From Collinsella sp. An7 (GTDB lineage Bacteria; Actinomycetota; Coriobacteriia; Coriobacteriales; Coriobacteriaceae): a stretch of 64,000 bases of DNA. The notes beneath the pieces were generated by a model. It did no database searches. It saw nothing but the letters and a program-made list of their open reading frames with translations, and was not told the origin of the DNA. The position numbers and the translations under genes were made by a program. Numbering within the stretch: position 1 is the stretch's first letter; every line of letters starts with the position of its first letter. Where the stretch lies: contig NZ_NFHP01000004.1 in the NCBI RefSeq assembly GCF_002159335.1, forward strand, positions 124,001 through 188,000. The letters run 5' to 3'. Of this stretch, positions 1 to 64,000 are shown piece by piece.

Positions 1-562
1 GAATCTGATCGAACGAGAAGAACTCGTCGAGCTGCCGAGCGTCGACGCGCATGACGTTGGCACCGCGCACGCCGAGCTTCTCAAGGTTGTAGGCGAGCTT
101 CTCCGCGCGCGGCGCGTTCATCTCGCAGGCGGTGAGGTGGGCGGCCGGGGCGAGGGCGGCGAGCTCGGTGGTCTTGCCGCCGGGTGCGGCGCACATGTCG
201 AGGATGTCCGCGCCGTCGCGCGGACCGAGCGCGAGCGGCGGCAGCATGGACGAGAGGCTCTGCAGGTAGACTTTGCCTTCTTGGTAAATGGACAGGTCCC
301 ACACGGCGTGCTCGCGCACGTTGGTCAACACAAACGCATCTGCGTACCAGGGGACGGTCTCCCATGAGATGCCGGCCTGGCTGAGCGCCTCGGCCACCTC
401 GTCGCGCGTGGCCCGGAGCGTGTTGGCGCGGAGCGTCACGGGCCGCTCGCAGGCAGCGGCGAGCCCGGCGCGGATGCGCGCTGCGGCGTCGGCGTCAAAA
501 CGCTGGGCGAGTGCCTCTTCTAGAATCGACGGCAGGATGGGGGCGGTGCGGGGTTCGTCCAT
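1..562 (-). CDS. RsmB/RsmF-family rRNA (cytosine-5) methyltransferase, partial
   Basis: The gene runs off the left window edge, so only the first 187 codons are present. The N-terminal 100 residues resemble the RNA-recognition part of NOL1/NOP2/Sun enzymes (VTLRANTLR). The SAM-binding motif DMCAAPGGKT follows near residue 118, and then an acidic ECNE-like site (ACEMNAPRAEKL). The family transfers a methyl group from SAM to C5 of a cytosine in 16S rRNA. The catalytic cysteines lie in the missing C-terminal part. The ATG at 562 is preceded by GGGAAGGACCGCT, a good ribosome binding site. RsmB and RsmF cannot be separated from this fragment. Confidence 0.85.
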   Translation of the reverse strand, partial: MDEPRTAPILPSILEEALAQRFDADAAARIRAGLAAACERPVTLRANTLRATRDEVAEALSQAGISWETVPWYADAFVLTNVREHAVWDLSIYQEGKVYLQSLSSMLPPLALGPRDGADILDMCAAPGGKTTELAALAPAAHLTACEMNAPRAEKLAYNLEKLGVRGANVMRVDARQLDEFFSFDQI

Positions 563-667
563 AGCGGTCCTTCCCATGCGGATGCTTCCAGCATGGTAGC
601 AGAGCCGCCCGCCCGTCCGCGGCGCGGTGCCGCCGCGCGTCAGGCGAGAGCGCCTGTCGCCACCCGC

Positions 668-1414
668 CTACAGCACCAGGCCAAACGCGATGAGCGCCAC
701 GCAGCACACCGCGACCACCGCGTCGCGCGCGGCAAAGGGATAGCGCTTGTAGCTGCTCTCGCGTGTGCGCAGGTAAAAGCCGCGCTCCTCGGCCGCAAGG
801 GCCGTGGCGTCGGTCTTTCCCACCGAGGTCACGAGCAGCGGCACGCACACGGGCAGCATGAGCGTGAGCTTCTTAAAGGGGTTCTTGGTATCAAACTCCA
901 CTCCGCGGGCCGTCTGCGCCTCCATGATGGCGTTCATCTCTTGGGTAAAGACCGGCACAAAGCGCAGGGCGGTGGTAAAGGTAAAGGCGTACTTGTAGGG
1001 GATATGCAGGTGCTCAACGCACGCGTTGGCAAGGTCGGTGAGCTTGGTCACGGTGAGCATGAGCACGAGCGGCAGCGCCACGCCCAAAAGCCGCAGGCAC
1101 GCCTTGCTGCCCGAGATGAGCCCCTCGTCGGTCGCAAAGAACAACACGGGCGTTCCGCGGCGCACAAAGATTGCCTGCAAAGCGAGCATGAGCGCGGCTA
1201 CGGGGACGAGCACTTTGAGCAGCGACAGCAGCCGGGAGCCGCTGCCCGCGTAGATGCCGAGCACGAGCGTGAGCGCAAGCAGGGCGATGAGCGCGGCGTA
1301 GCTGTCGGCGAGGAAGGTCGCTGCGATGATGGACGCCGCGAGCGCGACCTTGGTTACGGGGTTGAGCCGGTGGAGCACCGTGGTGCCGGGGATGTAGTCG
1401 ATGACGTTAAGCAC
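668..1414 (-). CDS. ecfT: ECF transporter T component (EcfT)
   Basis: 248-residue membrane protein of the CbiQ/EcfT family, the energy-coupling scaffold that links ABC ATPases to a substrate-binding S component. It has the expected hydrophobic segments in the N-terminal half (VALAASIIAATF, LIALLALTLVLGI) and the family's cytoplasmic Ala-Arg-Gly coupling motif (AQTARGVEF). The start is a GTG that overlaps the stop region of the upstream fused ATPase gene by 8 bases, so the two are translationally coupled. It is the last gene of the Trp-attenuated ECF operon. Confidence 0.9.
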   Translation of the reverse strand: MLNVIDYIPGTTVLHRLNPVTKVALAASIIAATFLADSYAALIALLALTLVLGIYAGSGSRLLSLLKVLVPVAALMLALQAIFVRRGTPVLFFATDEGLISGSKACLRLLGVALPLVLMLTVTKLTDLANACVEHLHIPYKYAFTFTTALRFVPVFTQEMNAIMEAQTARGVEFDTKNPFKKLTLMLPVCVPLLVTSVGKTDATALAAEERGFYLRTRESSYKRYPFAARDAVVAVCCVALIAFGLVL

Positions 1415-3179
1415 GGTTGACCAGCTCCTTTACGGTCCGAACAACATCGGCGACCTCGCTCGCGTGCGCGAACGCGGGGCTTGCCTCTCGAGTGAGGCGC
1501 TCGGCCAGGGCGGTGACCTGCGGCGGCGCTACGCGGGCGCGCTCCATGAGGGCCGCGTCGGCAAAGATGTCGCGCGTGGCGCCGGCGCCGAGGATGCAGC
1601 CGTCGGCCATCACCGCCAAGCGCTCGGCAAAGTCCGAGACAACCTCCATGTCGTGGCAGACCATGATGACGGCGCACCCGTGCTCGGCCATCTCTCGCAC
1701 CGTCTCCATAACGGTCATGCACTCGCGGTAGTCGAGGCCGCTCGTGGGCTCGTCGAGTACCACGATGTCGGGCTCGACCACCACCACCGAGGCGAGCGCG
1801 ACCATCTGCCGCTGCCCGCGCGAGAGCGAGAAGGGCGACTCCTCCGCGGGGAGGCCAAAGCGCTCAATCACGCGCTCGGCACGGCGGCGCGCCTCGGCGC
1901 GGTCGATGCCGGCCAGCTCGAGGCCAAAGGCAACCTCGTCGAGGACCGTGTTTTTGCAGAGTTGCCGGTCGGGGTTCTGAAAGAGCGTTGCCACGTGCCG
2001 GGCGATGCGCGAGACGGGGGCGGTCCGGGTGTCGAGGCCCGCCACGGTCACCGTGCCCGAGGCGGGCTTGAGCAGGCCGTTGACGAGCTTGGTCGCGGTG
2101 GTCTTGCCCGCGCCGTTCTGGCCGATGACGCCCACGAGCTCCCCGGGATAGACGGTGAGCTCGAGGTTGTTGACCGAGGCGCCGCCGCCGGGGTAGGCAA
2201 ACGAGACGCCGCGGAAGGTGAGGACGGGCTCGGCGCCTGCGGCGTGCGGACGTGGGGCGGGTGTGGTGGGCGCCGCCGGAGCGGGCGCCTCGGCGGTGCG
2301 TACGCTGCCTGCGATACGCGTCCCCTGTTCCCGCAAGATCCCCTCGACGAGCCCGGCCGCCTCGTCCACGCTGAGCGCCGGTGGCTCGGCGGGGCAGAGG
2401 CCCGCGGCGGCGAGGCTGTTGGAGATGCGCGCCGTGCGCGGGCTGTCGACGCCGATCTCGCGGAGCTCCTCCGCGTGCCCAAAGACCTCGTGCGGCGTGC
2501 CCGAGAGCACGGTCCTGCCGCCGTCCATCACCACGATGCGGTCGCAGAACTCAGAGAGCAGCGCGACCTTTTGCTCGATGACCACCACGGTGATGCCCTC
2601 GTCGCGGTTGAGGTCGCGGAGCACCTCAAAGACCATCCGCGAACTCACGGGGTCGAGCGCGGCGGTGGGCTCGTCCATCACGAGCACGCGCGGCGCGAGC
2701 GCAAGGATCGCGGCGATGGCGACCTTCTGCTTCTGCCCGCCCGAGAGCGTGGCGATCTCGCGGTCGCGCAGGTCGGCGATGCCCACGGCGTCGAGCGCGG
2801 CGGTGATGAACTTCTCGATGTGCTGGTGCGGCACGCCAAAGTTCTCGAGTCCAAAGAGCAGCTCGTCCTCCACCACCGAGGCCACCATCTGCGCATCGAT
2901 ATCCTGGTTGACGTGTCCGATGATGCGCGCGATATCGGTGAGGGTGATCTCGCAGGTGTCCTGCCCGTCCACGTAGGTGGCCCCAAAGAGCTCGCCGGTA
3001 AAGTGGTGCGGGATGGCGCCGCAGAGCACGTTGGCGAGGGTCGACTTGCCGGCGCCCGAGGGGCCGATGATGCCGGTGAACGAGCCGGTGGGGATGTCGA
3101 GCGTAACGTGGCTGAGGGCGCGGGGCGCGCCCGGCGCGTACGAGAACGAGACGTCGTTGAGCTCGATGATGTTGGACAT
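1407..3179 (-). CDS. ECF transporter fused ATPase (EcfA-EcfA')
   Basis: 590 residues with two complete ABC ATPase domains in one chain. The first has Walker A GPSGAGKST near residue 38, signature LSGGQKQKV and Walker B VLVMDEPT. The second has Walker A GQNGAGKTT, signature LSRGQRQMV and Walker B IVVLDEPTSGLD. They are joined by a Pro/Ala-rich linker of about 70 residues. The fusion supplies both ATP sites that ECF transporters normally get from EcfA1 and EcfA2. The ATG at 3179 was chosen over upstream in-frame codons because AGAAGG precedes it at normal spacing and the protein then begins at the ABC domain. A 12-bp intercistronic hairpin (3233-3270) separates it from the S gene. Confidence 0.92.
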   Translation of the reverse strand: MSNIIELNDVSFSYAPGAPRALSHVTLDIPTGSFTGIIGPSGAGKSTLANVLCGAIPHHFTGELFGATYVDGQDTCEITLTDIARIIGHVNQDIDAQMVASVVEDELLFGLENFGVPHQHIEKFITAALDAVGIADLRDREIATLSGGQKQKVAIAAILALAPRVLVMDEPTAALDPVSSRMVFEVLRDLNRDEGITVVVIEQKVALLSEFCDRIVVMDGGRTVLSGTPHEVFGHAEELREIGVDSPRTARISNSLAAAGLCPAEPPALSVDEAAGLVEGILREQGTRIAGSVRTAEAPAPAAPTTPAPRPHAAGAEPVLTFRGVSFAYPGGGASVNNLELTVYPGELVGVIGQNGAGKTTATKLVNGLLKPASGTVTVAGLDTRTAPVSRIARHVATLFQNPDRQLCKNTVLDEVAFGLELAGIDRAEARRRAERVIERFGLPAEESPFSLSRGQRQMVALASVVVVEPDIVVLDEPTSGLDYRECMTVMETVREMAEHGCAVIMVCHDMEVVSDFAERLAVMADGCILGAGATRDIFADAALMERARVAPPQVTALAERLTREASPAFAHASEVADVVRTVKELVNRA

Positions 3180-3232
3180 GGGCGAGCCTTCTGGTCGGGG
3201 CGGATAGAGCGTGAGGCCGTTGGCCGGTGACG

Positions 3233-3270
3233 CAGACGGGCCGGCCCCTTGCGAAGGACCGGTCCGTCTG
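3233..3270 (-). other. Intercistronic hairpin between S component and ATPase genes
   Basis: Twelve-base arms (CAGACGGRCCGG and its complement, one G-U pair) lie at 3233-3244 and 3259-3270 in the 106-base gap between the S-component and ATPase genes. No T-run follows on the transcribed strand, so a terminator is unlikely. An mRNA-stability or processing hairpin is plausible. Confidence 0.45.
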
Positions 3271-3285
3271 GGTGCAGGTTTTGGG

Positions 3286-3858
3286 TTAGTCGGCGAGCTT
3301 GAGGGCCTTCTTGATGGGCAGGTAGAGCGCACCTACGAGGACGGCGTTAAAGACGGCGGTGAGCGCGACCACAGGCAGCATGGCGGCGGCGATGGCCATA
3401 TCAAACTGCATGAGCGCCATGCGGATGAGCATGAAGATAAAGCCCGAGACAAAGGTCGTCACAAAGGTGCCGACGATGGGGATGACGGACTTGGCGGGGG
3501 TCTTCATGCCGGCGTTGACGATGAGCGCCATGAGCACGGCGGCCACACCCTCGGCCACAAAGTCAGCTCCGGGCAGCGTCGTGGTGATCTGGATGACGGC
3601 GGCCGAGACGAGGCCGATGATGAGCGCCTGGAGGAGGTTGGGCCGGACGACGAGGATGGTGAGGCAGAAGGCCGAGATGATGAACTCGGGGCTGATCATG
3701 CCGCCGGAGATGGCCGAGATGGCGCGGCCGACGGTGAAGTTGAGGATGAAGCCGGCGGCGAGGAGGACGGCGAGGAGGACGAGGGCCTTGATGTCGAGCT
3801 TGCCGCGGTCGACGGTCGAGACAGTGCGGGGCTGGGCGGCGGTGGTGTTCTGCGACAT
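3286..3858 (-). CDS. ECF transporter S component, probable tryptophan-specific (TrpP-like)
   Basis: 190-residue polytopic membrane protein with about five or six hydrophobic segments (ALVLLAVLLAAGFILNF, LLQALIIGLVSAAVIQI and others) and the small size of ECF substrate-binding S components. It is the first structural gene after a leader with three Trp codons and is followed by a fused ECF ATPase and EcfT, so it should give the transporter its specificity. Tryptophan as substrate is inferred from the attenuator and from general resemblance to TrpP-type proteins. The ATG at 3858 has GAAAGGAA upstream. Confidence 0.8.
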   Translation of the reverse strand: MSQNTTAAQPRTVSTVDRGKLDIKALVLLAVLLAAGFILNFTVGRAISAISGGMISPEFIISAFCLTILVVRPNLLQALIIGLVSAAVIQITTTLPGADFVAEGVAAVLMALIVNAGMKTPAKSVIPIVGTFVTTFVSGFIFMLIRMALMQFDMAIAAAMLPVVALTAVFNAVLVGALYLPIKKALKLAD

Positions 3859-3973
3859 GATGGGTTCCTTTCGGGATGGCGTGTCTGGGGGGGGTGCCGC
3901 GTGCGAGCGGCGAGGGGCGGAGGCGCGTGATGCGGACGCGTTTGCCGGTGATAGATGCCGGGGAGCCGCAAAA

Positions 3974-4004
3974 CAAAAAAAGGCCCCCGGTCAACCCGGG
4001 GGCC
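3974..4004 (-). terminator. Attenuator terminator of the trp-controlled ECF operon
   Basis: A perfect 9-bp GC stem (3982-3990 with 3996-4004) closes a 5-base loop and is followed on the transcribed minus strand by seven Ts. It lies between the Trp leader peptide and the S-component gene. The loop and start of the 3' arm (GTTGACCGG on the RNA) are exactly complementary to CCGGTCAAC within the end of the leader coding region (4042-4050), which provides the alternative antiterminator pairing. Confidence 0.88.
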
Positions 4005-4036
4005 TTGGCTGAGCAAAAAGAGCTAGCGCGAGGGGC

Positions 4037-4105
4037 TCACCGTTGACCGGCCGAGTTCACATCACGCCACCACCAGTTGTTGAGGGCAAGGTTAGCGTTC
4101 TTCAT
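4037..4105 (-). CDS. Tryptophan leader peptide (attenuator)
   Basis: A 22-codon open frame with a strong ribosome binding site (GAAAGGAG, 8 bases before ATG). Residues 11-13 are three consecutive Trp codons in the sequence NNWWWRD. The stop TGA at 4037-4039 lies 33 bases before the terminator stem. When charged tRNA-Trp is scarce a ribosome would stall at the Trp codons and leave CCGGTCAAC, about 17 bases further on, free to pair with the terminator loop and 3' arm. Otherwise the ribosome would reach the stop, cover that segment and let the terminator form. The peptide itself needs no function. Confidence 0.88.
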   Translation of the reverse strand: MKNANLALNNWWWRDVNSAGQR

Positions 4106-4539
4106 GGCTGGTGGCTCCTTTCGTGCAATCGGGGGATGCGGGCATCCCAATCTGTTGCGGCAGACTATAGCACAGCCCCGGGGCCGGACGGCGCGCAGGG
4201 GTAAAGATTTCGGCCGTGTTACGGCGCGCGCTGTCGAGCGGCTGCGGCGCGGGGGGCGGCAGGGTTGGCTCGCTTGCCGATTGGGCCTGTTCGGCAGCCC
4301 GCCGGAGATGGGGCAGGGCCCGTCAAAGGCGGCGGGCGCGGTGCCAGGTCGTTCTTCCAGCGTGTTCGGTTGCAGCCCGGTCTGCAGCAGGCCGGGGACG
4401 GAGTTCCTGCGGTGATGGGCGCATGTCGCACGCTTGGCCCGGGCACTCGGCGATAATGGGACGACCGACGGCTCCCGGTCGCACCCGCCCGCGGGGCAGA
4501 CGCCGCCGCGCTCAGCCTCAACTCGCAAAGGACCGCTCC
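4106..4539. promoter_or_regulatory. Divergent intergenic region of ECF-trp operon and tgt
   Basis: 434 bases with no credible gene. On the minus strand a TATAGT hexamer (top strand 4164-4169) could be the -10 box of the attenuated ECF operon, but no good -35 was found. On the plus strand GATAAT at 4451-4456 could serve tgt. The rest is GC-rich without clear signals. Confidence 0.4.
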
Positions 4540-5679
4540 ATGGATCAGACGCTCTTCCGCTACGACATCGTTGCCGAGGACCCCAAGACGCACGCCCGCG
4601 CCGGTGTGCTGCACACGCCGCACGGCGACATCGAGACGCCTATCTTCATGCCCGTGGGAACCAAGGCCACGGTCAAGGGCATCCCGTGGGAGACGGTGCG
4701 CGACTTGGGCGCGCAGATCGTGCTCTCCAACACCTATCACCTGGCCATGCGCCCTGGTGCCGACCTCGTTGCTGAGATGGGCGGCCTGCATCAGTTCATG
4801 AACTGGCACGGACCCATCCTCACCGACTCCGGCGGCTTTCAGGTGTTCAGCCACTCCGACGCCGTCAAGCTCACCAACGAGGGTGTGCGCTTCATCGCAA
4901 CCGACTACGACGGCTCCCACGTGTTCTGGACGCCCGAGGACAACATGGCCATCGCGCAGAAGCTGGGGAGCGACATCTGCATGCAGCTCGACCAGTGCAT
5001 CGGCTACCCCGTCGAGCGCCGCGACGTGGAGAAGTCGACCGAGCTCTCCAGCCGGTGGGCAGAGCGCTGCTACAAGGCTCACACCCGCCCCGACCAGGCG
5101 CTCTTTGGCATCGTACAGGGCGGTATGCACATGGACCTGCGTCTGAAAAGCCTCCAGCGCCTCGAGGAGATGGGTGACTTCCCGGGATACGGCATCGGCG
5201 GGTACTCGGTGGGCGAGAGCCACGAGATCATGTTCGAGACGCTCGAGCCGCTCGCCGCGGAGTACATGCCGCGCACCAAGCCTCGCTACCTCATGGGTGT
5301 GGGCAACCCCACCACGCTCGTGCGCGGCGTGGCCTGCGGCATCGACATGTTCGACTGCGTGCTGCCCACGCGCACGGGGCGCATGGGCACGGCGTTCTCG
5401 AGCGAGGGGCGCCTGAACTTCCGCAACGCCAAGTTTGCGCGCGACCCGCGCCCCATCGACGAGAAGTGCACCTGCCCGGTTTGCACGGGCGGCTACAGCC
5501 GCGCGCACATCCGCCACATGGTGACGGTCAAGGAGATGCTGGGCGGCATCTTGCTCTCGATGCACAACATCTACTACCTGCTCGACCTCATGCGCGAGGC
5601 GCGCGAGGCCATCATCGCGGGTACCTATGGGGAGTTCGTTCGCGCTTGGATGGACTCGCCCGCGGCGGCGGATTACTAA
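4540..5679 (+). CDS. tgt: Queuine tRNA-ribosyltransferase
   Basis: 379 residues, the normal length for bacterial Tgt, which exchanges the wobble guanine of GUN-anticodon tRNAs for preQ1. Visible motifs are the substrate-binding TDSGGFQVFS (D96-Q101), the GIDMFDCVLPTRTGR block with the nucleophile region, and the zinc site C310-x-C312-x2-C315 with a His near 342. The ATG at 4540 follows AAAGGACCGCTCC. A longer in-frame upstream extension is rejected because it is Arg/Gly-rich and lacks family similarity. No queuosine synthesis genes are nearby. The next gene overlaps the stop as TAATG. Confidence 0.96.
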   Translation: MDQTLFRYDIVAEDPKTHARAGVLHTPHGDIETPIFMPVGTKATVKGIPWETVRDLGAQIVLSNTYHLAMRPGADLVAEMGGLHQFMNWHGPILTDSGGFQVFSHSDAVKLTNEGVRFIATDYDGSHVFWTPEDNMAIAQKLGSDICMQLDQCIGYPVERRDVEKSTELSSRWAERCYKAHTRPDQALFGIVQGGMHMDLRLKSLQRLEEMGDFPGYGIGGYSVGESHEIMFETLEPLAAEYMPRTKPRYLMGVGNPTTLVRGVACGIDMFDCVLPTRTGRMGTAFSSEGRLNFRNAKFARDPRPIDEKCTCPVCTGGYSRAHIRHMVTVKEMLGGILLSMHNIYYLLDLMREAREAIIAGTYGEFVRAWMDSPAAADY

Positions 5680-7130
5680 TGGGCGCCGCGCCACGGGTGT
5701 CGCCCGATCGCCGTGACCGCGGGACGCGTGAGGAGCGCGTGGCGCGCGGCAGACTGGCGGCTTCACGCTGCCCTATCGAGGCGCTCGCGTCGTGGGGTCT
5801 CCGTCAGGACGGCGCTTCGGCCATCGCACTGCTTGAGGAACAGTCTGCTACGCGCGTGGCGGACCTCATCCCCATACGCTACGGCCGCATGAGCGCCTCT
5901 GCCTTTGCGTTCTTCCGCGGCTCGGCGATCATCATGGCAAGCGACCTTGCCACGCGCCCCGTCACCGGCATCGAGGTGCAGGCGGTGGGTGACGCGCATA
6001 TCGCCAACTTCGGCATGTTCTTGAGCCCCACACGCCACCTGGTCTTTGATATCAACGACTTCGACGAGACGGCGCCGGGTCCCTGGGAGTGGGACGTCTG
6101 CCGTCTTGCGGCGAGCATCGAGATCTGCGGCCGCGCGCGCGGCTTCTCGCGCCACGACCGCCGCGTTGCCGTGCGCGCCTGCGCCAAGGCCTATGCGCAA
6201 GCGATGGCCGACTTTGCCGAGATGGGGGAGCTCGATGTATGGCATGCCCACCTCGACCTTGATGAGGTGGTCGCTCATTTTGAGGACGAGATGAGCGGCA
6301 AAGAGAGCCGGACGCTTCGTCGGGCCATGGAGAAGGCGCGTTCCAAGAACAGCGCTCGTGCCGTGGAGAAGCTTGCGCGCGTCGAGGGCGGAAGGCTTCG
6401 CTTTGAGATGCGTCCGCCCGAGCTCGTGCCGCTCTCCGAGCACCACGGCTACCGCGATACCGTGGAGCTCTCCCACGCGCTCATGGTTCTTATGCGCCGC
6501 TACTTCGACAGCCTCTCCTACGACCGGCGCTTTCTGCTCAACCGCTACCGTTACCAGGATGCGGCGCAAAAGGTCGTGGGCGTGGGAAGCGTCGGCACGC
6601 GCGCATGGGCGGTGCTGCTCGCGGGCAAGGACGCCGACGATCCCTTGGTTATGCAGGTCAAAGAGGCGCAGACCTCGGTTGTGGAGCGTTTCTGGCGTCC
6701 CGCGGGGTTTGCGAGCGCCGGTGAGCGCGTGGTCGAGGGCCAGCGCCTGATCCAATCAACGGCGGACATTCTACTAGGCTGGACGAGCGTCGAGAACCCG
6801 CTCGGCGAGCACCGCGACTACTACGTGCGACAGCTCTGGAACGGCAAGGGGTCGATTGATCTCGAGGGTATCGGCGTGGAAGGGTTGCATTCGACGGCGC
6901 GCCTCTGCGCCTGGGCCCTTGCGCATGCGCACGCGCGCACGGGCGACGGTGTTGCCATTGCGGCGTATACGGGCTACGGACTTCCCAAGAAAGAGCTACG
7001 CGCCGCGGAGGATGCGTTTGCCGACGCGCTCGCCGACTTCGCCCACGCTTACGCGGATCAGAACGAGGCGGATTATCGTCTGTTCTGCGAGTTGATTGCG
7101 TCAGGCGAGCTACCCTGTGCGGTGGAGTGA
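5679..7130 (+). CDS. DUF2252 family protein
   Basis: 483 residues. It contains the characteristic DUF2252 blocks: IPIRYGRMSASAFAFFRG near the N-terminus, VQAVGDAHIANFG, and FDINDFDETAPGPWEWD, followed by a long helical C-terminal half. These resemble the catalytic loops of aminoglycoside phosphotransferase/kinase-like folds, but the family has no established function. The start ATG overlaps the tgt stop in TAATG, so it is coupled to tgt. Its 3' end overlaps the convergent regulator gene by 58 bases. Confidence 0.88.
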   Translation: MGAAPRVSPDRRDRGTREERVARGRLAASRCPIEALASWGLRQDGASAIALLEEQSATRVADLIPIRYGRMSASAFAFFRGSAIIMASDLATRPVTGIEVQAVGDAHIANFGMFLSPTRHLVFDINDFDETAPGPWEWDVCRLAASIEICGRARGFSRHDRRVAVRACAKAYAQAMADFAEMGELDVWHAHLDLDEVVAHFEDEMSGKESRTLRRAMEKARSKNSARAVEKLARVEGGRLRFEMRPPELVPLSEHHGYRDTVELSHALMVLMRRYFDSLSYDRRFLLNRYRYQDAAQKVVGVGSVGTRAWAVLLAGKDADDPLVMQVKEAQTSVVERFWRPAGFASAGERVVEGQRLIQSTADILLGWTSVENPLGEHRDYYVRQLWNGKGSIDLEGIGVEGLHSTARLCAWALAHAHARTGDGVAIAAYTGYGLPKKELRAAEDAFADALADFAHAYADQNEADYRLFCELIASGELPCAVE

Positions 7131-7861
7131 CGGCTCCGGCCTCTGTTTACCGAGTATTCCCAGGTGAACGGAATCGTCCCTACAAGCAGCAAGAATGCAG
7201 GGCCGATAAGGCTCGTCGCCTCTGCTGTTCCTCCGGCCATGCCGAGGACACATCCGACAGAGTAGGTGACGGCAGCCATAGCGAACCAGATGGTCCAGAA
7301 CCACCGGCCTATAAAGCGCAGGACCTTGTCGCACGGGCCTCCCGGTTTGCGCGAGGCGAGGCTTGCGAAGTCGATCATCTGGCGGATGGTGGTGAGCCCT
7401 TCCCGCCGCGCGATATGCAGCATCCAGAGCGCCCCGAGGGCAAGAGCGCCGAGGCGAAAGGTGCCAAAGGAGTGAGGGGAGAGCGAGCCTGAGGAGTTGA
7501 GCTCAATGCCGTTTGCGACCATGGTCACGATTTGGATCCCCAGAACGATCCCCATGACCAGTGCAAGCTCGCGGCGCGAAGCGAGGGCACGGGTGCGTGC
7601 GCGCCTCTCGTCCTCACCAAGGAGCTCGCTGACCGTTACACCGCAGACGCGTGCGATGTACTGAATCGAGACGGCGTCGGGGATGGTGCGTGCGCATTCC
7701 CAGTTGCTGACCGTCTGGCGCGTCACGGCGAGCCGGCGGGCGAACGCCTCCTGGCTCATGCCCAACGTTTGACGATGCGCCTTGATGCGCCGCGCAATCT
7801 CCTCGGAAAGTGGGGCGATGCGGGCGCGGCCGTCGCATCGACGGTCGTTGTTCTCTTTCAT
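7073..7861 (-). CDS. XRE-family regulator with C-terminal membrane domain
   Basis: 262 residues. An N-terminal helix-turn-helix (about 20-78; LGMSQEAFARRLAVTRQTVSNWE) is the classic Cro/CI XRE fold. After a basic linker come about four hydrophobic segments (LALVMGIVLGIQIVTMVANG, LGALALGALWMLHIA, WTIWFAMAAVTYSVGCVLGM, LIGPAFLLLVGTIPF). Such membrane-anchored XRE proteins are common in Firmicutes and Coriobacteria, and their targets are usually unknown. It converges on the DUF2252 gene. The ATG at 7861 was chosen with AGAAAGGC upstream. Confidence 0.82.
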   Translation of the reverse strand: MKENNDRRCDGRARIAPLSEEIARRIKAHRQTLGMSQEAFARRLAVTRQTVSNWECARTIPDAVSIQYIARVCGVTVSELLGEDERRARTRALASRRELALVMGIVLGIQIVTMVANGIELNSSGSLSPHSFGTFRLGALALGALWMLHIARREGLTTIRQMIDFASLASRKPGGPCDKVLRFIGRWFWTIWFAMAAVTYSVGCVLGMAGGTAEATSLIGPAFLLLVGTIPFTWEYSVNRGRSRHSTAQGSSPDAINSQNRR

Positions 7862-8081
7862 CGCAACTGCCTTTCTCCCAACGCGTCATGCGCTTTCATA
7901 CCTGAGCTTACCCGAGGGATCGCTGCGAGTGCTGCAAAACATCTTTTGCAGCGGGGATTTGCCTGGCTGGCAGATTCTTTTCTGCGTGCTTACGCGGCTG
8001 TGCGGGGATGCTGGGTAGGATAAAACATCATGGCGCGATGAAGGTGAGCGCTGCGTTCACCACTTGTCGAGGGGAGCACCT

Positions 8082-8873
8082 GTGAGTTCTGATAGCGATC
8101 TGCATGCGCCCGGCCCGCCCGAGGACGGGAGCGTAAACGAGGGGGTGGGGGAGCGCACCTACTACCGCGGTCCCGTGATGATGCGCGGCCGCATGATCCC
8201 CACCGACAACACGTACGCCAACCTGCTCGCCCCGGAGAAATCGACCGACTGGCTGCACATGGACCCCTGGCGGGTGCTGCGGATCCAGGCGGAGTTCGTG
8301 GACGGCTTCGGCGCGCTCGCCGAGGTGGGCCCCGCGGTCGTCATCTTCGGCTCGGCGCGCACGCAGTCGGACGACCCCATGTACGCCGCCGCCCGCGAAG
8401 CCGGCGCGCTGCTTGCCGAGCGCGGCATCGCCACCATCACAGGCGGTGGCCCCGGTATCATGGAGGCCGCCAACCGCGGCGCCGCGGAGCGCGGCGGTGT
8501 CTCGGTGGGACTCGGGATAGAGCTCCCGCGCGAGCAGGAGCTCAACCGCTGGGTCAACCTCGGCATGAGCTTTCGGTACTTCTTTGTGCGCAAGACGATG
8601 TTCGTCAAATACTCCGCGGGCGCCATCGCCTTTCCCGGTGGCTTCGGCACGCTCGATGAGCTCTTTGAGCTCCTCACGCTCGTCCAGACGCATAAGGTTA
8701 CGCGCATTCCCGTGGCGCTTGTGGGCACTGCGTACTGGCACGGCCTCTTTACTTGGTTGGACGAGGTGGTGCGGGGCGAGGGGATGATCTCGGACCTCGA
8801 CCCCAAGCTCGTCTCCATCACCGACGACGTGTCCGAGGCCGTCGCTGTGGCGACGAGCGCAATTGAGGCGTAG
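8082..8873 (+). CDS. LOG family protein (TIGR00730, nucleotide 5'-monophosphate phosphoribohydrolase-like)
   Basis: 263 residues with the two LOG signatures: TGGGPGIMEAANRGA near 120-134 and FPGGFGTLDELFE near 184-196. The family cleaves the base-ribose bond of nucleoside monophosphates; plant and some bacterial members release cytokinins. The N-terminal 70 residues are a non-family extension with YYRGPVMMRGRMIPTDNTYANLL, which resembles the longer type II LOG proteins of actinobacteria. The GTG at 8082 was preferred because AGGGGAGCACCT precedes it. The physiological substrate is not evident. Confidence 0.88.
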   Translation: MSSDSDLHAPGPPEDGSVNEGVGERTYYRGPVMMRGRMIPTDNTYANLLAPEKSTDWLHMDPWRVLRIQAEFVDGFGALAEVGPAVVIFGSARTQSDDPMYAAAREAGALLAERGIATITGGGPGIMEAANRGAAERGGVSVGLGIELPREQELNRWVNLGMSFRYFFVRKTMFVKYSAGAIAFPGGFGTLDELFELLTLVQTHKVTRIPVALVGTAYWHGLFTWLDEVVRGEGMISDLDPKLVSITDDVSEAVAVATSAIEA

Positions 8874-9216
8874 GGGAGTAGACGCTTGGCACCTTTGGGC
8901 GACTCACTCACCCGGTTCACGAACGGGTTCATTGCTCGACGTTCTGCCGGCATGTTCTGCTAAGACGCTGGAGCAGTGAACCCGCCTGTGAGCGCGTCTG
9001 CAAACGCCCATCCATGAACCGCCCGCGCCGGCAGGCGTACCGGCCCTGAGGACTGCGTGGCCGCCCGTCGTCTTCAACTGTTCGGCATCGATTCCACGTC
9101 GCTCGTCCCGTGCGTTAAGCGCTCGTCGCCTTCCCAACCGCCGAATTCTGGCGGCTGGTCCGATCCGGTTGACCTAGGATGAATAGCAGTATGTGACGCG
9201 AGGAGAGGCGGTTGAC
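8874..9216. other. Intergenic region with an imperfect inverted repeat
   Basis: 343 bases without a convincing gene. It holds a 14-base inverted repeat, CGGGTTCATTGCTC at 8924-8937 with GAGCAGTGAACCCG at 8971-8984 (one G-U). No T-run follows, so a plain terminator is unlikely. A small RNA or an element remnant is possible. Confidence 0.4.
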
Positions 9217-10140
9217 ATGCCCAAGGAGAACGGTCGGAGACAGAACCCGCGGCGCGAGGCGCGGCGGCAGGCGGCGGAGCGGCATACGGCCGAGGTCGCC
9301 CAGCGGCTGGCAAAGGATATCGAGCGCTCGAGCGCGGGCGTGACGCGCTACGAGGGCGTGCCGACGGCCAAGGTGGCCGACCCCGTGATGCCGGAGGTCA
9401 CCGTCGTGGCGCAGGACAGCGTTGCCGCCATCCTCGAGCACGGGCGCGGCTACGCGCAGTTCTGCGATCTGGCGGTCCTCGACTTTGCCTCGTTCGTCAA
9501 CCCGGGCGGCGGCTACATTCGCGGTGGCTTGGCGCAGGAGGAGGCGCTCTGCACCGAGTCGTACCTCTACAACGTGCTCGACGGCCAGCGCGACTGGTAC
9601 CAGGAGAACCGCCGGCGCAACATCAACTGCGAGCTCTACCGCGACCGTGCGCTCGTGGTGCCCGCGGTGCGCTTTGAGCGCGGCAAGATGCATGCGTATG
9701 CCGACGTTATCGTGGCGGCTGCGCCCAACGCCGCGCGTGCCCGGACGGACTACCATGTGGCCGAGGACGCGCTCACCGATGCCATGCGCAGCCGCATCCG
9801 CTTCGTGCTGGGCATCGCAGACGCGCTCGGGCGCGAGAAGGTCGTGCTCGGGGCCTACGGGTGCGGCGTCTTTGGCTGGGACGCCGAGCTGGTGGTCGAG
9901 CTCTTCCGCGAGGAGCTCACGAGCGGGGCGCACGGGGTCAAGCAGGCGATCTTCGCCATCCCCGAGACGCGCTACGACGACAACCTCGCTGTGTTCCGGC
10001 ACGGGTTCTCGGCGTTTCCCGAGGCACCGGAGGAGAGCTATGCCGAGGCTCGCGCCGCGGCCGATGCCGCCCGGGCAGCCGAGGCATCCGCTGCCGCCGA
10101 CGATGACGACGAGGACGACGACTGGCGGAAGTACCTGTAA
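9217..10140 (+). CDS. TIGR02452 family, PARG-like macrodomain protein
   Basis: 307 residues. The bacterial-type poly(ADP-ribose) glycohydrolase signature GGG-x6-QEE is present (NPGGGYIRGGLAQEEALC, about 93-112), as is the macrodomain phosphate loop GAYGCGVFGWD near 212-222. Proteins with this domain hydrolyse ADP-ribose polymers or conjugates. The first 50 residues are basic (RREARRQAAERHTAEVAQ) as in other TIGR02452 members, and the C-terminus is acidic (DDDDEDDDW). The ATG at 9217 follows GAGGAGAGGCG. A strong terminator follows. Confidence 0.88.
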   Translation: MPKENGRRQNPRREARRQAAERHTAEVAQRLAKDIERSSAGVTRYEGVPTAKVADPVMPEVTVVAQDSVAAILEHGRGYAQFCDLAVLDFASFVNPGGGYIRGGLAQEEALCTESYLYNVLDGQRDWYQENRRRNINCELYRDRALVVPAVRFERGKMHAYADVIVAAAPNAARARTDYHVAEDALTDAMRSRIRFVLGIADALGREKVVLGAYGCGVFGWDAELVVELFREELTSGAHGVKQAIFAIPETRYDDNLAVFRHGFSAFPEAPEESYAEARAAADAARAAEASAAADDDDEDDDWRKYL

Positions 10141-10194
10141 GAACTCCGCGCGCCGCGCGGCCCGCCCGAGTGCCGCAGCGCGCGGCAGAGACAA

Positions 10195-10252
10195 CGGGCG
10201 CCGGGTGCCTGAGGGAGGCTTCTCCGTCAGGCACCCGGCGCCCGTCTTTGTC
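10195..10252 (+). terminator. Rho-independent terminator of the macrodomain gene
   Basis: A perfect 18-bp stem (10195-10212 with 10227-10244) with a 14-base loop is followed by TCTTTGTC, 55 bases after the stop codon of the macrodomain gene. Confidence 0.8.
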
Positions 10253-10285
10253 GAGGTCGTCGAGGTGCGACTGCAGCGCTTTGCA

Positions 10286-10351
10286 ACATGCGGCAGTTTG
10301 TAACGATAAGAGGGTCAAAATGCTCCCTTATTGTTACAAGCTGCCGCATTG
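10286..10351. repeat. Imperfect palindrome of about 60 bp
   Basis: Arms 10288-10313 and 10325-10349 pair over about 24 positions (ATGCGGCAGTTTGTAACG with its near-complement), enclosing a short loop rich in A and T. The arms differ at three positions. It lies between the macrodomain terminator and the convergent hdeD-like gene, so it could be a second bidirectional terminator or an element remnant. The rest of this gap (10352-10455) has a weaker CCCGGC/GCCGGG hairpin and no gene. Confidence 0.5.
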
Positions 10352-10455
10352 CGCTCGTTATTGTTATATCTTGCCACGGACCCGGCAGAGCTTGCACACC
10401 AAGGCAAGTTCCGCCGGGCCCAAACCAAAACTCTCGTTGCTGCCTGGTTGATTTG

Positions 10456-11046
10456 TTAGCGCTCGATCTTCTTGATCGCGATGCCCTCCGCGATGAGCGT
10501 GATGCCCGCCACGATAAGGTACGCGGCGATGAGGTAGCTCAGCACGACGCTCGTCATCAGGGGCGTGAACAGAAAGACCACGCCGAGGATGATGTTGAGT
10601 ACGCCCATCGCGCCGCCCATCGAGGAGGTGGGGATGCCGTAGTAGCTCATCTGGCGCGAGAACGTCAGGCGCTCAATGCCGGTCATGATGAGCAGGAAGG
10701 AGAGCAGAAAGACGAGCGTGCCCGCGGTAAAGGTGGCCGGCAGCAGCAGGAAGAGCACGCCGAGGACCGCGTTGAGGATGCCCGAGGCGAGGACCGTCCC
10801 CGCGCGGAAGAACTCCGGCGTCTGGAAGTAGGTCACCACCTGGCTCACGCCGTGCACGATCAGCACCGCGGCGACGATGCCCTGGATCACCCCGTACATG
10901 CTGTACGGTGCAAACGCGGCAGCGAGTCCCACGATGATGAGCGCGATGCCGAGGATGATCATCCCCGCCTTGGATCGCTTGACGCTCTGGTTCCACTGGT
11001 CGACGTAGTCGCTGACGTAGTCGTGATTCTGATCGTAGGGTGACAT
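10456..11046 (-). CDS. HdeD-like membrane protein (DUF308)
   Basis: 196 residues with a short hydrophilic N-terminus and about six transmembrane segments arranged as repeating pairs, each ending in G-x-x-x-L/I motifs (AGMIILGIALIIVGL, IQGIVAAVLIVHGVSQV, GVLNIILGVVFLFTPL). This matches the HdeD/DUF308 family, named for the E. coli acid-resistance membrane protein. The precise function is unknown. TATAAGGAGCGCCT precedes the ATG. It is transcribed alone or downstream of thiD, from which a hairpin separates it. Confidence 0.85.
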   Translation of the reverse strand: MSPYDQNHDYVSDYVDQWNQSVKRSKAGMIILGIALIIVGLAAAFAPYSMYGVIQGIVAAVLIVHGVSQVVTYFQTPEFFRAGTVLASGILNAVLGVLFLLLPATFTAGTLVFLLSFLLIMTGIERLTFSRQMSYYGIPTSSMGGAMGVLNIILGVVFLFTPLMTSVVLSYLIAAYLIVAGITLIAEGIAIKKIER

Positions 11047-11059
11047 AGGCGCTCCTTAT

Positions 11060-11095
11060 AACAAATGCTCCCCAACCTCTGTCCAGTCGGGGAGC
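11060..11095 (-). terminator. Possible terminator between thiD and the hdeD-like gene
   Basis: GCTCCCC and GGGGAGC arms (11067-11074 and 11088-11095) form a stem followed on the minus strand by ATTTGTT. The T-run is interrupted, so this is a moderate candidate. Confidence 0.45.
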
Positions 11096-11298
11096 GTGTG
11101 GGGTACCTCTTTTCTACCCGTTTGGGGGAGCGCCAACGGAGGAGCGCCCATCTTAAGTGGATGTTCACTATTGGCGTGGCGTGTGCGCCGCGGGCGCCCT
11201 GTGCGCGGCGCCGGCGGCGCGGCATGTTGTCCGGAGTGTCGGGAGCGGCGGTCTGCGCGAGGGCGGATGCCGACTCGGCGGGTCGCCGCCCGGGCGCT

Positions 11299-12117
11299 CT
11301 AGTAGCCCCACATGTGGTCGAGCGGGCCGGAGCCGTGCCCGAGGTCGAGCCCGGCCGCGAGGGCCCCCGTGAGGTAGTCCTTGGCGAGCGACACGGCGTC
11401 CACGAGTTCGTGCCCGGTTGCGAGTTCGCAGGCGATGGCCGAGGAGAGCGTGCAACCCGTGCCGTGGGTGTTTTCGGTCTCGATTCGCTTGTGGCGGAAC
11501 CACGTGGTGTGTGCGTTGGCCTTGCGGTTTGCATTGGGCACCGCCAAGACGTCGTTGGCGTCGTTGACGTTGTGGCCGCCCTTGAGCAGCACGGCGCAGC
11601 CAAATCGCTGGGCGAGGTCGGCGGCGAGGCGCTCCTGATCATGCGCGGTGGCAACCTCGCGCCCGTCGCCGAGGGCGCGAGCCTCCTCGATGTTGGGGGT
11701 GATGACCGTGGCGAGCGGGAAGAGCCGGTTTACCAGGGCGTCCATCGCATCGTCCGAGATGAGCCGCGCCCCAGAGGTTGCCACCATCACCGGGTCGACC
11801 ACGATGTTGGGAGCCTCCCAGTGTTCGAGGCGCTCGGCGATCGCCTCGATGATGCCCGCCTGCGAGACCATGCCGATCTTAACGGCCGCGGGCGGGATGT
11901 CCTCAAAGACGGCGTCGATCTGCGCGGCGACGAAGGCGGGCGTCGCATCCTGCACAGCGCGCACGCCCGTGGTGTTCTGGGCGGTGAGCGAGGTGACGGC
12001 GGTCTCGGCAAAGAGACGGTGCGCCGTGATGGTCTTGATGTCGGCCTGGATGCCGGCGCCGCCGCTCGAGTCTGATCCGGCGATGGAGAGGACGGCGGGG
12101 ATGGTCTTGGTCTGCAT
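11299..12117 (-). CDS. thiD: Hydroxymethylpyrimidine/phosphomethylpyrimidine kinase
   Basis: 272 residues of the PfkB/ribokinase-like ThiD family, which phosphorylates HMP and HMP-P in thiamine synthesis. The N-terminal SIAGSDSSGGAGIQADIKT block binds the pyrimidine, and the GTGCTLSSA motif near residue 212 is the anion hole and catalytic region. The ATG at 12117 has AAAGGA 8 bases upstream; an ATG three codons earlier sits on the Shine-Dalgarno itself and is rejected. It lies 228 bases downstream of thiC on the same strand, so the TPP riboswitch could control both. Confidence 0.95.
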   Translation of the reverse strand: MQTKTIPAVLSIAGSDSSGGAGIQADIKTITAHRLFAETAVTSLTAQNTTGVRAVQDATPAFVAAQIDAVFEDIPPAAVKIGMVSQAGIIEAIAERLEHWEAPNIVVDPVMVATSGARLISDDAMDALVNRLFPLATVITPNIEEARALGDGREVATAHDQERLAADLAQRFGCAVLLKGGHNVNDANDVLAVPNANRKANAHTTWFRHKRIETENTHGTGCTLSSAIACELATGHELVDAVSLAKDYLTGALAAGLDLGHGSGPLDHMWGY

Positions 12118-12183
12118 GGCGGTCATCCTTTCTGCAGGTGTCGCAGCTCTACGTACCCCGTCTGCCGCCCTTGCATACCAACT

Positions 12184-12247
12184 GAGAATCCGGGGACGGG
12201 TGCGTTTTTCCCAAAAGCGAGAAAAACGCACCCGTCCCCAGATTCTC
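12184..12247. repeat. Long palindromic GGGGACG element
   Basis: Two 27-base arms (12184-12210 and 12221-12247) match with one difference around a 10-base centre. The arms include GGGGACGGGTGCGTTTTTC. The core GGGGACG recurs in shorter palindromes at 13874 and 18953. It lies between thiC and thiD. A GC-rich hairpin (GGCCCCCGCGC with its complement, about 12266-12290) follows on the thiC side. Confidence 0.7.
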
Positions 12248-12344
12248 CATCCGGCGAGTTCCGCAGGCCCCCGCGCGGCGCGCGGGGGCCGAGGCCTGTT
12301 TGAGCAGAGGAGGCATGGGGCGGGACGCGGACGGTCCCGGTTGC

Positions 12345-13715
12345 CTACTCGGCGTCCAGGTCGATCGTCGTGCCCTCAAACACTTTGTTGACCGTGCGCA
12401 CTGCGCACATCTTGCCGCACATGGTGCAGGTACCCTCGGTCGAGGCGGGCGAGGCCTCGTAGCGCGCGCGACTTGTTACCGGGTCGAGCGCATACTGCCA
12501 CATCTCGTCCCAGGCGAGGCGACGGCGTGCGTCGCCCATGCGGTCGTCGACGTTGCGCGCGCCGGGCACGCCCTTGGCGATATCGGCGGCGTGCGCGGCG
12601 ATTTTCGTGGCGATGAGGCCGTCGAGAACGTCCTTGGCGTCGGGCAGGCACAGGTGCTCGGCGGGTGTGACGTAGCAGAGGAAGTCGGCACCGGCAGACG
12701 CCGAAATGGCTCCGCCGATGGCAGCGGTGATGTGGTCGTAGCCCACGCCGATGTCGGTCACGAGCGGGCCCAGCACATAATAGGGGGCGCCGTGGCAGAG
12801 GCTCTTCTCGAGGCGGACATTTGCCTCGATCTCGTTGATGGGCATGTGGCCCGGCCCCTCGATCATCACCTGCACGCCGGCGTCCCAGGCGCGGCGGGTG
12901 AGCTTGCCAAGCTCGATCATCTCGGCGGTCTCCACGGCGTCGTTTGCGTCGTAGAGGCAGCCCGGGCGGCAGGAGTCGCCGAGCGAGATGGTCACGTCAA
13001 ACTCGTGGCAGATCTTGAGGATCTCGTCGTAGAACTCAAAGAACGGGTTCTCGTTGCCGGTGACCTCCATCCAGCCAAAGAGCAGCGACCCGCCGCGCGA
13101 GACGATGTTCATCAGGCGGCCGGTCTCTTTAAAGGTCTTGACCACCGACTTGTTGATGCCGCAGTGGATGGTCAGAAAGTCCACGCCGTCCTCGGCGTGG
13201 GCGCGCGTGACCTCCAGCAGGTCGTCGACGGTGAGCTTGACGAGCGGCTTTTCCATGTAGCCGATGGCGTCATACATGGGGACGGTGCCGATCATGAGCG
13301 GGCTCTTCTGCACGAGCTCCTGGCGGAAGAAGCGCGTCTTGCCCGAGTTGGAGAGGTCCATGATGGCGTCGGCGCCAAACCGCTCGGCGGTGTGCACCTT
13401 CTCCCACTCCACATCGGCGTCGGCCACGTCACCCGAGATGCCGAGGTTGACGTTGACCTTGGTGGAGAGGCCCTCGCCCACACCGCGGGGCTCGAGCCCC
13501 TGCTCGAGGTGGCGGATGTTGGCGGGGATGGCGATACGCCCGGCTGCCACGCCCGCGCGGATGAACTCCGGGTCGCGCTTCTCGCGCTCGGCGACGTGTG
13601 CCATGGCGGGGGTGACGATGCCCGCGCGGGCGAAGTCCATCTGGGTGATGAGCTTCTTGCCGTCGGGCCCGGTGGAGCCGAGGTTAGGGGTGGTGTAGGT
13701 GGTCGGCGCGTCCAT
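12345..13715 (-). CDS. thiC: Phosphomethylpyrimidine synthase
   Basis: 456 residues, the short form of ThiC. This radical-SAM enzyme converts aminoimidazole ribotide to HMP-P in the pyrimidine branch of thiamine synthesis. Visible features are the central SRGGSLLFGWM and GDSCRPGC blocks, EGPGHMPINEI, and the C-terminal cluster motif CTMCGKMC, whose cysteines hold the 4Fe-4S cluster. The ATG at 13715 is used because the GAAGGGAG just upstream is both the ribosome binding site and the end of the TPP riboswitch. An ATG 30 bases further upstream lies inside the aptamer and is rejected. Confidence 0.96.
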   Translation of the reverse strand: MDAPTTYTTPNLGSTGPDGKKLITQMDFARAGIVTPAMAHVAEREKRDPEFIRAGVAAGRIAIPANIRHLEQGLEPRGVGEGLSTKVNVNLGISGDVADADVEWEKVHTAERFGADAIMDLSNSGKTRFFRQELVQKSPLMIGTVPMYDAIGYMEKPLVKLTVDDLLEVTRAHAEDGVDFLTIHCGINKSVVKTFKETGRLMNIVSRGGSLLFGWMEVTGNENPFFEFYDEILKICHEFDVTISLGDSCRPGCLYDANDAVETAEMIELGKLTRRAWDAGVQVMIEGPGHMPINEIEANVRLEKSLCHGAPYYVLGPLVTDIGVGYDHITAAIGGAISASAGADFLCYVTPAEHLCLPDAKDVLDGLIATKIAAHAADIAKGVPGARNVDDRMGDARRRLAWDEMWQYALDPVTSRARYEASPASTEGTCTMCGKMCAVRTVNKVFEGTTIDLDAE

Positions 13716-13717
13716 GC

Positions 13718-13821
13718 GCAAGCTCCCTTCGCTGGTATTACCCATATCAGGTTCCTCGGGTCGGGGCGGGCGCGCCCCCTCTCAGCCTGCCGTCGCGCCG
13801 CGCGCTCCTGCAAGCTCCCCG
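13718..13821 (-). promoter_or_regulatory. TPP (thi-box) riboswitch
   Basis: On the minus strand the thi-box landmarks appear in order: GGGGAGCTTGC closing strand, GGCTGAGAGGG (the conserved CUGAGA), a GC-rich variable stem, ACCTGATATGGGTAATACC, and AGCGAAGGGAGCTTGC. The 3' closing strand contains the thiC ribosome binding site three bases before the region of the start codon. TPP binding should therefore hide the site and block translation. No separate terminator is visible. Confidence 0.92.
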
Positions 13822-13834
13822 TATGTCGCGCACC

Positions 13835-13840
13835 ATTATA
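13835..13840 (-). promoter_or_regulatory. thiC -10 promoter box
   Basis: A perfect TATAAT on the minus strand sits about 15 bases before the first paired base of the TPP riboswitch, the right distance for a start site at the aptamer's 5' end. No good -35 hexamer is seen. Confidence 0.55.
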
Positions 13841-13873
13841 GGCGCTCGGCGCACGCCCGGAGCCGGCAGGGCG

Positions 13874-13906
13874 TGGGTCATTTGGGGACGTGTTCCGTTT
13901 GACCCA
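13874..13906. repeat. Short GGGGACGTGTTCC palindrome, copy B
   Basis: TGGGTCA at 13874-13880 pairs with TGACCCA at 13900-13906 around TTTGGGGACGTGTTCCGTT, itself partly self-complementary with G-U pairs. The core is nearly identical to the copy at 18953-18983. Confidence 0.65.
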
Positions 13907-14509
13907 TTTCGTACCTTGCCGAGGGCGCAGGCGGCGAGCCTGAAGAGGGCGGCACCGGGTTGCGGGCGGCGCGGCTCGGCGCTCAGCTCGGTGCCCCGGG
14001 ACGTCACGAGGCGCTTCGGACCGCGGCGATGCAACCCGCGCCGGCCGGCTGCCCGCATCACGACCGCCCGTGGGTCAGATGCTACCGTTCGCCGGAGTCC
14101 GGGTTTCCGTTCTGTTTCCGCCGCGTGCGCTCCGTCCGCCGATGCCGCAGCCGACGGCATACTGGCACAACTCAGCAAATGCGTTGACAGGGCGAGTACC
14201 TGACGGCCGTGCCACAGCGAGCGGGGGAGTGTGAGAACCCGCGGCGGCCGGTGGGGAACATACCCTCGAGCAGCTCGGCTGAACGCGCACGCCGCGCCTC
14301 CGCATCGCCGGCCACCACGTCGGAATGCGACCACCGCGCGGCGCCGGGGCAACAACCATCGCCCCGGGGAGCGACGAGGCGGGAGACCCCCACCCGCGCC
14401 TGCGCCCACGCCGCGCCGGAGCCCCCGTTACGGGCATCGCGAGGACGGCAAGCCCGTCGCCAGCGCATTTCCTGACGCGTACCAGATAGACGCCAAGGAA
14501 GCGAGGGCG
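13907..14509 (+). promoter_or_regulatory. ilvD leader region with T-box-like features
   Basis: About 600 bases with no credible gene. TTGACA at 14184-14189 could be a -35 box. From 14191 the order of elements recalls an actinobacterial T-box leader: GGCGAGTACC, then AGCGAGCGGGGGAGTGTGAGA, then GGGGAACATACCC as a possible specifier strand, CTCGGCTGAACGCG, and ACCACCGCGCGG. A CCGGGGC/GCCCCGG hairpin follows near 14344-14377. A clean UGGN antiterminator bulge is not visible and the specifier codon is ambiguous, so the call is tentative. Confidence 0.35.
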
Positions 14510-16174
14510 ATGCGCATGCGAAGCGATGCCATCAAGAAGGGGCTGGCGCGGGCACCGCACCGGAGCCTGCTCAAAGCCGACGGACTCACCGATGAGGAGC
14601 TCGAGCGCCCGCTCGTCGCCGTGGTCTCGGCGCAGAACGAGGTCATCCCCGGCCACATTCACCTCCAGCAGATCGCCGACGCCGTCAAGGCGGGCGTGCG
14701 CATGGCCGGCGGCACGCCGCTCCAGGTCAACACCATCGGCGTGTGCGACGGCATCGCCATGAACCACGAGGGCATGCACTACTCGCTCACGAGTCGCGAG
14801 GTCATCGCCGACTCGGTGGAGTGCGCCATCCAGGGGCACCAGTTTGACGCGATGGTGCTCATCCCCAGCTGCGACAAGATCGTGCCCGGCATGCTCATGG
14901 CGGCGGCGCGGCTCAACATTCCCACCATGCTCGTCTCGGGCGGCCCCATGCTCGCCGGCCGCGACAAGTGCGGCCACCAGACCGACCTCAACACGCTCTT
15001 TGACGCGGTGGGGCAGGTTACGGCGGGCACTATGACCGAGGAGGAGTGCGCCTGGCTCGAGAACACGGCCTGCCCCACCTGCGGCAGTTGCTCGGGCATG
15101 TTCACCGCGAACTCCATCTGCTGCCTCGCTGAGGCGCTGGGCTTGGCTCTGCCGGGCAACGGCACCGTCCCCGCGGTGTACGCCGAGCGCATCCGCCTTG
15201 CCAAGAAGACGGGCATGAAGGTCATGGAGCTCGTCGAGCGCGGCATCACCGCCCTTGACATCCTCAACGAGGCCTCCGTCTACAACGGCATGGTGCTCGA
15301 CATGGCCTTCGGCGGCTCCACCAACACCATGCTCCACCTCACGGCCATCGCCCACGAAGCGGGCTGCGACATCTCGATGGACGACTGGGACGAGGTCAGC
15401 TCCAAGACGCCCAACATCGTGCGCATCGCGCCGGCGGGCCCGCTCCACATCGAGGACCTCAACGCCGTGGGCGGCATCCCGGCCATCGTGGGCGTGCTCG
15501 GACGCGCGGGGCTTTTGCGTGGCGATGCCCTCACCTGCCACGGCACCGTGGCCGAGTGGGTCGCGGCGTGCCCTGCGGCCGACGGCGAGATCGTGCGCGA
15601 GGTGGCGGACGCCTACTCGCCCACGGGTGGTCTCAAGGTCATGCACGGCAACCTCGCGCCCGACCGCGCGGTGGTCAAGCGCTCGGCCGTGGCGAGCGAC
15701 ATGTGGCGCTTCACGGGCACGGCGCGCGTCTTTGATAGCGAGGAGGCGGCGTGCGAGGCCATCTTCGGCGGCAAGATCCACCCGGGCGACGTGGTGGTCA
15801 TCCGCTACGAAGGGCCGGCCGGCGGCCCGGGCATGCGCGAGATGCTCACGCCCACCTCGGCCATCTGCGGCATGGGGCTCGATCACTCTGTGGCGCTCAT
15901 CACCGACGGGCGCTTCTCGGGCGCGAGCAAGGGCCCGTGCATCGGCCACGTCTCGCCCGAGGCGGCAGCGGGCGGTCCCATCGCGCTCGTGGAGGAGGGC
16001 GACCGCATCTCCATCGACATCGAGGCGGGCACGCTCGAGCTCGAGGTTACCGACGACGAGCTTGCCCGTCGCCGCGCCGCGTGGCAGCCGCCCGCGCCCA
16101 AGTACACCCGTGGCGTACTCGCACGCTACGCCAAGCTCGTGACCTCGGCCGATAAGGGGGCGTATCTGCAATGA
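14510..16174 (+). CDS. ilvD: Dihydroxy-acid dehydratase
   Basis: 554 residues, the typical length. It removes water from dihydroxy acids in isoleucine and valine synthesis using an iron-sulfur cluster. Visible motifs are [15 protein letters not shown], the cluster region [16 protein letters not shown], and the C-terminal [21 protein letters not shown] signature region. ATG at 14510 was chosen with AAGGAA ten bases upstream; an ATG two codons later is also possible. The stop overlaps the ilvB start in ATGATGA, so translation is coupled. Confidence 0.96.
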
Positions 16175-18366
16175 TGAACGATCGGACTCAGACCTCGGCA
16201 GGCGCTGAGCCAGCGGCGCCCGCGACGCCTGCCCCGGCGCCCGGCGGCGCCCCGCTCGCCGGCAGCCCGCGCACGTCCGACATGCCCGACGACATCCGCC
16301 AGCACCTCTGCTCCTCTGCGGTGGCGCGGCCGGACGGCAAGGGAGACGGCACCACCCGCGAGGAGCGCCTCGCGCTCAAGGAGCTCGCCTTCTCGGGCAG
16401 GCCCTTCGGCCCGGGCAGCCGCACCGAGAAGGAGGGTCGCACCATGACCGGCGCCGAGGCGATCATCGCCTCGCTCGAGGCCGAGGGCGTCGACACGATC
16501 TTTGGCTACCCCGGCGGTCAGGCCATCAAGATCTACGACGCGCTCTACGACTCCACCAAGATCCGCCACATCCTCGCTCGTCACGAGCAGGCCGCGGTGC
16601 ACGAGGCTGACGGCTACGCGCGCGCCACGGGCAAGGTGGGCGTGGTGATCGTGACGAGCGGCCCGGGCGCCACCAACACCGTCACGGGCATTGCCACGGC
16701 CTACATGGACTCCGTGCCGCTCGTGGTGATTACCGGGCAGGTAACGCGCGGGGTCATCGGCACCGACGCCTTCCAGGAGGCCGATATCGTGGGCATCACC
16801 ATGCCCGTGGTGAAGCACAGCTTTTTGCTGCAGTCCAACGACGACCTCACCCGCACCTTCCGCGAGGCGTTCTACATCGCGAGCACGGGGCGCCCGGGTC
16901 CGGTCCTCATCGACATCCCGTCCGACCTCGCCGGTGAGCAGATGGTCTTCCACTATCCCGACCAGGTCGATATCCCGAGCTACCGACCCACGTACCGCGG
17001 CAACGCCAAGCAGGTCAAGCAGGCGGTCGAGCTCATCCGCGCGAGCGAGCGGCCGCTCATCATGGCCGGCGGCGGCGTGGTGACGAGCCACGCCTGCGCC
17101 GAGGTGGTGGAGCTTGCCGAGAAGATGCAGATCCCCGTGGTCACGACACTCATCGGCAAGGCGGCTGTGCCCTGCTCCAACCGGCTCAACCTGGGGCCCG
17201 TCGGCATGCACGGCTCCAAATACGCAAACCTCGCCGTGACCGAGGCCGACCTCATCATCGCCATCGGGGCGCGCTTCTCCGACCGCGTGACGGGCAAGCT
17301 CAGCGAGTTTGCCCCGCACGCCAAGATTATCCACATCGACATCGACCCAGCCGAGATCGGCAAGGTCCGCGACCCGCAGGTTCCCATCGTGGGCGACGCA
17401 CGCAACGTGGTGAGTGCCATCAACGAACGGCTCGACCGCCTGGGCGCCGAGCCCGTCGACGCCCCGTGGGTCGAGACGGTTTTTGAATGGCGCGACCGCT
17501 GGCCGTTCTACATCGAGGACTTTGCCGACTATCCCGATCGCATCGCCCCCGAGCAGGTGCTCGAGGCGCTTTCGGCCAAGCTCGACCCGCACGCGAGCGT
17601 GGTGACCACCGAGGTGGGCCAGCATCAGATGTGGGCCCACCAGCACATCCACCGCGAGGAGTCTCGGACGTTCATCTCCTCGGGCGGCCTGGGGACCATG
17701 GGCTTTGGCTTTCCCGCGGCGATCGGCGCCAAGATCGGCCGGCCGGGCGCGCAGGTGGTCTGCATCGCGGGCGACGGATCCATCCAGATGAACATCCAGG
17801 AGATGGCCACGGCCATCGGTAACGGCGTGGCCGTGAAGGTGCTCCTCATCGATAACAACGCGCTCGGCATGGTGCACCAGTGGCAGCGGCTCTTCTACCA
17901 CGAGCGCTACAGCTGCACCGAGTTCACGGCCAACCCCGACTTCGTCAAGCTCGCCGAGGCCTACGGTTGGGGCGCCGAGCGGATCAGCCATCCCGACGAG
18001 GTGGACGCAGCGCTCGACCGTATGCTCGCCGCCGAGGGCCCCTACCTTCTCGACGTGGTGATCCCCACGGCCCAGACCGTCTACCCGATGGTCGCGCCCG
18101 GTGCGGCGATCGACGACATCATCGGCGCCATCGACGTGACGCTCGGCGGTGTCCGCGTTACCGAGAAGGGCATGAGCCCGGCGGGCGAGACGGCGGGCAC
18201 GGTGGCGGAGCCGCTGCCGCTCACCGCTGCAACCGACGGCGCCCTGCGCACCGGCGGGGCCGTCCGCATGGGCGCGGGCCCCATGGGCGCCGAGGCGCGC
18301 CCGCAGCCGATGGGGGAGACGGCCGCCGGGGAAGATGGGGCCGCGAAGGGAGGCGACGCCCGATGA
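16171..18366 (+). CDS. ilvB: Acetolactate synthase large subunit with N- and C-terminal extensions
   Basis: TPP-dependent enzyme of branched-chain amino acid synthesis. The catalytic Glu lies in [18 protein letters not shown], and the TPP/Mg motif is [12 protein letters not shown]...LIDNN. The core begins at [15 protein letters not shown] (residue 92). Residues 1-91 are a Pro/Ala/Gly-rich extension with normal coding bias whose ATG overlaps the ilvD stop. The core ATG at 16444 has its own near-perfect site, AAGGAGGGTCGCACC, so a 640-residue form may also or solely be made. After the normal C-terminus (about residue 655) comes another low-complexity tail. The stop overlaps ilvN as ATGA. Confidence 0.93.
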
Positions 18367-18836
18367 AGTACATCCTCTCGGTGCTCGTAGAGAACAAGCC
18401 CGGCGTGCTCAGCCGCGTGACGGGGCTCATCAGCCGTCGCGGGTTCAACATCGATTCGCTCGCCGTGGCCCCCACCGAGGACGTCTCGATGAGCCGCATG
18501 ACGATCATCGTCGACGCCGACGAGGTGGCCTATGAGCAGCTCACCAAGCAGCTCCATAAGCTCGTCTCGGTCTACAAGATCTCGGACATGACCCACGAGG
18601 ACGCCATCGAGCGCGAGCTCGTGCTCTTTAAGGTCATGGCCCCGCCCGATCGCCGGCACGAGATTATCGAGATCGCCAACATCTTCCGCGCCAAGGTGGT
18701 CGACGTGGGCAAGAACACCCTCACCGTGGAGGCGACGGGTACCCAGAGCAAGCTCGATGCCATGGAAGGGCTCTTCCGTGGCTACGGCATCAGGCAGCTC
18801 ACGAGGACGGGCAAGATCGCCATGTCGCGCAGCTGA
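18363..18836 (+). CDS. ilvN: Acetolactate synthase small regulatory subunit
   Basis: 157 residues. The N-terminal ACT domain (ILSVLVENKPGVLSRVTGLISRRGFNIDSLAVAPTE region, about 3-75) binds valine for feedback control in this family, and a C-terminal ACT-like domain follows (about 80-157). The ATG overlaps the ilvB stop as ATGA, so the two subunits are coupled. A structured hairpin begins within 20 bases of the stop. Confidence 0.95.
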   Translation: MKYILSVLVENKPGVLSRVTGLISRRGFNIDSLAVAPTEDVSMSRMTIIVDADEVAYEQLTKQLHKLVSVYKISDMTHEDAIERELVLFKVMAPPDRRHEIIEIANIFRAKVVDVGKNTLTVEATGTQSKLDAMEGLFRGYGIRQLTRTGKIAMSRS

Positions 18837-18841
18837 CCCGG

Positions 18842-18942
18842 CCTTCCCGGGCGCCGCACCTTGGCCCTCAATCGTCGGTCGGCGCCCGTAAGGCGCCCTC
18901 CCTCCTCTTTTGGGCCAATCTGCGGCACCTGGGGAGTCCGGG
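18842..18942 (+). ncRNA. Structured 3' element, copy 1 (behind ilvN)
   Basis: The outer stem pairs 18842-18852 with 18927-18936, and the main stem pairs 18853-18867 with 18912-18926 except for a 2x2 internal loop (CC opposite UC). The enclosed part reads TCAATCGTCGGT then an inner hairpin GGCGCC-CGTAA-GGCGCC, then CTCCCTCCTC. The inner sequence is shared with copies behind asnS (30710) and ftsZ (63016), while the stem sequence differs with compensating changes. The function is unknown. Confidence 0.6.
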
Positions 18943-18952
18943 CGGGACAAAA

Positions 18953-18983
18953 GGGTCAGTTGGGGACGTGTTCCATCTGACCC
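18953..18983. repeat. Short GGGGACGTGTTCC palindrome, copy A
   Basis: GGGTCAG at 18953-18959 pairs with CTGACCC at 18977-18983 around TTGGGGACGTGTTCCAT. This is the same core as at 13874-13906. The remaining DNA up to ilvC (18984-19180) shows no gene; it probably holds the ilvC promoter and leader. Confidence 0.65.
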
Positions 18984-19180
18984 ATTCGCGCCCGACCTGA
19001 CATGGTTCTTGGGGACTTTGTCAGACAGTTCGGTTACCAAGGGCCGCAGCTGGTGCCCCAGATTGCCCTGAAAGCGGAAGGGCATGCGCCTTTTGGCGAT
19101 GCCCGACGCTTGAAGGGCAAGGTGGGGTACCAGATGTGGCCGGTAAACATAGCAGTAAGGTCAACAGTTAGGAGAAGAAA

Positions 19181-20176
19181 ATGGCCGTTACGATCTACTA
19201 CGAGCAGGACTGCAAGCCCGAGGTGATCCAGAACATGAAGATCGCCGTCATCGGCTACGGCAGCCAGGGGCACGCCCACGCGCTCAACCTCATGGACTCG
19301 GGTTGCGACGTGCGCGTCGGCCTGCGCGAGGGCTCCAAGAGCTGGGCCAAGGCCGAGGAGGCGGGCCTCAAGGTCACCACGATGGACCAGGCCGCCGAGG
19401 AGGCCGACCTCATCATGATGCTCGTTCCCGACGAGACTCAGCCCAAGGTCTACGAGGAGCACATCAAGGCGCACCTCAAGCCCGGCAACACGCTCGCCTT
19501 CGCCCATGGCTTTAACATCCACTACGGCTACATCGTGCCGCCCGAGGACGTCAACGTCATCATGTGCGCGCCCAAGGGCCCGGGCCACATCGTGCGCCGC
19601 CAGTTTACCGAGGGTTCCGGCGTGCCCGACCTGGCCTGCGTGCAGCAGGACGCCACGGGCAACGCGTGGGACATCGCGCTCGCGTACTGCTGGGGCGTGG
19701 GCGGCGCCCGCTCGGGCATCATCAAGGCCACCTTTAAGGAGGAGACCGAAGAGGACCTCTTTGGCGAGCAGGCCGTGCTCTGCGGCGGCCTCGTGGAGCT
19801 CGTGAAGGCCGGCTTCGAGACCCTCACCGAGGCGGGGTATCCGCCCGAGCTCGCCTACTTCGAGTGCTATCACGAGATGAAGATGATCGTGGACCTCATG
19901 TACGAGAGCGGCATCCACTTTATGAACTACTCCATCTCCAACACCGCCGAGTACGGCGAGTACTACGCCGGTCCCAAGATCATCAACCAGGAGAGCCGCG
20001 CGGCCATGAAGGTGATCCTCGAGCGCATCCAGGACGGCTCGTTTGCGCAGGAGTTCGTCGACGATTGCAACAACGGCCACAAGAAGCTGCTCGAGGAGCG
20101 CGAGAAGATCAACGACCACGAGATCGAGAAGGTCGGCGAGAAGATCCGCTCGATGTTCAGCTGGATCAAGAAGTAG
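19181..20176 (+). CDS. ilvC: Ketol-acid reductoisomerase (NADP+)
   Basis: 331 residues, class I length. It performs the alkyl shift and reduction of acetolactate after IlvBN. The dinucleotide-binding motif [13 protein letters not shown] is near residues 25-37, and the phosphate-discriminating loop [11 protein letters not shown] follows. The Mg-binding acidic residues are in the C-terminal knotted domain ([32 protein letters not shown]). The ATG at 19181 follows TTAGGAGAAGAAA. A 344-base gap with structured DNA separates it from ilvN, so it may have its own promoter. Confidence 0.96.
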
Positions 20177-20342
20177 CTTGCGGCCACGGCGCGGTTAGGC
20201 TGGCCATGGCCTGCGGCTTCGGTATGGTCAGGCAGGGGCGGGCCGGCCGCGTTTTGCGATCGCGGCACGGCTCACCGTGATCCCATTCGCCCTAAACCAG
20301 ATTGCAGGTATGATGTGGAATGCAGCCTGCGATCTTGAACCT

Positions 20343-20376
20343 GCGGGGTATCCCCTTGGGGGTGCCCCGCCTTTTC
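20343..20376 (+). terminator. ilvC terminator
   Basis: GCGGGGTATCCCC pairs with GGGGTGCCCCGC across a 3-base loop and is followed by CTTTTC. It lies 167 bases after the ilvC stop. The DNA between the stop and here has no gene. A perfect 13-bp palindrome, TGAGGTTACCTCA, lies further on at 20419-20431 just before the IS30 remnant. Confidence 0.7.
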
Positions 20377-20477
20377 ATTACAGGTGGTTTGCTGCCGTAA
20401 CGTTCCCCTTTTGCGATATGAGGTTACCTCAAAAGCATCACATCGATAGTTGGCATCACCTTTGCCCCTTAGTCTTT

Positions 20478-20954
20478 TCATTCCAAGTGCGACGGCTTCG
20501 AACGGGGTCGGCCCACGGCGCCCTGACACGATGGTGCTTGCGACGACAGCATCATCAGGAGGCAGCCATGGGCCGGTACAGCCATCTTGCCATCGAGGAG
20601 CGCGAGGACGTCATGTGCCTCTGCAGGCAGGGGAGGGCGTCTGCGAGATCGCCCGCGCGATCGGCCGGGACAAGTCGACGGCGTCGGGGGAGTTCTCCGC
20701 GCGCGCCCGGTTCACCGAGGCCGTCGGCGCCGAGCGCTGTTTCTGCCTGCCGCACCACCCGTGGCAGCGCGGCGCCAACGAGAACACCAACGGACTGCTG
20801 CGGCAGTACTTCCCGAAGCGCTGCGACCTCGGCGCGGTGACGGACGAGGAGGTCGCGATGGTGTTCGATGAGCTGAACCGAAGGCCGCGCGAGCGCCTGG
20901 GCTGGAGGACGCCCTATGAGGTCTACCACTCGGTGGCGTTGCACTTGCTCTGAA
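20478..20954 (+). mobile_element. Truncated IS30-family insertion sequence
   Basis: The ends form imperfect inverted repeats: CAAGTGCGACG near 20484 against CGTTGCACTTG near 20939, the IS30-type terminal pattern. The element is only about 477 bp, whereas IS30 relatives are about 1.0-1.2 kb, so most of the transposase gene has been lost by internal deletion. Confidence 0.72.
20569..20953 (+). pseudogene. IS30 transposase remnant (N- and C-terminal parts joined)
   Basis: The frame opens at ATG 20569 with MGRYSHLAIEEREDVM, the typical IS30 N-terminus. It then needs a frame change near 20630 to continue as EGVCEIARAIGRDKSTASGE, the helix-turn-helix. It jumps directly to the catalytic C-terminus (CLPHHPWQRGANENTNGLLRQ ... 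LGWRTPYEVY), which keeps the final Glu of the DDE triad in the NENTNG block but lacks both upstream Asp residues. It is inactive. Confidence 0.85.
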
Positions 20955-21029
20955 AAACTAAGGCGGTTTATGAGGCAGTCGACCCAGGAATCAGGTGTCT
21001 AGGAAGCACGAACCTGGGAAGCGATAGGT

Positions 21030-22073
21030 CTAGGAAGCGGAAGGCGCGTTGCGGGTGCGTTTCTCGTGCGCGCCCCACGATGCCATAGACTCGCCCTCCA
21101 CCTGCACGTGGCCACGGTGACCTGCCACCGGCAGCGCCTCGAGCGCATCCTCGAGCTGGGAGAACTCATGGTCGGTGAGCGTCACCGCTGCGGCACCCAG
21201 ATTCTCGAGGATGCGTTCTTGATGCTTGGAGCCAGGGATGGGTACCACGTGGGGCCATTTGTGGAGCATCCACGCTAGCGAGATCTGCGCGGGCGTGGCG
21301 ACCTTTGCGCTGGCCACCTGGCGCAGCAAATCCACGATGGGCTGGTTGGCAGCGAGGTTCTCGGGTTTGAGCTGCGGCACGAACTTGCGCACATCGTCCG
21401 CGTGCGAAAAATCACTCTGTGCCGTGAGGGTGCCGGCCAAAAGGCCGCTTGCAATCGGCGAGAACGCCACAACACCGATGCCGCGCGCTTGGCAGTAGGG
21501 AATCACCGATTCCTCGAGCCCGCGCTCGACCATCGAGTAGATGCTCTGCACCGCCGTGACCGGGCAGGTTTGATGCGCACGGTCGAGCATCTCGACCGAG
21601 ACCTGCGAGAGGCCCCAGCCACCGATGAGGCCCTCGTCGATGAGCCGCGCCATGACGCGCGCCACGTCCTCAAGGGGAATCTGCGTGTTCACGCGGTGGA
21701 GGTAGTAGAGCTCCACATGGTCGGTGCGCAGCCGCTCGAGTGAGGCGGCAAGGTGTGCACGGATGGTGGCTTCAAGCCCTGCCTGCGCGACTTCCGTTGT
21801 ATCAAGGTGCAACTTGGTGGCCAAAACCACCTTGTTGCGGAAGGGCTCGACCGCCTCACCCACGAGGCGCTCGTTGTGGCCGCGGTTTTCGGGAGCGAGG
21901 TTGGGGCCATAGGCCTCGGCGGTGTCAAAGAAGGTGCATTCGGCGTCATAGGCACGGCGAATGGCCTCGATGCTGTAGTCATGGTTGGGGATTTCACCGT
22001 AGCCGTGGGAGAGCCCCATGCATCCCATGCCGATCTCTGAAACGGTCAACGTGCCAAGGGTGCGCGTGTTTAT
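21030..22073 (-). CDS. Aldo/keto reductase
   Basis: About 347 residues. AKR family hallmarks are present: the catalytic region FFDTAEAYGP (Asp and Tyr), the Lys in VVLATKLH, the His in VELYYLHRVN, and a C-terminal NADPH site IPIPGSKHQERILENLGAAAV. Closest in style to the AKR13/YghZ-like group. No ATG exists at the expected start. Family alignment places the N-terminus at NTRTLGTLTVSEIGMG, whose preceding codon at 22071-22073 is ATA with GGAG just upstream; a TTG at 22049 is the other choice. The ATA looks like a mutated ATG. Confidence 0.85.
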   Translation of the reverse strand: MNTRTLGTLTVSEIGMGCMGLSHGYGEIPNHDYSIEAIRRAYDAECTFFDTAEAYGPNLAPENRGHNERLVGEAVEPFRNKVVLATKLHLDTTEVAQAGLEATIRAHLAASLERLRTDHVELYYLHRVNTQIPLEDVARVMARLIDEGLIGGWGLSQVSVEMLDRAHQTCPVTAVQSIYSMVERGLEESVIPYCQARGIGVVAFSPIASGLLAGTLTAQSDFSHADDVRKFVPQLKPENLAANQPIVDLLRQVASAKVATPAQISLAWMLHKWPHVVPIPGSKHQERILENLGAAAVTLTDHEFSQLEDALEALPVAGHRGHVQVEGESMASWGAHEKRTRNAPSAS

Positions 22074-22192
22074 GCGGGCTCCAATCTGATGAGGTGGTTC
22101 GATCGTGCTGTTTACGGTGATGCGGCTCGTGCGATGGTTTGACGGCGCTACGGGTGTAGCGGTTCGATGATGCGGGTTTGTGCCGCGATACG

Positions 22193-22231
22193 CGGGAACG
22201 CCGGGTCATCTCATGGGACCCGGCGTTCCCG
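22193..22231 (-). terminator. Perfect 15-bp hairpin behind the esterase region
   Basis: CGGGAACGCCGGGTC at 22193-22207 pairs perfectly with 22217-22231 across a 9-base loop. It directly follows the stop codon of the gene fragment at 22235 and precedes the aldo/keto reductase start. The T-run is weak, so it may act as a terminator or as a barrier to exonucleases. Confidence 0.6.
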
Positions 22232-22234
22232 TTG

Positions 22235-22359
22235 TTAGGCCTGCTGGGTGTAGTCGTTTTCCACGAGTACGAAGGCGGGCGGCTCTTCGGGCACGGTGTA
22301 GTAGGCGTGTTGCGGAAGCGCGTCGATGCGCGCCGCCCCATCATGTTTGGACGATTGGG
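22235..22359 (-). pseudogene. 3' remnant of an unidentified gene
   Basis: A minus-strand frame with strong coding bias reads SSKHDGAARIDALPQHAYY and continues with VPEEPPAFVLVENDYTQQA before a TAA at 22235-22237 that abuts a hairpin. There is no start codon or ribosome binding site, and upstream it runs into the esterase gene in another frame. It looks like the last 40 codons of a lost gene. The family was not recognised. Confidence 0.4.
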
Positions 22360-22373
22360 CGGACGGCGAACGC

Positions 22374-23177
22374 CTAGACCGAGCGCTTGCCCATCTTGGC
22401 GTAGATGTCGTCGCGCGGGATCCAGTCGAGAAAGCGCTCGACCTCGAGGTCCCAGAAGCGCCACTCGTGGGTGTAGCCCTCCACGGCATCCCAGGTGATG
22501 TCGGTGCCCAGGCCCTTGAGCTCGTCGACGAACGCGGCGTTTGCCTTGTAGAGGAAGTCCTCGGTGCCGCAGGCGATGTAGAGCGGCGGGAGCTTCACGC
22601 CCGCCTCGACATCCTTCTTGGCGAGCGCTGCCAGATCGTATTCCTCGGGCAGCGGTGCGCCCTGATCGCCTATATGGACGTTGTTCGCCAGCGTTTCGGG
22701 GTTGATGCCGATACCGCCCGAGAACGACCCGATGGCGCGGTAGCGTTCGGGGTGCGCGAGGCCGTGATACAGCGCCCCAAAGCCGCCCATCGAGAGGCCG
22801 GCGATGTAGGTTTCCTCGGGCTTGGCGGAAACGGGGAAGTAGCTGGTCACGAACTCGGGCAGCTCGACGTCGACGAAGCGCTTGAAGTCGTCGCCGCCGA
22901 CTTTGGCATAGCCCTTGTTCTCGGCAGACATGGTGACCACGGCGATGCGGCGCTCCTCGGCGTACATCTCGACGTTGGAGTAGCCCATCCACTGCGCGTG
23001 GTTGTTGCCAAAGCCGTGCAGCAGGTAGAGCACCGGGAAGGGCGCCGGCAACTGGTGCGAGGGGGTCTCGCCGGTGAGACCGAGCGACTCCGGGCAGGTC
23101 ACCGACGGCACCACCACCGAGATGTCGACGGCGCGGTTGAGCACATACGAATAGAAGTTGGTAACGGAACGTGCCAT
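22374..23177 (-). CDS. Alpha/beta-hydrolase esterase (tributyrin esterase / esterase D-like)
   Basis: 267 residues. The oxyanion strand YLLHGFGNNHAQW, the nucleophile elbow GLSMGGFGALY and a C-terminal Asp/His pair (ACGTEDFLY, GYTHEWRFWD) complete the catalytic triad, as in the EstA/esterase D family that hydrolyses short-chain acyl esters. No signal peptide is seen, so it is cytoplasmic. The ATG at 23177 has AAAAGGAGCCCGT upstream. It is divergent from the gene at 23424, with a palindrome between them. Confidence 0.9.
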   Translation of the reverse strand: MARSVTNFYSYVLNRAVDISVVVPSVTCPESLGLTGETPSHQLPAPFPVLYLLHGFGNNHAQWMGYSNVEMYAEERRIAVVTMSAENKGYAKVGGDDFKRFVDVELPEFVTSYFPVSAKPEETYIAGLSMGGFGALYHGLAHPERYRAIGSFSGGIGINPETLANNVHIGDQGAPLPEEYDLAALAKKDVEAGVKLPPLYIACGTEDFLYKANAAFVDELKGLGTDITWDAVEGYTHEWRFWDLEVERFLDWIPRDDIYAKMGKRSV

Positions 23178-23368
23178 ACGGGCTCCTTTTCTTGGGGATG
23201 TTGTCCGTGATGATTGTAGGCGATGAGGGCATATCCATCGTGGAGGCGTCGGCGAAGTGCCGCCGATGCGCCGGCGGGGCATGGGGCAAGGACTCTATGC
23301 GAAAATCGGGGCGTGATCGGAGCTCCCAGACATTCTTCCGAATACGCGTCGCGGATATCTGTGTTATC

Positions 23369-23382
23369 ATGTTATGTAACAT
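23369..23382. promoter_or_regulatory. Palindromic operator candidate
   Basis: ATGTTATGTAACAT is a 14-base palindrome (6-base arms) in the AT-rich promoter region, 42 bases before the start of the downstream gene. It lies between divergent genes and could be bound by a TetR- or MarR-type dimer. No such regulator is adjacent. Confidence 0.5.
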
Positions 23383-23423
23383 ATCGTCACTTAATATCAG
23401 GCATACAAGCTAAGGAGCAAGGT

Positions 23424-24170
23424 ATGGATGCCGCTACGTTTCAAGAGAAGGTTTTTGGCAACGGAGCCGGCTCGCTGGGCGAGGCCAATCCGGAGTACGC
23501 GCGGTTTGCGTCTGCGTTCGCGGGCGCCGAGGTGCCCGGCGAGCCGGCGGCCGAGCTGCATGAGCGCGAACGCTACCTGGCGATACTCGCCGCGCTCATG
23601 GGCTGCCAGGGGCTCGACATGTTTCGCATTCAGGCTGGCTGTGCGCTCGATGCGGGTTTGACGCCTGTCGAGATCAAAGAGGTTGCCTACCAGGGGACTG
23701 CCTATCTGGGTCTCGGTCGCGCCTTCCCGTTTGTGAAGGCGGTTGACGAAGTGCTCGCCGAGCGCGGGATCGAGCTGCCGCTCGAAGGCCAGTCGACCAC
23801 CACACCCGAGACGCGCCTGACCGCCGGCAACCAGAAACAGATCGATTACTTTGGCGAGGGTATGCGCGAGAGATGGACCAAGGGTGCTCCGGAGCGCTCG
23901 GTGGTAAACCGCTGGCTCGCCGACAACTGCTTTGGCGACTACTATACGCGCGGAGGTCTCTCCGACCTTGATCGCGAGCTCGTGACGTTCTGCTACATCG
24001 CCGCCCAGGGCGGCTGCGAGCCGCAGCTCACGAGCCACGCCGCTGCCAATATGGGTCTCGGCCGCACGAAGGACTTCATGTATCGCGTGGTGGAGCAGTG
24101 CCTGCCCTACATCGGCTATCCGCGCAGCCTGAACGCGCTGGCCTGTGTCGATAACGCCGCCATGAGATAG
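23424..24170 (+). CDS. Carboxymuconolactone decarboxylase family protein
   Basis: 248 residues with two CMD/AhpD-like halves. The first has AILAALMGCQGLDMFRIQAGCALDAGLTPVEIKEV in pieces characteristic of the fold, and the second has DRELVTFCYIAAQGGCEPQLTSHAAANMGLG. The usual CxxC is not obvious, and single Cys residues sit in each half. Such two-domain proteins are often found near reductases and esterases, and many lack an assigned reaction. The ATG at 23424 follows AAGGAGCAAGGT. Confidence 0.85.
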   Translation: MDAATFQEKVFGNGAGSLGEANPEYARFASAFAGAEVPGEPAAELHERERYLAILAALMGCQGLDMFRIQAGCALDAGLTPVEIKEVAYQGTAYLGLGRAFPFVKAVDEVLAERGIELPLEGQSTTTPETRLTAGNQKQIDYFGEGMRERWTKGAPERSVVNRWLADNCFGDYYTRGGLSDLDRELVTFCYIAAQGGCEPQLTSHAAANMGLGRTKDFMYRVVEQCLPYIGYPRSLNALACVDNAAMR

Positions 24171-24984
24171 CCCCATCCTGTCGGCGATTACAGGGAGAAC
24201 GGCTGTTAAAAACGCATCTTGGGGGTGTGGGCAAAAGGACAGGTTGTTTCTGCCGAGAATCGTTGTTGGACTTGGGGGAGGCGAACGGCTGAAGCTCGCT
24301 TCTGGAGGTCAAATACCGTCAACCTTGTGCTTGGGACTTCGTAAGGTGGCTTAGCGGGTTGCGTAGGTCACGCGCCGTTCGTTAGTGTCCGCTCCGCTCC
24401 GGCGGTTAGTGCCGGGGCGGTCGCGCGCCGCCTCTCATTTCTGGCGAATCGCCCGCACTCGCGCACTCGGGAAGCTCGTTTCTTTATCCAATGTCGCTCG
24501 CGGAGGGTTCCGGGGCTGCATTTGTGGGGCGGTGTGGCCAAATAGATGGTCGAAAAAGTATTTTCAGATCTTGGGAAGCGTCTCAAGCTGCCTGAGGGCG
24601 GCAGTTCTCGGAGAGCGTGTTGTTAATTTAGCTATTTTATATATCGTAATGCGTCTTTTGGCCTGCGCATTCGGCTGTAGAACCGTTCCCGCAAGGGAGT
24701 TTGCAAGCCTGAATTACTTTTTCGAGCTGGTTTTTGGCCAGGCGGGCAATCTGGAGGACGCGCCGCGACGGGACACGACAGAGGACGGAGCGCCCTCTCG
24801 GGTCGGTCTACGTTGAGCCGTCGGCGAACGGCGGCGGCCGTGCGACGAGCGGTGTGCAAGGTTAACACTTCGTGACGTCCAGGGCTTGGCGAGGACCTTC
24901 ACTATCATAAAACCCTATCCGGCTCGGGCCCGTGCCCGCGGCCGGGTGGGGGAAGTATCCATCTTCGTATGAAGGAGCTCGCAC
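24171..24984. other. 814-base gap without a recognisable gene
   Basis: No frame here has both a ribosome binding site and recognisable similarity. The stretch is heterogeneous: GC-rich blocks alternate with an AT-rich run (about 24615-24655, TTAATTTAGC...TTTATATATCG). It is long for this compact genome and probably carries the promoter of the binding-protein operon plus decayed DNA. Confidence 0.5.
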
Positions 24985-25992
24985 ATGAAGCGACTCAAGA
25001 CCCTTGGCGCAACCCTGGTCACGGGGGCCCTTGCCCTCGCGCTCACGGCTTGCGGCGGAAACGGCGGTAGGGCGGAGGGCTCGGCCGGCACGTCCGGTAG
25101 CGCCGACGCCGGCACCACGTATTCGATCGGCGTCCTCCAGCTCACGGAGCACGCGGCGCTCGACGCGGCCAACGAGGGCTTTGTCGCGGCGCTCGATGAC
25201 TCGGGCATCAGCTACACCATCGACCAGCAGAACGCGCAGAACGACCAGTCCGCCTGCCAGACGATCGCCTCCAAGTTCGTGAACGACGGCGACGACCTCG
25301 TGCTCGCCATCGGCACGCCCGCCGCGCAGGCCATGGCCGGTGCCACGACCGATATCCCCATCCTGGGCACGGCGATCACCGATTTCGCCGAGTCCGGCCT
25401 GGTGGAGAGCAACGACGCCCCCGGCGGCAACGTGACGGGCAGCTCCGACCTCACCCCGGTCGCCGACCAGATCGAGCTTCTGCAGGAGCTCGTGCCCGAC
25501 GTCAAGACGGTGGGTCTGCTCTTCTGCACCGCCGAGTCAAACTCCGAGGTGCAGATCCAGATGGCCGAGGAGGCCCTCGACGAGGCGGGTATCGCCCACG
25601 AGCGCTACACGGTCTCGAGCTCCAACGAGATCCAGCAGGTCATCGAGTCGATGGTCGGCAAGGTCGACGCCATCTACGCGCCCACCGACAACACCATCGC
25701 CGCCGGCATGTCCACGGTTGCCATGGTCGCCAACGAGAACAAGCTGCCCGTGATCGTGGGTTGCGATACCATGGTCGAGGACGGCGGCCTCGCCTCGTAC
25801 AGCATCAACTACTACGACCTGGGGTACAAGGCGGGCGAGATGGCCGTGAAGATCCTCACCGAGGGCGCCGACCCGGCTGACATGCCCATCGAGTACCTCG
25901 ATGCGAGCGAGTGCCAGCTCATCGCCAACCAGGCGACGGCCGATGAGGTGGGCGTCGACATCTCCGGGCTTAAGGACGCCGAGATCGTTTAA
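24985..25992 (+). CDS. ABC transporter substrate-binding lipoprotein (ABC_sub_bind/TrpX family), copy 1
   Basis: 335 residues. A Sec signal peptide ends in the lipobox LTAC with Cys23, so the mature protein is lipid-anchored on the outer face of the membrane. The family (PF04392-like) binds aromatic amino acids or other small ligands; typical blocks are IGVLQLTEHAALDAA, AIGTPAAQA, NVTGSSDL and YAPTDNTIAAG. It is about 75% identical by eye to the next gene. A Gly/Ser linker follows the lipobox. GAAGGAGCTCGCAC precedes the ATG. Confidence 0.92.
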   Translation: MKRLKTLGATLVTGALALALTACGGNGGRAEGSAGTSGSADAGTTYSIGVLQLTEHAALDAANEGFVAALDDSGISYTIDQQNAQNDQSACQTIASKFVNDGDDLVLAIGTPAAQAMAGATTDIPILGTAITDFAESGLVESNDAPGGNVTGSSDLTPVADQIELLQELVPDVKTVGLLFCTAESNSEVQIQMAEEALDEAGIAHERYTVSSSNEIQQVIESMVGKVDAIYAPTDNTIAAGMSTVAMVANENKLPVIVGCDTMVEDGGLASYSINYYDLGYKAGEMAVKILTEGADPADMPIEYLDASECQLIANQATADEVGVDISGLKDAEIV

Positions 25993-26004
25993 GCCGTTTG
26001 ATTG

Positions 26005-26034
26005 TCGGGGCCCGCGCACCGGGCCCCGATTTCT
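26005..26034 (+). terminator. Hairpin between the two binding-protein genes
   Basis: TCGGGGCCC and GGGCCCCGA (26005-26013, 26021-26029) form a 9-bp stem followed by TTTCT, in the 58-base gap between the paralogues. It may partially terminate and give more of the first protein. Confidence 0.65.
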
Positions 26035-26050
26035 ACCGAAAGGACCAGCT

Positions 26051-27088
26051 ATGACTATGACCATCGACCGCCGCGCCTTTGCTAAGGGAATGGCCGGCGC
26101 CGCCGTGGCGACGGGTGCGTTCGCCCTTGCCGGCTGCAGTGACGGCGGCGGCTCGGCCTCCGGCTCCACCGCCGAGGCGGACGCCTCGAGTGGCGCCACC
26201 TACAAGATTGGCGTGCTGCAGCTCACCGAGCACGCGGCGCTCGACGCGGCCAACGAGGGCTTTGTCGAGGCGCTCGACGACTCGGGCATCGACTACACCA
26301 TCGAGCAGCAGAACGCCCAGAACGACCAGTCCGCCTGCCAGACGATCGCGCAGACGCTCGTCAACGACGGCTGCGACCTTATTCTGGCTATCGGCACGCC
26401 GGCTGCGCAGGCCGTCGCGGGCGCCACGACCGACATCCCCGTCGTGGGCACGGCGATTACCGACTTTGCCGCTTCGGGCCTCGTGGACAGCAACGACGCG
26501 CCGGGCGGCAACCTCACCGGCTCGTCCGACATGAACCCCGTGGCCGACCAGATCGACCTGCTGCACGAGCTGCTGCCCGATGCCAAGACGGTGGGCCTGC
26601 TCTACTGCACCGCCGAGTCCAACTCCGACATCCAGATCGAGATGGCCTCCGAGGAGCTCGAGGCCGTCGGCCTTACGGGCGTGGAGTACACCGTCTCGAG
26701 CTCCAACGAGATCCAGTCCGTGGTGGAGTCTATGGTGGGGCAGGTCGATGCCATCTATGTTCCCACCGACAACACCATCTCGGCCGCCATGACGCAGGTC
26801 GCCTCCATTGCCAACGAGGCGAAGATCCCCACGATCTGCGGTGAGGTAGGCGAGGTCGAGGCCGGCGGCCTGGCGAGTGTCTCCATCAACTACGAGGAGC
26901 TCGGCTACCGTGCGGGCGAGATGGCCGTGCAGATTCTCACCGAGGGTGCCGACCCGGCCGAGATGGCCATCGAGACGATGTCCGCGAGCGAGTGCGACCT
27001 GGTCTACAACCAGGAGACCGCCGACCAGATCGGCGTTGACGTGAGTGCACTTGCCGCCGAGGGCGGCGAGGACGTGAGCGCCTCCTAA
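26051..27088 (+). CDS. ABC transporter substrate-binding lipoprotein (ABC_sub_bind/TrpX family), copy 2
   Basis: 345 residues, a tandem paralogue of the preceding gene. The mature parts align throughout (for example LTEHAALDAANEGFV, NDQSACQTIAQ, CTAESNSDIQIEM). The signal region is unlike copy 1: it carries a twin-arginine stretch DRRAFAKG at residues 6-13 before a hydrophobic core and lipobox LAGC with Cys29, so export by the Tat route is possible. Loop residues around EVGEVEAGGLAS differ from copy 1's CDTMVEDGGLAS and may change ligand choice. The ATG at 26051 follows AAAGGACC. Confidence 0.92.
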   Translation: MTMTIDRRAFAKGMAGAAVATGAFALAGCSDGGGSASGSTAEADASSGATYKIGVLQLTEHAALDAANEGFVEALDDSGIDYTIEQQNAQNDQSACQTIAQTLVNDGCDLILAIGTPAAQAVAGATTDIPVVGTAITDFAASGLVDSNDAPGGNLTGSSDMNPVADQIDLLHELLPDAKTVGLLYCTAESNSDIQIEMASEELEAVGLTGVEYTVSSSNEIQSVVESMVGQVDAIYVPTDNTISAAMTQVASIANEAKIPTICGEVGEVEAGGLASVSINYEELGYRAGEMAVQILTEGADPAEMAIETMSASECDLVYNQETADQIGVDVSALAAEGGEDVSAS

Positions 27089-27111
27089 GCGGGCGAGCAA
27101 CGCCTGACGAT

Positions 27112-27152
27112 GCGGCCCGACCGGGTGAGAAATCCGGGCGGGCTGCTTTTTT
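27112..27152 (+). terminator. Terminator after the second binding-protein gene
   Basis: GCGGCCCGACCGGG pairs with CCGGGCGGGCTGC around TGAGAAAT and runs straight into TTTTTT, 24 bases after the stop codon. The permease and ATPase genes further on would need read-through or their own promoter in 27153-27317. Confidence 0.85.
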
Positions 27153-27317
27153 ATTACCCCGCATCGGTTTCCGGCGCGTTACGCGCGCCCGCGTGCTCAC
27201 CATGTGCGCCGCAGCCTGTTACACTATCGAACCACCTGCGCCTCGACGGCATGCCGTCGAGGCTTGTTCGGCTACAGCGTCCGGGCGCCCGTGCCCGGAT
27301 AGACGGAAGGGGACGAT

Positions 27318-28280
27318 ATGGGGCTTGCGCTCGCGCTTCTGGGTGCCGTATCCCAAGGTATTCTCTGGGGCATCATGGTGCTCGGGGTGTTTATAACCTA
27401 TAAGCTGCTCGACATCGCAGACCTTACGGTCGACGGCAGCTTTGCTCTCGGCGGCTGCGTGTGCGCCGTGCTCGTGGTCTCCGGCGTCGACCCGCTGCTC
27501 GCCATCCTCGCCGCCATGGTCGCGGGCATGGTGGCCGGCGCGGTGACGGGCTTCCTCCACACGGTTTTCGAGATTCCTGCCATTCTCGCCGGTATTCTCA
27601 CGCAGATCGGCCTGTGGTCCATCAACCTGCGCATCATGGGCAAGTCCAACACGCCGCTGCTCAAGAACGCCACCATCTTTAGCGAGGTCACCGATGCCAC
27701 CGGGCTCTCCACCAACGTGGGTGCCATCATCGTGGGCCTGATTGTCGCCGTGGTCATCATCGTGGCGCTGTACTGGTTCTTTGGGACCGAGATCGGCTCG
27801 GCCTGCCGCGCCACGGGCAACAACGAGGCCATGGTGCGTGCGCTCGGCGTCAACACCAAGGTCACCAAGATGATCGCCCTCACGCTCTCCAACGGCCTCG
27901 TGGGCCTTTCGGGCGGGCTCATCTGCGAGAGCCAGAAGTACGCCGATATCGGCATGGGCACGGGCGCCATTGTGATCGGCCTTGCCGCCATCGTAATCGG
28001 CGAAGTGCTCTGGCGCGTGCTGCCGGGTGCCAAGCTGCACGCCTTTGGCGGGCGGCTTGCGTCGGCCGTGGTGGGCTCGGTGGTGTACTTCCTCATCCGC
28101 GCCATCGTGCTCCAGATGGGCATGGACGCCAACGACATGAAGCTCCTCTCCGCCATCATCGTGGCGCTCGCGCTCTGCGTGCCCGTGGTGTGGGAGCGCT
28201 ACCAGCTGCGCCGTGCCTACGCCCGCGCCTCGCGCGAGGTGGCCGCCGTGGACGGCTCGACCGCAGAAGGGGGGCGGTAG
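27318..28280 (+). CDS. ABC transporter permease (BPD_transp_2 / TrpY-like)
   Basis: 320 residues with about eight or nine hydrophobic segments and the branched-chain/ribose-type permease motif near residues 174-200 (RALGVNTKVTKMIALTLSNGLVGLSGGL). The N-terminal ITYKLLDIADLTVDGSFALGGCV is typical of permeases paired with ABC_sub_bind proteins. It forms the membrane channel for the two upstream lipoproteins. AAGGGGACGAT precedes the ATG. Confidence 0.92.
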   Translation: MGLALALLGAVSQGILWGIMVLGVFITYKLLDIADLTVDGSFALGGCVCAVLVVSGVDPLLAILAAMVAGMVAGAVTGFLHTVFEIPAILAGILTQIGLWSINLRIMGKSNTPLLKNATIFSEVTDATGLSTNVGAIIVGLIVAVVIIVALYWFFGTEIGSACRATGNNEAMVRALGVNTKVTKMIALTLSNGLVGLSGGLICESQKYADIGMGTGAIVIGLAAIVIGEVLWRVLPGAKLHAFGGRLASAVVGSVVYFLIRAIVLQMGMDANDMKLLSAIIVALALCVPVVWERYQLRRAYARASREVAAVDGSTAEGGR

Positions 28281-28282
28281 CC

Positions 28283-29077
28283 GTGCTCAAGCTCACGCAT
28301 GTTTCCAAGACCTTCAACGCCGGGACCATCAACGAGAAGCGCGCACTCATCGACTGCAACCTGCACCTCGCGTCCGGCGACTTTGTGACGGTGATCGGCG
28401 GCAACGGCGCTGGCAAGTCGACCCTCATGAACATGATTGCGGGCGTGTACCCCATCGACGCGGGCACGATCGTGCTCGACGGCAAGAACATCTCGCGCCT
28501 CTCCGAGCCGGCGCGCGCCCAGTACCTGGGACGCGTCTTCCAGGACCCGATGATGGGCACCGCGGCCGACATGCAGATCGTGGAGAACCTCGCCATGGCC
28601 AAGCGCCGCGGCAAGACCCGCACGCTCGCTTGGGGCGTCACCCGCGCCGAGAAGGAGGAGTACGCCGAGCGCCTGCGCGAGCTGGGGCTCGGGCTCGAGC
28701 GTCGCCTCACGAGCAAGGTGGGCCTGCTCTCGGGCGGCCAGCGCCAGGCGCTCACGCTCCTCATGGCGACCCTCACCGAGCCCAAGCTGCTTCTGCTCGA
28801 CGAGCACACCGCGGCGCTCGACCCCAAGACGGCCGCCAAGGTGCTCGCGCTCACCGAGAAGATCGTGGACGAGCGGCATCTCACCACGCTCATGGTGACG
28901 CACAACATGAACGACGCCATCCGCCTGGGCAACCGCCTCATCATGATGCACGAGGGGCGGATTATCTACGACGTGTCCGGCGCCGAGAAGCGCTCGCTCA
29001 CCGTGCAGGACCTGCTGCAGAAGTTCGAGGAGGTCTCGGGCGGCGAGCTCGCCAACGACCGTATGCTCTTGAGTTAA
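28283..29077 (+). CDS. ABC transporter ATP-binding protein (TrpZ-like)
   Basis: 264 residues with Walker A GGNGAGKST near 38, signature LLSGGQRQAL, Walker B LLLLDEHTAALD and the switch His in MVTHNMNDA. In the Walker B block the canonical DEPT is DEHT, as in many members of this subfamily. The GTG at 28283 follows the permease stop by two bases with AAGGGGGGC upstream, so it is coupled to the permease. Confidence 0.92.
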   Translation: MLKLTHVSKTFNAGTINEKRALIDCNLHLASGDFVTVIGGNGAGKSTLMNMIAGVYPIDAGTIVLDGKNISRLSEPARAQYLGRVFQDPMMGTAADMQIVENLAMAKRRGKTRTLAWGVTRAEKEEYAERLRELGLGLERRLTSKVGLLSGGQRQALTLLMATLTEPKLLLLDEHTAALDPKTAAKVLALTEKIVDERHLTTLMVTHNMNDAIRLGNRLIMMHEGRIIYDVSGAEKRSLTVQDLLQKFEEVSGGELANDRMLLS

Positions 29078-29113
29078 ACTGGGACGTCCCGCGAGGGCGG
29101 GCCGTCTGTCGAG

Positions 29114-29163
29114 CGGGCCGGGCTCCAAGCCGCGCGAGCGGTGACGGGCTCGGCCCGTTTTTG
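29114..29163 (+). terminator. Terminator of the ABC importer operon
   Basis: CGGGCCG (29114-29120) pairs with CGGCCCG (29151-29157) as the base of a longer branched hairpin, followed by TTTTT. It lies 37 bases after the ATPase stop. Confidence 0.6.
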
Positions 29164-29282
29164 GTTGCGGCGCGGCTCTGCCGTTCGCGGCGGGCGGGGC
29201 CGGCTGCTATCATGGTGAACGGTTGAATCTGCCTGCGCCGGGGCGTGGCGCGCCCCTGTGCCGGGAACACGAAAGGAACCGC

Positions 29283-30686
<1,404 letters not shown>

Positions 30687-30705
30687 GCTCCTCTCAACCA
30701 GAGCG

Positions 30706-30806
30706 GCCCCTCTGGGCACCGTTCCTTCGTCCTCAATCGTCGGTCGCCGCCCTAAGGCGTGCTCCCTCCTCTTTCGGACGAATCTACGGCACTTGGAGGG
30801 ACCGTT
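30706..30806 (+). ncRNA. Structured 3' element, copy 2 (behind asnS)
   Basis: The main stem pairs 30719-30732 (CCGTTCCTTCGTCC) with 30776-30789 (GGACGAATCTACGG) around a 3x3 internal loop, and an outer stem of about 9 pairs continues on both sides. The enclosed sequence TCAATCGTCGGTCGCCGCCC-TAAGGCG-TGCTCCCTCCTC is nearly identical to that behind ilvN. The stem bases differ from the other copies yet still pair. Confidence 0.6.
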
Positions 30807-30826
30807 GTCTTTGTTGGGATAAGTTT

Positions 30827-30877
30827 GGCCTCCCCGGCGCTGTGCCCTTGTGGGCGGCGCCGGGGAGGCCTGTTTTC
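30827..30877 (+). terminator. asnS terminator
   Basis: A perfect 14-bp stem (30827-30840 with 30857-30870) has a 16-base loop and TGTTTTCT after it. It lies between asnS and the convergent GH31 gene and may serve both directions. Confidence 0.82.
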
Positions 30878-30941
30878 TCGGTCGGGTGCGGCTGCGTTCG
30901 CAACCGGGCGTGGTCGCGTTAGCTAACGGGTGCGGTCGCGC

Positions 30942-33083
30942 CTAGCCGATGAGCTCAACCTGCTTGGTGGCGCAGCGGGCGCCGCTCGCGGTCACCTCGA
31001 TGGTATGGAAGTGCTCGGGCGCGTCGATATCGGTGGTGTAGCCGTCATCGTCGTAGAGCGTGTAGGTGATACGCTCGGCCTCGCCCTTGTTGGCAAGCAG
31101 GCGCAGGTGGCCGAAGTCCATCGCCTGCGTGCTCGGCGCGGGCTGGGCGACGGGCACCATATGGCCGGGGCGGATGAAGAAGACCATCTCGTTGAGGTCG
31201 GCGCTCACGTAATGGTCGCCCGCGGCGAGGTCCTCAGTGGCGTAGTCATCAAGCGCGCGGTAGCGCACCATGCGCATGGGCTCGGGTAGGTACACCATGC
31301 GGCCGCGCGCGTTCTCCTCGATCACGGGCGCGATCATAAGGGACTCGCCCACAAGCAGCTGGTCCTCGATACGGCGTGCGCGCTCGTCGTCTGCAAACTC
31401 AAAGGCGAGTGGCTTGAAGTAGAGGTCGCCTTTGAGCGCGGCCTTCACAAACTCGCTGTAGAGGTAGGGGAGAAGCGCGTAGCGCAGCTCCACGATGTGG
31501 CGCATGGTATCGACGTGCTTGAACGTGTCGAGCTCCTGTGCGCGGCGGCTCGCGGAGTGGTTGCGCATAAGCGGGGTGAAGACCGAGAACTGCAACCAGC
31601 GCGTCATGAGCTCCTCGTTGGTATCGCTGCCAAAGCCGCCGAGGTCGGGGCCGCAGTAGAGGAAACCGCACATCTGGATGCCCGGCATCTGGCAGACGGC
31701 GAGCTTGAGGTGCGACCACCATGCCATGTTGTCGCCCGTCCAGATGCCGCTCACGCGGTGCATGCCGATCATGGAGCTGCGCGAGAAGAGCAGGATGCGC
31801 TTCTCGGGCGAGAGGCGGCAGAACGCCTCGCCCGCGGCACGCGAGAGGTTCGAGCCATAGAGGTTGTGCACGCGATCGTGGCGCACGCGCTTGCCGTCGA
31901 TGGTGTGATAGAAGAGCTCGTAGTCGGCGGGGTTGTTGGAAAGGCCAGAGAAGGTGGCGACCATGTCAAAGAACGTGTTGAGGTCGAGCTCGCCCTGGCG
32001 CAGCTCGTCCACCTTGGCGTACGCCTCGGCTAGACGTTCCTCGGTATAGAAGATTGAGGGCTCGTTCATATCGTTCCAGAAGCCGTCGATCCCGAGGTCG
32101 AGGAGCTTTTGGTACTGGTCGCCAAACCAACGGCGGTTGTCGGGGTCCATGACGTCGACCAGGTGGCAGTGGCCGGGCCACACGCCGAGGGTGAAGTCCT
32201 CGCCGGCGGCGTTCTTGCAGAAGCGGTTCTCGGCCACGCCCTCCTCGTACACGTCGTAGCCCGGCTCGACCTTGAGGCCCGCGTCGATGATGGGAACGAG
32301 GTGGATGCCGTCGCCCTTGAGCTCGGCGGTGAGCTTCTCAAAGTGTGGGAAACGCTCGCGGTCGACGGTGAAGCTCTTGTAGCGCTCCATGTAGTCGATG
32401 TCCATGTAGATGGCATCGAGGGGGATGCCCGCCTCGCGGTAGCGGCGCGCGATGTCACGGAAGTCATCCTCCGTCTTATAGGCCCAGCGGCTCTGCTGGT
32501 AGCCGAAGGCCCACTTGGGCGGGATGTAGCTTCTGCCCACGAGCGCGCGGAACTGGCGGACGATGTCGGTGGGGTCCTCGCCCTCGATAAGGTAGAGGTC
32601 GCAGTCGGGGTATTCGAGCGCGACCTGGATGCGGTCGATGTCGGTCTCGCCCATGTCGAAGGAGATGATGCCCGCGGTGTCGAAGAAGGCGCCGAAGGTC
32701 TCGCGCCCGCTCACGATAAAGAAGTTGTGGGCGCTGTAGAGGCTGTGGCGGTCCTCGGTGTGGCGCGCGTTGTCCATGCAGCGCGAAACGTAGGTAAAGT
32801 TGCGCTTGTTGATGCCGCGCACCTGCTCGCCAAGACCGTAGACGATGTCATCGGGATCCATCGTGTAGGTGAAGAAGAGGAGGTTCTGGAGGTTGCGGGC
32901 GTCAAACGTATCGCTTCCGATCGTGCCGGGGTTGTCCACCTCGGACGCGCGGTCGGCCGCGTGCTCGAGCGGCTCGCCGGGCCGGTGCACCGTGAAGCGG
33001 CGCACCTCGCCCGTCTCTGCAGCGGGCTTGTTGAGCACGGCATCTGTCTCGATGGGTTGTCCAAAACGATAGCGAACAATCAT
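30942..33083 (-). CDS. Glycoside hydrolase family 31 (alpha-glucosidase-type)
   Basis: 713 residues. GH31 signatures are clear: YQQSRWAYK and DAIYMDIDYME in the barrel, the catalytic nucleophile Asp in DGFWNDMNEPS (near residue 337) and the acid/base Asp in SGIWTGDNMAWW (near 449). There is no signal peptide, so it acts on sugars after uptake. Substrate specificity among alpha-glucosidase, xylosidase and similar activities cannot be told. The ATG at 33083 has AGAAAGG upstream. It is divergent from an AraC-type regulator that probably controls it. Confidence 0.92.
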   Translation of the reverse strand: MIVRYRFGQPIETDAVLNKPAAETGEVRRFTVHRPGEPLEHAADRASEVDNPGTIGSDTFDARNLQNLLFFTYTMDPDDIVYGLGEQVRGINKRNFTYVSRCMDNARHTEDRHSLYSAHNFFIVSGRETFGAFFDTAGIISFDMGETDIDRIQVALEYPDCDLYLIEGEDPTDIVRQFRALVGRSYIPPKWAFGYQQSRWAYKTEDDFRDIARRYREAGIPLDAIYMDIDYMERYKSFTVDRERFPHFEKLTAELKGDGIHLVPIIDAGLKVEPGYDVYEEGVAENRFCKNAAGEDFTLGVWPGHCHLVDVMDPDNRRWFGDQYQKLLDLGIDGFWNDMNEPSIFYTEERLAEAYAKVDELRQGELDLNTFFDMVATFSGLSNNPADYELFYHTIDGKRVRHDRVHNLYGSNLSRAAGEAFCRLSPEKRILLFSRSSMIGMHRVSGIWTGDNMAWWSHLKLAVCQMPGIQMCGFLYCGPDLGGFGSDTNEELMTRWLQFSVFTPLMRNHSASRRAQELDTFKHVDTMRHIVELRYALLPYLYSEFVKAALKGDLYFKPLAFEFADDERARRIEDQLLVGESLMIAPVIEENARGRMVYLPEPMRMVRYRALDDYATEDLAAGDHYVSADLNEMVFFIRPGHMVPVAQPAPSTQAMDFGHLRLLANKGEAERITYTLYDDDGYTTDIDAPEHFHTIEVTASGARCATKQVELIG

Positions 33084-33180
33084 GAAGGCCAAACCTTTCT
33101 CGCATCGGTGCCTCGGCAGCGCGCCTTGGCTCTACGTGGGACGTTGCGCCACAAGATACCCCAGAGAGCCGGGTGGATTC

Positions 33181-33208
33181 TTGCGTGATTCGGCGGTATA
33201 ACTATAAC
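33181..33208 (+). promoter_or_regulatory. Promoter of the AraC-type regulator gene
   Basis: TTGCGT at 33181-33186 and TATAAC at 33203-33208 are 16 bases apart. A transcript starting about 33215 excludes an upstream GTG at 33173 and supports the ATG at 33242. Confidence 0.5.
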
Positions 33209-33241
33209 GATTATGACTTTTTGGCATGGAGGACGGTGCAT

Positions 33242-34189
33242 ATGCTCGCTCGCCTCAAAGAGGGTAGGGAACACGGGTCGGACCTTTTTCCGCTTGATAC
33301 CTTTGACCAGCGAGCCCAAGCGGGGTGCGACATCGGCTACATCCACTGGCACGATGAGGTGGAGTGGGTCTATGTAGCCGAGGGCGCGATTGACGTGTTT
33401 GAGGACGGCAGCACGCGCCGCGTGGGCGCCCGCGAGCTCTTTGCCGTTGAGCCCCGCACCCTTCACCGCTACAGCGCCGTGAGCGACTGCCACCTCTTTG
33501 TGATTGTATTTGACGGTGGGCTTTTGGAGTTTGCGCAGGCAGACGTTGCATCGCGCCGTTATATCGACCCGTACCGCGCTGGTACCCTGACGGTGAGAAA
33601 CCCGGTGCGCGACGAGGGCGGCACCATCGGCGCGGCGTTTGAGCAGATTCTCGCCGACTGCCGCGGCCTTCCCCCGTGCTTCACGCTCGACGTGCGGATA
33701 TGCCTTCTTAGCATCTTTCAGGAAATCATCCGCACCGGAAGCCTTGTGGAGAACGAGCGCGACCGCCACAGCCTTGCGGCGGCGGAACAGGCGGTTCGCT
33801 ACGTGCAGGACCATTACGCCGAGCAGATATCGAGCGCCACGCTCGCCCAGGTGAGCGGGTACCAGCCGCAGTACTTCTCGCGCTTTTTCAAGCGCGCGAC
33901 CGGTCTCACCCCAACGGCCTTCATCAACCGTTACCGCATCGAGCGCGCCTGCGACGAGCTGCTGGACACCGACCGCTCGATCATTGACATCGGCCTCTCG
34001 TGCGGATTCCAGTCCACGAGCTACTTCATCAAGAAATTCAAGGAGCTCAAGGAGGTCTCGCCCCAGCGGTACCGTAAGACGGTGCTCGGGAGCTATGGGG
34101 CGAACCGTGAACATTATCAGGCAATCGAGGTCGGTGGAGCAGGCGTTGACTTTGTCCCGTCTGCTGACAAAAATAGCGTTTGTGCCTAA
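33242..34189 (+). CDS. AraC-family transcriptional regulator
   Basis: 315 residues. An N-terminal cupin-like sensor (about 30-110; GYIHWHDEVEWVYVAEGAIDV) is followed by a C-terminal double helix-turn-helix (about 195-295; SSATLAQVSGYQPQYFSRFFKRATGLTPTAFINRYR and IIDIGLSCGFQSTSYFIKKFKE in pieces). This layout is typical of sugar-responsive activators. The start is at 33242 because GGAGG lies 9 bases upstream and the promoter lies beyond an earlier GTG. It is divergent from the GH31 gene. Confidence 0.88.
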   Translation: MLARLKEGREHGSDLFPLDTFDQRAQAGCDIGYIHWHDEVEWVYVAEGAIDVFEDGSTRRVGARELFAVEPRTLHRYSAVSDCHLFVIVFDGGLLEFAQADVASRRYIDPYRAGTLTVRNPVRDEGGTIGAAFEQILADCRGLPPCFTLDVRICLLSIFQEIIRTGSLVENERDRHSLAAAEQAVRYVQDHYAEQISSATLAQVSGYQPQYFSRFFKRATGLTPTAFINRYRIERACDELLDTDRSIIDIGLSCGFQSTSYFIKKFKELKEVSPQRYRKTVLGSYGANREHYQAIEVGGAGVDFVPSADKNSVCA

Positions 34190-34233
34190 GAAACTTTGCC
34201 GCTTGGTGCGGCTCGGTACGGAAGAGGGAGCGC

Positions 34234-35448
34234 ATGAAGTACGATTTCACGACCATCATGGACCGCCGCGGGCAGGATGCCGTTGCGGTGGACGGCCTGA
34301 CCGACACACCGACCGGCATGGCCCCCACCAAGCCCGCCGAGGGCTTCGACGCCATTCCCATGTGGGTCGCCGACATGAACTTCCCCGTGGTTTCCACCGT
34401 GACCGAGGCGCTGATTGAGCGCGCCCGCCAGCCCCACTTCGGCTACTTCGAGCCGCGCGACGAGTACTTCCAATCCATCATCCGCTGGCACGAGACCCGC
34501 AACGGCGTCACGGGACTCCGTCCCGAGCATATCGGCTACGAGAACGGCGTGCTCGGCGGCGTGGTGTCGACGCTTCAGGCGTTCGCGCGCCCGGGCGACG
34601 CGGTGCTGCTGCACAGCCCCACCTACATCGGTTTTACCGGTAGCATCGAGAACGCCGGCTTCAAGATTGTTCACTCGCCGCTCGTGCAGGACGAAGCGGG
34701 CGTCTGGCGCATGGACTACGCCGACATGGAGCGCAAACTCGCCGAGCACAAGATCCACGTCGCGGTGATGTGCTCGCCGCACAACCCCTGCGGACGCGTA
34801 TGGGAGCGCGCCGAGCTCGAGCAGGCGATGGAACTCTACCGCAAGTACGACTGCGTGGTCATCTCGGACGAGATCTGGTCCGACATCATTCTCCCCGGGC
34901 ACACCCACACGCCCACCCAGTCGGTCTCCGAAGACGCGCGCCAGCGCACCGTGGCGCTCTACGCGCCGAGCAAGACCTTCAACCTCGCGGGACTCGTGGG
35001 AAGCTACCACATCATCTACAACGACTACCTGCGCGACCGCGTGGTCGCCGCCTCGTCCAAGGCGCATTACAACGAGATGAACGTGCTCTCCATGCACGCC
35101 CTCATTGGCGCCTACAAGCCGGAGGGCTACGAGTGGGTCGATGAGCTGCGCGAGGTGCTGGGCAAAAACGTCGACTGGGCGTGCCGCTATATCGACGAGC
35201 ACTTCGAGGGCGTGCATGTGACCAAGCCCGAGGGCACCTACATGCTCTTCCTCGACTGCACGGAGTGGTGCGCTGCCCACGGTCGCGACGTGGACTGGCT
35301 CCTTGAGACGGCTTGGCGCGTGGGCGTCGACTATCAGGATGGCCGCCCCTTCCACGGACCGCACCATATTCGCATGAACCTCGCGCTGCCGCTCGCGCGC
35401 GTTCAGGAAGCCTTCGAACGGCTCGACCGCTACGTGTTCAACGCGTAG
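34234..35448 (+). CDS. MalY/PatB-family PLP-dependent C-S lyase (cystathionine beta-lyase)
   Basis: 404 residues of fold-type I. The N-terminus IPMWVADMNFPV is the MalY/PatB signature, SPHNPCGRVW and ISDEIWSDI are the PLP ring contacts, and the Schiff-base Lys is in YAPSKTFNLAGL (near residue 248). The family cleaves cystathionine or cysteine conjugates, and E. coli MalY also represses the maltose system. Its place beside GH31 and AraC is suggestive, but a regulatory role is speculation. GAAGAGGGAGCGC precedes the ATG. Confidence 0.9.
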   Translation: MKYDFTTIMDRRGQDAVAVDGLTDTPTGMAPTKPAEGFDAIPMWVADMNFPVVSTVTEALIERARQPHFGYFEPRDEYFQSIIRWHETRNGVTGLRPEHIGYENGVLGGVVSTLQAFARPGDAVLLHSPTYIGFTGSIENAGFKIVHSPLVQDEAGVWRMDYADMERKLAEHKIHVAVMCSPHNPCGRVWERAELEQAMELYRKYDCVVISDEIWSDIILPGHTHTPTQSVSEDARQRTVALYAPSKTFNLAGLVGSYHIIYNDYLRDRVVAASSKAHYNEMNVLSMHALIGAYKPEGYEWVDELREVLGKNVDWACRYIDEHFEGVHVTKPEGTYMLFLDCTEWCAAHGRDVDWLLETAWRVGVDYQDGRPFHGPHHIRMNLALPLARVQEAFERLDRYVFNA

Positions 35449-35497
35449 GGCCACTTGCGGCCGGGACATCGTGCACCGCGCAAGGCGAATGACACCC

Positions 35498-35677
35498 CTC
35501 TGCGCAAAAATGCGTTTGCTGACCTCCTATGGGCCCCTATGAGCTGGGACTTCCTTGGTGCCCTTTCGCCCCGGTGGGCAAAGGGCACTTTTTTGGGTAA
35601 TAAAAGCCCAGATAAACAGGGGGTTATTTTATAGATTAAGCCTTCAAAAAGGTCAGCAAATCAATTTTTGCGCAGAG
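35498..35677. mobile_element. 180-bp MITE-like inverted-repeat element with internal terminator
   Basis: The ends are 28-base inverted repeats (35498-35525 and 35650-35677) that match at 25 positions, beginning CTCTGCGCAAAAAT. The interior is clearly richer in A+T than its surroundings and contains no gene. It holds a rho-independent terminator and a second small hairpin (TGGGT...GCCCA). The size and structure fit a non-autonomous element. No clear target-site duplication was found. Confidence 0.6.
35558..35594 (+). terminator. Terminator inside the MITE-like element
   Basis: GTGCCCTTT (35558-35566) pairs with AAAGGGCAC (35580-35588), then TTTTTT. It lies 110 bases after the malY-like gene and probably ends that transcript. 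Confidence 0.85.
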
Positions 35678-35716
35678 CGCCGCGGCTCGCCGTGCGCCAA
35701 GGCTCATTTGAGAGTT

Positions 35717-36340
35717 TTATCGCTGCGGTGACAGGCCGATCGCCGCAGCGAGTGCGGCGACATCGCCCGTGAAGTGGAACGCCTGCATGCCGGCGACCTC
35801 GGCTCCGCGACAGTTGTCCGCGTTGTCGTCGACAAAGAGGCATTCCGCCGGCACGAGTCCATAACGCCTGCAAAGCAGCTCGTAGATAGCGGGGTCCGGC
35901 TTCATGAGCTTCTCCTCTGCGGAGACCACGCGCCCTTTCATAAGGGGATAGGCGGGGCAGTGGTCGAGTTGCTCGTCGATGCGCGTGCCGGCGTTCGAAA
36001 GCAGGTAGAGGTCATAGCCTTGCTCGTAGAGATGGCGGGCGAGGTCGTTTACCTCGCAGATGGGCTCGGAGTAGCGTGCCCAGTGCGCCGCCATATCGTG
36101 CAAGTTGGGCCAGAGTCGTTCGGGCAGGTGCGCCTCGGCGATGCGCAACATGGTCGGGTAACCGATGGTGCCCGAGTCCAGGAGCGCCCATTCACCGCGC
36201 CCAAAATAGGCGGCCTGCAAGAGCGCGGCATCCTGCTCGTTATCAGAGAAGCGCGTCGCAAAGTACGGCCCGTTGAAGGTCATGAGCACGTTGCCCATGT
36301 CGAAGACGATGTTTTTGATGATGGGCTCTGTGAGGGTCAT
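35717..36340 (-). CDS. HAD-superfamily hydrolase (subfamily IA)
   Basis: 207 residues. Motif I is FDMGNVLMTF, motif II LLSNAG, motif III Lys in KLMKPDP, motif IV FVDDNADN. The helical cap follows motif I (C1 cap), as in YihX-like sugar phosphatases. Motif I has FDMGN instead of the usual FDxDG, as is common in the YihX/epoxide hydrolase N-terminal group. The substrate is not predictable. AGGAGACGCT precedes the ATG at 36340. Confidence 0.87.
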   Translation of the reverse strand: MTLTEPIIKNIVFDMGNVLMTFNGPYFATRFSDNEQDAALLQAAYFGRGEWALLDSGTIGYPTMLRIAEAHLPERLWPNLHDMAAHWARYSEPICEVNDLARHLYEQGYDLYLLSNAGTRIDEQLDHCPAYPLMKGRVVSAEEKLMKPDPAIYELLCRRYGLVPAECLFVDDNADNCRGAEVAGMQAFHFTGDVAALAAAIGLSPQR

Positions 36341-36541
36341 AGCGTCTCCTGTCGCAGGGGTGCTGACGGCGTCAAACGGTGCCGCTGCCAGCACCAGTGT
36401 ACACTCCAGTGCGGCGCGCGTCCTCCATGTGCAATTTGTCAGCTTACGGTAAGGCGGCTCTGCGATTCGTTTTCATGGGGAGCGCGAGGATTCGGGTCCA
36501 CAATGTGGCGCTCTTCTGGTTATTTTCATGCTTGCCGGTCT

Positions 36542-36557
36542 TGAAAGTTTATTTTCA
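36542..36557. promoter_or_regulatory. Candidate RpiR operator at the ECF-PHP operon promoter
   Basis: TGAAAGTTTATTTTCA has perfect TGAAA/TTTCA arms. It overlaps a TTGAAA -35-like hexamer at 36541-36546, with TAGCAT at 36566-36571 as a loose -10 (19 spacing). RpiR-family proteins bind palindromes of this general kind. The operon's last gene encodes an RpiR protein, so autoregulation is plausible. The rest of the gap 36341-36712 holds the 5' leader and no gene. Confidence 0.45.
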
Positions 36558-36712
36558 CTTTACGCTAGCATCACTGATTCATGCAGGTCAGCGCCCTATC
36601 ATGCCCAATGTCGTCCATAAGGACGGCAGCCGGGGCACCCCGTGCGCACGGCCGGCGCCGTACGTGCCCCCAAACGCGCCCCTCGCCGGGCGCGATCAGA
36701 GAGGGGATTATC

Positions 36713-37549
36713 ATGTCAACTTCCACGACCTCCGCCGCTCAGGCGCACAAGCTGATGGTCTTCGTCCTCAGCATGTCTCTGTACGGCTTGGCAACGCTAG
36801 TGTCCGAACTCATTCCGTCCGTTCAGGTGGGCATCGTTGAGTTTTCGGTCGAGTTCTTTCTATTCATCCCGTTGACGCTTGCTATGCTCTTTGACCCGCT
36901 GTCGGTTGCTCTCGGTGCCGCTACGGGCGAGCTCGTGTTTTCCGAGATCATGCTCGGCCAGTTCGGTGGCCTCGGCGAGCTCGAAAAGTTCCTCACCGTC
37001 GCCATCGCCGTCTACGTAGCCGGTAAGCTCGTGCCCGATCCGCGCGATATCAAGCGCGTCGGCATCGCCGCCTTCGGCGCCACGGCGCTCCAGCTCGCCA
37101 TGAGCGCGGCCGTCGACATCATCAAGGTCGTCGTGGCCGTCGAGGAGTTCGAGGCCGTGCCCGGCCTTCCCGAGTCGGTCTACTTCACCGAGGGCTTCGC
37201 CTTCCTGAACGACCTGCTCTTCTCTGGCGTTCTGTTCTGCCTGCTGCCCACGCTCTTCCTCGCCCCGCGCCTCTATGGCAAGATCGAGCCTCTGCTCGGC
37301 ATCAAGCCCCGTACCCCCGAGGATGTGGCCGACGCGGCCTCCCCGCGCCTTGCGCTCGGCGCCGTGGTCTGCTTCGTGCTCGCCGTGCTTGCCGCCTGCG
37401 TATCCAAGGCCGGTTTTTCCCTGATTGAGTGGGAGGCCGAGTGGGCCGAGAGCACCGGTGCGCTCGTGACCGGCCTTGCCGTCGCTGTGGTCATCGCCGT
37501 GATTGCCGCCTGGTGCCTGCATCGCAACGCCACGATCTCCCGCGCATAG
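36713..37549 (+). CDS. ECF transporter S component of unknown specificity
   Basis: 278 residues with about six to eight hydrophobic segments (LMVFVLSMSLYGLATLV, FFLFIPLTLAMLF, LTVAIAVYVAGKLV, LLFSGVLFCLLPTLFL, VVCFVLAVLAACV, VTGLAVAVVIAVIAAW). It is longer than most S components (about 180-200). It heads an operon with fused ATPase, EcfT, PHP protein and RpiR regulator, so it should set substrate choice. No known vitamin-type signature was recognised. GAGAGGGGATTATC precedes the ATG. Confidence 0.78.
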   Translation: MSTSTTSAAQAHKLMVFVLSMSLYGLATLVSELIPSVQVGIVEFSVEFFLFIPLTLAMLFDPLSVALGAATGELVFSEIMLGQFGGLGELEKFLTVAIAVYVAGKLVPDPRDIKRVGIAAFGATALQLAMSAAVDIIKVVVAVEEFEAVPGLPESVYFTEGFAFLNDLLFSGVLFCLLPTLFLAPRLYGKIEPLLGIKPRTPEDVADAASPRLALGAVVCFVLAVLAACVSKAGFSLIEWEAEWAESTGALVTGLAVAVVIAVIAAWCLHRNATISRA

Positions 37550-37567
37550 GGGTGTGAGGGTACGGAT

Positions 37568-39409
37568 ATGGCAATCGTCTCCATTAACGACTTGACCTTT
37601 ACCTACCCTGGCGCCGAGAATCCCACCCTTCTCCATCTCGATCTGGAGGTGGAGGAGGGTGACTTTCTCGCGATTATGGGTGCGAACGGGTGCGGTAAGT
37701 CCACGCTCTGCAAGGCGATGAACGGCATCATTCCGCAGTTCATCGCCGGCGACATCAGCGGCACCCTCATGGTTTCGGGACTTGATGCGTCTCAGACGCC
37801 GCTCGGCGAGCTCGCCCAGCACGTGGGTTATGTCTACCAGGACTTCGAGAACCAGCTCGTGCGTCCCACGGTGCTCGATGAGGCATCGTTCGCGAGCCTC
37901 AATTACGCACAGCCCGACTACCTTGCGCGTGGCATGCGCGCGCTCGAGCTCGTGGGCCTTGCCAACAAGGCGGAGAGCTATGTCTGGGCGCTCTCGGGCG
38001 GTCAGAAGCACCTGCTTGCGCTCGCCGGTGCACTCGCACTCGAGCCTGAGGTCATCATCTTAGATGAGCCCATCGCCCAGCTCGATCCCTATCACGCTCG
38101 GCAAACCTACGAGGTCCTGCGAGAGCTTAACGAGAACCATGGCAAGACCATTATCGTTATCGAGCACCACACCGATTTCATCGCCGACTACTGCAAGCAC
38201 GCCGTCCTCATGAACGCGGGCGCCGTCTCGTGGAAGCTCCCGGCGCGCGAGGCCCTGCGCCAGCTGGACGACCTTCGCGCGAGCGATATCTACCCACCCG
38301 AGATCGCCCTCGCCGCTCGCGAGCTCAAAGACACGGGTGTGCTCGATAGCGGCGCCACGCTGCCCACCACGGTCGCCGAGGGCGTCCAGGCGTTCGCGGG
38401 CCTCGGCTTCACGCCGCAGCCCTGCCCCGCGCGCCCCGTGCGCGCGGACGTGCCCGCCGCAGTGGAGTTTCGCGGCGTGAGCGTTTCGTACCGCAGCGTC
38501 AAGGGTGCGCCGCGCCAGGTGTTCGATGGGTTCGACCTCGCTATTCATGAGGGCGAGAAGGTCGCACTCGTGGGTTCCAACGGCGCTGGCAAGACCACGC
38601 TCATGAAGCTCATGTGCGGACTCGTCAAGCCGCAGGGGGGCGAGGTCCTCTTGAAGGGCGTCTCCACGCGCGGGCGCGGGGCGGAGGAGATCTCCGACGC
38701 CATCTCGCTGGTCTACCAGAACCCCGAGCAGATGTTCATCAAGGACAGCGTCCGCGCCGACGTGTCCTTTGCTATGCGCGCCCGCGGTCGCGTTGACGCC
38801 GACGAGCATGCCCACGAGCTCGTCGAGCGGTTCCGTCTCACCCGCCTCGCCGACCGCGACGGACGCCTCATGTCGGGCGGCCAGATGCGGCGCGCATCGC
38901 TTGCCATCGGCATCGCGCTCGACCCGCCGATCCTTCTGCTCGACGAGCCAACGGCGAACCTCGACATCGCGACGCGCCGCGAGATTGTGCGCACCATCGC
39001 CGACTTGCGCGGTGTTACCGACACCGTGGTCATCGCTACACACGACATGCAGCTCGTGTGCCAGTTTGCCGATCGCGTGATCGTGCTCAACCAGGGTCGC
39101 GTCATTGGCGACGGCGCCCCCGAGGAGATCTTCCACGACGAGGAGGTCGTGCGCGCGTCAGGTATCTGCCCACCCGAGATCTACGCCATGGGTGCCGCCC
39201 TCGACTGTCGTGCGTCGTGCTTCGACATCGAGGACTTCCTCATGAGTTTCGACGCGTACCGCGCGCTCGCCCACGCGGCGACGGGCGAGGCGGCCGATGT
39301 CCCGGTAGCCGACGTGTCCGTCGCCGAGACGCGAACAGCCGACGCGCCGTCCGCGGGAGTGCCCGCTGCCAACGCGCCATCCGCTGCCTGTGAGAAGGAG
39401 GTCGCATAG
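37568..39409 (+). CDS. ECF transporter fused ATPase (EcfA-EcfA')
   Basis: 613 residues with two ABC domains. The first has Walker A GANGCGKST near residue 38, signature LSGGQKHLL and Walker B VIILDEPIAQLD. The second has Walker A GSNGAGKTT, signature MSGGQMRRA and Walker B ILLLDEPTANLD. The C-terminal 45 residues are an Ala/Val/Asp-rich degenerate repeat (PVADVSVAETRTAD) not found in the family. It ends one base before the EcfT start, with that gene's ribosome binding site inside this reading frame. Confidence 0.93.
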   Translation: MAIVSINDLTFTYPGAENPTLLHLDLEVEEGDFLAIMGANGCGKSTLCKAMNGIIPQFIAGDISGTLMVSGLDASQTPLGELAQHVGYVYQDFENQLVRPTVLDEASFASLNYAQPDYLARGMRALELVGLANKAESYVWALSGGQKHLLALAGALALEPEVIILDEPIAQLDPYHARQTYEVLRELNENHGKTIIVIEHHTDFIADYCKHAVLMNAGAVSWKLPAREALRQLDDLRASDIYPPEIALAARELKDTGVLDSGATLPTTVAEGVQAFAGLGFTPQPCPARPVRADVPAAVEFRGVSVSYRSVKGAPRQVFDGFDLAIHEGEKVALVGSNGAGKTTLMKLMCGLVKPQGGEVLLKGVSTRGRGAEEISDAISLVYQNPEQMFIKDSVRADVSFAMRARGRVDADEHAHELVERFRLTRLADRDGRLMSGGQMRRASLAIGIALDPPILLLDEPTANLDIATRREIVRTIADLRGVTDTVVIATHDMQLVCQFADRVIVLNQGRVIGDGAPEEIFHDEEVVRASGICPPEIYAMGAALDCRASCFDIEDFLMSFDAYRALAHAATGEAADVPVADVSVAETRTADAPSAGVPAANAPSAACEKEVA

Positions 39410-39410
39410 C

Positions 39411-40250
39411 ATGCTCGAAAAGCTTTCCGAGAACGTGCTCGACAAGGTCTCGATTGACTACCTGCGCAACCAGGTGCTAAAGAACGCATACGGAAACGAT
39501 GACACGCCCATTGCTCGGCTCGACCCGCGTGTGCTGCTCATCTGGTATCTATTCTTCGGTCTCGTGCCGTGGTTTTTAGGTGACGTGGTCACGCTGCTCG
39601 GCATGTTTATCTTTTGCGCCGCTACCACGAGGCTTGCGCGCGTGGCGCCGCTCGTACTTTTCGTCTTTGCGCTCGGCGTGTTCTCACAGACGGGCTACCT
39701 GCTTATCGTATCGATACTCTTTAGCGGCAGTATCGATGCGCTCATCCCGTTGCTCGTCATGACCCTTAAGGTCACCACCTGCTCGCTCGCCTCAATCACG
39801 GTATTCTCGGGACTCGACCCCGACCGGCTCTCCAACGGGCTTCTGTGGTTCGGCTGCCCCGAGCGCCTGTCGTTCTCCATCTCTTTTGCCTACCGTATCC
39901 TGCCCATCATGTTCGAGGAGCTACAGAACATCCTGCTTTCCTTTCGCATGCGCGGCCGCGCGCCCGCGCACGAGACACTCGGTGGCAAGGTCCACTGGCT
40001 CGTGTACCAGGTGAAGACCATCATCCAATCGTTCTATCCGCTCATGCTTAACATGGCAAAGCGCTCCCGCACCACGGTGGAGGCGCTCGAGCTCAAGGGG
40101 TACCGTTACGCCTCGACGAACGCTGCCGTGCTCAAGATTAAGCTCGGCTCGCTCGCCATTGGCAGAAACGACATTCTGTTTATCGCCCTGTCCGTCGTGT
40201 GGGCGCTGGGCTGCTTTGCACTGCCCCATGTCCTGGAGGTTCTCGTATGA
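39411..40250 (+). CDS. ecfT: ECF transporter T component (EcfT)
   Basis: 279 residues of the CbiQ/EcfT family. Hydrophobic segments cover about 45-130, and the coupling helices carry the conserved arginines in SFRMRGRAPAHE (near 182) and ALELKGYRYAS. It couples the fused ATPase to the S component. AAGGAGG lies 8-9 bases before the ATG. Its stop overlaps the PHP gene start as ATGA. Confidence 0.92.
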   Translation: MLEKLSENVLDKVSIDYLRNQVLKNAYGNDDTPIARLDPRVLLIWYLFFGLVPWFLGDVVTLLGMFIFCAATTRLARVAPLVLFVFALGVFSQTGYLLIVSILFSGSIDALIPLLVMTLKVTTCSLASITVFSGLDPDRLSNGLLWFGCPERLSFSISFAYRILPIMFEELQNILLSFRMRGRAPAHETLGGKVHWLVYQVKTIIQSFYPLMLNMAKRSRTTVEALELKGYRYASTNAAVLKIKLGSLAIGRNDILFIALSVVWALGCFALPHVLEVLV

Positions 40251-41038
40251 TCATCGATTTTCACACCCACGGAAAGCTCGCCAAATACCTCGCGTTTTCG
40301 CCCGCCTACACCGACTGGCTCTTTGCCGAAGCGCGTGCGGCCGGGCTCGACGCGCTCTGCCTGACCGAGCACTTCAACACGAAGGGCTTCGAGGAGGTCT
40401 ATGCCGACATCGCGGCGCGCTACCCTCGTCGCGGGGACGCCTTCAACGTCAACGGGCTTCTGGTGTTCCCGGGCATGGAGATTGATATCGCCGAGAACGG
40501 TCACACGCTCGTGCTCGGCACGATGGAGGAGATTCTCGACTTCAACCGTGCGCTCATCCCGCATAAGGAGAAGGGCTCGTTCCTGCCGCTTGCCGATCTT
40601 GCTGCCGAGGTGCGCCGCCGTGGCCTCTTCTTCGGTGCGGGGCACCCCTTCCGCGCGCCCGGGCACATCCCCGAGCAGCCGGAAGAGAACCTCGCGACCT
40701 TTGAGTTCGTCGACCTCAACGGCAAGGACCTCGCACACGATTTCGAGGGGACCATCGCGCGTACCCTCGCCTTTGCCGAGAAGCTCGGCGTGCCCGTGGT
40801 TTCGGGCAGCGACACGCATCAGGCGTTTCAGTACGGTTGCGTGACGACGGTGCTCGACCGGGAGGTGGACACCGTGGCGGATTTGCGCTCGCAGGTGCTC
40901 GCGCACACCTATCACATCGTCTACGCGCCCGATATCGCCTTCAAGGTCAAGACGGCAGGCATGCTCAAGCGCGCGCTTAAGGAGATCGACCGTTTGGGCG
41001 GCGACTACGTGAACGTGCTCATCGCGGGGGCGGAGTAG
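40247..41038 (+). CDS. PHP-domain metal-dependent phosphoesterase
   Basis: 263 residues. PHP metal ligands are visible: HxH in IDFHTHGK (His 6 and 8 by position), LTEHFN (Glu/His), GMEIDI, GAGHPFRAPGH and GSDTH near residue 186. The family hydrolyses small phosphoesters such as histidinol phosphate or nucleotide derivatives. Translational coupling to EcfT suggests it acts on the imported compound after it is phosphorylated, or on a related metabolite. Confidence 0.86.
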   Translation: MIIDFHTHGKLAKYLAFSPAYTDWLFAEARAAGLDALCLTEHFNTKGFEEVYADIAARYPRRGDAFNVNGLLVFPGMEIDIAENGHTLVLGTMEEILDFNRALIPHKEKGSFLPLADLAAEVRRRGLFFGAGHPFRAPGHIPEQPEENLATFEFVDLNGKDLAHDFEGTIARTLAFAEKLGVPVVSGSDTHQAFQYGCVTTVLDREVDTVADLRSQVLAHTYHIVYAPDIAFKVKTAGMLKRALKEIDRLGGDYVNVLIAGAE

Positions 41039-41041
41039 GGG

Positions 41042-41872
41042 ATGACCGACCCGACTCTCTTCAAGTCCGGGGTGACCTACACGCCGGCAGAGCAGCTTAT
41101 TATCAACTACGTAATCGAGAACCCCCAGGAGTTCCTGCTCCAGTCGATTCAAGAAGTCGCGCGGGTGCTCGAAGTCTCGGACGCAACGGTCTCGCGCTTT
41201 GCGCGCCACGCCGGATTCGCCGATTTCAAGGCGCTTAAGGCGGCAGTCGCAAGCTCAACGCTCGGCCCCGCCGACAAGATGCTCGCGAGCATCGGCGAGG
41301 GATCGGGCGACGTCGCGGCGTTTCTGCGTCAGCAACGCGACAACATCGACCGCACGCTCGAAGGGCTCTCGACGGCCTCCTTTGACCGGGCGGCCGAGGC
41401 GCTCGCGGGCGCGACCTGCGTGCGCATCCAGGGCAAGGGCGCCGCGTCCTGCGTCGCCGATCTGCTCGCCTTTCGGTTCAAGCGCTACGGCATCGCGGTC
41501 GACGTGCTCGCCTCGGGCGGCACGGAGCTCTTCGAGGGGCTAGCCCACACGCGCTCGACCGACGTGCTCGTGACCTTCGGATTCCAGCGGGTGCCGGCGG
41601 AGGCGCAGGTCGTGCTCGAATACGGCGCGCAGCAAGGGGCGACGACGGTGCTCTTTACCGATCGCATGGTGCGCGGTTCGGGCTCGCAGGCCGATATCGA
41701 GCTCTATACCTATCGAGGCGAGCCGCGTGCCTATCATTCCATGGCGAGCGCCGTTGCGCTAGTGGACGCGCTTGTGGTTGCGGTCGCGGCTCGCTTAGAC
41801 AGCTCGGCCCTCGAGGAGCTCGAGCGCATCCGTGAGCTCAAACGCGCCTACACCCATCTGCTTCCACGTTGA
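41042..41872 (+). CDS. RpiR/MurR-family transcriptional regulator
   Basis: 276 residues. The N-terminal HTH_6 domain (about 1-80; VARVLEVSDATVSRFARHAGFADF) is followed by a SIS domain (about 110-240; VRIQGKGAASCVADLLAFRF) that binds phosphorylated sugars or amino sugars. It starts three bases after the PHP gene. It probably controls the operon in response to a sugar-phosphate-like ligand, consistent with the palindrome at 36542. Confidence 0.9.
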   Translation: MTDPTLFKSGVTYTPAEQLIINYVIENPQEFLLQSIQEVARVLEVSDATVSRFARHAGFADFKALKAAVASSTLGPADKMLASIGEGSGDVAAFLRQQRDNIDRTLEGLSTASFDRAAEALAGATCVRIQGKGAASCVADLLAFRFKRYGIAVDVLASGGTELFEGLAHTRSTDVLVTFGFQRVPAEAQVVLEYGAQQGATTVLFTDRMVRGSGSQADIELYTYRGEPRAYHSMASAVALVDALVVAVAARLDSSALEELERIRELKRAYTHLLPR

Positions 41873-42067
41873 TGGCCAAAGGACGAGAGGTCAGTTTTGG
41901 TCTGGGCGCGGGTTGGCCTGAAGGTGTGAACTGTATATCTATGGCATTGATTGGCGAGCGTCGGCGCGAAAGTTAGCTGAGGTGTGTATAGTAGGGCGGA
42001 ATCACGTGATACCGATGTCCGGCGCCCATGCTGCCGAGGCGTCTTTATAGGGGATGGGGGATCGGGC

Positions 42068-44428
42068 ATGACGCTCGACGAGCTCGAGATAGGCAAAGAC
42101 GCCATCGTGGCGTCGGTGGACTGCGACGACGCGTCGCTCAGGCAGCACATCTTTGATATGGGCCTTACGCCTGGCATTGAAGTGACCATGATCAAGCTCG
42201 CCCCCATGGGCGACCCCATGGAGATCCGCCTGCGCGGCTACGAGCTCACGCTGCGGCGGGCCGACGCGGCGCGCGTTGCGCTCGAGAACATCCACGATGC
42301 GCACGACAACCCCCGCAAGAACCCGGAGGCCAGCCAGGTGGCGCACCCGGCACTCGGCGAGGGGCCCGCGCATCCGCGCCGCGAGGGAACGGCACCCTTG
42401 CCCGAGTCGGCGCCGCTGCACTTTGCCCTCGCCGGCAACCAGAACTGCGGCAAGACCACGCTCTTTAACCAGCTCACGGGCTCCAACCAGCACGTGGGGA
42501 ACTTCCCCGGGGTCACGGTCGACCGCAAAGATGGGCAGATCAAGGGCCACCCCAACGCCACGATTACCGACCTGCCGGGCATCTACTCGCTCAGCCCCTA
42601 CACGAGCGAGGAGGTGGTGAGCCGCCAGTTTATCCTGCAGGATAACCCCAGCGCGATCATCGATATCGTGGACGCCACCAACATCGAGCGCAACCTCTAC
42701 CTCACGCTCCAGCTCATGGAGCTCGACCGCCCCATGGTGCTCGCGCTCAACATGATGGACGAGCTCGCGGCCAACGGAGGCACCGTGGACGTCAACGCGC
42801 TCGAGGCGGCGCTCGGCATCCCTGTGGTGCCCATCTCGGCGGCCAAGAACGAGGGCATCGGCGAGCTCACCGAGCACGCGCTCCACGTGGCGCGCTACCG
42901 CGAGCACCCCGGCCGGCTCGACTTCTGCGCGGCGGACGGCCCCGACGGCGGTGCGCTCCACCGCTGCATCCACGGTATCTGCCACCTGATCGACGACCAC
43001 GCCGAGGCCGCGCACATTCCCGTGCGCTTTGCCGCGACCAAGCTCATCGAGGGCGACCGGCTGGTCATCGAAGCGCTGGCGCTCGACCAAAACGAACTCG
43101 ACGCGGTGGAGCACATCATCTGCCAGATGGAGGAAGAGGCCGGCACCGACCGCATGGCCGCGCTCGCCGACATGCGCTTCTCGTTTATCGAGGGGGTCTG
43201 TAACGCCTGCGTGGTCAAGCCGCGCGAGAGCCGCGAGCACAAGCGCTCCGTGGCGGCCGACCGCATCCTCACGGGCAAGTACACGGCGATCCCGGTGTTC
43301 ATCGGCATCATGGCGCTCGTCTTTTGGCTGACCTTTGACGTGGTGGGGCAACGCCTCTCCGACCTGCTGGCGCTGGGGATCGACTGGTTTACGGGCGTGG
43401 TGGACGTGTGGCTCACCAACTTTGGGGTGAACCCGGTGGTGCACGCGCTCGTGATCGACGGCGTCTTTGCCGGCGTGGGGAGCGTGCTTTCGTTTTTGCC
43501 GATCATCGTGGTGCTCTTTTTGCTGCTCTCCATCCTCGAGGACTCGGGCTACATGGCGCGCGTGGCCTTTGTAATGGACCGGCTGCTCCGGCACCTCGGC
43601 CTTTCCGGGCGGAGCTTTGTGCCCATGCTCATCGGCTTTGGCTGCTCGGTGCCGGCCATCATGGCCACCCGCACGCTCCCTTCGGAGCACGACCGCAAGA
43701 TGACTGTGATGCTCACGCCGTTTATGAGCTGCTCGGCCAAGCTGCCGGTGTACGCGCTCTTTGCGGGGGCGTTCTTCCCGGACCACGCGGCGCTCGTGAT
43801 GATCGCGATGTACCTCATGGGCATGGTCGTGGGGGTGCTCGTGGCGCTGGTGCTCAAGGGGACGGCCTTTCGCGGCGACCCCGTGCCGTTTGTGATGGAG
43901 CTCCCCAACTACCGGCTGCCCTCGGCCAAGACGACGCTCCACTTGGCGTGGGACAAGGCCAAGGGCTTTGCGACCAAGGCGTTTACCATCATCTTTGCCG
44001 CGAGTGTGGTGATCTGGATACTGCAGACCTTCGACATCCGCTTTAACGTGGTGGCCGACCAGAGCCAGAGCATGCTGGCGGGGGTGGGCACCCTCCTGGC
44101 GCCGCTCTTTGCGCCGTTGGGTTTTGGCACGTGGGAGGCGGCCGCGGCGCTTGCGGCGGGCTTTGGCGCCAAGGAGAACGTCGTTGCCACGCTCACGGTG
44201 CTCATGGGCGGCTCGACCGCGGCGCTCACCACGCTCTTCTCGCCGCTCACCGCGTTTTGCTTCCTTACTTTTACGCTGCTCTACACGCCGTGCGTGGCGG
44301 CGGTCTCGGCCGTGCGCAACGAGCTCGGCACGCGCATGATGTGGGCGGTGATCGCCATGCAGTGCGGCGTGGCGTGGATCGTGGCCTTCGTCGTGCGGCT
44401 CGCGGGGCTGGCGCTCGGGCTGGCATAG
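42068..44428 (+). CDS. feoB: Fused ferrous iron transporter FeoA-FeoB
   Basis: 786 residues. Residues 1-76 are a FeoA SH3-like domain (VDCDDASLRQHIFDMGLTPGIEVTMI in pieces), then a 40-residue linker. The FeoB G domain follows: G1 GNQNCGKTT (near 122), G3 DLPG and G4 NMMD. Two Gate/Core membrane blocks follow, with SFVPMLIGFGCSVPAIMATRT and FMSCSAKLPVYALF. It imports Fe(II) with GTPase control. The ATG at 42068 is preceded by a GGGGGATCGGGC run. TATAGT at 41987-41992 could be the -10 box. Confidence 0.94.
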   Translation: MTLDELEIGKDAIVASVDCDDASLRQHIFDMGLTPGIEVTMIKLAPMGDPMEIRLRGYELTLRRADAARVALENIHDAHDNPRKNPEASQVAHPALGEGPAHPRREGTAPLPESAPLHFALAGNQNCGKTTLFNQLTGSNQHVGNFPGVTVDRKDGQIKGHPNATITDLPGIYSLSPYTSEEVVSRQFILQDNPSAIIDIVDATNIERNLYLTLQLMELDRPMVLALNMMDELAANGGTVDVNALEAALGIPVVPISAAKNEGIGELTEHALHVARYREHPGRLDFCAADGPDGGALHRCIHGICHLIDDHAEAAHIPVRFAATKLIEGDRLVIEALALDQNELDAVEHIICQMEEEAGTDRMAALADMRFSFIEGVCNACVVKPRESREHKRSVAADRILTGKYTAIPVFIGIMALVFWLTFDVVGQRLSDLLALGIDWFTGVVDVWLTNFGVNPVVHALVIDGVFAGVGSVLSFLPIIVVLFLLLSILEDSGYMARVAFVMDRLLRHLGLSGRSFVPMLIGFGCSVPAIMATRTLPSEHDRKMTVMLTPFMSCSAKLPVYALFAGAFFPDHAALVMIAMYLMGMVVGVLVALVLKGTAFRGDPVPFVMELPNYRLPSAKTTLHLAWDKAKGFATKAFTIIFAASVVIWILQTFDIRFNVVADQSQSMLAGVGTLLAPLFAPLGFGTWEAAAALAAGFGAKENVVATLTVLMGGSTAALTTLFSPLTAFCFLTFTLLYTPCVAAVSAVRNELGTRMMWAVIAMQCGVAWIVAFVVRLAGLALGLA

Positions 44429-44479
44429 GCCGAGATCGTGCGGCTTTGGGGTGTTGTTTAGCGTTGTTGAGCGGTGCCT

Positions 44480-44644
44480 AGAAAACTCGACCCCTGATGT
44501 GAGTGTATCTTTTGGAGCGAGTAAGTAGCACTTTAGTGTGGCGAAGTGCTCAACAGGCACTTTGCCTGTGCATGCAGCTGGTTTTGAGAGGTTGTACTGA
44601 CGGTTCCCAAAAGATGCACTCACATCGAGGGTCGAGTTTTTTCT
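44480..44644. mobile_element. 165-bp MITE-like inverted-repeat element
   Basis: Terminal inverted repeats of about 36 bases (44480-44515 and 44607-44644) begin AGAAAACTCGACCC and end at ATCTTTTGG, with a 2-base indel and three differences. The interior (about 90 bases) has a GCAC-rich hairpin (CAGGCACTTTGCCTG) and no gene. It lies between feoAB and the glycosylase gene. No target duplication is obvious. Confidence 0.62.
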
Positions 44645-44665
44645 GGCGGGGGAGTGCGAGGGGAT

Positions 44666-45361
44666 ATGGCCGAGTATCAGCATATCGAGCACGGCTTTGA
44701 GCCGGTGTTTGACGGGCGCTCGCGGGTACTTGTGCTCGGGTCGTTTCCGTCGGTACTCTCGCGGGCGAACGCGTTTTTCTACGGCAACCCGCAGAACCGT
44801 TTTTGGCGAGTGATTGCGGCGTGTGTGGGAGAGCCTGTTCCGCCGAATGAGGGGGAGCTGGCGGTTGGTGGTCGCCGTGGTTTGGCGGGGGAGCACGGTG
44901 GTGCGGCCGACAGCCTCGAGGTGGCGGGGCGGTGCGGTGGCGCGTCCGGCAACGTTGAGGCTGCAGGGGAGCCTGGTGCGGCCGCCGGCGGTTTCAGGAC
45001 GTGCGGTGTTGGCGCTGCGCTCCGCCCGGCGACCCTTGAGGAATCCATCGCCGCCAAGCGCGCACTTCTGCTACGCCATGGCATCGCGCTTTGGGATGTG
45101 ATTGAGAGCTGCGATATCAAGGGTTCATCTGACGCGAGCATCCGCAACGTGGTGCCGGCCCACATCGAGCGCATTACCGATACGGCGCCGATTGAGCGCG
45201 TACTCTGCAATGGCGGCACAGCGGGGCGGCTCTACCACCGCTATCTGGAGGAACGCACGGGGCTCGCGGCAACGGTGCTGCCCTCAACGAGCCCTGCCAA
45301 CGCGAGCTGGCCGCTCGAGCGGCTCATCGCCCGCTGGCGCGAGGGGCTGGCGGGGCTGTAG
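44666..45361 (+). CDS. DNA-deoxyinosine / uracil-DNA glycosylase-like protein with low-complexity insertion
   Basis: 231 residues. The family motifs are VLVLGSFPSVLSRANAFFYGNPQNRFWRV in pieces (motif A) and LPSTSPAN near the C-terminus (motif B), and GIALWDVIESCDIKGSSD is typical of MUG-like proteins that remove hypoxanthine or uracil from DNA. Members are usually about 160-170 residues. Here about 60 Gly/Ala/Glu-rich residues (roughly 58-117) are inserted between the two halves, in frame and GC-rich. The ATG at 44666 has GCGAGGGGAT upstream. Confidence 0.83.
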   Translation: MAEYQHIEHGFEPVFDGRSRVLVLGSFPSVLSRANAFFYGNPQNRFWRVIAACVGEPVPPNEGELAVGGRRGLAGEHGGAADSLEVAGRCGGASGNVEAAGEPGAAAGGFRTCGVGAALRPATLEESIAAKRALLLRHGIALWDVIESCDIKGSSDASIRNVVPAHIERITDTAPIERVLCNGGTAGRLYHRYLEERTGLAATVLPSTSPANASWPLERLIARWREGLAGL

Positions 45362-45488
45362 GGCCAGGTTGTTCGCATCCGGGTCTTATGTTGGCGCGGC
45401 AAACCCTTCGGCAGGTGGGGTAACGATATGTCGTGGCCACTGCTTTGGGCGGCGCGTCACCTTGCAAGCCACCACGGCTCTCGGAAAT

Positions 45489-45600
45489 GCCGCTCACTCA
45501 GATAAACAGCGTTTTTGGGCCAGATAATGCTGCTAGGGTGAGTGAACCGCAAAACGAAAATGCGGTTCACTCAGCTAAACGGCAAAATGCTGTGAGCGGC
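45489..45600. repeat. Nested inverted repeats (112 bp)
   Basis: An outer 9-base pair (GCCGCTCAC at 45489-45497, GTGAGCGGC at 45592-45600) encloses an inner perfect 12-base palindromic stem (GAGTGAACCGCA at 45540-45551, complement at 45561-45572). CACTCAG-TAAAC motifs repeat on both sides. It directly precedes the terminator of the aminopeptidase gene. The rest of the gap 45362-45747 has no gene. Confidence 0.5.
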
Positions 45601-45643
45601 AAAAAAGCGCGGGAGGCTCGACATTACATCGAGCCTCCCGCGC
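45601..45643 (-). terminator. Terminator of the M18 aminopeptidase gene
   Basis: A perfect 15-bp stem (45607-45621 with 45629-45643) and 7-base loop are followed on the minus strand by TTTTTT. It lies about 105 bases beyond the aminopeptidase stop. Confidence 0.88.
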
Positions 45644-45747
45644 TTCTGCGTTGCATAGTAACCGGGCTCGGCGCCACGTGCGGCCCGGCAGCGTGCGGCC
45701 GGCGCAGGAGAGCGCCCAGCCGCCTCACCCCGCGCCCGAGCTCTAGC

Positions 45748-47145
45748 CTACGCGCGCTTGATGAACGCCTGGTAGCCCTTGTAGGCCTCGTACACGTCGG
45801 CCTTGTTGGTGACCTCCCACAGCGAGTGCATGCTGAGCACCGCCACGCCGGAGTCGATCACGTCCATGCCGTACTCGGCCAAGATGAAGGCGATGGTGCC
45901 GCCGCCGCCCGCGCCGATGCGGCCGAGCTCGCAGGTCTGGAAGGCCACGCCGGCCTCGTCCATGATGTCGCGCACAAGCGCCACGTACTCGGCGTCGGCG
46001 TCGTTGGAGCCGCTCTTGCCGCGCGAGCCGGTGTACTTGTTAAAGCACAGGCCGTGCCCCATGATGGCGGCGTTTTTCTTCTCAAAGCGGTCGGCGTAGA
46101 GCTGGTCAAAGCCGGCCGACACGTCGCTCGAGAGCATGCGCGAGTTGCCGAGGCAGCGGCGCAGCGCCAGCGGGCTCTCGAGCCCGGCGAGCGCGAGCAC
46201 CTCGGCCATGGTGTTCTCAAAGAAGCGGCTCGTCATGCCCGAGGCGCCCACCGAGCCGATCTCCTCCTTGTCCACAAGGAGCGTCACGGCGGTGCGCTCA
46301 ACCTCGGGAACGGCGAGCTGCGCGGCGAGCGAGGTGTAGGCGCAGACGCGGTCGTCCTGGCCGTAGCCCAAGATCATCGAGCGGTCAAAGCCCATCTCGC
46401 GCGCCGGGCCGGCCGGCACGACCTCGATCTCGGCCGAGAGGAAGTCCTCCTCGTCAAAGCCGTACTTCTCCTTCAAGATTCCGAGCAGGTAGCGCTTGAC
46501 GGGCTCCTTGGGGTCGTCCTCCTTCTGCTCGTCGATCACCACGGGGCGGCCGCCCACGATCACGTCGAGGTTCTCGTGGTCGACGGCCTCGGCGGCCGGC
46601 TTCTTCATCTGGTCGGCTGCGAGGTGGATGAGCAGGTCGGAGATGCAGAACACCGGGTCGTCGGCATCTTCGCCCACGGCCACCTCAACGGTGGTGCCGT
46701 CCTTCTTGCATACCACGCCGTGGATGGCGAGCGGCGTGGCGACCCAGTGGTAGGCCTTGACGCCGCCGTAGTAGTGCGTGTCGAGGTAGGCCATGTCGCC
46801 GGCCTCGTAGAGCGGGTTCTGCTTGAGGTCCAGGCGCGGGCTGTCGATGTGCGCGCCGAGGATGTTGAGGCCGTCCTCGAGCGGGGCGGTGCCGAGGTTG
46901 ACGAGCATGAGGGTCTTGTTGTGGCAGGTAGCGTAGACCTTGTCGCCGGCCTTGAGCTCGCGACCCTGGGCGCGCGCCGCATCGAGGCTCACGTAGCCGG
47001 CGGCCTCGGCGAGCTTGACGGAGGCGGTGACGCACTCGCGCTCGGTCTTGTTCTGCGAGATAAAGGCGCGGTAGTCCTGGCAGAGCTCCTCGAGCTCGGC
47101 GAGGGCCGCGTCGTCGTAGGCCTTCCAGGCGTTCGGACGTTCCAT
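45748..47145 (-). CDS. M18-family aspartyl/general aminopeptidase
   Basis: 465 residues of the M18 zinc aminopeptidase family, similar to ApeB-type enzymes, which trim N-terminal residues from peptides. Metal and catalytic blocks are GAHIDSPRLDLKQNP, VDKEEIGSVGASG, LSSDVSAGFD and the terminal SMHSLWEV. It is cytoplasmic. The ATG at 47145 has AGAAAGGACCCCC upstream; a longer N-terminus is Arg/Gly-rich and rejected. Confidence 0.93.
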   Translation of the reverse strand: MERPNAWKAYDDAALAELEELCQDYRAFISQNKTERECVTASVKLAEAAGYVSLDAARAQGRELKAGDKVYATCHNKTLMLVNLGTAPLEDGLNILGAHIDSPRLDLKQNPLYEAGDMAYLDTHYYGGVKAYHWVATPLAIHGVVCKKDGTTVEVAVGEDADDPVFCISDLLIHLAADQMKKPAAEAVDHENLDVIVGGRPVVIDEQKEDDPKEPVKRYLLGILKEKYGFDEEDFLSAEIEVVPAGPAREMGFDRSMILGYGQDDRVCAYTSLAAQLAVPEVERTAVTLLVDKEEIGSVGASGMTSRFFENTMAEVLALAGLESPLALRRCLGNSRMLSSDVSAGFDQLYADRFEKKNAAIMGHGLCFNKYTGSRGKSGSNDADAEYVALVRDIMDEAGVAFQTCELGRIGAGGGGTIAFILAEYGMDVIDSGVAVLSMHSLWEVTNKADVYEAYKGYQAFIKRA

Positions 47146-47318
47146 GGGGGTCCTTTCTGCGTTGCGTGATGGGTGGATAGTTCCGCCCGCCATGGTAGCA
47201 CGGCACGCCGTGGGCGGGCCTGCGGAGCGGGCGTATCCACCACCTCTGCTTGCGCCGGGCATCCGCACGCCGTGACCGCCACGTGCACCGTGCCGCCTGC
47301 TTCGCCTGTCCGCTCGTT

Positions 47319-47978
47319 CTACCGCTCGAGTTTGACCTCGACGGCGATGCCCGGGTCGACGGCTGCGGCAAACGCCTCGGCGTCTTCGGGCGCGCCCACG
47401 ATGTTGCCATAGTGGGTCGGCACGGCAACGCGCGGCCGGATCCTGTTTATCAACGCCGCTGCCTGCACGGGGTCCATGGTAAAGGTCCCGCCGATGGGTA
47501 CGAGTGCAACATCGCAGGTAACCGCGCGGTTATCGGGCTGCTCGTCGGTGTCGCCGGCAATGAGGTAGCGCACGCCGTCGAGCGTGACCACGTAGCCGAG
47601 CCACCCGTTTTCCTGAGGGTGCTTCTCAAGCCGGCTCGGATCGGTGTTGTAGGCGGCAATGGCCTCGATTCGCACCCCGTGCACGTCGAGCGTCTCGCCG
47701 GCCCGCATCAGGTGCGTGGCCACGGTGTTGAGCGCCGCGACCTCGTTTGCGATGCTTGCCGGCGCCACGACCTCGGTCGACCCGTTTGCCACGCGCGCGT
47801 AGTTTGCGGGCGAGAGGTGGTCGTAGTGCGGATGGGTGATGAGCACGAGCGTCGCATCGTGCGGCTCCTCGACGAGGTCGAAGGGATCGGCATAGACGAC
47901 CGTTTCGCCGTCTGCGCTCTCGAGCCGGATGGCGCTGTGCGTGAGCACGCGCAGGTGCGTAAGGTCGACGTTGGGCAT
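47319..47978 (-). CDS. MBL-fold metal-dependent hydrolase (UlaG/YtkL-like)
   Basis: 219 residues. The beta-lactamase-fold metal motif is THPHYDHLSP (HxHxDH, about 49-58), with GDTDE and PTHYGNI as later ligands. It belongs to the short UlaG-like group with unspecified substrates. GAGGAG lies only two bases from the ATG at 47978, unusually close, so the start is somewhat uncertain. Confidence 0.85.
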   Translation of the reverse strand: MPNVDLTHLRVLTHSAIRLESADGETVVYADPFDLVEEPHDATLVLITHPHYDHLSPANYARVANGSTEVVAPASIANEVAALNTVATHLMRAGETLDVHGVRIEAIAAYNTDPSRLEKHPQENGWLGYVVTLDGVRYLIAGDTDEQPDNRAVTCDVALVPIGGTFTMDPVQAAALINRIRPRVAVPTHYGNIVGAPEDAEAFAAAVDPGIAVEVKLER

Positions 47979-48217
47979 AGCTCCTCGATTCTCTGTATAT
48001 GGAACGCTTCTCTTATGCCCCGTTCCGCTGCTGGGATGCACCGGCCATGCGGGTGGGGGAAGAGGGGACGGGCGTGTTTCTTACATTCGAGAAGCACGTT
48101 CCCGCCCCCCTGCCCTTGCGACGGGCGCCGCATCGCCTGTAACTGCCGGGGCTACATCTATGGTATGCTGAGAAAGCGCGCTGCCGGGTGGCGGTGCGCT
48201 TGAGCAGGGGAGAGTCC

Positions 48218-48658
48218 ATGCAGATCTCTACGCGCTTTTCCATCGCGGTGCACACGCTGCTGTGCATCGCGCACTTTGCCCCGACCACCAAGGTCACCTC
48301 GGCCTTTATCGCGGCGAGCGTGAACGTCAACCCGGTGGTGATCCGCCGCACTCTCGGCATGCTCAAAGAGGCTGGACTCGTGCATGTGGAGGCGGGCGTG
48401 GGTGGGGCCTCGCTCACCCGACCGCTCAACGAGGTGACGCTCCTCGATGTGTACCGAGCGGTGGAGAGTGTCTCGGGCAGCCTCTTTGACTTCCACGCCA
48501 ACCCCAACGCGGCGTGCCCGGTGGGTCGCAACATCCATGCAGTGCTCGATGACGAGCTCGCTGCCGCGCAGGCTGCCCTGGAGGACCGTCTTGCCCAGAC
48601 CACGCTCGCCGACCTTGACGGTCGTCTGGAGGGGCTGATTAGCGCAGAGTCGCACTAG
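48218..48658 (+). CDS. Rrf2-family transcriptional regulator
   Basis: 146 residues. The winged helix covers about 1-80 (FSIAVHTLLCIAHF, NPVVIRRTLGMLKEAGLV), as in YwnA-type Rrf2 proteins. Only one of the three Cys used for Fe-S binding in IscR/NsrR is present in the relevant region (ACPVG near residue 104), so a cluster is unlikely and redox or ligand sensing by another route is possible. AGGGGAGAGTCC precedes the ATG. The divergent MBL gene could be a target. Confidence 0.87.
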   Translation: MQISTRFSIAVHTLLCIAHFAPTTKVTSAFIAASVNVNPVVIRRTLGMLKEAGLVHVEAGVGGASLTRPLNEVTLLDVYRAVESVSGSLFDFHANPNAACPVGRNIHAVLDDELAAAQAALEDRLAQTTLADLDGRLEGLISAESH

Positions 48659-48758
48659 GGTGTCAGGCTAGGGGTACTCCGGCCGGCTCCGACGGCGCAG
48701 CCCCGCGGTACTCCCGTCGCGCCGCCCTGCTCCCACCGCAGCGTTCCGAGCGCCGTCG

Positions 48759-49514
48759 CTAAGCGTCCTCCGCCTTGCTCTCCGCGTTAAAGCGCTCCTC
48801 GATCTGAGCAAAATCCCGAGCAAACTCCTCCATCGAGCCCGACCAGAACGCGCGTGCCGGTCGGCGGCTGCCTACATAGGCGGTGCGCAGGCCGCAGTCC
48901 GGGGTGGGGAAGTCGCGCTTGGCGTCGTTGCCCACCATGAGAACCTCCTCGGGCGCAAGCCCCAGGCGCTCGAGGCTCTCGCGGTAGTAGATGTCGCTCG
49001 GCTTAACGCGCGTGGTGTTCTCCATGTCTGTTACCAGCTCAAAGGGCACGTCGGTGAGCTCGGCCCAGCCCATGCGGCACGCGATGCACGTGCGGCTGAA
49101 GCTCGGGTTGGTAAAGAGCGCCACCTTGAGCCCGCGCCCGAGCACCTGCTCGAGGGCCTCGTGCGCACCAGCCCGCGGGCAGGCGGCGATGAGCCGGTCG
49201 TTCTTGCGGGGGAGGATCTCGCGCTCGTAGTAGTCAAAGACCTCGGCAATGACCGGGTCGGTCACCGCCACGCCGCTGCGCCGTGTGAGCTCGTCATCAA
49301 AGAAGGCTCGGTTGGTGCGTGTGTCGTCAGGCTCGCGTACGTTGTTGTTGAGGTCGATCATCGCGCCGGAGTACGCCGCAAACGCGGCAAAGGGGTTCTT
49401 GCGGCCGATGTCGGCAAGCAGCGCAGCCTCGTCCTTGGCAAACACCGCGATGAACGCGCTCAGGTTGATGCTGAGCAGCGTGTCGTCCATATCAAATGCA
49501 ACCGCTTTGAGCAT
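48759..49514 (-). CDS. HAD-superfamily hydrolase
   Basis: 251 residues. Motif I FDMDDTLLSI, motif II LFTNPSF, motif III Lys in TRVKPSD and motif IV MVGNDAKRD. The large helical insert after motif I is a C1 cap. The substrate is unknown. GAGGGGGACGGTAC precedes the ATG at 49514. Confidence 0.86.
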   Translation of the reverse strand: MLKAVAFDMDDTLLSINLSAFIAVFAKDEAALLADIGRKNPFAAFAAYSGAMIDLNNNVREPDDTRTNRAFFDDELTRRSGVAVTDPVIAEVFDYYEREILPRKNDRLIAACPRAGAHEALEQVLGRGLKVALFTNPSFSRTCIACRMGWAELTDVPFELVTDMENTTRVKPSDIYYRESLERLGLAPEEVLMVGNDAKRDFPTPDCGLRTAYVGSRRPARAFWSGSMEEFARDFAQIEERFNAESKAEDA

Positions 49515-49728
49515 GTACCGTCCCCCTCGCGCATGTTGCCGTCGGACCCTGTCTGTACCCGTTTTGGGCGCGCTGCACGCCGTCTCCACGCGATGCGCGC
49601 CTTACGGTTTTGTCACCCGCCGGCATCGCGCGCAGGGTGCGGGCCGACCTTTTACCGTTCTGGGCGCGCCGCCGGCCCGCGCGATTGCGCGAATTTTCGC
49701 ACCGGTCGTAAAAATGCGCAAGTCATCC

Positions 49729-49757
49729 TTGAAAAACGGGGCACATCAACGTATTCT
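49729..49757 (+). promoter_or_regulatory. rpsA promoter
   Basis: TTGAAA at 49729-49734 and TATTCT at 49752-49757 are separated by exactly 17 bases. The start site would be near 49764, giving an mRNA leader of about 137 bases. The upstream part of the gap (49515-49728) has no gene. Confidence 0.72.
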
Positions 49758-49900
49758 TTAGTCCTGTGAGTTTCTGTCGAGGCTCACGTCCGTATCTGTC
49801 GGCCCCCGAGTGTTCCCAACCGGTGGGAGGCGCGCCACCCGGCGCAACATCCATCGTAGGTCTAGCGGTCGGGGCCCCGTACATCGAAAGGGGTCCACCT

Positions 49901-51058
49901 TTGAGTGAGATTCAGAACGCGTCCATCTTCTCTCTCGACGATGTGAATGAAGAGGAGATGAACAACCTTATCGACGGCACCATCACCGATTTCGATGAGG
50001 GCGATCTTGTCAGCGGCACTGTCGTCAAGATCGAGAAGGACGAGGTCCTGGTTGACATCGGCTTCAAGTCTGAGGGCGTCATCCCCGTCCGCGAGCTCTC
50101 CATCCGCAAGGACGCCAACCCGGCCGACATCGTCAAGCTCGGCGATTCCATCGAGGCCCTCGTGCTCCAGAAGGAGGACAAGGACGGCCGTCTTGTGCTC
50201 TCCAAGAAGCGTGCCGAGTACGAGCGCGCCTGGAACCGCATCGAGGAGAAGTTCAACTCCGGCGAGAACGTCGAGGGCGAGGTCATCGAGGTCGTCAAGG
50301 GCGGCCTTATCCTCGACATCGGCCTGCGCGGCTTCCTGCCCGCCTCCCTCGTCGACCTCCGTCGTGTCAAGGATCTCAGCTCCTACCTCGGCACCCGCAT
50401 CGAGGCGCGCGTCATCGAGATGGACCGCAACCGCAACAACGTCGTTCTCTCCCGCCGCGTGGTGCTCGAGGAGTCCCGTAAGGCAGAGCGCACCGAGATC
50501 CTCTCCAAGCTCAAGGCCGGTATGCGCCTCAAGGGCACGGTCTCCTCGATTGTGGACTTCGGCGCGTTTGTGGACCTCGGCGGCATCGATGGCCTGATCC
50601 ACATCTCCGAGCTCTCCTGGAACCACGTCAACCACCCCTCCGAGGTCGTCAAGGTCGGCCAGGAGGTCGAGGTCGAGGTGCTCGACGTCGATCTCAACCG
50701 CGAGCGCATCTCGCTCGGCCTCAAGCAGACCACCGAGGATCCGTGGCGTTCGCTCGTCAAGAAGTACCCGGTTGGTGCCATCGTCGAGGGCACCGTCACC
50801 AAGCTCGTGCCGTTCGGTGCGTTCGTTGACCTCGGCGAGGGCATCGAGGGTCTCGTGCACATCTCCGAGATGGCCAACAAGCACGTGGACCAGCCGAGCC
50901 AGGTCACCCATGTGGGCGCCAAGGTGCAGGTGAAGGTCATGGAGATTGACCTCGACCGTCGCCGCATCTCCCTCTCGATGAAGTCCGCCGCCGAGACCCT
51001 CGGCGTCGAGATCGAGGTTGCCCCGCTCGACAAGCCGGAGGAGAAGGACGCCGAGTAG
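49901..51058 (+). CDS. rpsA: 30S ribosomal protein S1
   Basis: 385 residues with four S1 RNA-binding repeats at about 24-96, 112-178, 196-267 and 283-354 (for example GTVSSIVDFGAFVDLGGIDGLIHISELSW in pieces), the usual number for actinobacterial S1-type proteins. It binds mRNA near the decoding centre and helps initiation. The TTG at 49901 is chosen because GAAAGGGG lies 9 bases upstream and the sequence LSEIQNAS begins the conserved acidic N-terminus. Earlier in-frame codons fall near the transcription start. Confidence 0.93.
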   Translation: MSEIQNASIFSLDDVNEEEMNNLIDGTITDFDEGDLVSGTVVKIEKDEVLVDIGFKSEGVIPVRELSIRKDANPADIVKLGDSIEALVLQKEDKDGRLVLSKKRAEYERAWNRIEEKFNSGENVEGEVIEVVKGGLILDIGLRGFLPASLVDLRRVKDLSSYLGTRIEARVIEMDRNRNNVVLSRRVVLEESRKAERTEILSKLKAGMRLKGTVSSIVDFGAFVDLGGIDGLIHISELSWNHVNHPSEVVKVGQEVEVEVLDVDLNRERISLGLKQTTEDPWRSLVKKYPVGAIVEGTVTKLVPFGAFVDLGEGIEGLVHISEMANKHVDQPSQVTHVGAKVQVKVMEIDLDRRRISLSMKSAAETLGVEIEVAPLDKPEEKDAE

Positions 51059-51090
51059 GCTCCAACCCTGCGGTAGCAGCGTGAGACGCA

Positions 51091-51124
51091 CGGCCCGTCG
51101 CCCCTTCGGCGGCGGGCCGTTTTG
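51091..51124 (+). terminator. rpsA terminator
   Basis: CGGCCCGTCGCC pairs with GGCGGCGGGCCG across CCTTC and is followed by TTTTGC, 32 bases after the stop. Confidence 0.85.
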
Positions 51125-51261
51125 CATATCGGGGCGGCGTGTGACCTGTCTGCCCGCGGCGGCTATCCGGCGGCTGAGGGCGTTTGGAGCGGGGTTGAGC
51201 GTCGGGCTCTCCACTGCCGCTCGTTTGATGATGTAAGGTGCAATCTGCGAAAGGAGTCGCT

Positions 51262-51951
51262 ATGGGGGAGTGTACAGCCGACGTGCCGTTTGGCGTGTTG
51301 GCGCGGCCTGTTGTGATTTTTGACTTTGACGGGACGCTCGCCGATACGGGGCGGGCGGTCATCCACGTGGTGGAGGCCACGCTCCGCGTACACGGCTACG
51401 ACCCCGAGGCAATGGGCGACCTGCGCCGCTTCATCGGACCGCCGCTCGTTGACGGCTTTGGGCTCGTCTGCGGTGTGACGGCTGAGGAGGCTGAGCCGCT
51501 TATCGCCACTTACCGGAGCATCTTTGCCCGCGAGGTGGGACCTAAGGACTACCCGCCGCTCCCCGGGATGGTAGAGCTCGTGGAAGTGCTTCGTGCGCAT
51601 GGCGTGCGGACTGCGGTTGCGTCCTCGCGGCTCGAGACTTCGGTGCACGACATGCTCGCGAACCTGCCGTTTGCGCCCTTCGATGCGGTAGCGGGTCGCT
51701 TGGAGCCCGGGCGGAGTACCAAGGCGGACTGCATCCGCGCGGTGCTCGAGATGCTTGGGTGCACGGCGGCGGACGCTGTGATGGTGGGCGACCGGCATCA
51801 CGATGTCGACGGTGCCCACGAGCTGGGGCTACCCTGCATCGGTATCTATCGCGACGAGGACGCCCGCGCGGAGCTTGAGGCGGCGGGCGCCGATGCCCTC
51901 TGCCCTAGCGCGGCCGCCGCGGCGCGGTTCCTTGGTGTGGTGCTGCGGTAG
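51262..51951 (+). CDS. HAD-superfamily hydrolase, phosphoglycolate phosphatase-like
   Basis: 229 residues. Motif I FDFDGTLADTG, motif II VASSRLE, motif III Lys in STKADC and motif IV MVGDRHHDVDGA. The helical cap with RRFIGPPLVDGFG is typical of the PGP/Gph-like IA group, which dephosphorylates phosphoglycolate or nucleotides. AAAGGAGTCGCT precedes the ATG. Confidence 0.88.
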   Translation: MGECTADVPFGVLARPVVIFDFDGTLADTGRAVIHVVEATLRVHGYDPEAMGDLRRFIGPPLVDGFGLVCGVTAEEAEPLIATYRSIFAREVGPKDYPPLPGMVELVEVLRAHGVRTAVASSRLETSVHDMLANLPFAPFDAVAGRLEPGRSTKADCIRAVLEMLGCTAADAVMVGDRHHDVDGAHELGLPCIGIYRDEDARAELEAAGADALCPSAAAAARFLGVVLR

Positions 51952-52046
51952 CTGCTGTCCGGCCGAACGGCTATCCTAGGGGAGGGTGCTCCGGCGCCCG
52001 CAACCGCGCAACCGCTATCGCCGCATCGCGGCAGAGAGGAACTCAT

Positions 52047-53477
52047 ATGGATATCACCAACCAGCAGGAGCTCGAGGCGCGCGTCGACGCCTACATCGAC
52101 GAGGTCTGGCCGGAGGTCATCGCCGACATTGAGCGGCTCGTCAAGCACCCGTCCGTTGCCGACGAGACCAAGGCCGAGCCGGGTGCCCCGTTTGGTCCCG
52201 AGGTTCGCGGTGCGCTCGACGAAGCGCTCGGCATCGCGGAGCGCCTGGGCTACACCACGGGCGACGATAAGGGCTACCTCGGCTGGGGCGATATCCCCGG
52301 CGAGACGGAGACCCAGCTCGCCACGATCTGTCACGTGGACGTGGTCCCGGCCGGCCCCGGCTGGACGGGCGACCCCTTTACCGTGCGCCAGCGTGAGGGC
52401 TATCTCCTCGGTCGCGGCGTCTCCGACGACAAGGGCCCGGCTGTGCTCTCGCTCTATGCGGGAGCCTTCTTGCTGCATGAGGGTATCACGCCGCGCTACA
52501 GCTTCCGTGCGCTCTTGGGTTGCGACGAGGAGGTGGGGATGACCGACGTTCACCACTACCTCGAGACGCACGAGAACCCCGCCTTCCTCTTTACGCCCGA
52601 TGCCGAGTTCCCCGTCTGCAACGCCGAGAAGGGCCTCTTTGGGGCGACCTTTGCCAGCGGGGCCATCGAGGACGGCCGCATCATCAGCTGGTCGGGCGCC
52701 GAGGCCACGAACGCCATCCCGAGCGAGTCGATCATTGAGCTCGCCGTCGACGCTGCGGAGCTTCCCGCCCCGAAAGCAAACGCCGACCGCCTCACCATCG
52801 AGGAGGTCCGTTCCGGTGTGACCCGCATCACGGCGCACGGCATCGGCGGGCACGCCGCCATGCCGGAGGGGTCGCTCAACGCCATCGGGCTCATCGTTAC
52901 CTACCTGCGCGAGCTCACGGGGGTGCTTGCGCCCGAGGAGGAGCGCTTTGTTGAGCTCCTTGCCATCGTGCACGCCGACACAGCTGGGGAGGCCATGGGC
53001 ATCGCGTCTGCGGACGAGGCGTTCGGCCCCCTCACGGCCAATGCCGGCGTGATCGAGGTGGCGGACGGCCATATTACCCAGACGCTCGACTGCCGCTGCC
53101 CGGCGAGCATCACCGCCGAGGAGATGGAGTGCACGCTCACGGAGCTCGCGACGCGCTATGGCGCCACACTCACCGTCGACAGCACCAAGCCGCCCTTCTC
53201 GGTCGATGCGGCGCACCCGGCGGTCCAGACGCTCATCAACGTGTACCGCGAGGTCTCGGGTAACCACGAGGCTGCCCCGTTCTCGATGGGCGGCGGCACC
53301 TACGCGCGCAACTTTGCCTGCGCGGTGAGCTTTGGCCCCGAGGAGCCCGCAGCCGCCACGCTGAGCTGGGTAGGGCCCATGCACGGCCCCGACGAGGGCG
53401 CCAGCGAGGAGGCCCTCAAGCGCGCCCTCAAGATCTACATCCTGGCCATCCTGAAGCTCCAGGAAGTCGAGCTCTAA
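52047..53477 (+). CDS. M20-family dipeptidase (PepV/Sapep-like)
   Basis: 476 residues. The dizinc motif ICHVDVVPAGPGW (His/Asp near 95-97), GRGVSDDKGP, the catalytic GCDEEVGM and MGGGTYARNF near the C-terminus match PepV/Sapep dipeptidases, which cleave dipeptides with an unsubstituted N-terminus. A bacterial exopeptidase lid domain lies between about 185 and 380. It is cytoplasmic. GAGAGGAACTCAT precedes the ATG. Confidence 0.92.
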   Translation: MDITNQQELEARVDAYIDEVWPEVIADIERLVKHPSVADETKAEPGAPFGPEVRGALDEALGIAERLGYTTGDDKGYLGWGDIPGETETQLATICHVDVVPAGPGWTGDPFTVRQREGYLLGRGVSDDKGPAVLSLYAGAFLLHEGITPRYSFRALLGCDEEVGMTDVHHYLETHENPAFLFTPDAEFPVCNAEKGLFGATFASGAIEDGRIISWSGAEATNAIPSESIIELAVDAAELPAPKANADRLTIEEVRSGVTRITAHGIGGHAAMPEGSLNAIGLIVTYLRELTGVLAPEEERFVELLAIVHADTAGEAMGIASADEAFGPLTANAGVIEVADGHITQTLDCRCPASITAEEMECTLTELATRYGATLTVDSTKPPFSVDAAHPAVQTLINVYREVSGNHEAAPFSMGGGTYARNFACAVSFGPEEPAAATLSWVGPMHGPDEGASEEALKRALKIYILAILKLQEVEL

Positions 53478-53485
53478 CGTAAAAC

Positions 53486-53520
53486 GTGGCCCGGGTTTCC
53501 CGGGCCACACCATCTTTTCC
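53486..53520 (+). terminator. Terminator of the M20 dipeptidase gene
   Basis: GTGGCCCGGG and CCCGGGCCAC arms (53486-53508) with a 3-base loop are followed by ACCATCTTTTCC. It starts eight bases after the stop. Confidence 0.8.
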
Positions 53521-53557
53521 CTCTTCCAAGCATCGGTTTGCGCGCAGTGGGGCGAAA

Positions 53558-53661
53558 GGCCCTGGACCCGGCGACGCCGGACTCCTCGCAGGGCGAGTCG
53601 CGAAGCGAGCCCAATGGGCGCCGAGCCCAGAGAGGAGCCCGGCGTCGCCGGGTCCAGGGCC
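53558..53661. repeat. 104-bp palindromic element
   Basis: Two 29-base arms (53558-53586 and 53633-53661), beginning GGCCCTGGACCCGGCGACG, match except at one position. The 46-base centre also contains smaller hairpins (GGGCGAGTCGCGAAGCGAGCCC region). The GC content is as high as in coding DNA. It lies between the dipeptidase terminator and the pst promoter. Confidence 0.65.
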
Positions 53662-53683
53662 GTCAGACCAGAACTGGCCCCTT

Positions 53684-53727
53684 TGTAAACTGCACGTAAA
53701 CCGTGCGTACCCCATGCGTAACGTTTG
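53684..53727 (+). promoter_or_regulatory. Putative Pho box upstream of pstS
   Basis: Four contiguous 11-base units, TGTAAACTGCA, CGTAAACCGTG, CGTACCCCATG and CGTAACGTTTG, repeat GTAAAC-like half-sites with an exact 11-bp period. PhoB/PhoP-type response regulators bind direct repeats spaced 11 bp upstream of pst operons. The array ends about 170 bases before pstS. The regulator gene is not in the window. Confidence 0.65.
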
Positions 53728-53895
53728 ATTAGACCTCGGTAATGGCTCGCCGACGCCGCCTGCAGGCGCTGCGAGCCGCTTTATTCTTCCTTCCGGTATT
53801 CGGACCTGTGCCGCGCAGCCCCTGGCGCGCGGGTCGTCGCGGGGAGCAGAGACCCCGCGCCGCCGTCCGGCAAACGTGTTCTTGGAAGGAGAACC

Positions 53896-54828
53896 ATGCT
53901 CGCATTCGATTGCTCTCGTCGCCAGTTCCTCGGCCTCGCCGGTGGCCTCGCTGCCTTCGCTGGCCTCGGCCTCGCCGGCTGCGGCTCCGAGCCCGCCGCC
54001 ACGGGTTCCGCCGCTGCTTCCGCCGATCTCACCGGTACGGTGACCTACGATGGCGCCTCCTCGTTCCAGGCGCTCGTCGAGGCCGCTGCCGAGCAGTTCA
54101 TGGCTGAGAACGAGAACGTCTCCATCACCGGTTCCGGCAACGGCTCGGGCACCGGCCTCACCGCGGTTGCCGACGGCACCGTGACCATCGGCAACTCCGA
54201 CGTCTTTGCCGAGACCAAGCTCGAGGCCGACCAGTGCGCCGACCTCGTCGACCATGAGGTGGCCGTCGTGGGCATGGGCCCCGTGGTCTCCATGAACGTC
54301 ACCGTCGACGACCTCACGCTCGAGCAGCTCCGCGGCATCTTCTCCGGTGAGATCACCAACTGGAGCGAGGTCGGCGGCGAGGACGCGGACATCTACGTCA
54401 TGAACCGCAAGTCCGGCTCCGGCACCCGCGCCACCTTCGAGGCTGCCGTCTTCGGTGCCGGCGAGCCCGAGTCCACCTTCAAGGGCGACGCCGAGCTCGA
54501 CAAGTCCGGCGACGTCGTGACCCAGATCGGCGGCACCGACAACGCCATCTCCTACCTCGACTTCTCGCACTTCGACGACACCAAGTTCAAGGCCATCAAG
54601 GTCAACGGCATCGAGCCCACCTCCGAGAACGTCACGGACAACTCCTTCCCGATCTGGGCCACCGAGCACATGTACTGCAAGGAGGACGCCGACGAGGCGA
54701 CCAAGGCCTTCCTCGAGTACATGCTCTCCGACGACGTCCAGGGTTCCCTTGTGGAGGAGCAGGGCTTCATCCCGGTTTCCGATATGAAGGTCGTCAAGGA
54801 TGCCGAGGGCAACGTCACCGAGAAGTAA
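53896..54828 (+). CDS. pstS: Phosphate ABC transporter, substrate-binding lipoprotein
   Basis: 310 residues. The signal carries a classic Tat motif SRRQFLG and a lipobox LAGC with Cys29, so this protein is probably exported folded and lipid-anchored. The mature domain has PstS phosphate-binding blocks: YDGASSFQAL, GSGNGSGTGLTAVADG, NRKSGSGTRATFE and IGGTDNAISYL. It delivers phosphate to PstCA. AAGGAGAACC precedes the ATG. Confidence 0.95.
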   Translation: MLAFDCSRRQFLGLAGGLAAFAGLGLAGCGSEPAATGSAAASADLTGTVTYDGASSFQALVEAAAEQFMAENENVSITGSGNGSGTGLTAVADGTVTIGNSDVFAETKLEADQCADLVDHEVAVVGMGPVVSMNVTVDDLTLEQLRGIFSGEITNWSEVGGEDADIYVMNRKSGSGTRATFEAAVFGAGEPESTFKGDAELDKSGDVVTQIGGTDNAISYLDFSHFDDTKFKAIKVNGIEPTSENVTDNSFPIWATEHMYCKEDADEATKAFLEYMLSDDVQGSLVEEQGFIPVSDMKVVKDAEGNVTEK

Positions 54829-54882
54829 GTAATTACTTCGACTTGATTTACGCCTGTACGTAAACTCATCGAAAGGTGCGCT

Positions 54883-55794
54883 ATGGCAAAGCAGATGCCA
54901 AAACGCAACCTTGAGAAGGTTGGCTTGAGTGTCACGGGCGCCTGCGTAGCGCTCGTGACACTTGTCGTTGTAGCGCTCATCTTCATGGTTGCGCAGCGCG
55001 GTCTCTCCACCTTCTTCAAGGATGGCGTTAGTGTTCTAGAGTTCTTCACCGGTACGGAGTGGAACCTCGCTGTCGAGAATCCGGAGACGGGCCTGCCCTT
55101 CACGGGTGCGCTGCCGCTTATCGTGACCTCGTTTGCGGTGACTATCATCTCCACGGTCATCGCCCTGCCCATCGCGATCGGTTCGGCCATCTACGTGGTT
55201 GAGATCCAACCCAAGTTCGGCCAGAAGTACTTCCAGCCGCTCATCGAGCTTTTGGTGGGCATCCCCTCGGTCGTCTTCGGTCTTATCGGCTTTCATGTCA
55301 TCGTGGGTGCCGTCCGTGCGATTTTCAACGTGGAGCTCGGCCTCGGTATCCTGCCCGGCTCCATCGTGCTTGCGCTCATGATCTTGCCGACCATCACCAC
55401 GCTCTCTATCGACGCGCTGCGCGCCGTGCCGCAGAGCTACCGCGAGGGCTCGCTCGCTCTTGGCTATACCCGCTGGCAGACCATCTGGCACGTGGTGCTC
55501 AAGAGCGCCACGCCCTCGCTCATGACCGCCGTCATCCTCGGTATGACGCGCGCCTTCGGCGAGACGCTCGCCGTGCGCATGGTCATCGGCGGCGTGGAGG
55601 CCATGCCCGCCGGGCTCATCGACTCCGCGTCCACCATCACCACGACGCTCACCACGAGCATGGCCGTATACGCCACGGGCTCGGTCCAAAACGACACGCT
55701 CTGGACGCTCGGTCTGCTTCTTATGGGCATGTCACTCATCTTCATCCTGATCATCCATCTCATCGGTGCAAAGGGGGCGAAGGCTCGTGGCTAA
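54883..55794 (+). CDS. pstC: Phosphate ABC transporter permease PstC
   Basis: 303 residues with about six hydrophobic segments. The ABC-coupling EAA loop is near residue 185-205 (SYREGSLALGYTRWQTIWHVVLKSA in part), and KYFQPLIELLVGIPSVVFG is the PstC/PstA signature. Together with PstA it forms the phosphate channel. GAAAGGTGCGCT precedes the ATG. The stop overlaps pstA. Confidence 0.95.
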   Translation: MAKQMPKRNLEKVGLSVTGACVALVTLVVVALIFMVAQRGLSTFFKDGVSVLEFFTGTEWNLAVENPETGLPFTGALPLIVTSFAVTIISTVIALPIAIGSAIYVVEIQPKFGQKYFQPLIELLVGIPSVVFGLIGFHVIVGAVRAIFNVELGLGILPGSIVLALMILPTITTLSIDALRAVPQSYREGSLALGYTRWQTIWHVVLKSATPSLMTAVILGMTRAFGETLAVRMVIGGVEAMPAGLIDSASTITTTLTTSMAVYATGSVQNDTLWTLGLLLMGMSLIFILIIHLIGAKGAKARG

Positions 55795-56743
55795 CGCAAC
55801 GACAACAACCGCTGCCACCTCCGGTGCGCACGCTCCCGAGCAGGAGGGGCGCATCCGCCGCGCCATGCGCAACGACAAGCTGGCGACGGGCATCCTCACC
55901 GTTATCGTGGGCGTCGTCATGGCGATCGTCGTGGCCATGGTCGCCTACATCCTCTTCCAGGGTGTGGGCCAGCTTTTCCAGCCGGGCTTCCTTACCGAGG
56001 CCAGCCGTTCCAACGGTACCGAGGGCGGTATCGCCTACCAGCTGTTCGACTCGTTCTACCTGCTCGTGCTGACCCTCATCATCTCGGTGCCGATTTCGCT
56101 GTTCGGTGCGGTCTTCCTCGTGGAGTACGCGCCCGACGGCCCCGTCACCAAGATCGCGTCCACGGCCATCGAGACGCTCTCAAGCCTGCCCTCGATCGTG
56201 GTCGGCATGTTCGGCTTCCTCATGTTCTCGGTGAACTTCGGCTGGGGGTACTCGCTCATCTCGGGCGCCATCGCGCTCACGATGTTCAACATCCCCATTC
56301 TGACCCGCGTCATCACCCAGGCGCTCGAGGACGTTCCCGCAAGCCAACGCGACGCGTGCCTGGCCATGGGCCTCACCCGCTGGGAGACGACGCTGCACGT
56401 CCTCATTCCAGCGGCCATGCCCGCCATCGTCACGGGCGTGGTGCTCTCTGCCGGCCGCGTGTTTGGTGAGGCGGCGGCGCTGCTCTTCACCTCCGGTATG
56501 TCGAGTCCGGCGCGCCTGAACTTCTTCTCCCTCAACTTCGCGAGCCCCACGTGCGCCTGGAACATCTTCCGCCCCGGTGAGTCGCTCGCGGTCCACATCT
56601 ATAAGATCTACGGCGAGGGCAGCCCGGAGGCGCAGCACATCGTCTGGGGTACCGCTGCGGTCCTCATGATTTGCGTGCTTCTGTTCAACGTGCTTTCCCG
56701 TATCGCCGGCAAGGCCCTCGCGAGGAGGATGACCGCAGAATGA
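55787..56743 (+). CDS. pstA: Phosphate ABC transporter permease PstA
   Basis: 318 residues with a hydrophilic 35-residue N-terminus followed by about six membrane segments. The EAA loop is SQRDACLAMGLTRWETTLHV near residue 185. The GTG at 55787 overlaps the pstC stop and has AAGGGGGCGAAGG upstream. Its own stop overlaps the pstB ATG. The three membrane and ATPase genes are therefore translationally chained. Confidence 0.94.
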   Translation: MANATTTTAATSGAHAPEQEGRIRRAMRNDKLATGILTVIVGVVMAIVVAMVAYILFQGVGQLFQPGFLTEASRSNGTEGGIAYQLFDSFYLLVLTLIISVPISLFGAVFLVEYAPDGPVTKIASTAIETLSSLPSIVVGMFGFLMFSVNFGWGYSLISGAIALTMFNIPILTRVITQALEDVPASQRDACLAMGLTRWETTLHVLIPAAMPAIVTGVVLSAGRVFGEAAALLFTSGMSSPARLNFFSLNFASPTCAWNIFRPGESLAVHIYKIYGEGSPEAQHIVWGTAAVLMICVLLFNVLSRIAGKALARRMTAE

Positions 56744-57576
56744 CCAACGATACTGATCAGTTCCTCGCGAGCGTCGACTCCAGCGAGCGCACGCCGCGCG
56801 TGACAGGCCGGGCGATTTCGAACGAGGTCATGCTCGAGACCCATGACGTGAACGTCTACTACGGCGAGAACCACGCCCTGCACGACACCTCGCTCAAGTT
56901 CCACACCGGCGAGATCACGGCCCTCATCGGTCCGTCCGGTTGCGGCAAGTCGACGTTTCTGCGCTCGCTCAACCTCATGAACCGCGAGATCCGCGGCTGC
57001 CGCGTGACGGGCGAGATCATCTACCGCGACCATAACATCAACACCGCGACCGAGAACCTCTACGAACTTCGCAAGTCGATCGGCATGGTGTTCCAGCAGC
57101 CCAACCCCTTCCATAAGTCCATCCGCGAGAACATCACCTTCGCGCCCAAGCGCCACGGTTTGCACGACAAGGACGCGCTCGACGAGCTCGTGGAGGAGTC
57201 CCTGCGCGGTGCAGCACTTTGGGACGAGGTGAAGGACAAGCTCGACGAGAGCGCCTTTGCGCTCTCGGGCGGACAGCAGCAGCGCCTGTGCATCGCGCGC
57301 ACGCTCGCCATGCATCCGGACGTGATCCTCTTTGACGAGCCCTGCTCGGCGCTCGACCCCATCTCCACGCTCGCGATCGAGGACCTCATGAACTCGATCG
57401 TGGAGAACCGCGCCATCATCATCGTGACGCACAACATGGAGCAGGCCTCGCGCGTGTCCAACCGCACGGCGTTCTTCTACATGGGCGAGATGGTGGAGTA
57501 CGGCGAGACCGACCAGATCTTCCAGCGCCCCACCGACAAGCGCCTGAACGATTACCTCACGGGCATGTTCTCGTAG
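56740..57576 (+). CDS. pstB: Phosphate ABC transporter ATP-binding protein
   Basis: 278 residues. Walker A GPSGCGKST near 66, Q-loop VFQQPNPFHKSI (typical of PstB), signature LSGGQQQRL, Walker B VILFDEPCSALD and switch His in VTHNMEQ. An N-terminal 25-residue extension precedes the ABC domain. It powers PstSCA uptake. No phoU follows, although phoU is commonly the next gene in pst operons. A terminator lies 65 bases on. Confidence 0.96.
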   Translation: MTNDTDQFLASVDSSERTPRVTGRAISNEVMLETHDVNVYYGENHALHDTSLKFHTGEITALIGPSGCGKSTFLRSLNLMNREIRGCRVTGEIIYRDHNINTATENLYELRKSIGMVFQQPNPFHKSIRENITFAPKRHGLHDKDALDELVEESLRGAALWDEVKDKLDESAFALSGGQQQRLCIARTLAMHPDVILFDEPCSALDPISTLAIEDLMNSIVENRAIIIVTHNMEQASRVSNRTAFFYMGEMVEYGETDQIFQRPTDKRLNDYLTGMFS

Positions 57577-57640
57577 GCGTGTGGCGCAGCTCGATTGCTC
57601 CGAGCGCACGGTGCGGTGCTCAACCAGCTCCTTCCCTTCC

Positions 57641-57680
57641 AAGGCGGCGACCCTCTCTGCGGGTCGCCGCCTTCGTATTA
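57641..57680 (+). terminator. pst operon terminator
   Basis: A perfect 13-bp stem (57641-57653 with 57661-57673) with a 7-base loop is followed by a poor T-run (CGTATTA). Confidence 0.65.
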
Positions 57681-57845
57681 GGGCCGATTCTTCGCGAGGG
57701 CTTAGGGGTCGAACTTGGCCGGGCGGGGCTTAGCGGCCGGGTGCCCCTGTACCCTTCGGGTGGAAGCGGGCCCTGCCCGGGGCGCGCGGGGGGGTTTTGC
57801 GCTACAGTAAGGCGGATATATCGGAATCACCGAGGGAGCAAACCC

Positions 57846-59258
57846 ATGGCAGAAACCCCGACCGCCGCGCCCGCCTTTACGCGCGCGCACTTCATCGGCA
57901 TCGGCGGTGCCGGCATGAGCGGCATCGCACTCGTCCTCCACGAGCGCGGTTACGTCGTTACCGGCTCCGACCTCAAGACCTCCCGCTACATCCGCCAGCT
58001 CACCCGAGCCGGCGTGGATATCCGCATCGGGCACCGCGCCGAGACCATCGACGAGGCCTCACCCGACGTGGTGGTGGTCTCGACCGCCATCCCCGAGACT
58101 AACCCCGAGCTCGCCCGTGCTCGCGAGCTGGGCATTCCCGTGTGGCCCCGCGCCAAGATGCTCTCTGCGCTCGGCGCCGGCTACACCACCGTTGCCGTGG
58201 CGGGCACCCATGGCAAGACCACCACGTCTTCTATGGTTGCCACCATGCTCGACCGCATGGGCGAGGACCCGAGCTTTCTCATCGGCGGCATCGTGGAGGG
58301 CTACGACACCAACGGCCGCAACGGCCATGGCCCGTACTTTGTGGCGGAGGCCGACGAGTCCGATAGCTCCTTCCTCTTTCTCAACCCCAACGTGGTCGTG
58401 GTCACCAATGTTGAGGCCGACCACATGGACCACTACGGCTCCCTTGCCGAGATCGAGCGCACCTTCGCCGAGTTCATGGACCTGGTGGGCGAGGATGGTA
58501 CGGTCGTGGTATGCGGCGATTCCCAACACCTCGCCGAGCTGGCGCGCTCGACGGGTCGCCGCGTAGTGACCTATGGCTTTGACGCGGGCAACGACGTGGT
58601 CTGCACCCCGCGCGCCCACGAGCGCTCCATCGCCAACGCGGCGACGGTCGCCTTTGCGCCGGAGCGCAGCTACGATATCGAGATCAAGAGCAACCCGGGT
58701 CGCCACAATCTCCTCAACGCCACCGCCGCGCTCGTGGTGGCAGACGTGCTCGGGCTCGACGTGGCCAAGGCCGCCGAGGCGCTCTCGAGCTTTGAGGGGG
58801 TCCGCCGGCGCTTCACCCATGTGGGCGATGTGGACGGCGTGACGGTGGTGGACGATTACGGTCACCACCCGACCGAGATCCGCGCCACGCTCGCCGCTGC
58901 CAAGACGCTCGGGTTTGCGCACGTTGACGTGGTCTTTCAGCCGCACCGCTACTCGCGGCTCCAGGCCTTTGCGAGCGACTTTGCCGACGCCTTTGCCGAC
59001 GCCGACCGGCTCGTGCTCATCGACGTGTTCTCCGCCGGCGAGATGCCCATCCCGGGCGTCACGAGCAAGATGCTCGCCGACCTCGTGCGCGAGCGGCATC
59101 CGGGCAAGGAGGTCCACTACGTAGCGGACCGCATGGCGCTCTCGGAGGCGCTCAGGGGTGTGGTCGAGTCGGGCGACCTGCTTATCACCATGGGTGCGGG
59201 CGACGTAACGACCGTCGGCCCCGACTTTATCGACTACTGCGCCGCGCAGGACGCGTGA
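57846..59258 (+). CDS. murC: UDP-N-acetylmuramate--L-alanine ligase
   Basis: 470 residues. It joins L-Ala to UDP-MurNAc in peptidoglycan precursor synthesis. The N-terminal UDP-binding IGIGGAGMSGIA, the P-loop AGTHGKTTTSSMVA (near 118), the EADESDSSF Mg region and the C-terminal DDYGHHPTEI and FQPHRYSR blocks identify MurC among Mur ligases. The ATG at 57846 has GAGGGAGCAAACCC upstream. It begins the block murC-murB-ftsQ-ftsZ. Confidence 0.96.
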   Translation: MAETPTAAPAFTRAHFIGIGGAGMSGIALVLHERGYVVTGSDLKTSRYIRQLTRAGVDIRIGHRAETIDEASPDVVVVSTAIPETNPELARARELGIPVWPRAKMLSALGAGYTTVAVAGTHGKTTTSSMVATMLDRMGEDPSFLIGGIVEGYDTNGRNGHGPYFVAEADESDSSFLFLNPNVVVVTNVEADHMDHYGSLAEIERTFAEFMDLVGEDGTVVVCGDSQHLAELARSTGRRVVTYGFDAGNDVVCTPRAHERSIANAATVAFAPERSYDIEIKSNPGRHNLLNATAALVVADVLGLDVAKAAEALSSFEGVRRRFTHVGDVDGVTVVDDYGHHPTEIRATLAAAKTLGFAHVDVVFQPHRYSRLQAFASDFADAFADADRLVLIDVFSAGEMPIPGVTSKMLADLVRERHPGKEVHYVADRMALSEALRGVVESGDLLITMGAGDVTTVGPDFIDYCAAQDA

Positions 59259-59265
59259 GACGGCG

Positions 59266-60177
59266 ATGGGACTCTTTAACGCCGTCATGGCGCTTTCGGG
59301 CGCCGCTGACACCGACCTCATCGAGCAGGAGCGCCTCGCGCGTCACACGAGCTACCGCATCGGCGGCAAGGCTGACCTCTTTCTCGTGTGCCATAGCTAC
59401 CACGCGCTGCGCCGCGCCATCGACGTGCTCGGCGAGGAGGGGGTGCCCTGGGTCATCATCGGCAAGGGGTCAAACCTGCTCGTGGCAGACGAGGGCTATC
59501 GCGGCGCGGTGGTCACGCTCGGGCGCGAGTTCTCGCGCATGGTCGTCTCAGAGGACGGCGTCACGCTCACCGTGGGCGCCGGCGTGATTTTGGCGCGGCT
59601 CGTCAACGAGGCGCTCACGCGCGGGCTCACGGGCCTCGAGTTTGCCGTGGGAATCCCCGGCACGCTCGGCGGCGCCATCTCCATGAACGCCGGCACGCGC
59701 GAGCAGGGCATCGGCAGCGTGGTGGAGGACGTCCTCACGCTCAAACCGGGCGCGGGTCTCAGGCACTACGCGCACGACGACGTGCAGTGGGGGTACCGCG
59801 CGTGCACCTTGCCGCGCGACGAGATCGTGCTCGAGGCCACGGTCAAGCTCGCTCCGGGCGAGAAGGGTAAGATCCGCCAGGTTATGGAGAAGTCGCTCGA
59901 TCGCCGGCGCAAGACGCAGCCGCTCGGCAGCGCATGCTGCGGCTCGGTCTTTAAGAATCCTGCCGACATGAGTGTGGGCAAGATGATCGAGGACTGTGGA
60001 TTGAAGGGTTTTTCGGTCGGCGGGGCCGAGGTTTCGCCGATTCACGCTAACTTTATCGTGAACACGGGAACGGCAACGGCCGCCGACGTGGCGTCCGTCA
60101 TCAAGAAGGTGCATGAGGAGGTACGAAAGGCGTATGGCGTCGAGCTCCAACCGGAAGTCAAATTCCTCGGCTTCTAA
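59266..60177 (+). CDS. murB: UDP-N-acetylenolpyruvoylglucosamine reductase
   Basis: 303 residues, type IIa (short). The FAD-binding TSYRIGGKADL and GKGSNLL, IPGTLGGAISMNAG, and the catalytic GSVFKNP with the C-terminal Glu in the VELQPEVKFLG block are present. It makes UDP-MurNAc. It starts eight bases after murC, an order found in several Gram-positive groups. Its 3' end overlaps ftsQ by 44 bases. Confidence 0.95.
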   Translation: MGLFNAVMALSGAADTDLIEQERLARHTSYRIGGKADLFLVCHSYHALRRAIDVLGEEGVPWVIIGKGSNLLVADEGYRGAVVTLGREFSRMVVSEDGVTLTVGAGVILARLVNEALTRGLTGLEFAVGIPGTLGGAISMNAGTREQGIGSVVEDVLTLKPGAGLRHYAHDDVQWGYRACTLPRDEIVLEATVKLAPGEKGKIRQVMEKSLDRRRKTQPLGSACCGSVFKNPADMSVGKMIEDCGLKGFSVGGAEVSPIHANFIVNTGTATAADVASVIKKVHEEVRKAYGVELQPEVKFLGF

Positions 60178-61630
60178 GGCCTCGAAGCCCACCTTCCGGC
60201 GCGCCGGCGGCAAGGGCTCGCCCCGCCCCGTCGCAAGCCCCTCGCCGCGCCCCGCGCAGCCCGCGCGGAAGGCGCCCTCCAAGCTCATCAGCTCGTATTC
60301 GCCCCGCACCAAGGCGGGCAAGCCCTCTGCGGGTTCGCTGCGGCAGCCTCGTTCCTCGGCGGTCCCACGTCCGCGCGCTGCGGGGCAGGGGAGCGTGCGG
60401 TCCGGCGCCCCCAAGCGCCTGGGGACCCCTGCGGGCATGTCTGCCGCGCGCCGTCCGCTTGCGCAGAAGCCCGCTCAGAAAAAGCCCCTCGCGCAGGCGC
60501 CCACCACGCAGAAGCCCGCCAAGCAGAAACCAACGAAGCAGAAGCCCACCAAGCAGAAGGCGGTCGCCGTCCGTAAGAAGACCTCCCCGCGCCCCTTCTC
60601 GGCCACCTCGGTGACGTCTGTTGCCGCCCAGCCGCGTACCGCACGCTCCGAGCGCGGTGCGGGCCCGGTTGCGCGGGTGCTCGGCGCGGTGGGCGGCGTC
60701 TTTGCCACCATCGGTCGGCTTATCGGACATATCGCCTCCGCGCGCGCTCTCGCCATCGCCATCGCCGCGGCCGTGGTGCTCGGCGTGGCGGGCGTGGTGG
60801 TTGCCAACTCGCCGATCTTTGCCGCCACGAACATCGTCGTCGAGGGGAGCGAGCACGTATCGGCCGAGACCGTCAAGCGCCTCATCTCCGTGCCTGACGG
60901 TACGACCCTCCTCAACGTCGACACCGCCGCCATCGCTTCCTCGCTCGAGGAGAATCCCTGGGTGAGCGGCGTGTCGGTGGAGCGCGAATGGCCCAACACC
61001 CTGCGCATCGTGCCGAAGGAGCGCGCCGTCTCGGCCATCGTCTACATCACGGCCGACGACATCGCCTGGGCGGTGGGGGACGACGGCTGCTGGATCGCGC
61101 CCGTCTCGCTCTCGGTGCAGGTGGACGCCGAGGGCAATGTCATAGATACCGCAACGGGCTCCGGCACCTCTGGGGCTGACGGCGCCGATACGGCCGCCAC
61201 CGAGGGCGGAGACGGCACCGAGCTCGGCCAGGATCCCGCCGCTGCAACGGCTGCCCAGCAGCTCACGGGCACCGATGCCGCTCGCGCCCTCGCCCGTTCC
61301 TCGGGAGCGCTCCTCTTTACTGACGTACCGGCCGATATCGAGCCCTCCACGGGTCAGGAGGTCACCTCCGACGTGGTCCTTGCCGGCCTCAAATACGCCA
61401 ACGGTTTCTCTGACGCCTTCAAGCAGCAGATTCAGAGCCTCTCGCTGCCCTCGGTCGATGCGATTACCGCCTACCTTACCTCCGGTATCGAGGTCGCCCT
61501 CGGCGAGCCCACCGATATCGAGACCAAGGAGCGGGTCGTCACGCGCCTGCTCGAGCAGCAGGAGGGCGTGACCTACATCAACGTGCGCGTGCCCGACAGC
61601 TACTCCTTCCGGAGCGCCCCTGCCGCTTAG
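60134..61630 (+). CDS. ftsQ: Cell division protein FtsQ/DivIB
   Basis: 498 residues. About 200 N-terminal residues are a basic, disordered cytoplasmic tail with Ser/Pro/Lys repeats, including QKPTKQKPTKQKA. One membrane segment follows (about 203-225), then a POTRA domain (about 229-300; NIVVEGSEHVSAETVKRL) and a beta domain split by a Gly/Ala/Thr-rich insert (about 338-385). It binds FtsL/FtsB at the septum. The ATG at 60134 with GAAAGG upstream lies within murB. The tail is much longer than the typical 30-100 residues. Confidence 0.87.
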   Translation: MASSSNRKSNSSASKASKPTFRRAGGKGSPRPVASPSPRPAQPARKAPSKLISSYSPRTKAGKPSAGSLRQPRSSAVPRPRAAGQGSVRSGAPKRLGTPAGMSAARRPLAQKPAQKKPLAQAPTTQKPAKQKPTKQKPTKQKAVAVRKKTSPRPFSATSVTSVAAQPRTARSERGAGPVARVLGAVGGVFATIGRLIGHIASARALAIAIAAAVVLGVAGVVVANSPIFAATNIVVEGSEHVSAETVKRLISVPDGTTLLNVDTAAIASSLEENPWVSGVSVEREWPNTLRIVPKERAVSAIVYITADDIAWAVGDDGCWIAPVSLSVQVDAEGNVIDTATGSGTSGADGADTAATEGGDGTELGQDPAAATAAQQLTGTDAARALARSSGALLFTDVPADIEPSTGQEVTSDVVLAGLKYANGFSDAFKQQIQSLSLPSVDAITAYLTSGIEVALGEPTDIETKERVVTRLLEQQEGVTYINVRVPDSYSFRSAPAA

Positions 61631-61707
61631 CGGAGACGCGATTCGGTGAACGGTTGAGGGCATTACCTGCGCTTTGTCTGACAATTACACAATTCGGCGC
61701 TCGTCAT

Positions 61708-61737
61708 TTGACGCATCCTGCCGATTTGTGCAAAGAT
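61708..61737 (+). promoter_or_regulatory. Possible ftsZ promoter
   Basis: TTGACG at 61708-61713 is followed 18 bases later by AAAGAT at 61732-61737 in the AT-rich gap before ftsZ. A TTTACC...GTAAAC inverted pair lies just downstream. The match to consensus is moderate. Confidence 0.4.
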
Positions 61738-61840
61738 AAGCGGGTTTACCTCGCACTTTAATGTAAACTTGAAGGTTAAGGTACGGGCTTCGGCATACAG
61801 AGCTTCGGCAGCCATCCGGCAACCGGCATCGGAGGACCAC

Positions 61841-62980
61841 ATGCACGAGAACGAGATCAACAACTATCTTGCCGTCATCAAGGTGGTCGGCGTCGGCGGC
61901 GGCGGCACCAACGCCGTCAACCGCATGATCGAGGAGGGCATCCGCGGCGTCGAGTTCGTAGCCATCAACACCGACGCGCAGGCGCTGGCGATCTCTGATG
62001 CCGACATCAAGGTCCACATCGGCACCGAGATCACCCGTGGCCTCGGCGCCGGCGCCAACCCCGAGATCGGCCGCAAGGCAGCCGACGAGAGCCGTGACGA
62101 CATCAAGGAGGCGCTCGCGGGCGCTGACATGGTGTTCATCACCGCGGGCGAGGGCGGCGGCACCGGTACCGGCGCGGCACCCATCGTGGCCGATATCGCC
62201 ATGAACGACATCGGTGCGCTCACCGTCGCCGTGGTCACCAAGCCCTTCACCTTTGAGGGTCGCAAGCGCAAGAAGTCGGCCGAGGAGGGCATCGCCACGC
62301 TCTCGCAGTGCGTCGACACCATGATCGTCATCCCCAACGACAAGCTGCTCGACATCGCCGACAAGAAGACCACCATGCTCGAGGCCTTCTCCAACGCCGA
62401 CGGCGTGCTCTCGCAGGGCACCCAGGGCATCACCGACCTCATCACGGTCCCGGGCGTCATCAACCTCGACTTCGCCGACGTAAAGACCATCATGAAGCAG
62501 GCCGGTACCGCCATGATGGGCATCGGCACCGCCTCTGGCGACAACCGTTCGGTCGACGCTGCCCAGCAGGCCATCTCGAGCCCGCTGCTCGAGAGCTCCA
62601 TCGACGGCGCGACCCGCGTGCTGCTCTCTATCGCCGGCTCCAAGGACCTCGGCATCCAGGAGATCAACGACGCGGCCGACCTCGTTGCCAACGCCGTCGA
62701 CCCCGAGGCCAACATCATCTTCGGTACCGTGGTGGACGAATCCCTGGGCGATCAGGTGCGCATCACCGTCATCGCCACCGGCTTCTCCGATTCCAACGTC
62801 AGCCGTCAGGACGAGCTCTTTGCCGCGGCGCCCAAGTCGAGCGATTCGTCGAGCTCCTCGCGCGGCACCAGCTCCTCCACGAGCGCTCCCGCGAGCCGCA
62901 CCATCGGCGGCCAGGAGGTCCACAACTTTGGTAACGACCAGTTTGAGCTCCCGGACTTTCTCAAGCGCGGTAACTTTTAA
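61841..62980 (+). CDS. ftsZ: Cell division protein FtsZ
   Basis: 379 residues. The tubulin-like GTPase has [13 protein letters not shown] (18-30), the signature [12 protein letters not shown] (near 104-115), the T7 loop with [11 protein letters not shown] and the synergy helix. A Ser-rich linker (about 330-350) leads to the conserved C-terminal peptide LPDFLKR, which binds partner proteins. GGAGGACCAC precedes the ATG. No ftsA lies between ftsQ and ftsZ. Confidence 0.97.
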
Positions 62981-63006
62981 GGGTTTGTGCTAGAAGCGCA
63001 AACCTC

Positions 63007-63116
63007 GACGCTGCGCGGGCCTCAGGCACGTCATCTTGCCGTTCACTCGTGGGTCGCCGCCGTAAGGCGTGCTCCCTCTTAGTTCACGGCAACCTGGCGT
63101 GCCTGGGGCCCGCTCG
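63007..63116 (+). ncRNA. Structured 3' element, copy 3 (behind ftsZ)
   Basis: A long stem of 26 positions, broken only by a 2x2 internal loop, pairs GGGCCTCAGGCACG...TTGCCGT (63017-63044) with ACGGCAA...CGTGCCTGGGGCCC (63084-63112). The enclosed part TCACTCGTGGGTCGCCGCCG-TAAGGCG-TGCTCCCTCTTA matches copies 1 and 2 while the stem sequence differs. The remaining gap to pgeF (63117-63414) shows no gene. Confidence 0.62.
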
Positions 63117-63414
63117 CTGTTGTGGGTCCGACCTACGGGGATAAATGCTTGTGCGGGGGTGGCACGCTTGCTGTGGTGGGCTCTACCTATAGCGTTAGAT
63201 ACCTACGTGAACTGTGGCGTTCTCGCTATAGCGGGCTCCATCTAAGGAGGTCGAGTAGCTGTCCCTCTGAGGCTACCCTTGGCCGTGCGGGCTCTAGCCG
63301 GAAATGCGGTTGCCGCGCATGTATGGGGCTCACTGGCTGATGCCGGTGCCGCTTGGGTTGTGTCTCAGCAACGCCGGGTATAACGTTGCCTAACCGTTGT
63401 GGAGAGGAGCGCAG

Positions 63415-64000
63415 ATGGAGCGGCGTACGTATAAGAACGGCGTGACACTCGTCGGGTCGTCTGAGGGGCCGGTTGCTTTTGCCTTTACGGAGCGGACGGG
63501 CGGGGTTTCTCATCCGCCCTTCTCCTCGTTGAACCTTGGGACGCACGTGGGGGACGACCCCGCGGCAGTGGGGGAGAACCGTCGCCTCGTACTCGAGGCT
63601 CTAGGCTGCGAAGATGCGCTCTGCCACCTCATCGTGCCCAATCAGGTCCATGGTGACCATGTGGCTGTGGTCCGCTCTCCAGACGAAGAGGCCCTCGACG
63701 CCGTGCGGGCCGAGGTGGCCGACGGAGCGGACGCCGTCGTCTGCACCTTGCCCGGTGTGCCCGTACTCCTCTGCTTTGCCGACTGCGTGCCGGTGCTGCT
63801 TACCTGCGAGCGCGGCTTTGCCGTGGTGCACTCCGGCTGGAAGGGCACGATCGCGGGCATCGCGGCCAAGGCCGCGCGCGTGCTCGCCCAAGAGACCGGT
63901 GCGGCGCCGCGCGAAATCCGCGCCTATATCGGCCCGCACATCACGGGAGCGGAGTACGAGGTGTCGACCGAGCTCATCGAGCGCTTCGCCGAGCGCTTCC
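63415..64000 (+). CDS. pgeF: Peptidoglycan editing factor / multicopper polyphenol oxidase family (YfiH), partial
   Basis: The first 195 codons are present; the window ends inside the gene. The fold's metal-site motifs are visible: NQVHGDHV, CFADCVPVLLT and VVHSGWKGT (His/Cys/His ligands). Members remove mis-inserted Ser from UDP-MurNAc-peptides and also show laccase-like or adenosine deaminase activity. Its place after ftsZ is common in Gram-positive dcw clusters. GGAGAGGAGCGCAG precedes the ATG. Confidence 0.9.
   Translation, partial: MERRTYKNGVTLVGSSEGPVAFAFTERTGGVSHPPFSSLNLGTHVGDDPAAVGENRRLVLEALGCEDALCHLIVPNQVHGDHVAVVRSPDEEALDAVRAEVADGADAVVCTLPGVPVLLCFADCVPVLLTCERGFAVVHSGWKGTIAGIAAKAARVLAQETGAAPREIRAYIGPHITGAEYEVSTELIERFAERF

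Follow-up and report, generated by a model that had tools for sequence, protein, structure and literature searches.

A multi-copy palindromic element, probably a REP-like repeat, behind housekeeping genes of Collinsella sp. An7 and related genomes

Copies of the element in the window

The DNA that was analysed, referred to here as the window, comprises 64,000 nucleotides of the Collinsella sp. An7 genome (contig NZ_NFHP01000004.1, positions 124,001 to 188,000). Its forward strand carries ilvN, encoding the acetolactate synthase small subunit (18363..18836; NCBIfam TIGR00119/NF008864), and 1 nt past the stop codon of this gene (TGA, 18834-18836) begins a long palindromic element (copy 1; 18838..18939, forward strand) that matched a covariance model with 111.9 bits. 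In the structure derived from the alignment of copies, its outer arms occupy 18840-18867 and 18912-18939, the two conserved strands 18868-18880 (TCAATCGTCGGTC) and 18899-18911, and the inner hairpin 18881-18898, all on the forward strand. Further forward-strand matches to the model were located 16 nt behind the stop codon of asnS (copy 2; 30703..30803) and 32 nt behind that of ftsZ (copy 3; 63013..63113). The initial annotation had recognised these three copies, all in sense orientation; the identities of the three genes were checked, and the stems that it quoted do pair in the sequence as stated. Its distance of 20-40 bases from the stop codons has to be corrected to 1, 16 and 32 nt when counted to the outer stem, and its "family of three" proved far too small. 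The window holds a fourth copy, inverted and on the reverse strand (19042..19143), in the space that separates copy 1 from the following gene, which was read as ilvC. Copy 4 had been left out of model building and matched with 81.7 bits (E 3e-17). A hairpin followed by a T-run at about 30831-30878, 3' of copy 2, looks like an intrinsic terminator. The asnS gene itself (29223-30686) has its closest sequences, among the matches listed, in the Oscillospiraceae (about 75% identity; Clostridia-type), which suggests possible acquisition by horizontal transfer; closer relatives may exist beyond those matches.

Distribution among genomes

About 55 copies were found in this genome by covariance search at E below 0.01, a pattern search having first given 10; the weakest of these matches may be generic long hairpins. 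The search of relatives with a covariance model, which had been proposed in the initial annotation, found copies in most genomes of the family, and numbers ranged from 0 to 57 per genome within one genus and family. In a sample of 199 genomes spread evenly over the order, 44 genomes with matches belonged to the window's own family; nearly all high counts lay there, the rest of the matching genomes having 1-3 weak matches. Most sampled genomes of the family carry the element and almost none do elsewhere in the order. The loci analysed below are the best-scoring matches from about 17 genomes.

No match to Rfam was obtained in the window at the gathering score, and at E values up to 1 four copy-bearing loci gave only chance-level matches of microRNA type over the element. 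Viral contigs, phages and plasmids were searched and gave no convincing copies, the one match being 47 nt long and inside a gene. The literature searched held no description of the repeat; it may be listed in a survey of human microbiomes that reports 250 palindromic candidate RNAs, 20 of them not terminator-like (PMC8040213).

Fold and covariation

Twelve copies aligned with MAFFT, with no structural guidance, gave a common fold of 31 pairs, 21 of which showed changes on both sides. The covariance model has 102 positions and the same number of pairs, 31. For a larger alignment, 120 matches from this and related genomes were aligned to the model, yielding 118 distinct rows. Standard pairs filled 95.4% of its pair cells compared with 72.4% in shuffles, and sliding the partners by 1-3 columns reduced the paired cells to 32-44%. 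Two-sided changes occupied 807 cells compared with 256 in shuffles (none of 500 shuffles reached the observed value), and the covariation score was 0.58, against 0.07-0.09 for the slid structures. The 118-row alignment was fitted to the model and leans towards the structure, which does not apply to the unfitted MAFFT alignment of 12 copies. Between copies behind the same gene in different genomes, 469 both-sided changes that kept pairing were counted against 159 one-sided changes that broke it. In the outer stem the sequence is nearly free while pairing is kept; conservation is much higher in the inner hairpin and in the two core strands, TCAATCGTCGGTC and TCCCTCCTCTTTC. The compensatory change around a conserved core that had been proposed from three copies is thus real and very strong in both alignments, it was not lost when the alignment was enlarged, and it is no chance pattern.

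Placement behind genes

The stop codon of a same-strand gene adjoins the 5' edge of the element in 85 of 117 copies and the mirror arrangement occurs in 4, gene ends being taken from a codon model trained on the window rather than from annotation. The distance from stop to element is mostly 0-17 nt, and most of the remaining copies are either the second of a tandem pair or inverted just upstream of a start codon. Equal occurrence in antisense orientation or inside genes, which the initial annotation had named as the mark of a mobile DNA repeat, was therefore not seen. By NCBIfam, the genes upstream include purF-like, pncB, nadE, prfB, gyrB, recR, pheS and map, and further nrdJ, ppaC-like, hisF, rnd, relA/spoT and dnaN. 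Copies recur in nineteen gene clusters, and nearly all of these clusters span at least two genomes; genes with copies in several genomes include gyrB, pheS, dnaN, nrdJ, asnS and relA/spoT. Copies behind the same gene in different genera were slightly more similar than random pairs (0.674 compared with 0.624; permutation p 1e-4), and on these sequences some element sites may be old or may have been exchanged between species.

A fixed insertion motif at the stop codon, such as TAG followed by G, was considered and rejected, since the codons involved were TAG in 39 cases, TAA in 30 and TGA in 16, and the offset of the element from the stop codon varies. The flanks of the 117 copies showed weak conservation, and neither a shared target motif nor a target duplication was found at the ends. 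Two individual arrangements were also recorded. Two paralogous genes of this genome (loci L038 and L045), glutamine synthetase-like and ending in VPTYDDILFYV, each have the element 1 nt after the stop. At locus L044 (G000:C3:5730-5830) a copy lies directly behind a partial second copy within one long called open frame; this may be a cluster in decay, or the gene call may be wrong.

Filled and element-free sites

Orthologous junctions were compared between this genome (G000), genomes of the same genus (G001-G007) and other relatives. At gyrB-gyrA, the junction is bare in G001-G007 (TAA(A)GGAG..GTG), with the stop touching the ribosome-binding site, and G008 has a short, element-free spacer; in G000, G009, G010, G015, G018 and G019 the element begins 0-3 nt past the stop, and in G017 and G021 a different hairpin, designated family B, is found instead. 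The ilvN-ilvC slot holds the main element in G000, the family B hairpin in nine relatives (G001-G005, G007, G008, G010 and G017) and neither family in G006, G012 and G015. Filled and element-free sites, as expected of a mobile DNA element, occur in related genomes at both junctions. In G016 the same ilvN-ilvC slot (L208) contains a long inverted repeat around GCATGTAAATTTACCCCAGCGACTTTTTTACAT, seemingly a further repeat family.

Tandem and inverted arrangements occur among the copies. One copy (L039) is chimeric, with a left arm nearest to one subfamily and a right arm nearest to a second. The outer stem of this copy is largely unpaired (6 of 11 pairs), a state that deletion between tandem copies would be expected to leave.

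Neighbouring hairpin families

A short REP hairpin, GGGTCAGTTGGGGACGTGTTCCATCTGACCC, lies on the forward strand of the window at 18953..18983 and is unrelated in sequence to the main element. It is an example of the short REP TTGGGGACGTGTTCC, which has about 86 near-copies of its core in this genome and was recorded at locus L097 too. This REP often adjoins the main element and occupies the same intergenic slots, lying 1-12 nt past stop codons in about 10 of 30 examined. It differs from the main element in being short and in its link to a RAYT gene through a GGGGACG motif. Because the short REP also lies 1-12 nt after stops, placement behind stop codons is not unique to the main element.

Family B has the core CAGTCCT..CTCGC..GGCTCGTGCGGAACT within well-paired outer stems that are unrelated in sequence. 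Its sites include the orthologous ilvN sites of congeners (L236-L243; for example L236:1501-1617), G000:C13:198052-198168 and other places, and matches were found in 27 of 40 relatives, often 6-28 nt past stops. Since its strand energies are symmetric (antisense lower in 29 of 53) and its placement is looser (27 sense, 3 mirror, 23 neither), no claim about the strand is made for this family.

Comparison of the two strands

Read inward from the outer stem on the mRNA strand, the core runs U.C, C.U, A-U, A-U, U.C, C.U, G-C, U.C, C.U, G-C, G-C and ends, at core positions 12-13, in either U.C, C.U or two Watson-Crick pairs. The pyrimidine internal loop described in the initial annotation is the complement of tandem G.A pairs: on the strand complementary to the mRNA, the core "loops" become G.A/A.G tandems interspersed with Watson-Crick pairs. 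The UC/CU arrangement on the mRNA strand is present at core positions 1-2, 5-6 and 8-9 in 74-81 of 82 copies. Positions 12-13 change together (UC/CU in 34 copies, GC/CG in 33, with few intermediates). In the outer CA/CA loop, alignment columns 16/100 form a standard pair on the antisense strand in 113 of 116 copies and on the sense strand in 23, and columns 17/99 in 109 of 113 and in 29, respectively. In the shuffling analysis both pairs of columns were conserved without covariation, so that they are evidence from identity and not from covariation. Folding energy was lower on the antisense strand in 115 of 117 copies with RNA parameters (mean -68.1 kcal/mol antisense, -54.9 kcal/mol sense) and in 112 of 117 with DNA parameters.

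If the RNA were the selected molecule, G.U intermediates should exceed A.C intermediates in the stems. With the two problem columns left out, the stem mismatches comprised 86 G.U and 74 A.C (26 and 19 in the 50 best copies), whereas terminator hairpins with a T-run behind them in the same sequences gave 21 G.U and 6 A.C; background hairpins lacking a T-run gave 119 and 141. This balance fits a structure kept in DNA, or a mutational process, better than one kept in RNA, as indirect evidence set against a small terminator control.

These observations bear first on a cis-acting 3'-UTR RNA, in which the mRNA would fold just past the stop and its pyrimidine-rich core would be read by a protein or an RNase to set the stability or translation of housekeeping mRNAs. 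The sense placement mostly 0-17 nt past stops, the copies inside operons (ilvN-ilvC, gyrB-gyrA), which must be transcribed, the recurrence of the same genes in several genomes and the excess of pair-keeping over pair-breaking changes between same-gene copies all speak for such an RNA. Against it stand the lack of a G.U excess, the weaker folding of the mRNA strand in nearly every copy, the conserved C.A/A.C and U.C/C.U mismatches, which are best read as pairs of the other strand, and the absence of the element behind the same genes in congeners. On this balance a 3'-UTR RNA is considered unlikely. The strong preference for one orientation (85:4) and the recurrence of genes across genera (19 clusters) would also be consistent with a selected mRNA function. 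The earlier proposal of selection on RNA structure, perhaps a 3'-UTR motif, therefore stands in its covariation and its sense placement behind stops and does not stand in naming the mRNA 3' UTR as the selected molecule, given the better antisense fold, the missing G.U preference and the patchy copies. As pairing is better on the strand opposite the mRNA, reading the element simply as a motif of the mRNA tail is probably wrong.

Template switching, a process known to correct quasi-palindromes, could perfect the palindromes of an inert repeat, which would then show apparent covariation with no structural selection on either strand. The symmetry of G.U and A.C intermediates is in keeping with this process as well. 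It would, however, erase the core mismatches too, yet nearly all copies keep them; core positions 12-13 switch as a pair, and the core sequence is conserved far above the stems. Template switching as the whole explanation is accordingly judged improbable.

Search for a mobilising gene

The only Y1 transposase gene found in this genome is a RAYT gene (best match NF047646, slightly below the cut-off), and it has the GGGGACG motif of the short REP on either side, in inverted orientation, rather than the main element. Among 30 Y1/RAYT loci, none had a copy of the element within about 1.5 kb, and G017 and G021 contain 18-22 copies and no Y1 gene. RAYT was on these grounds (0 of 30 loci with the element, and the genome's own RAYT flanked by the motif of another REP) rejected as the cognate mobiliser.

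The antisense folding together with the sense placement behind stops resembles integron attC sites, and a recombination site of this kind would be a bottom-strand hairpin that lies behind genes and relies on a tyrosine integrase for its movement. The flank table of the 117 copies shows no evident GTTRRRY/RYYYAAC boxes (R' and R'') at the ends, no integron integrase (TIGR02249) scored above the curated cut-off in any of 25 genomes, and the copies are scattered behind housekeeping genes rather than arrayed. An attC-like site is very improbable, and for integrons proper it is mostly refuted. A gene for an antisense small RNA, with transcription entering from the distal end of the element, would account for the antisense strand being the better folder, but is barely credible, as conservation declines beyond the hairpin, the copies share no promoter-like block there, and the antisense strand has no G.U preference either.

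Interpretation

The element is probably a REP-like palindrome, present in many copies within one bacterial family, that is spread and maintained as a DNA hairpin and transcribed behind stop codons. Spread would probably be brought about by a putative enzyme acting on the DNA hairpin. The folding DNA strand would be the complement of the mRNA, on which the core could form one uninterrupted helix that includes as many as four tandem G.A/A.G pairs and a tandem U.G/G.U pair, and the putative enzyme would recognise this helix. Because copies sit inside operons, the elements are expected to be transcribed, presenting a stable hairpin 0-17 nt past the stop; as such a hairpin, they should act like the E. 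coli REPs, protecting mRNA 3' ends and, within 15 nt of the stop, interfering with the terminating ribosome. That neither a linked transposase nor a fixed target motif or target duplication was found counts against the REP-like reading. A bolder version is put forward only tentatively: the element would belong to a novel type of mobile DNA hairpin, served by a putative enzyme that is specific to it, recognises the bottom-strand tandem G.A helix and inserts the hairpin behind housekeeping genes, at their stop codons and in a single orientation. Many mRNAs would thereby gain a regulatory hairpin simultaneously.

Copies lie directly behind gyrB, dnaN, ftsZ, pheS, asnS, relA/spoT, prfB and other core genes. 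If the element is mobile, it would represent a route for placing regulatory hairpins at gene ends, with an unusual insertion preference; if it is a selected mRNA element instead, it would define a large uncatalogued 3'-UTR regulon. As a general caution, very strong covariation can originate in the strand opposite the transcript; counting G.U against A.C intermediates offers an inexpensive check.

Relation to known repeats

Integron attC sites are imperfect bottom-strand hairpins placed in sense right after genes, variable in sequence and conserved in structure; the element differs from them in having neither R boxes nor an integron integrase and in being dispersed behind housekeeping genes. 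The bcr1, ERIC and other MITE-like repeats are dispersed, transcribed, imperfect palindromes of about 100-150 nt with compensatory changes. They are likened to the element by general description, and the Rfam, phage and plasmid searches revealed no sequence relation to it.

REPs are palindromes of 20-40 bp with stems of 5-13 bp and GTAG or CGTC tags, the GTAG types being associated with RAYT genes (PMC3733652, PMC2817692). In E. coli, 260 of 496 lie within 15 nt of a stop codon, and they are proposed to act in translation by stalling ribosomes (PMC12306157). Like REPs, the element is an extragenic palindrome repeated tens of times, usually on the downstream side of genes and in many cases no more than 15 nt from a stop codon; inverted or clustered copies and patchiness between species are further features in common (PMC3733652, PMC12306157, PMC2817692). 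It differs from them in its length of about 100-130 nt and its 31 or more pairs, in having no GTAG or CGTC tetranucleotide at either end (flank composition of 117 copies), in its strong single orientation to the upstream gene and in its conserved tandem G.A core; in contrast to the GTAG types, none of the 30 Y1/RAYT loci is flanked by two inverted copies of it. In the broad sense of high-copy extragenic palindromes found mainly downstream of genes, the element belongs with the REPs, and it is best read as REP-like but unusually long (about 100-130 nt), absent from Rfam and not seen flanking a RAYT gene.
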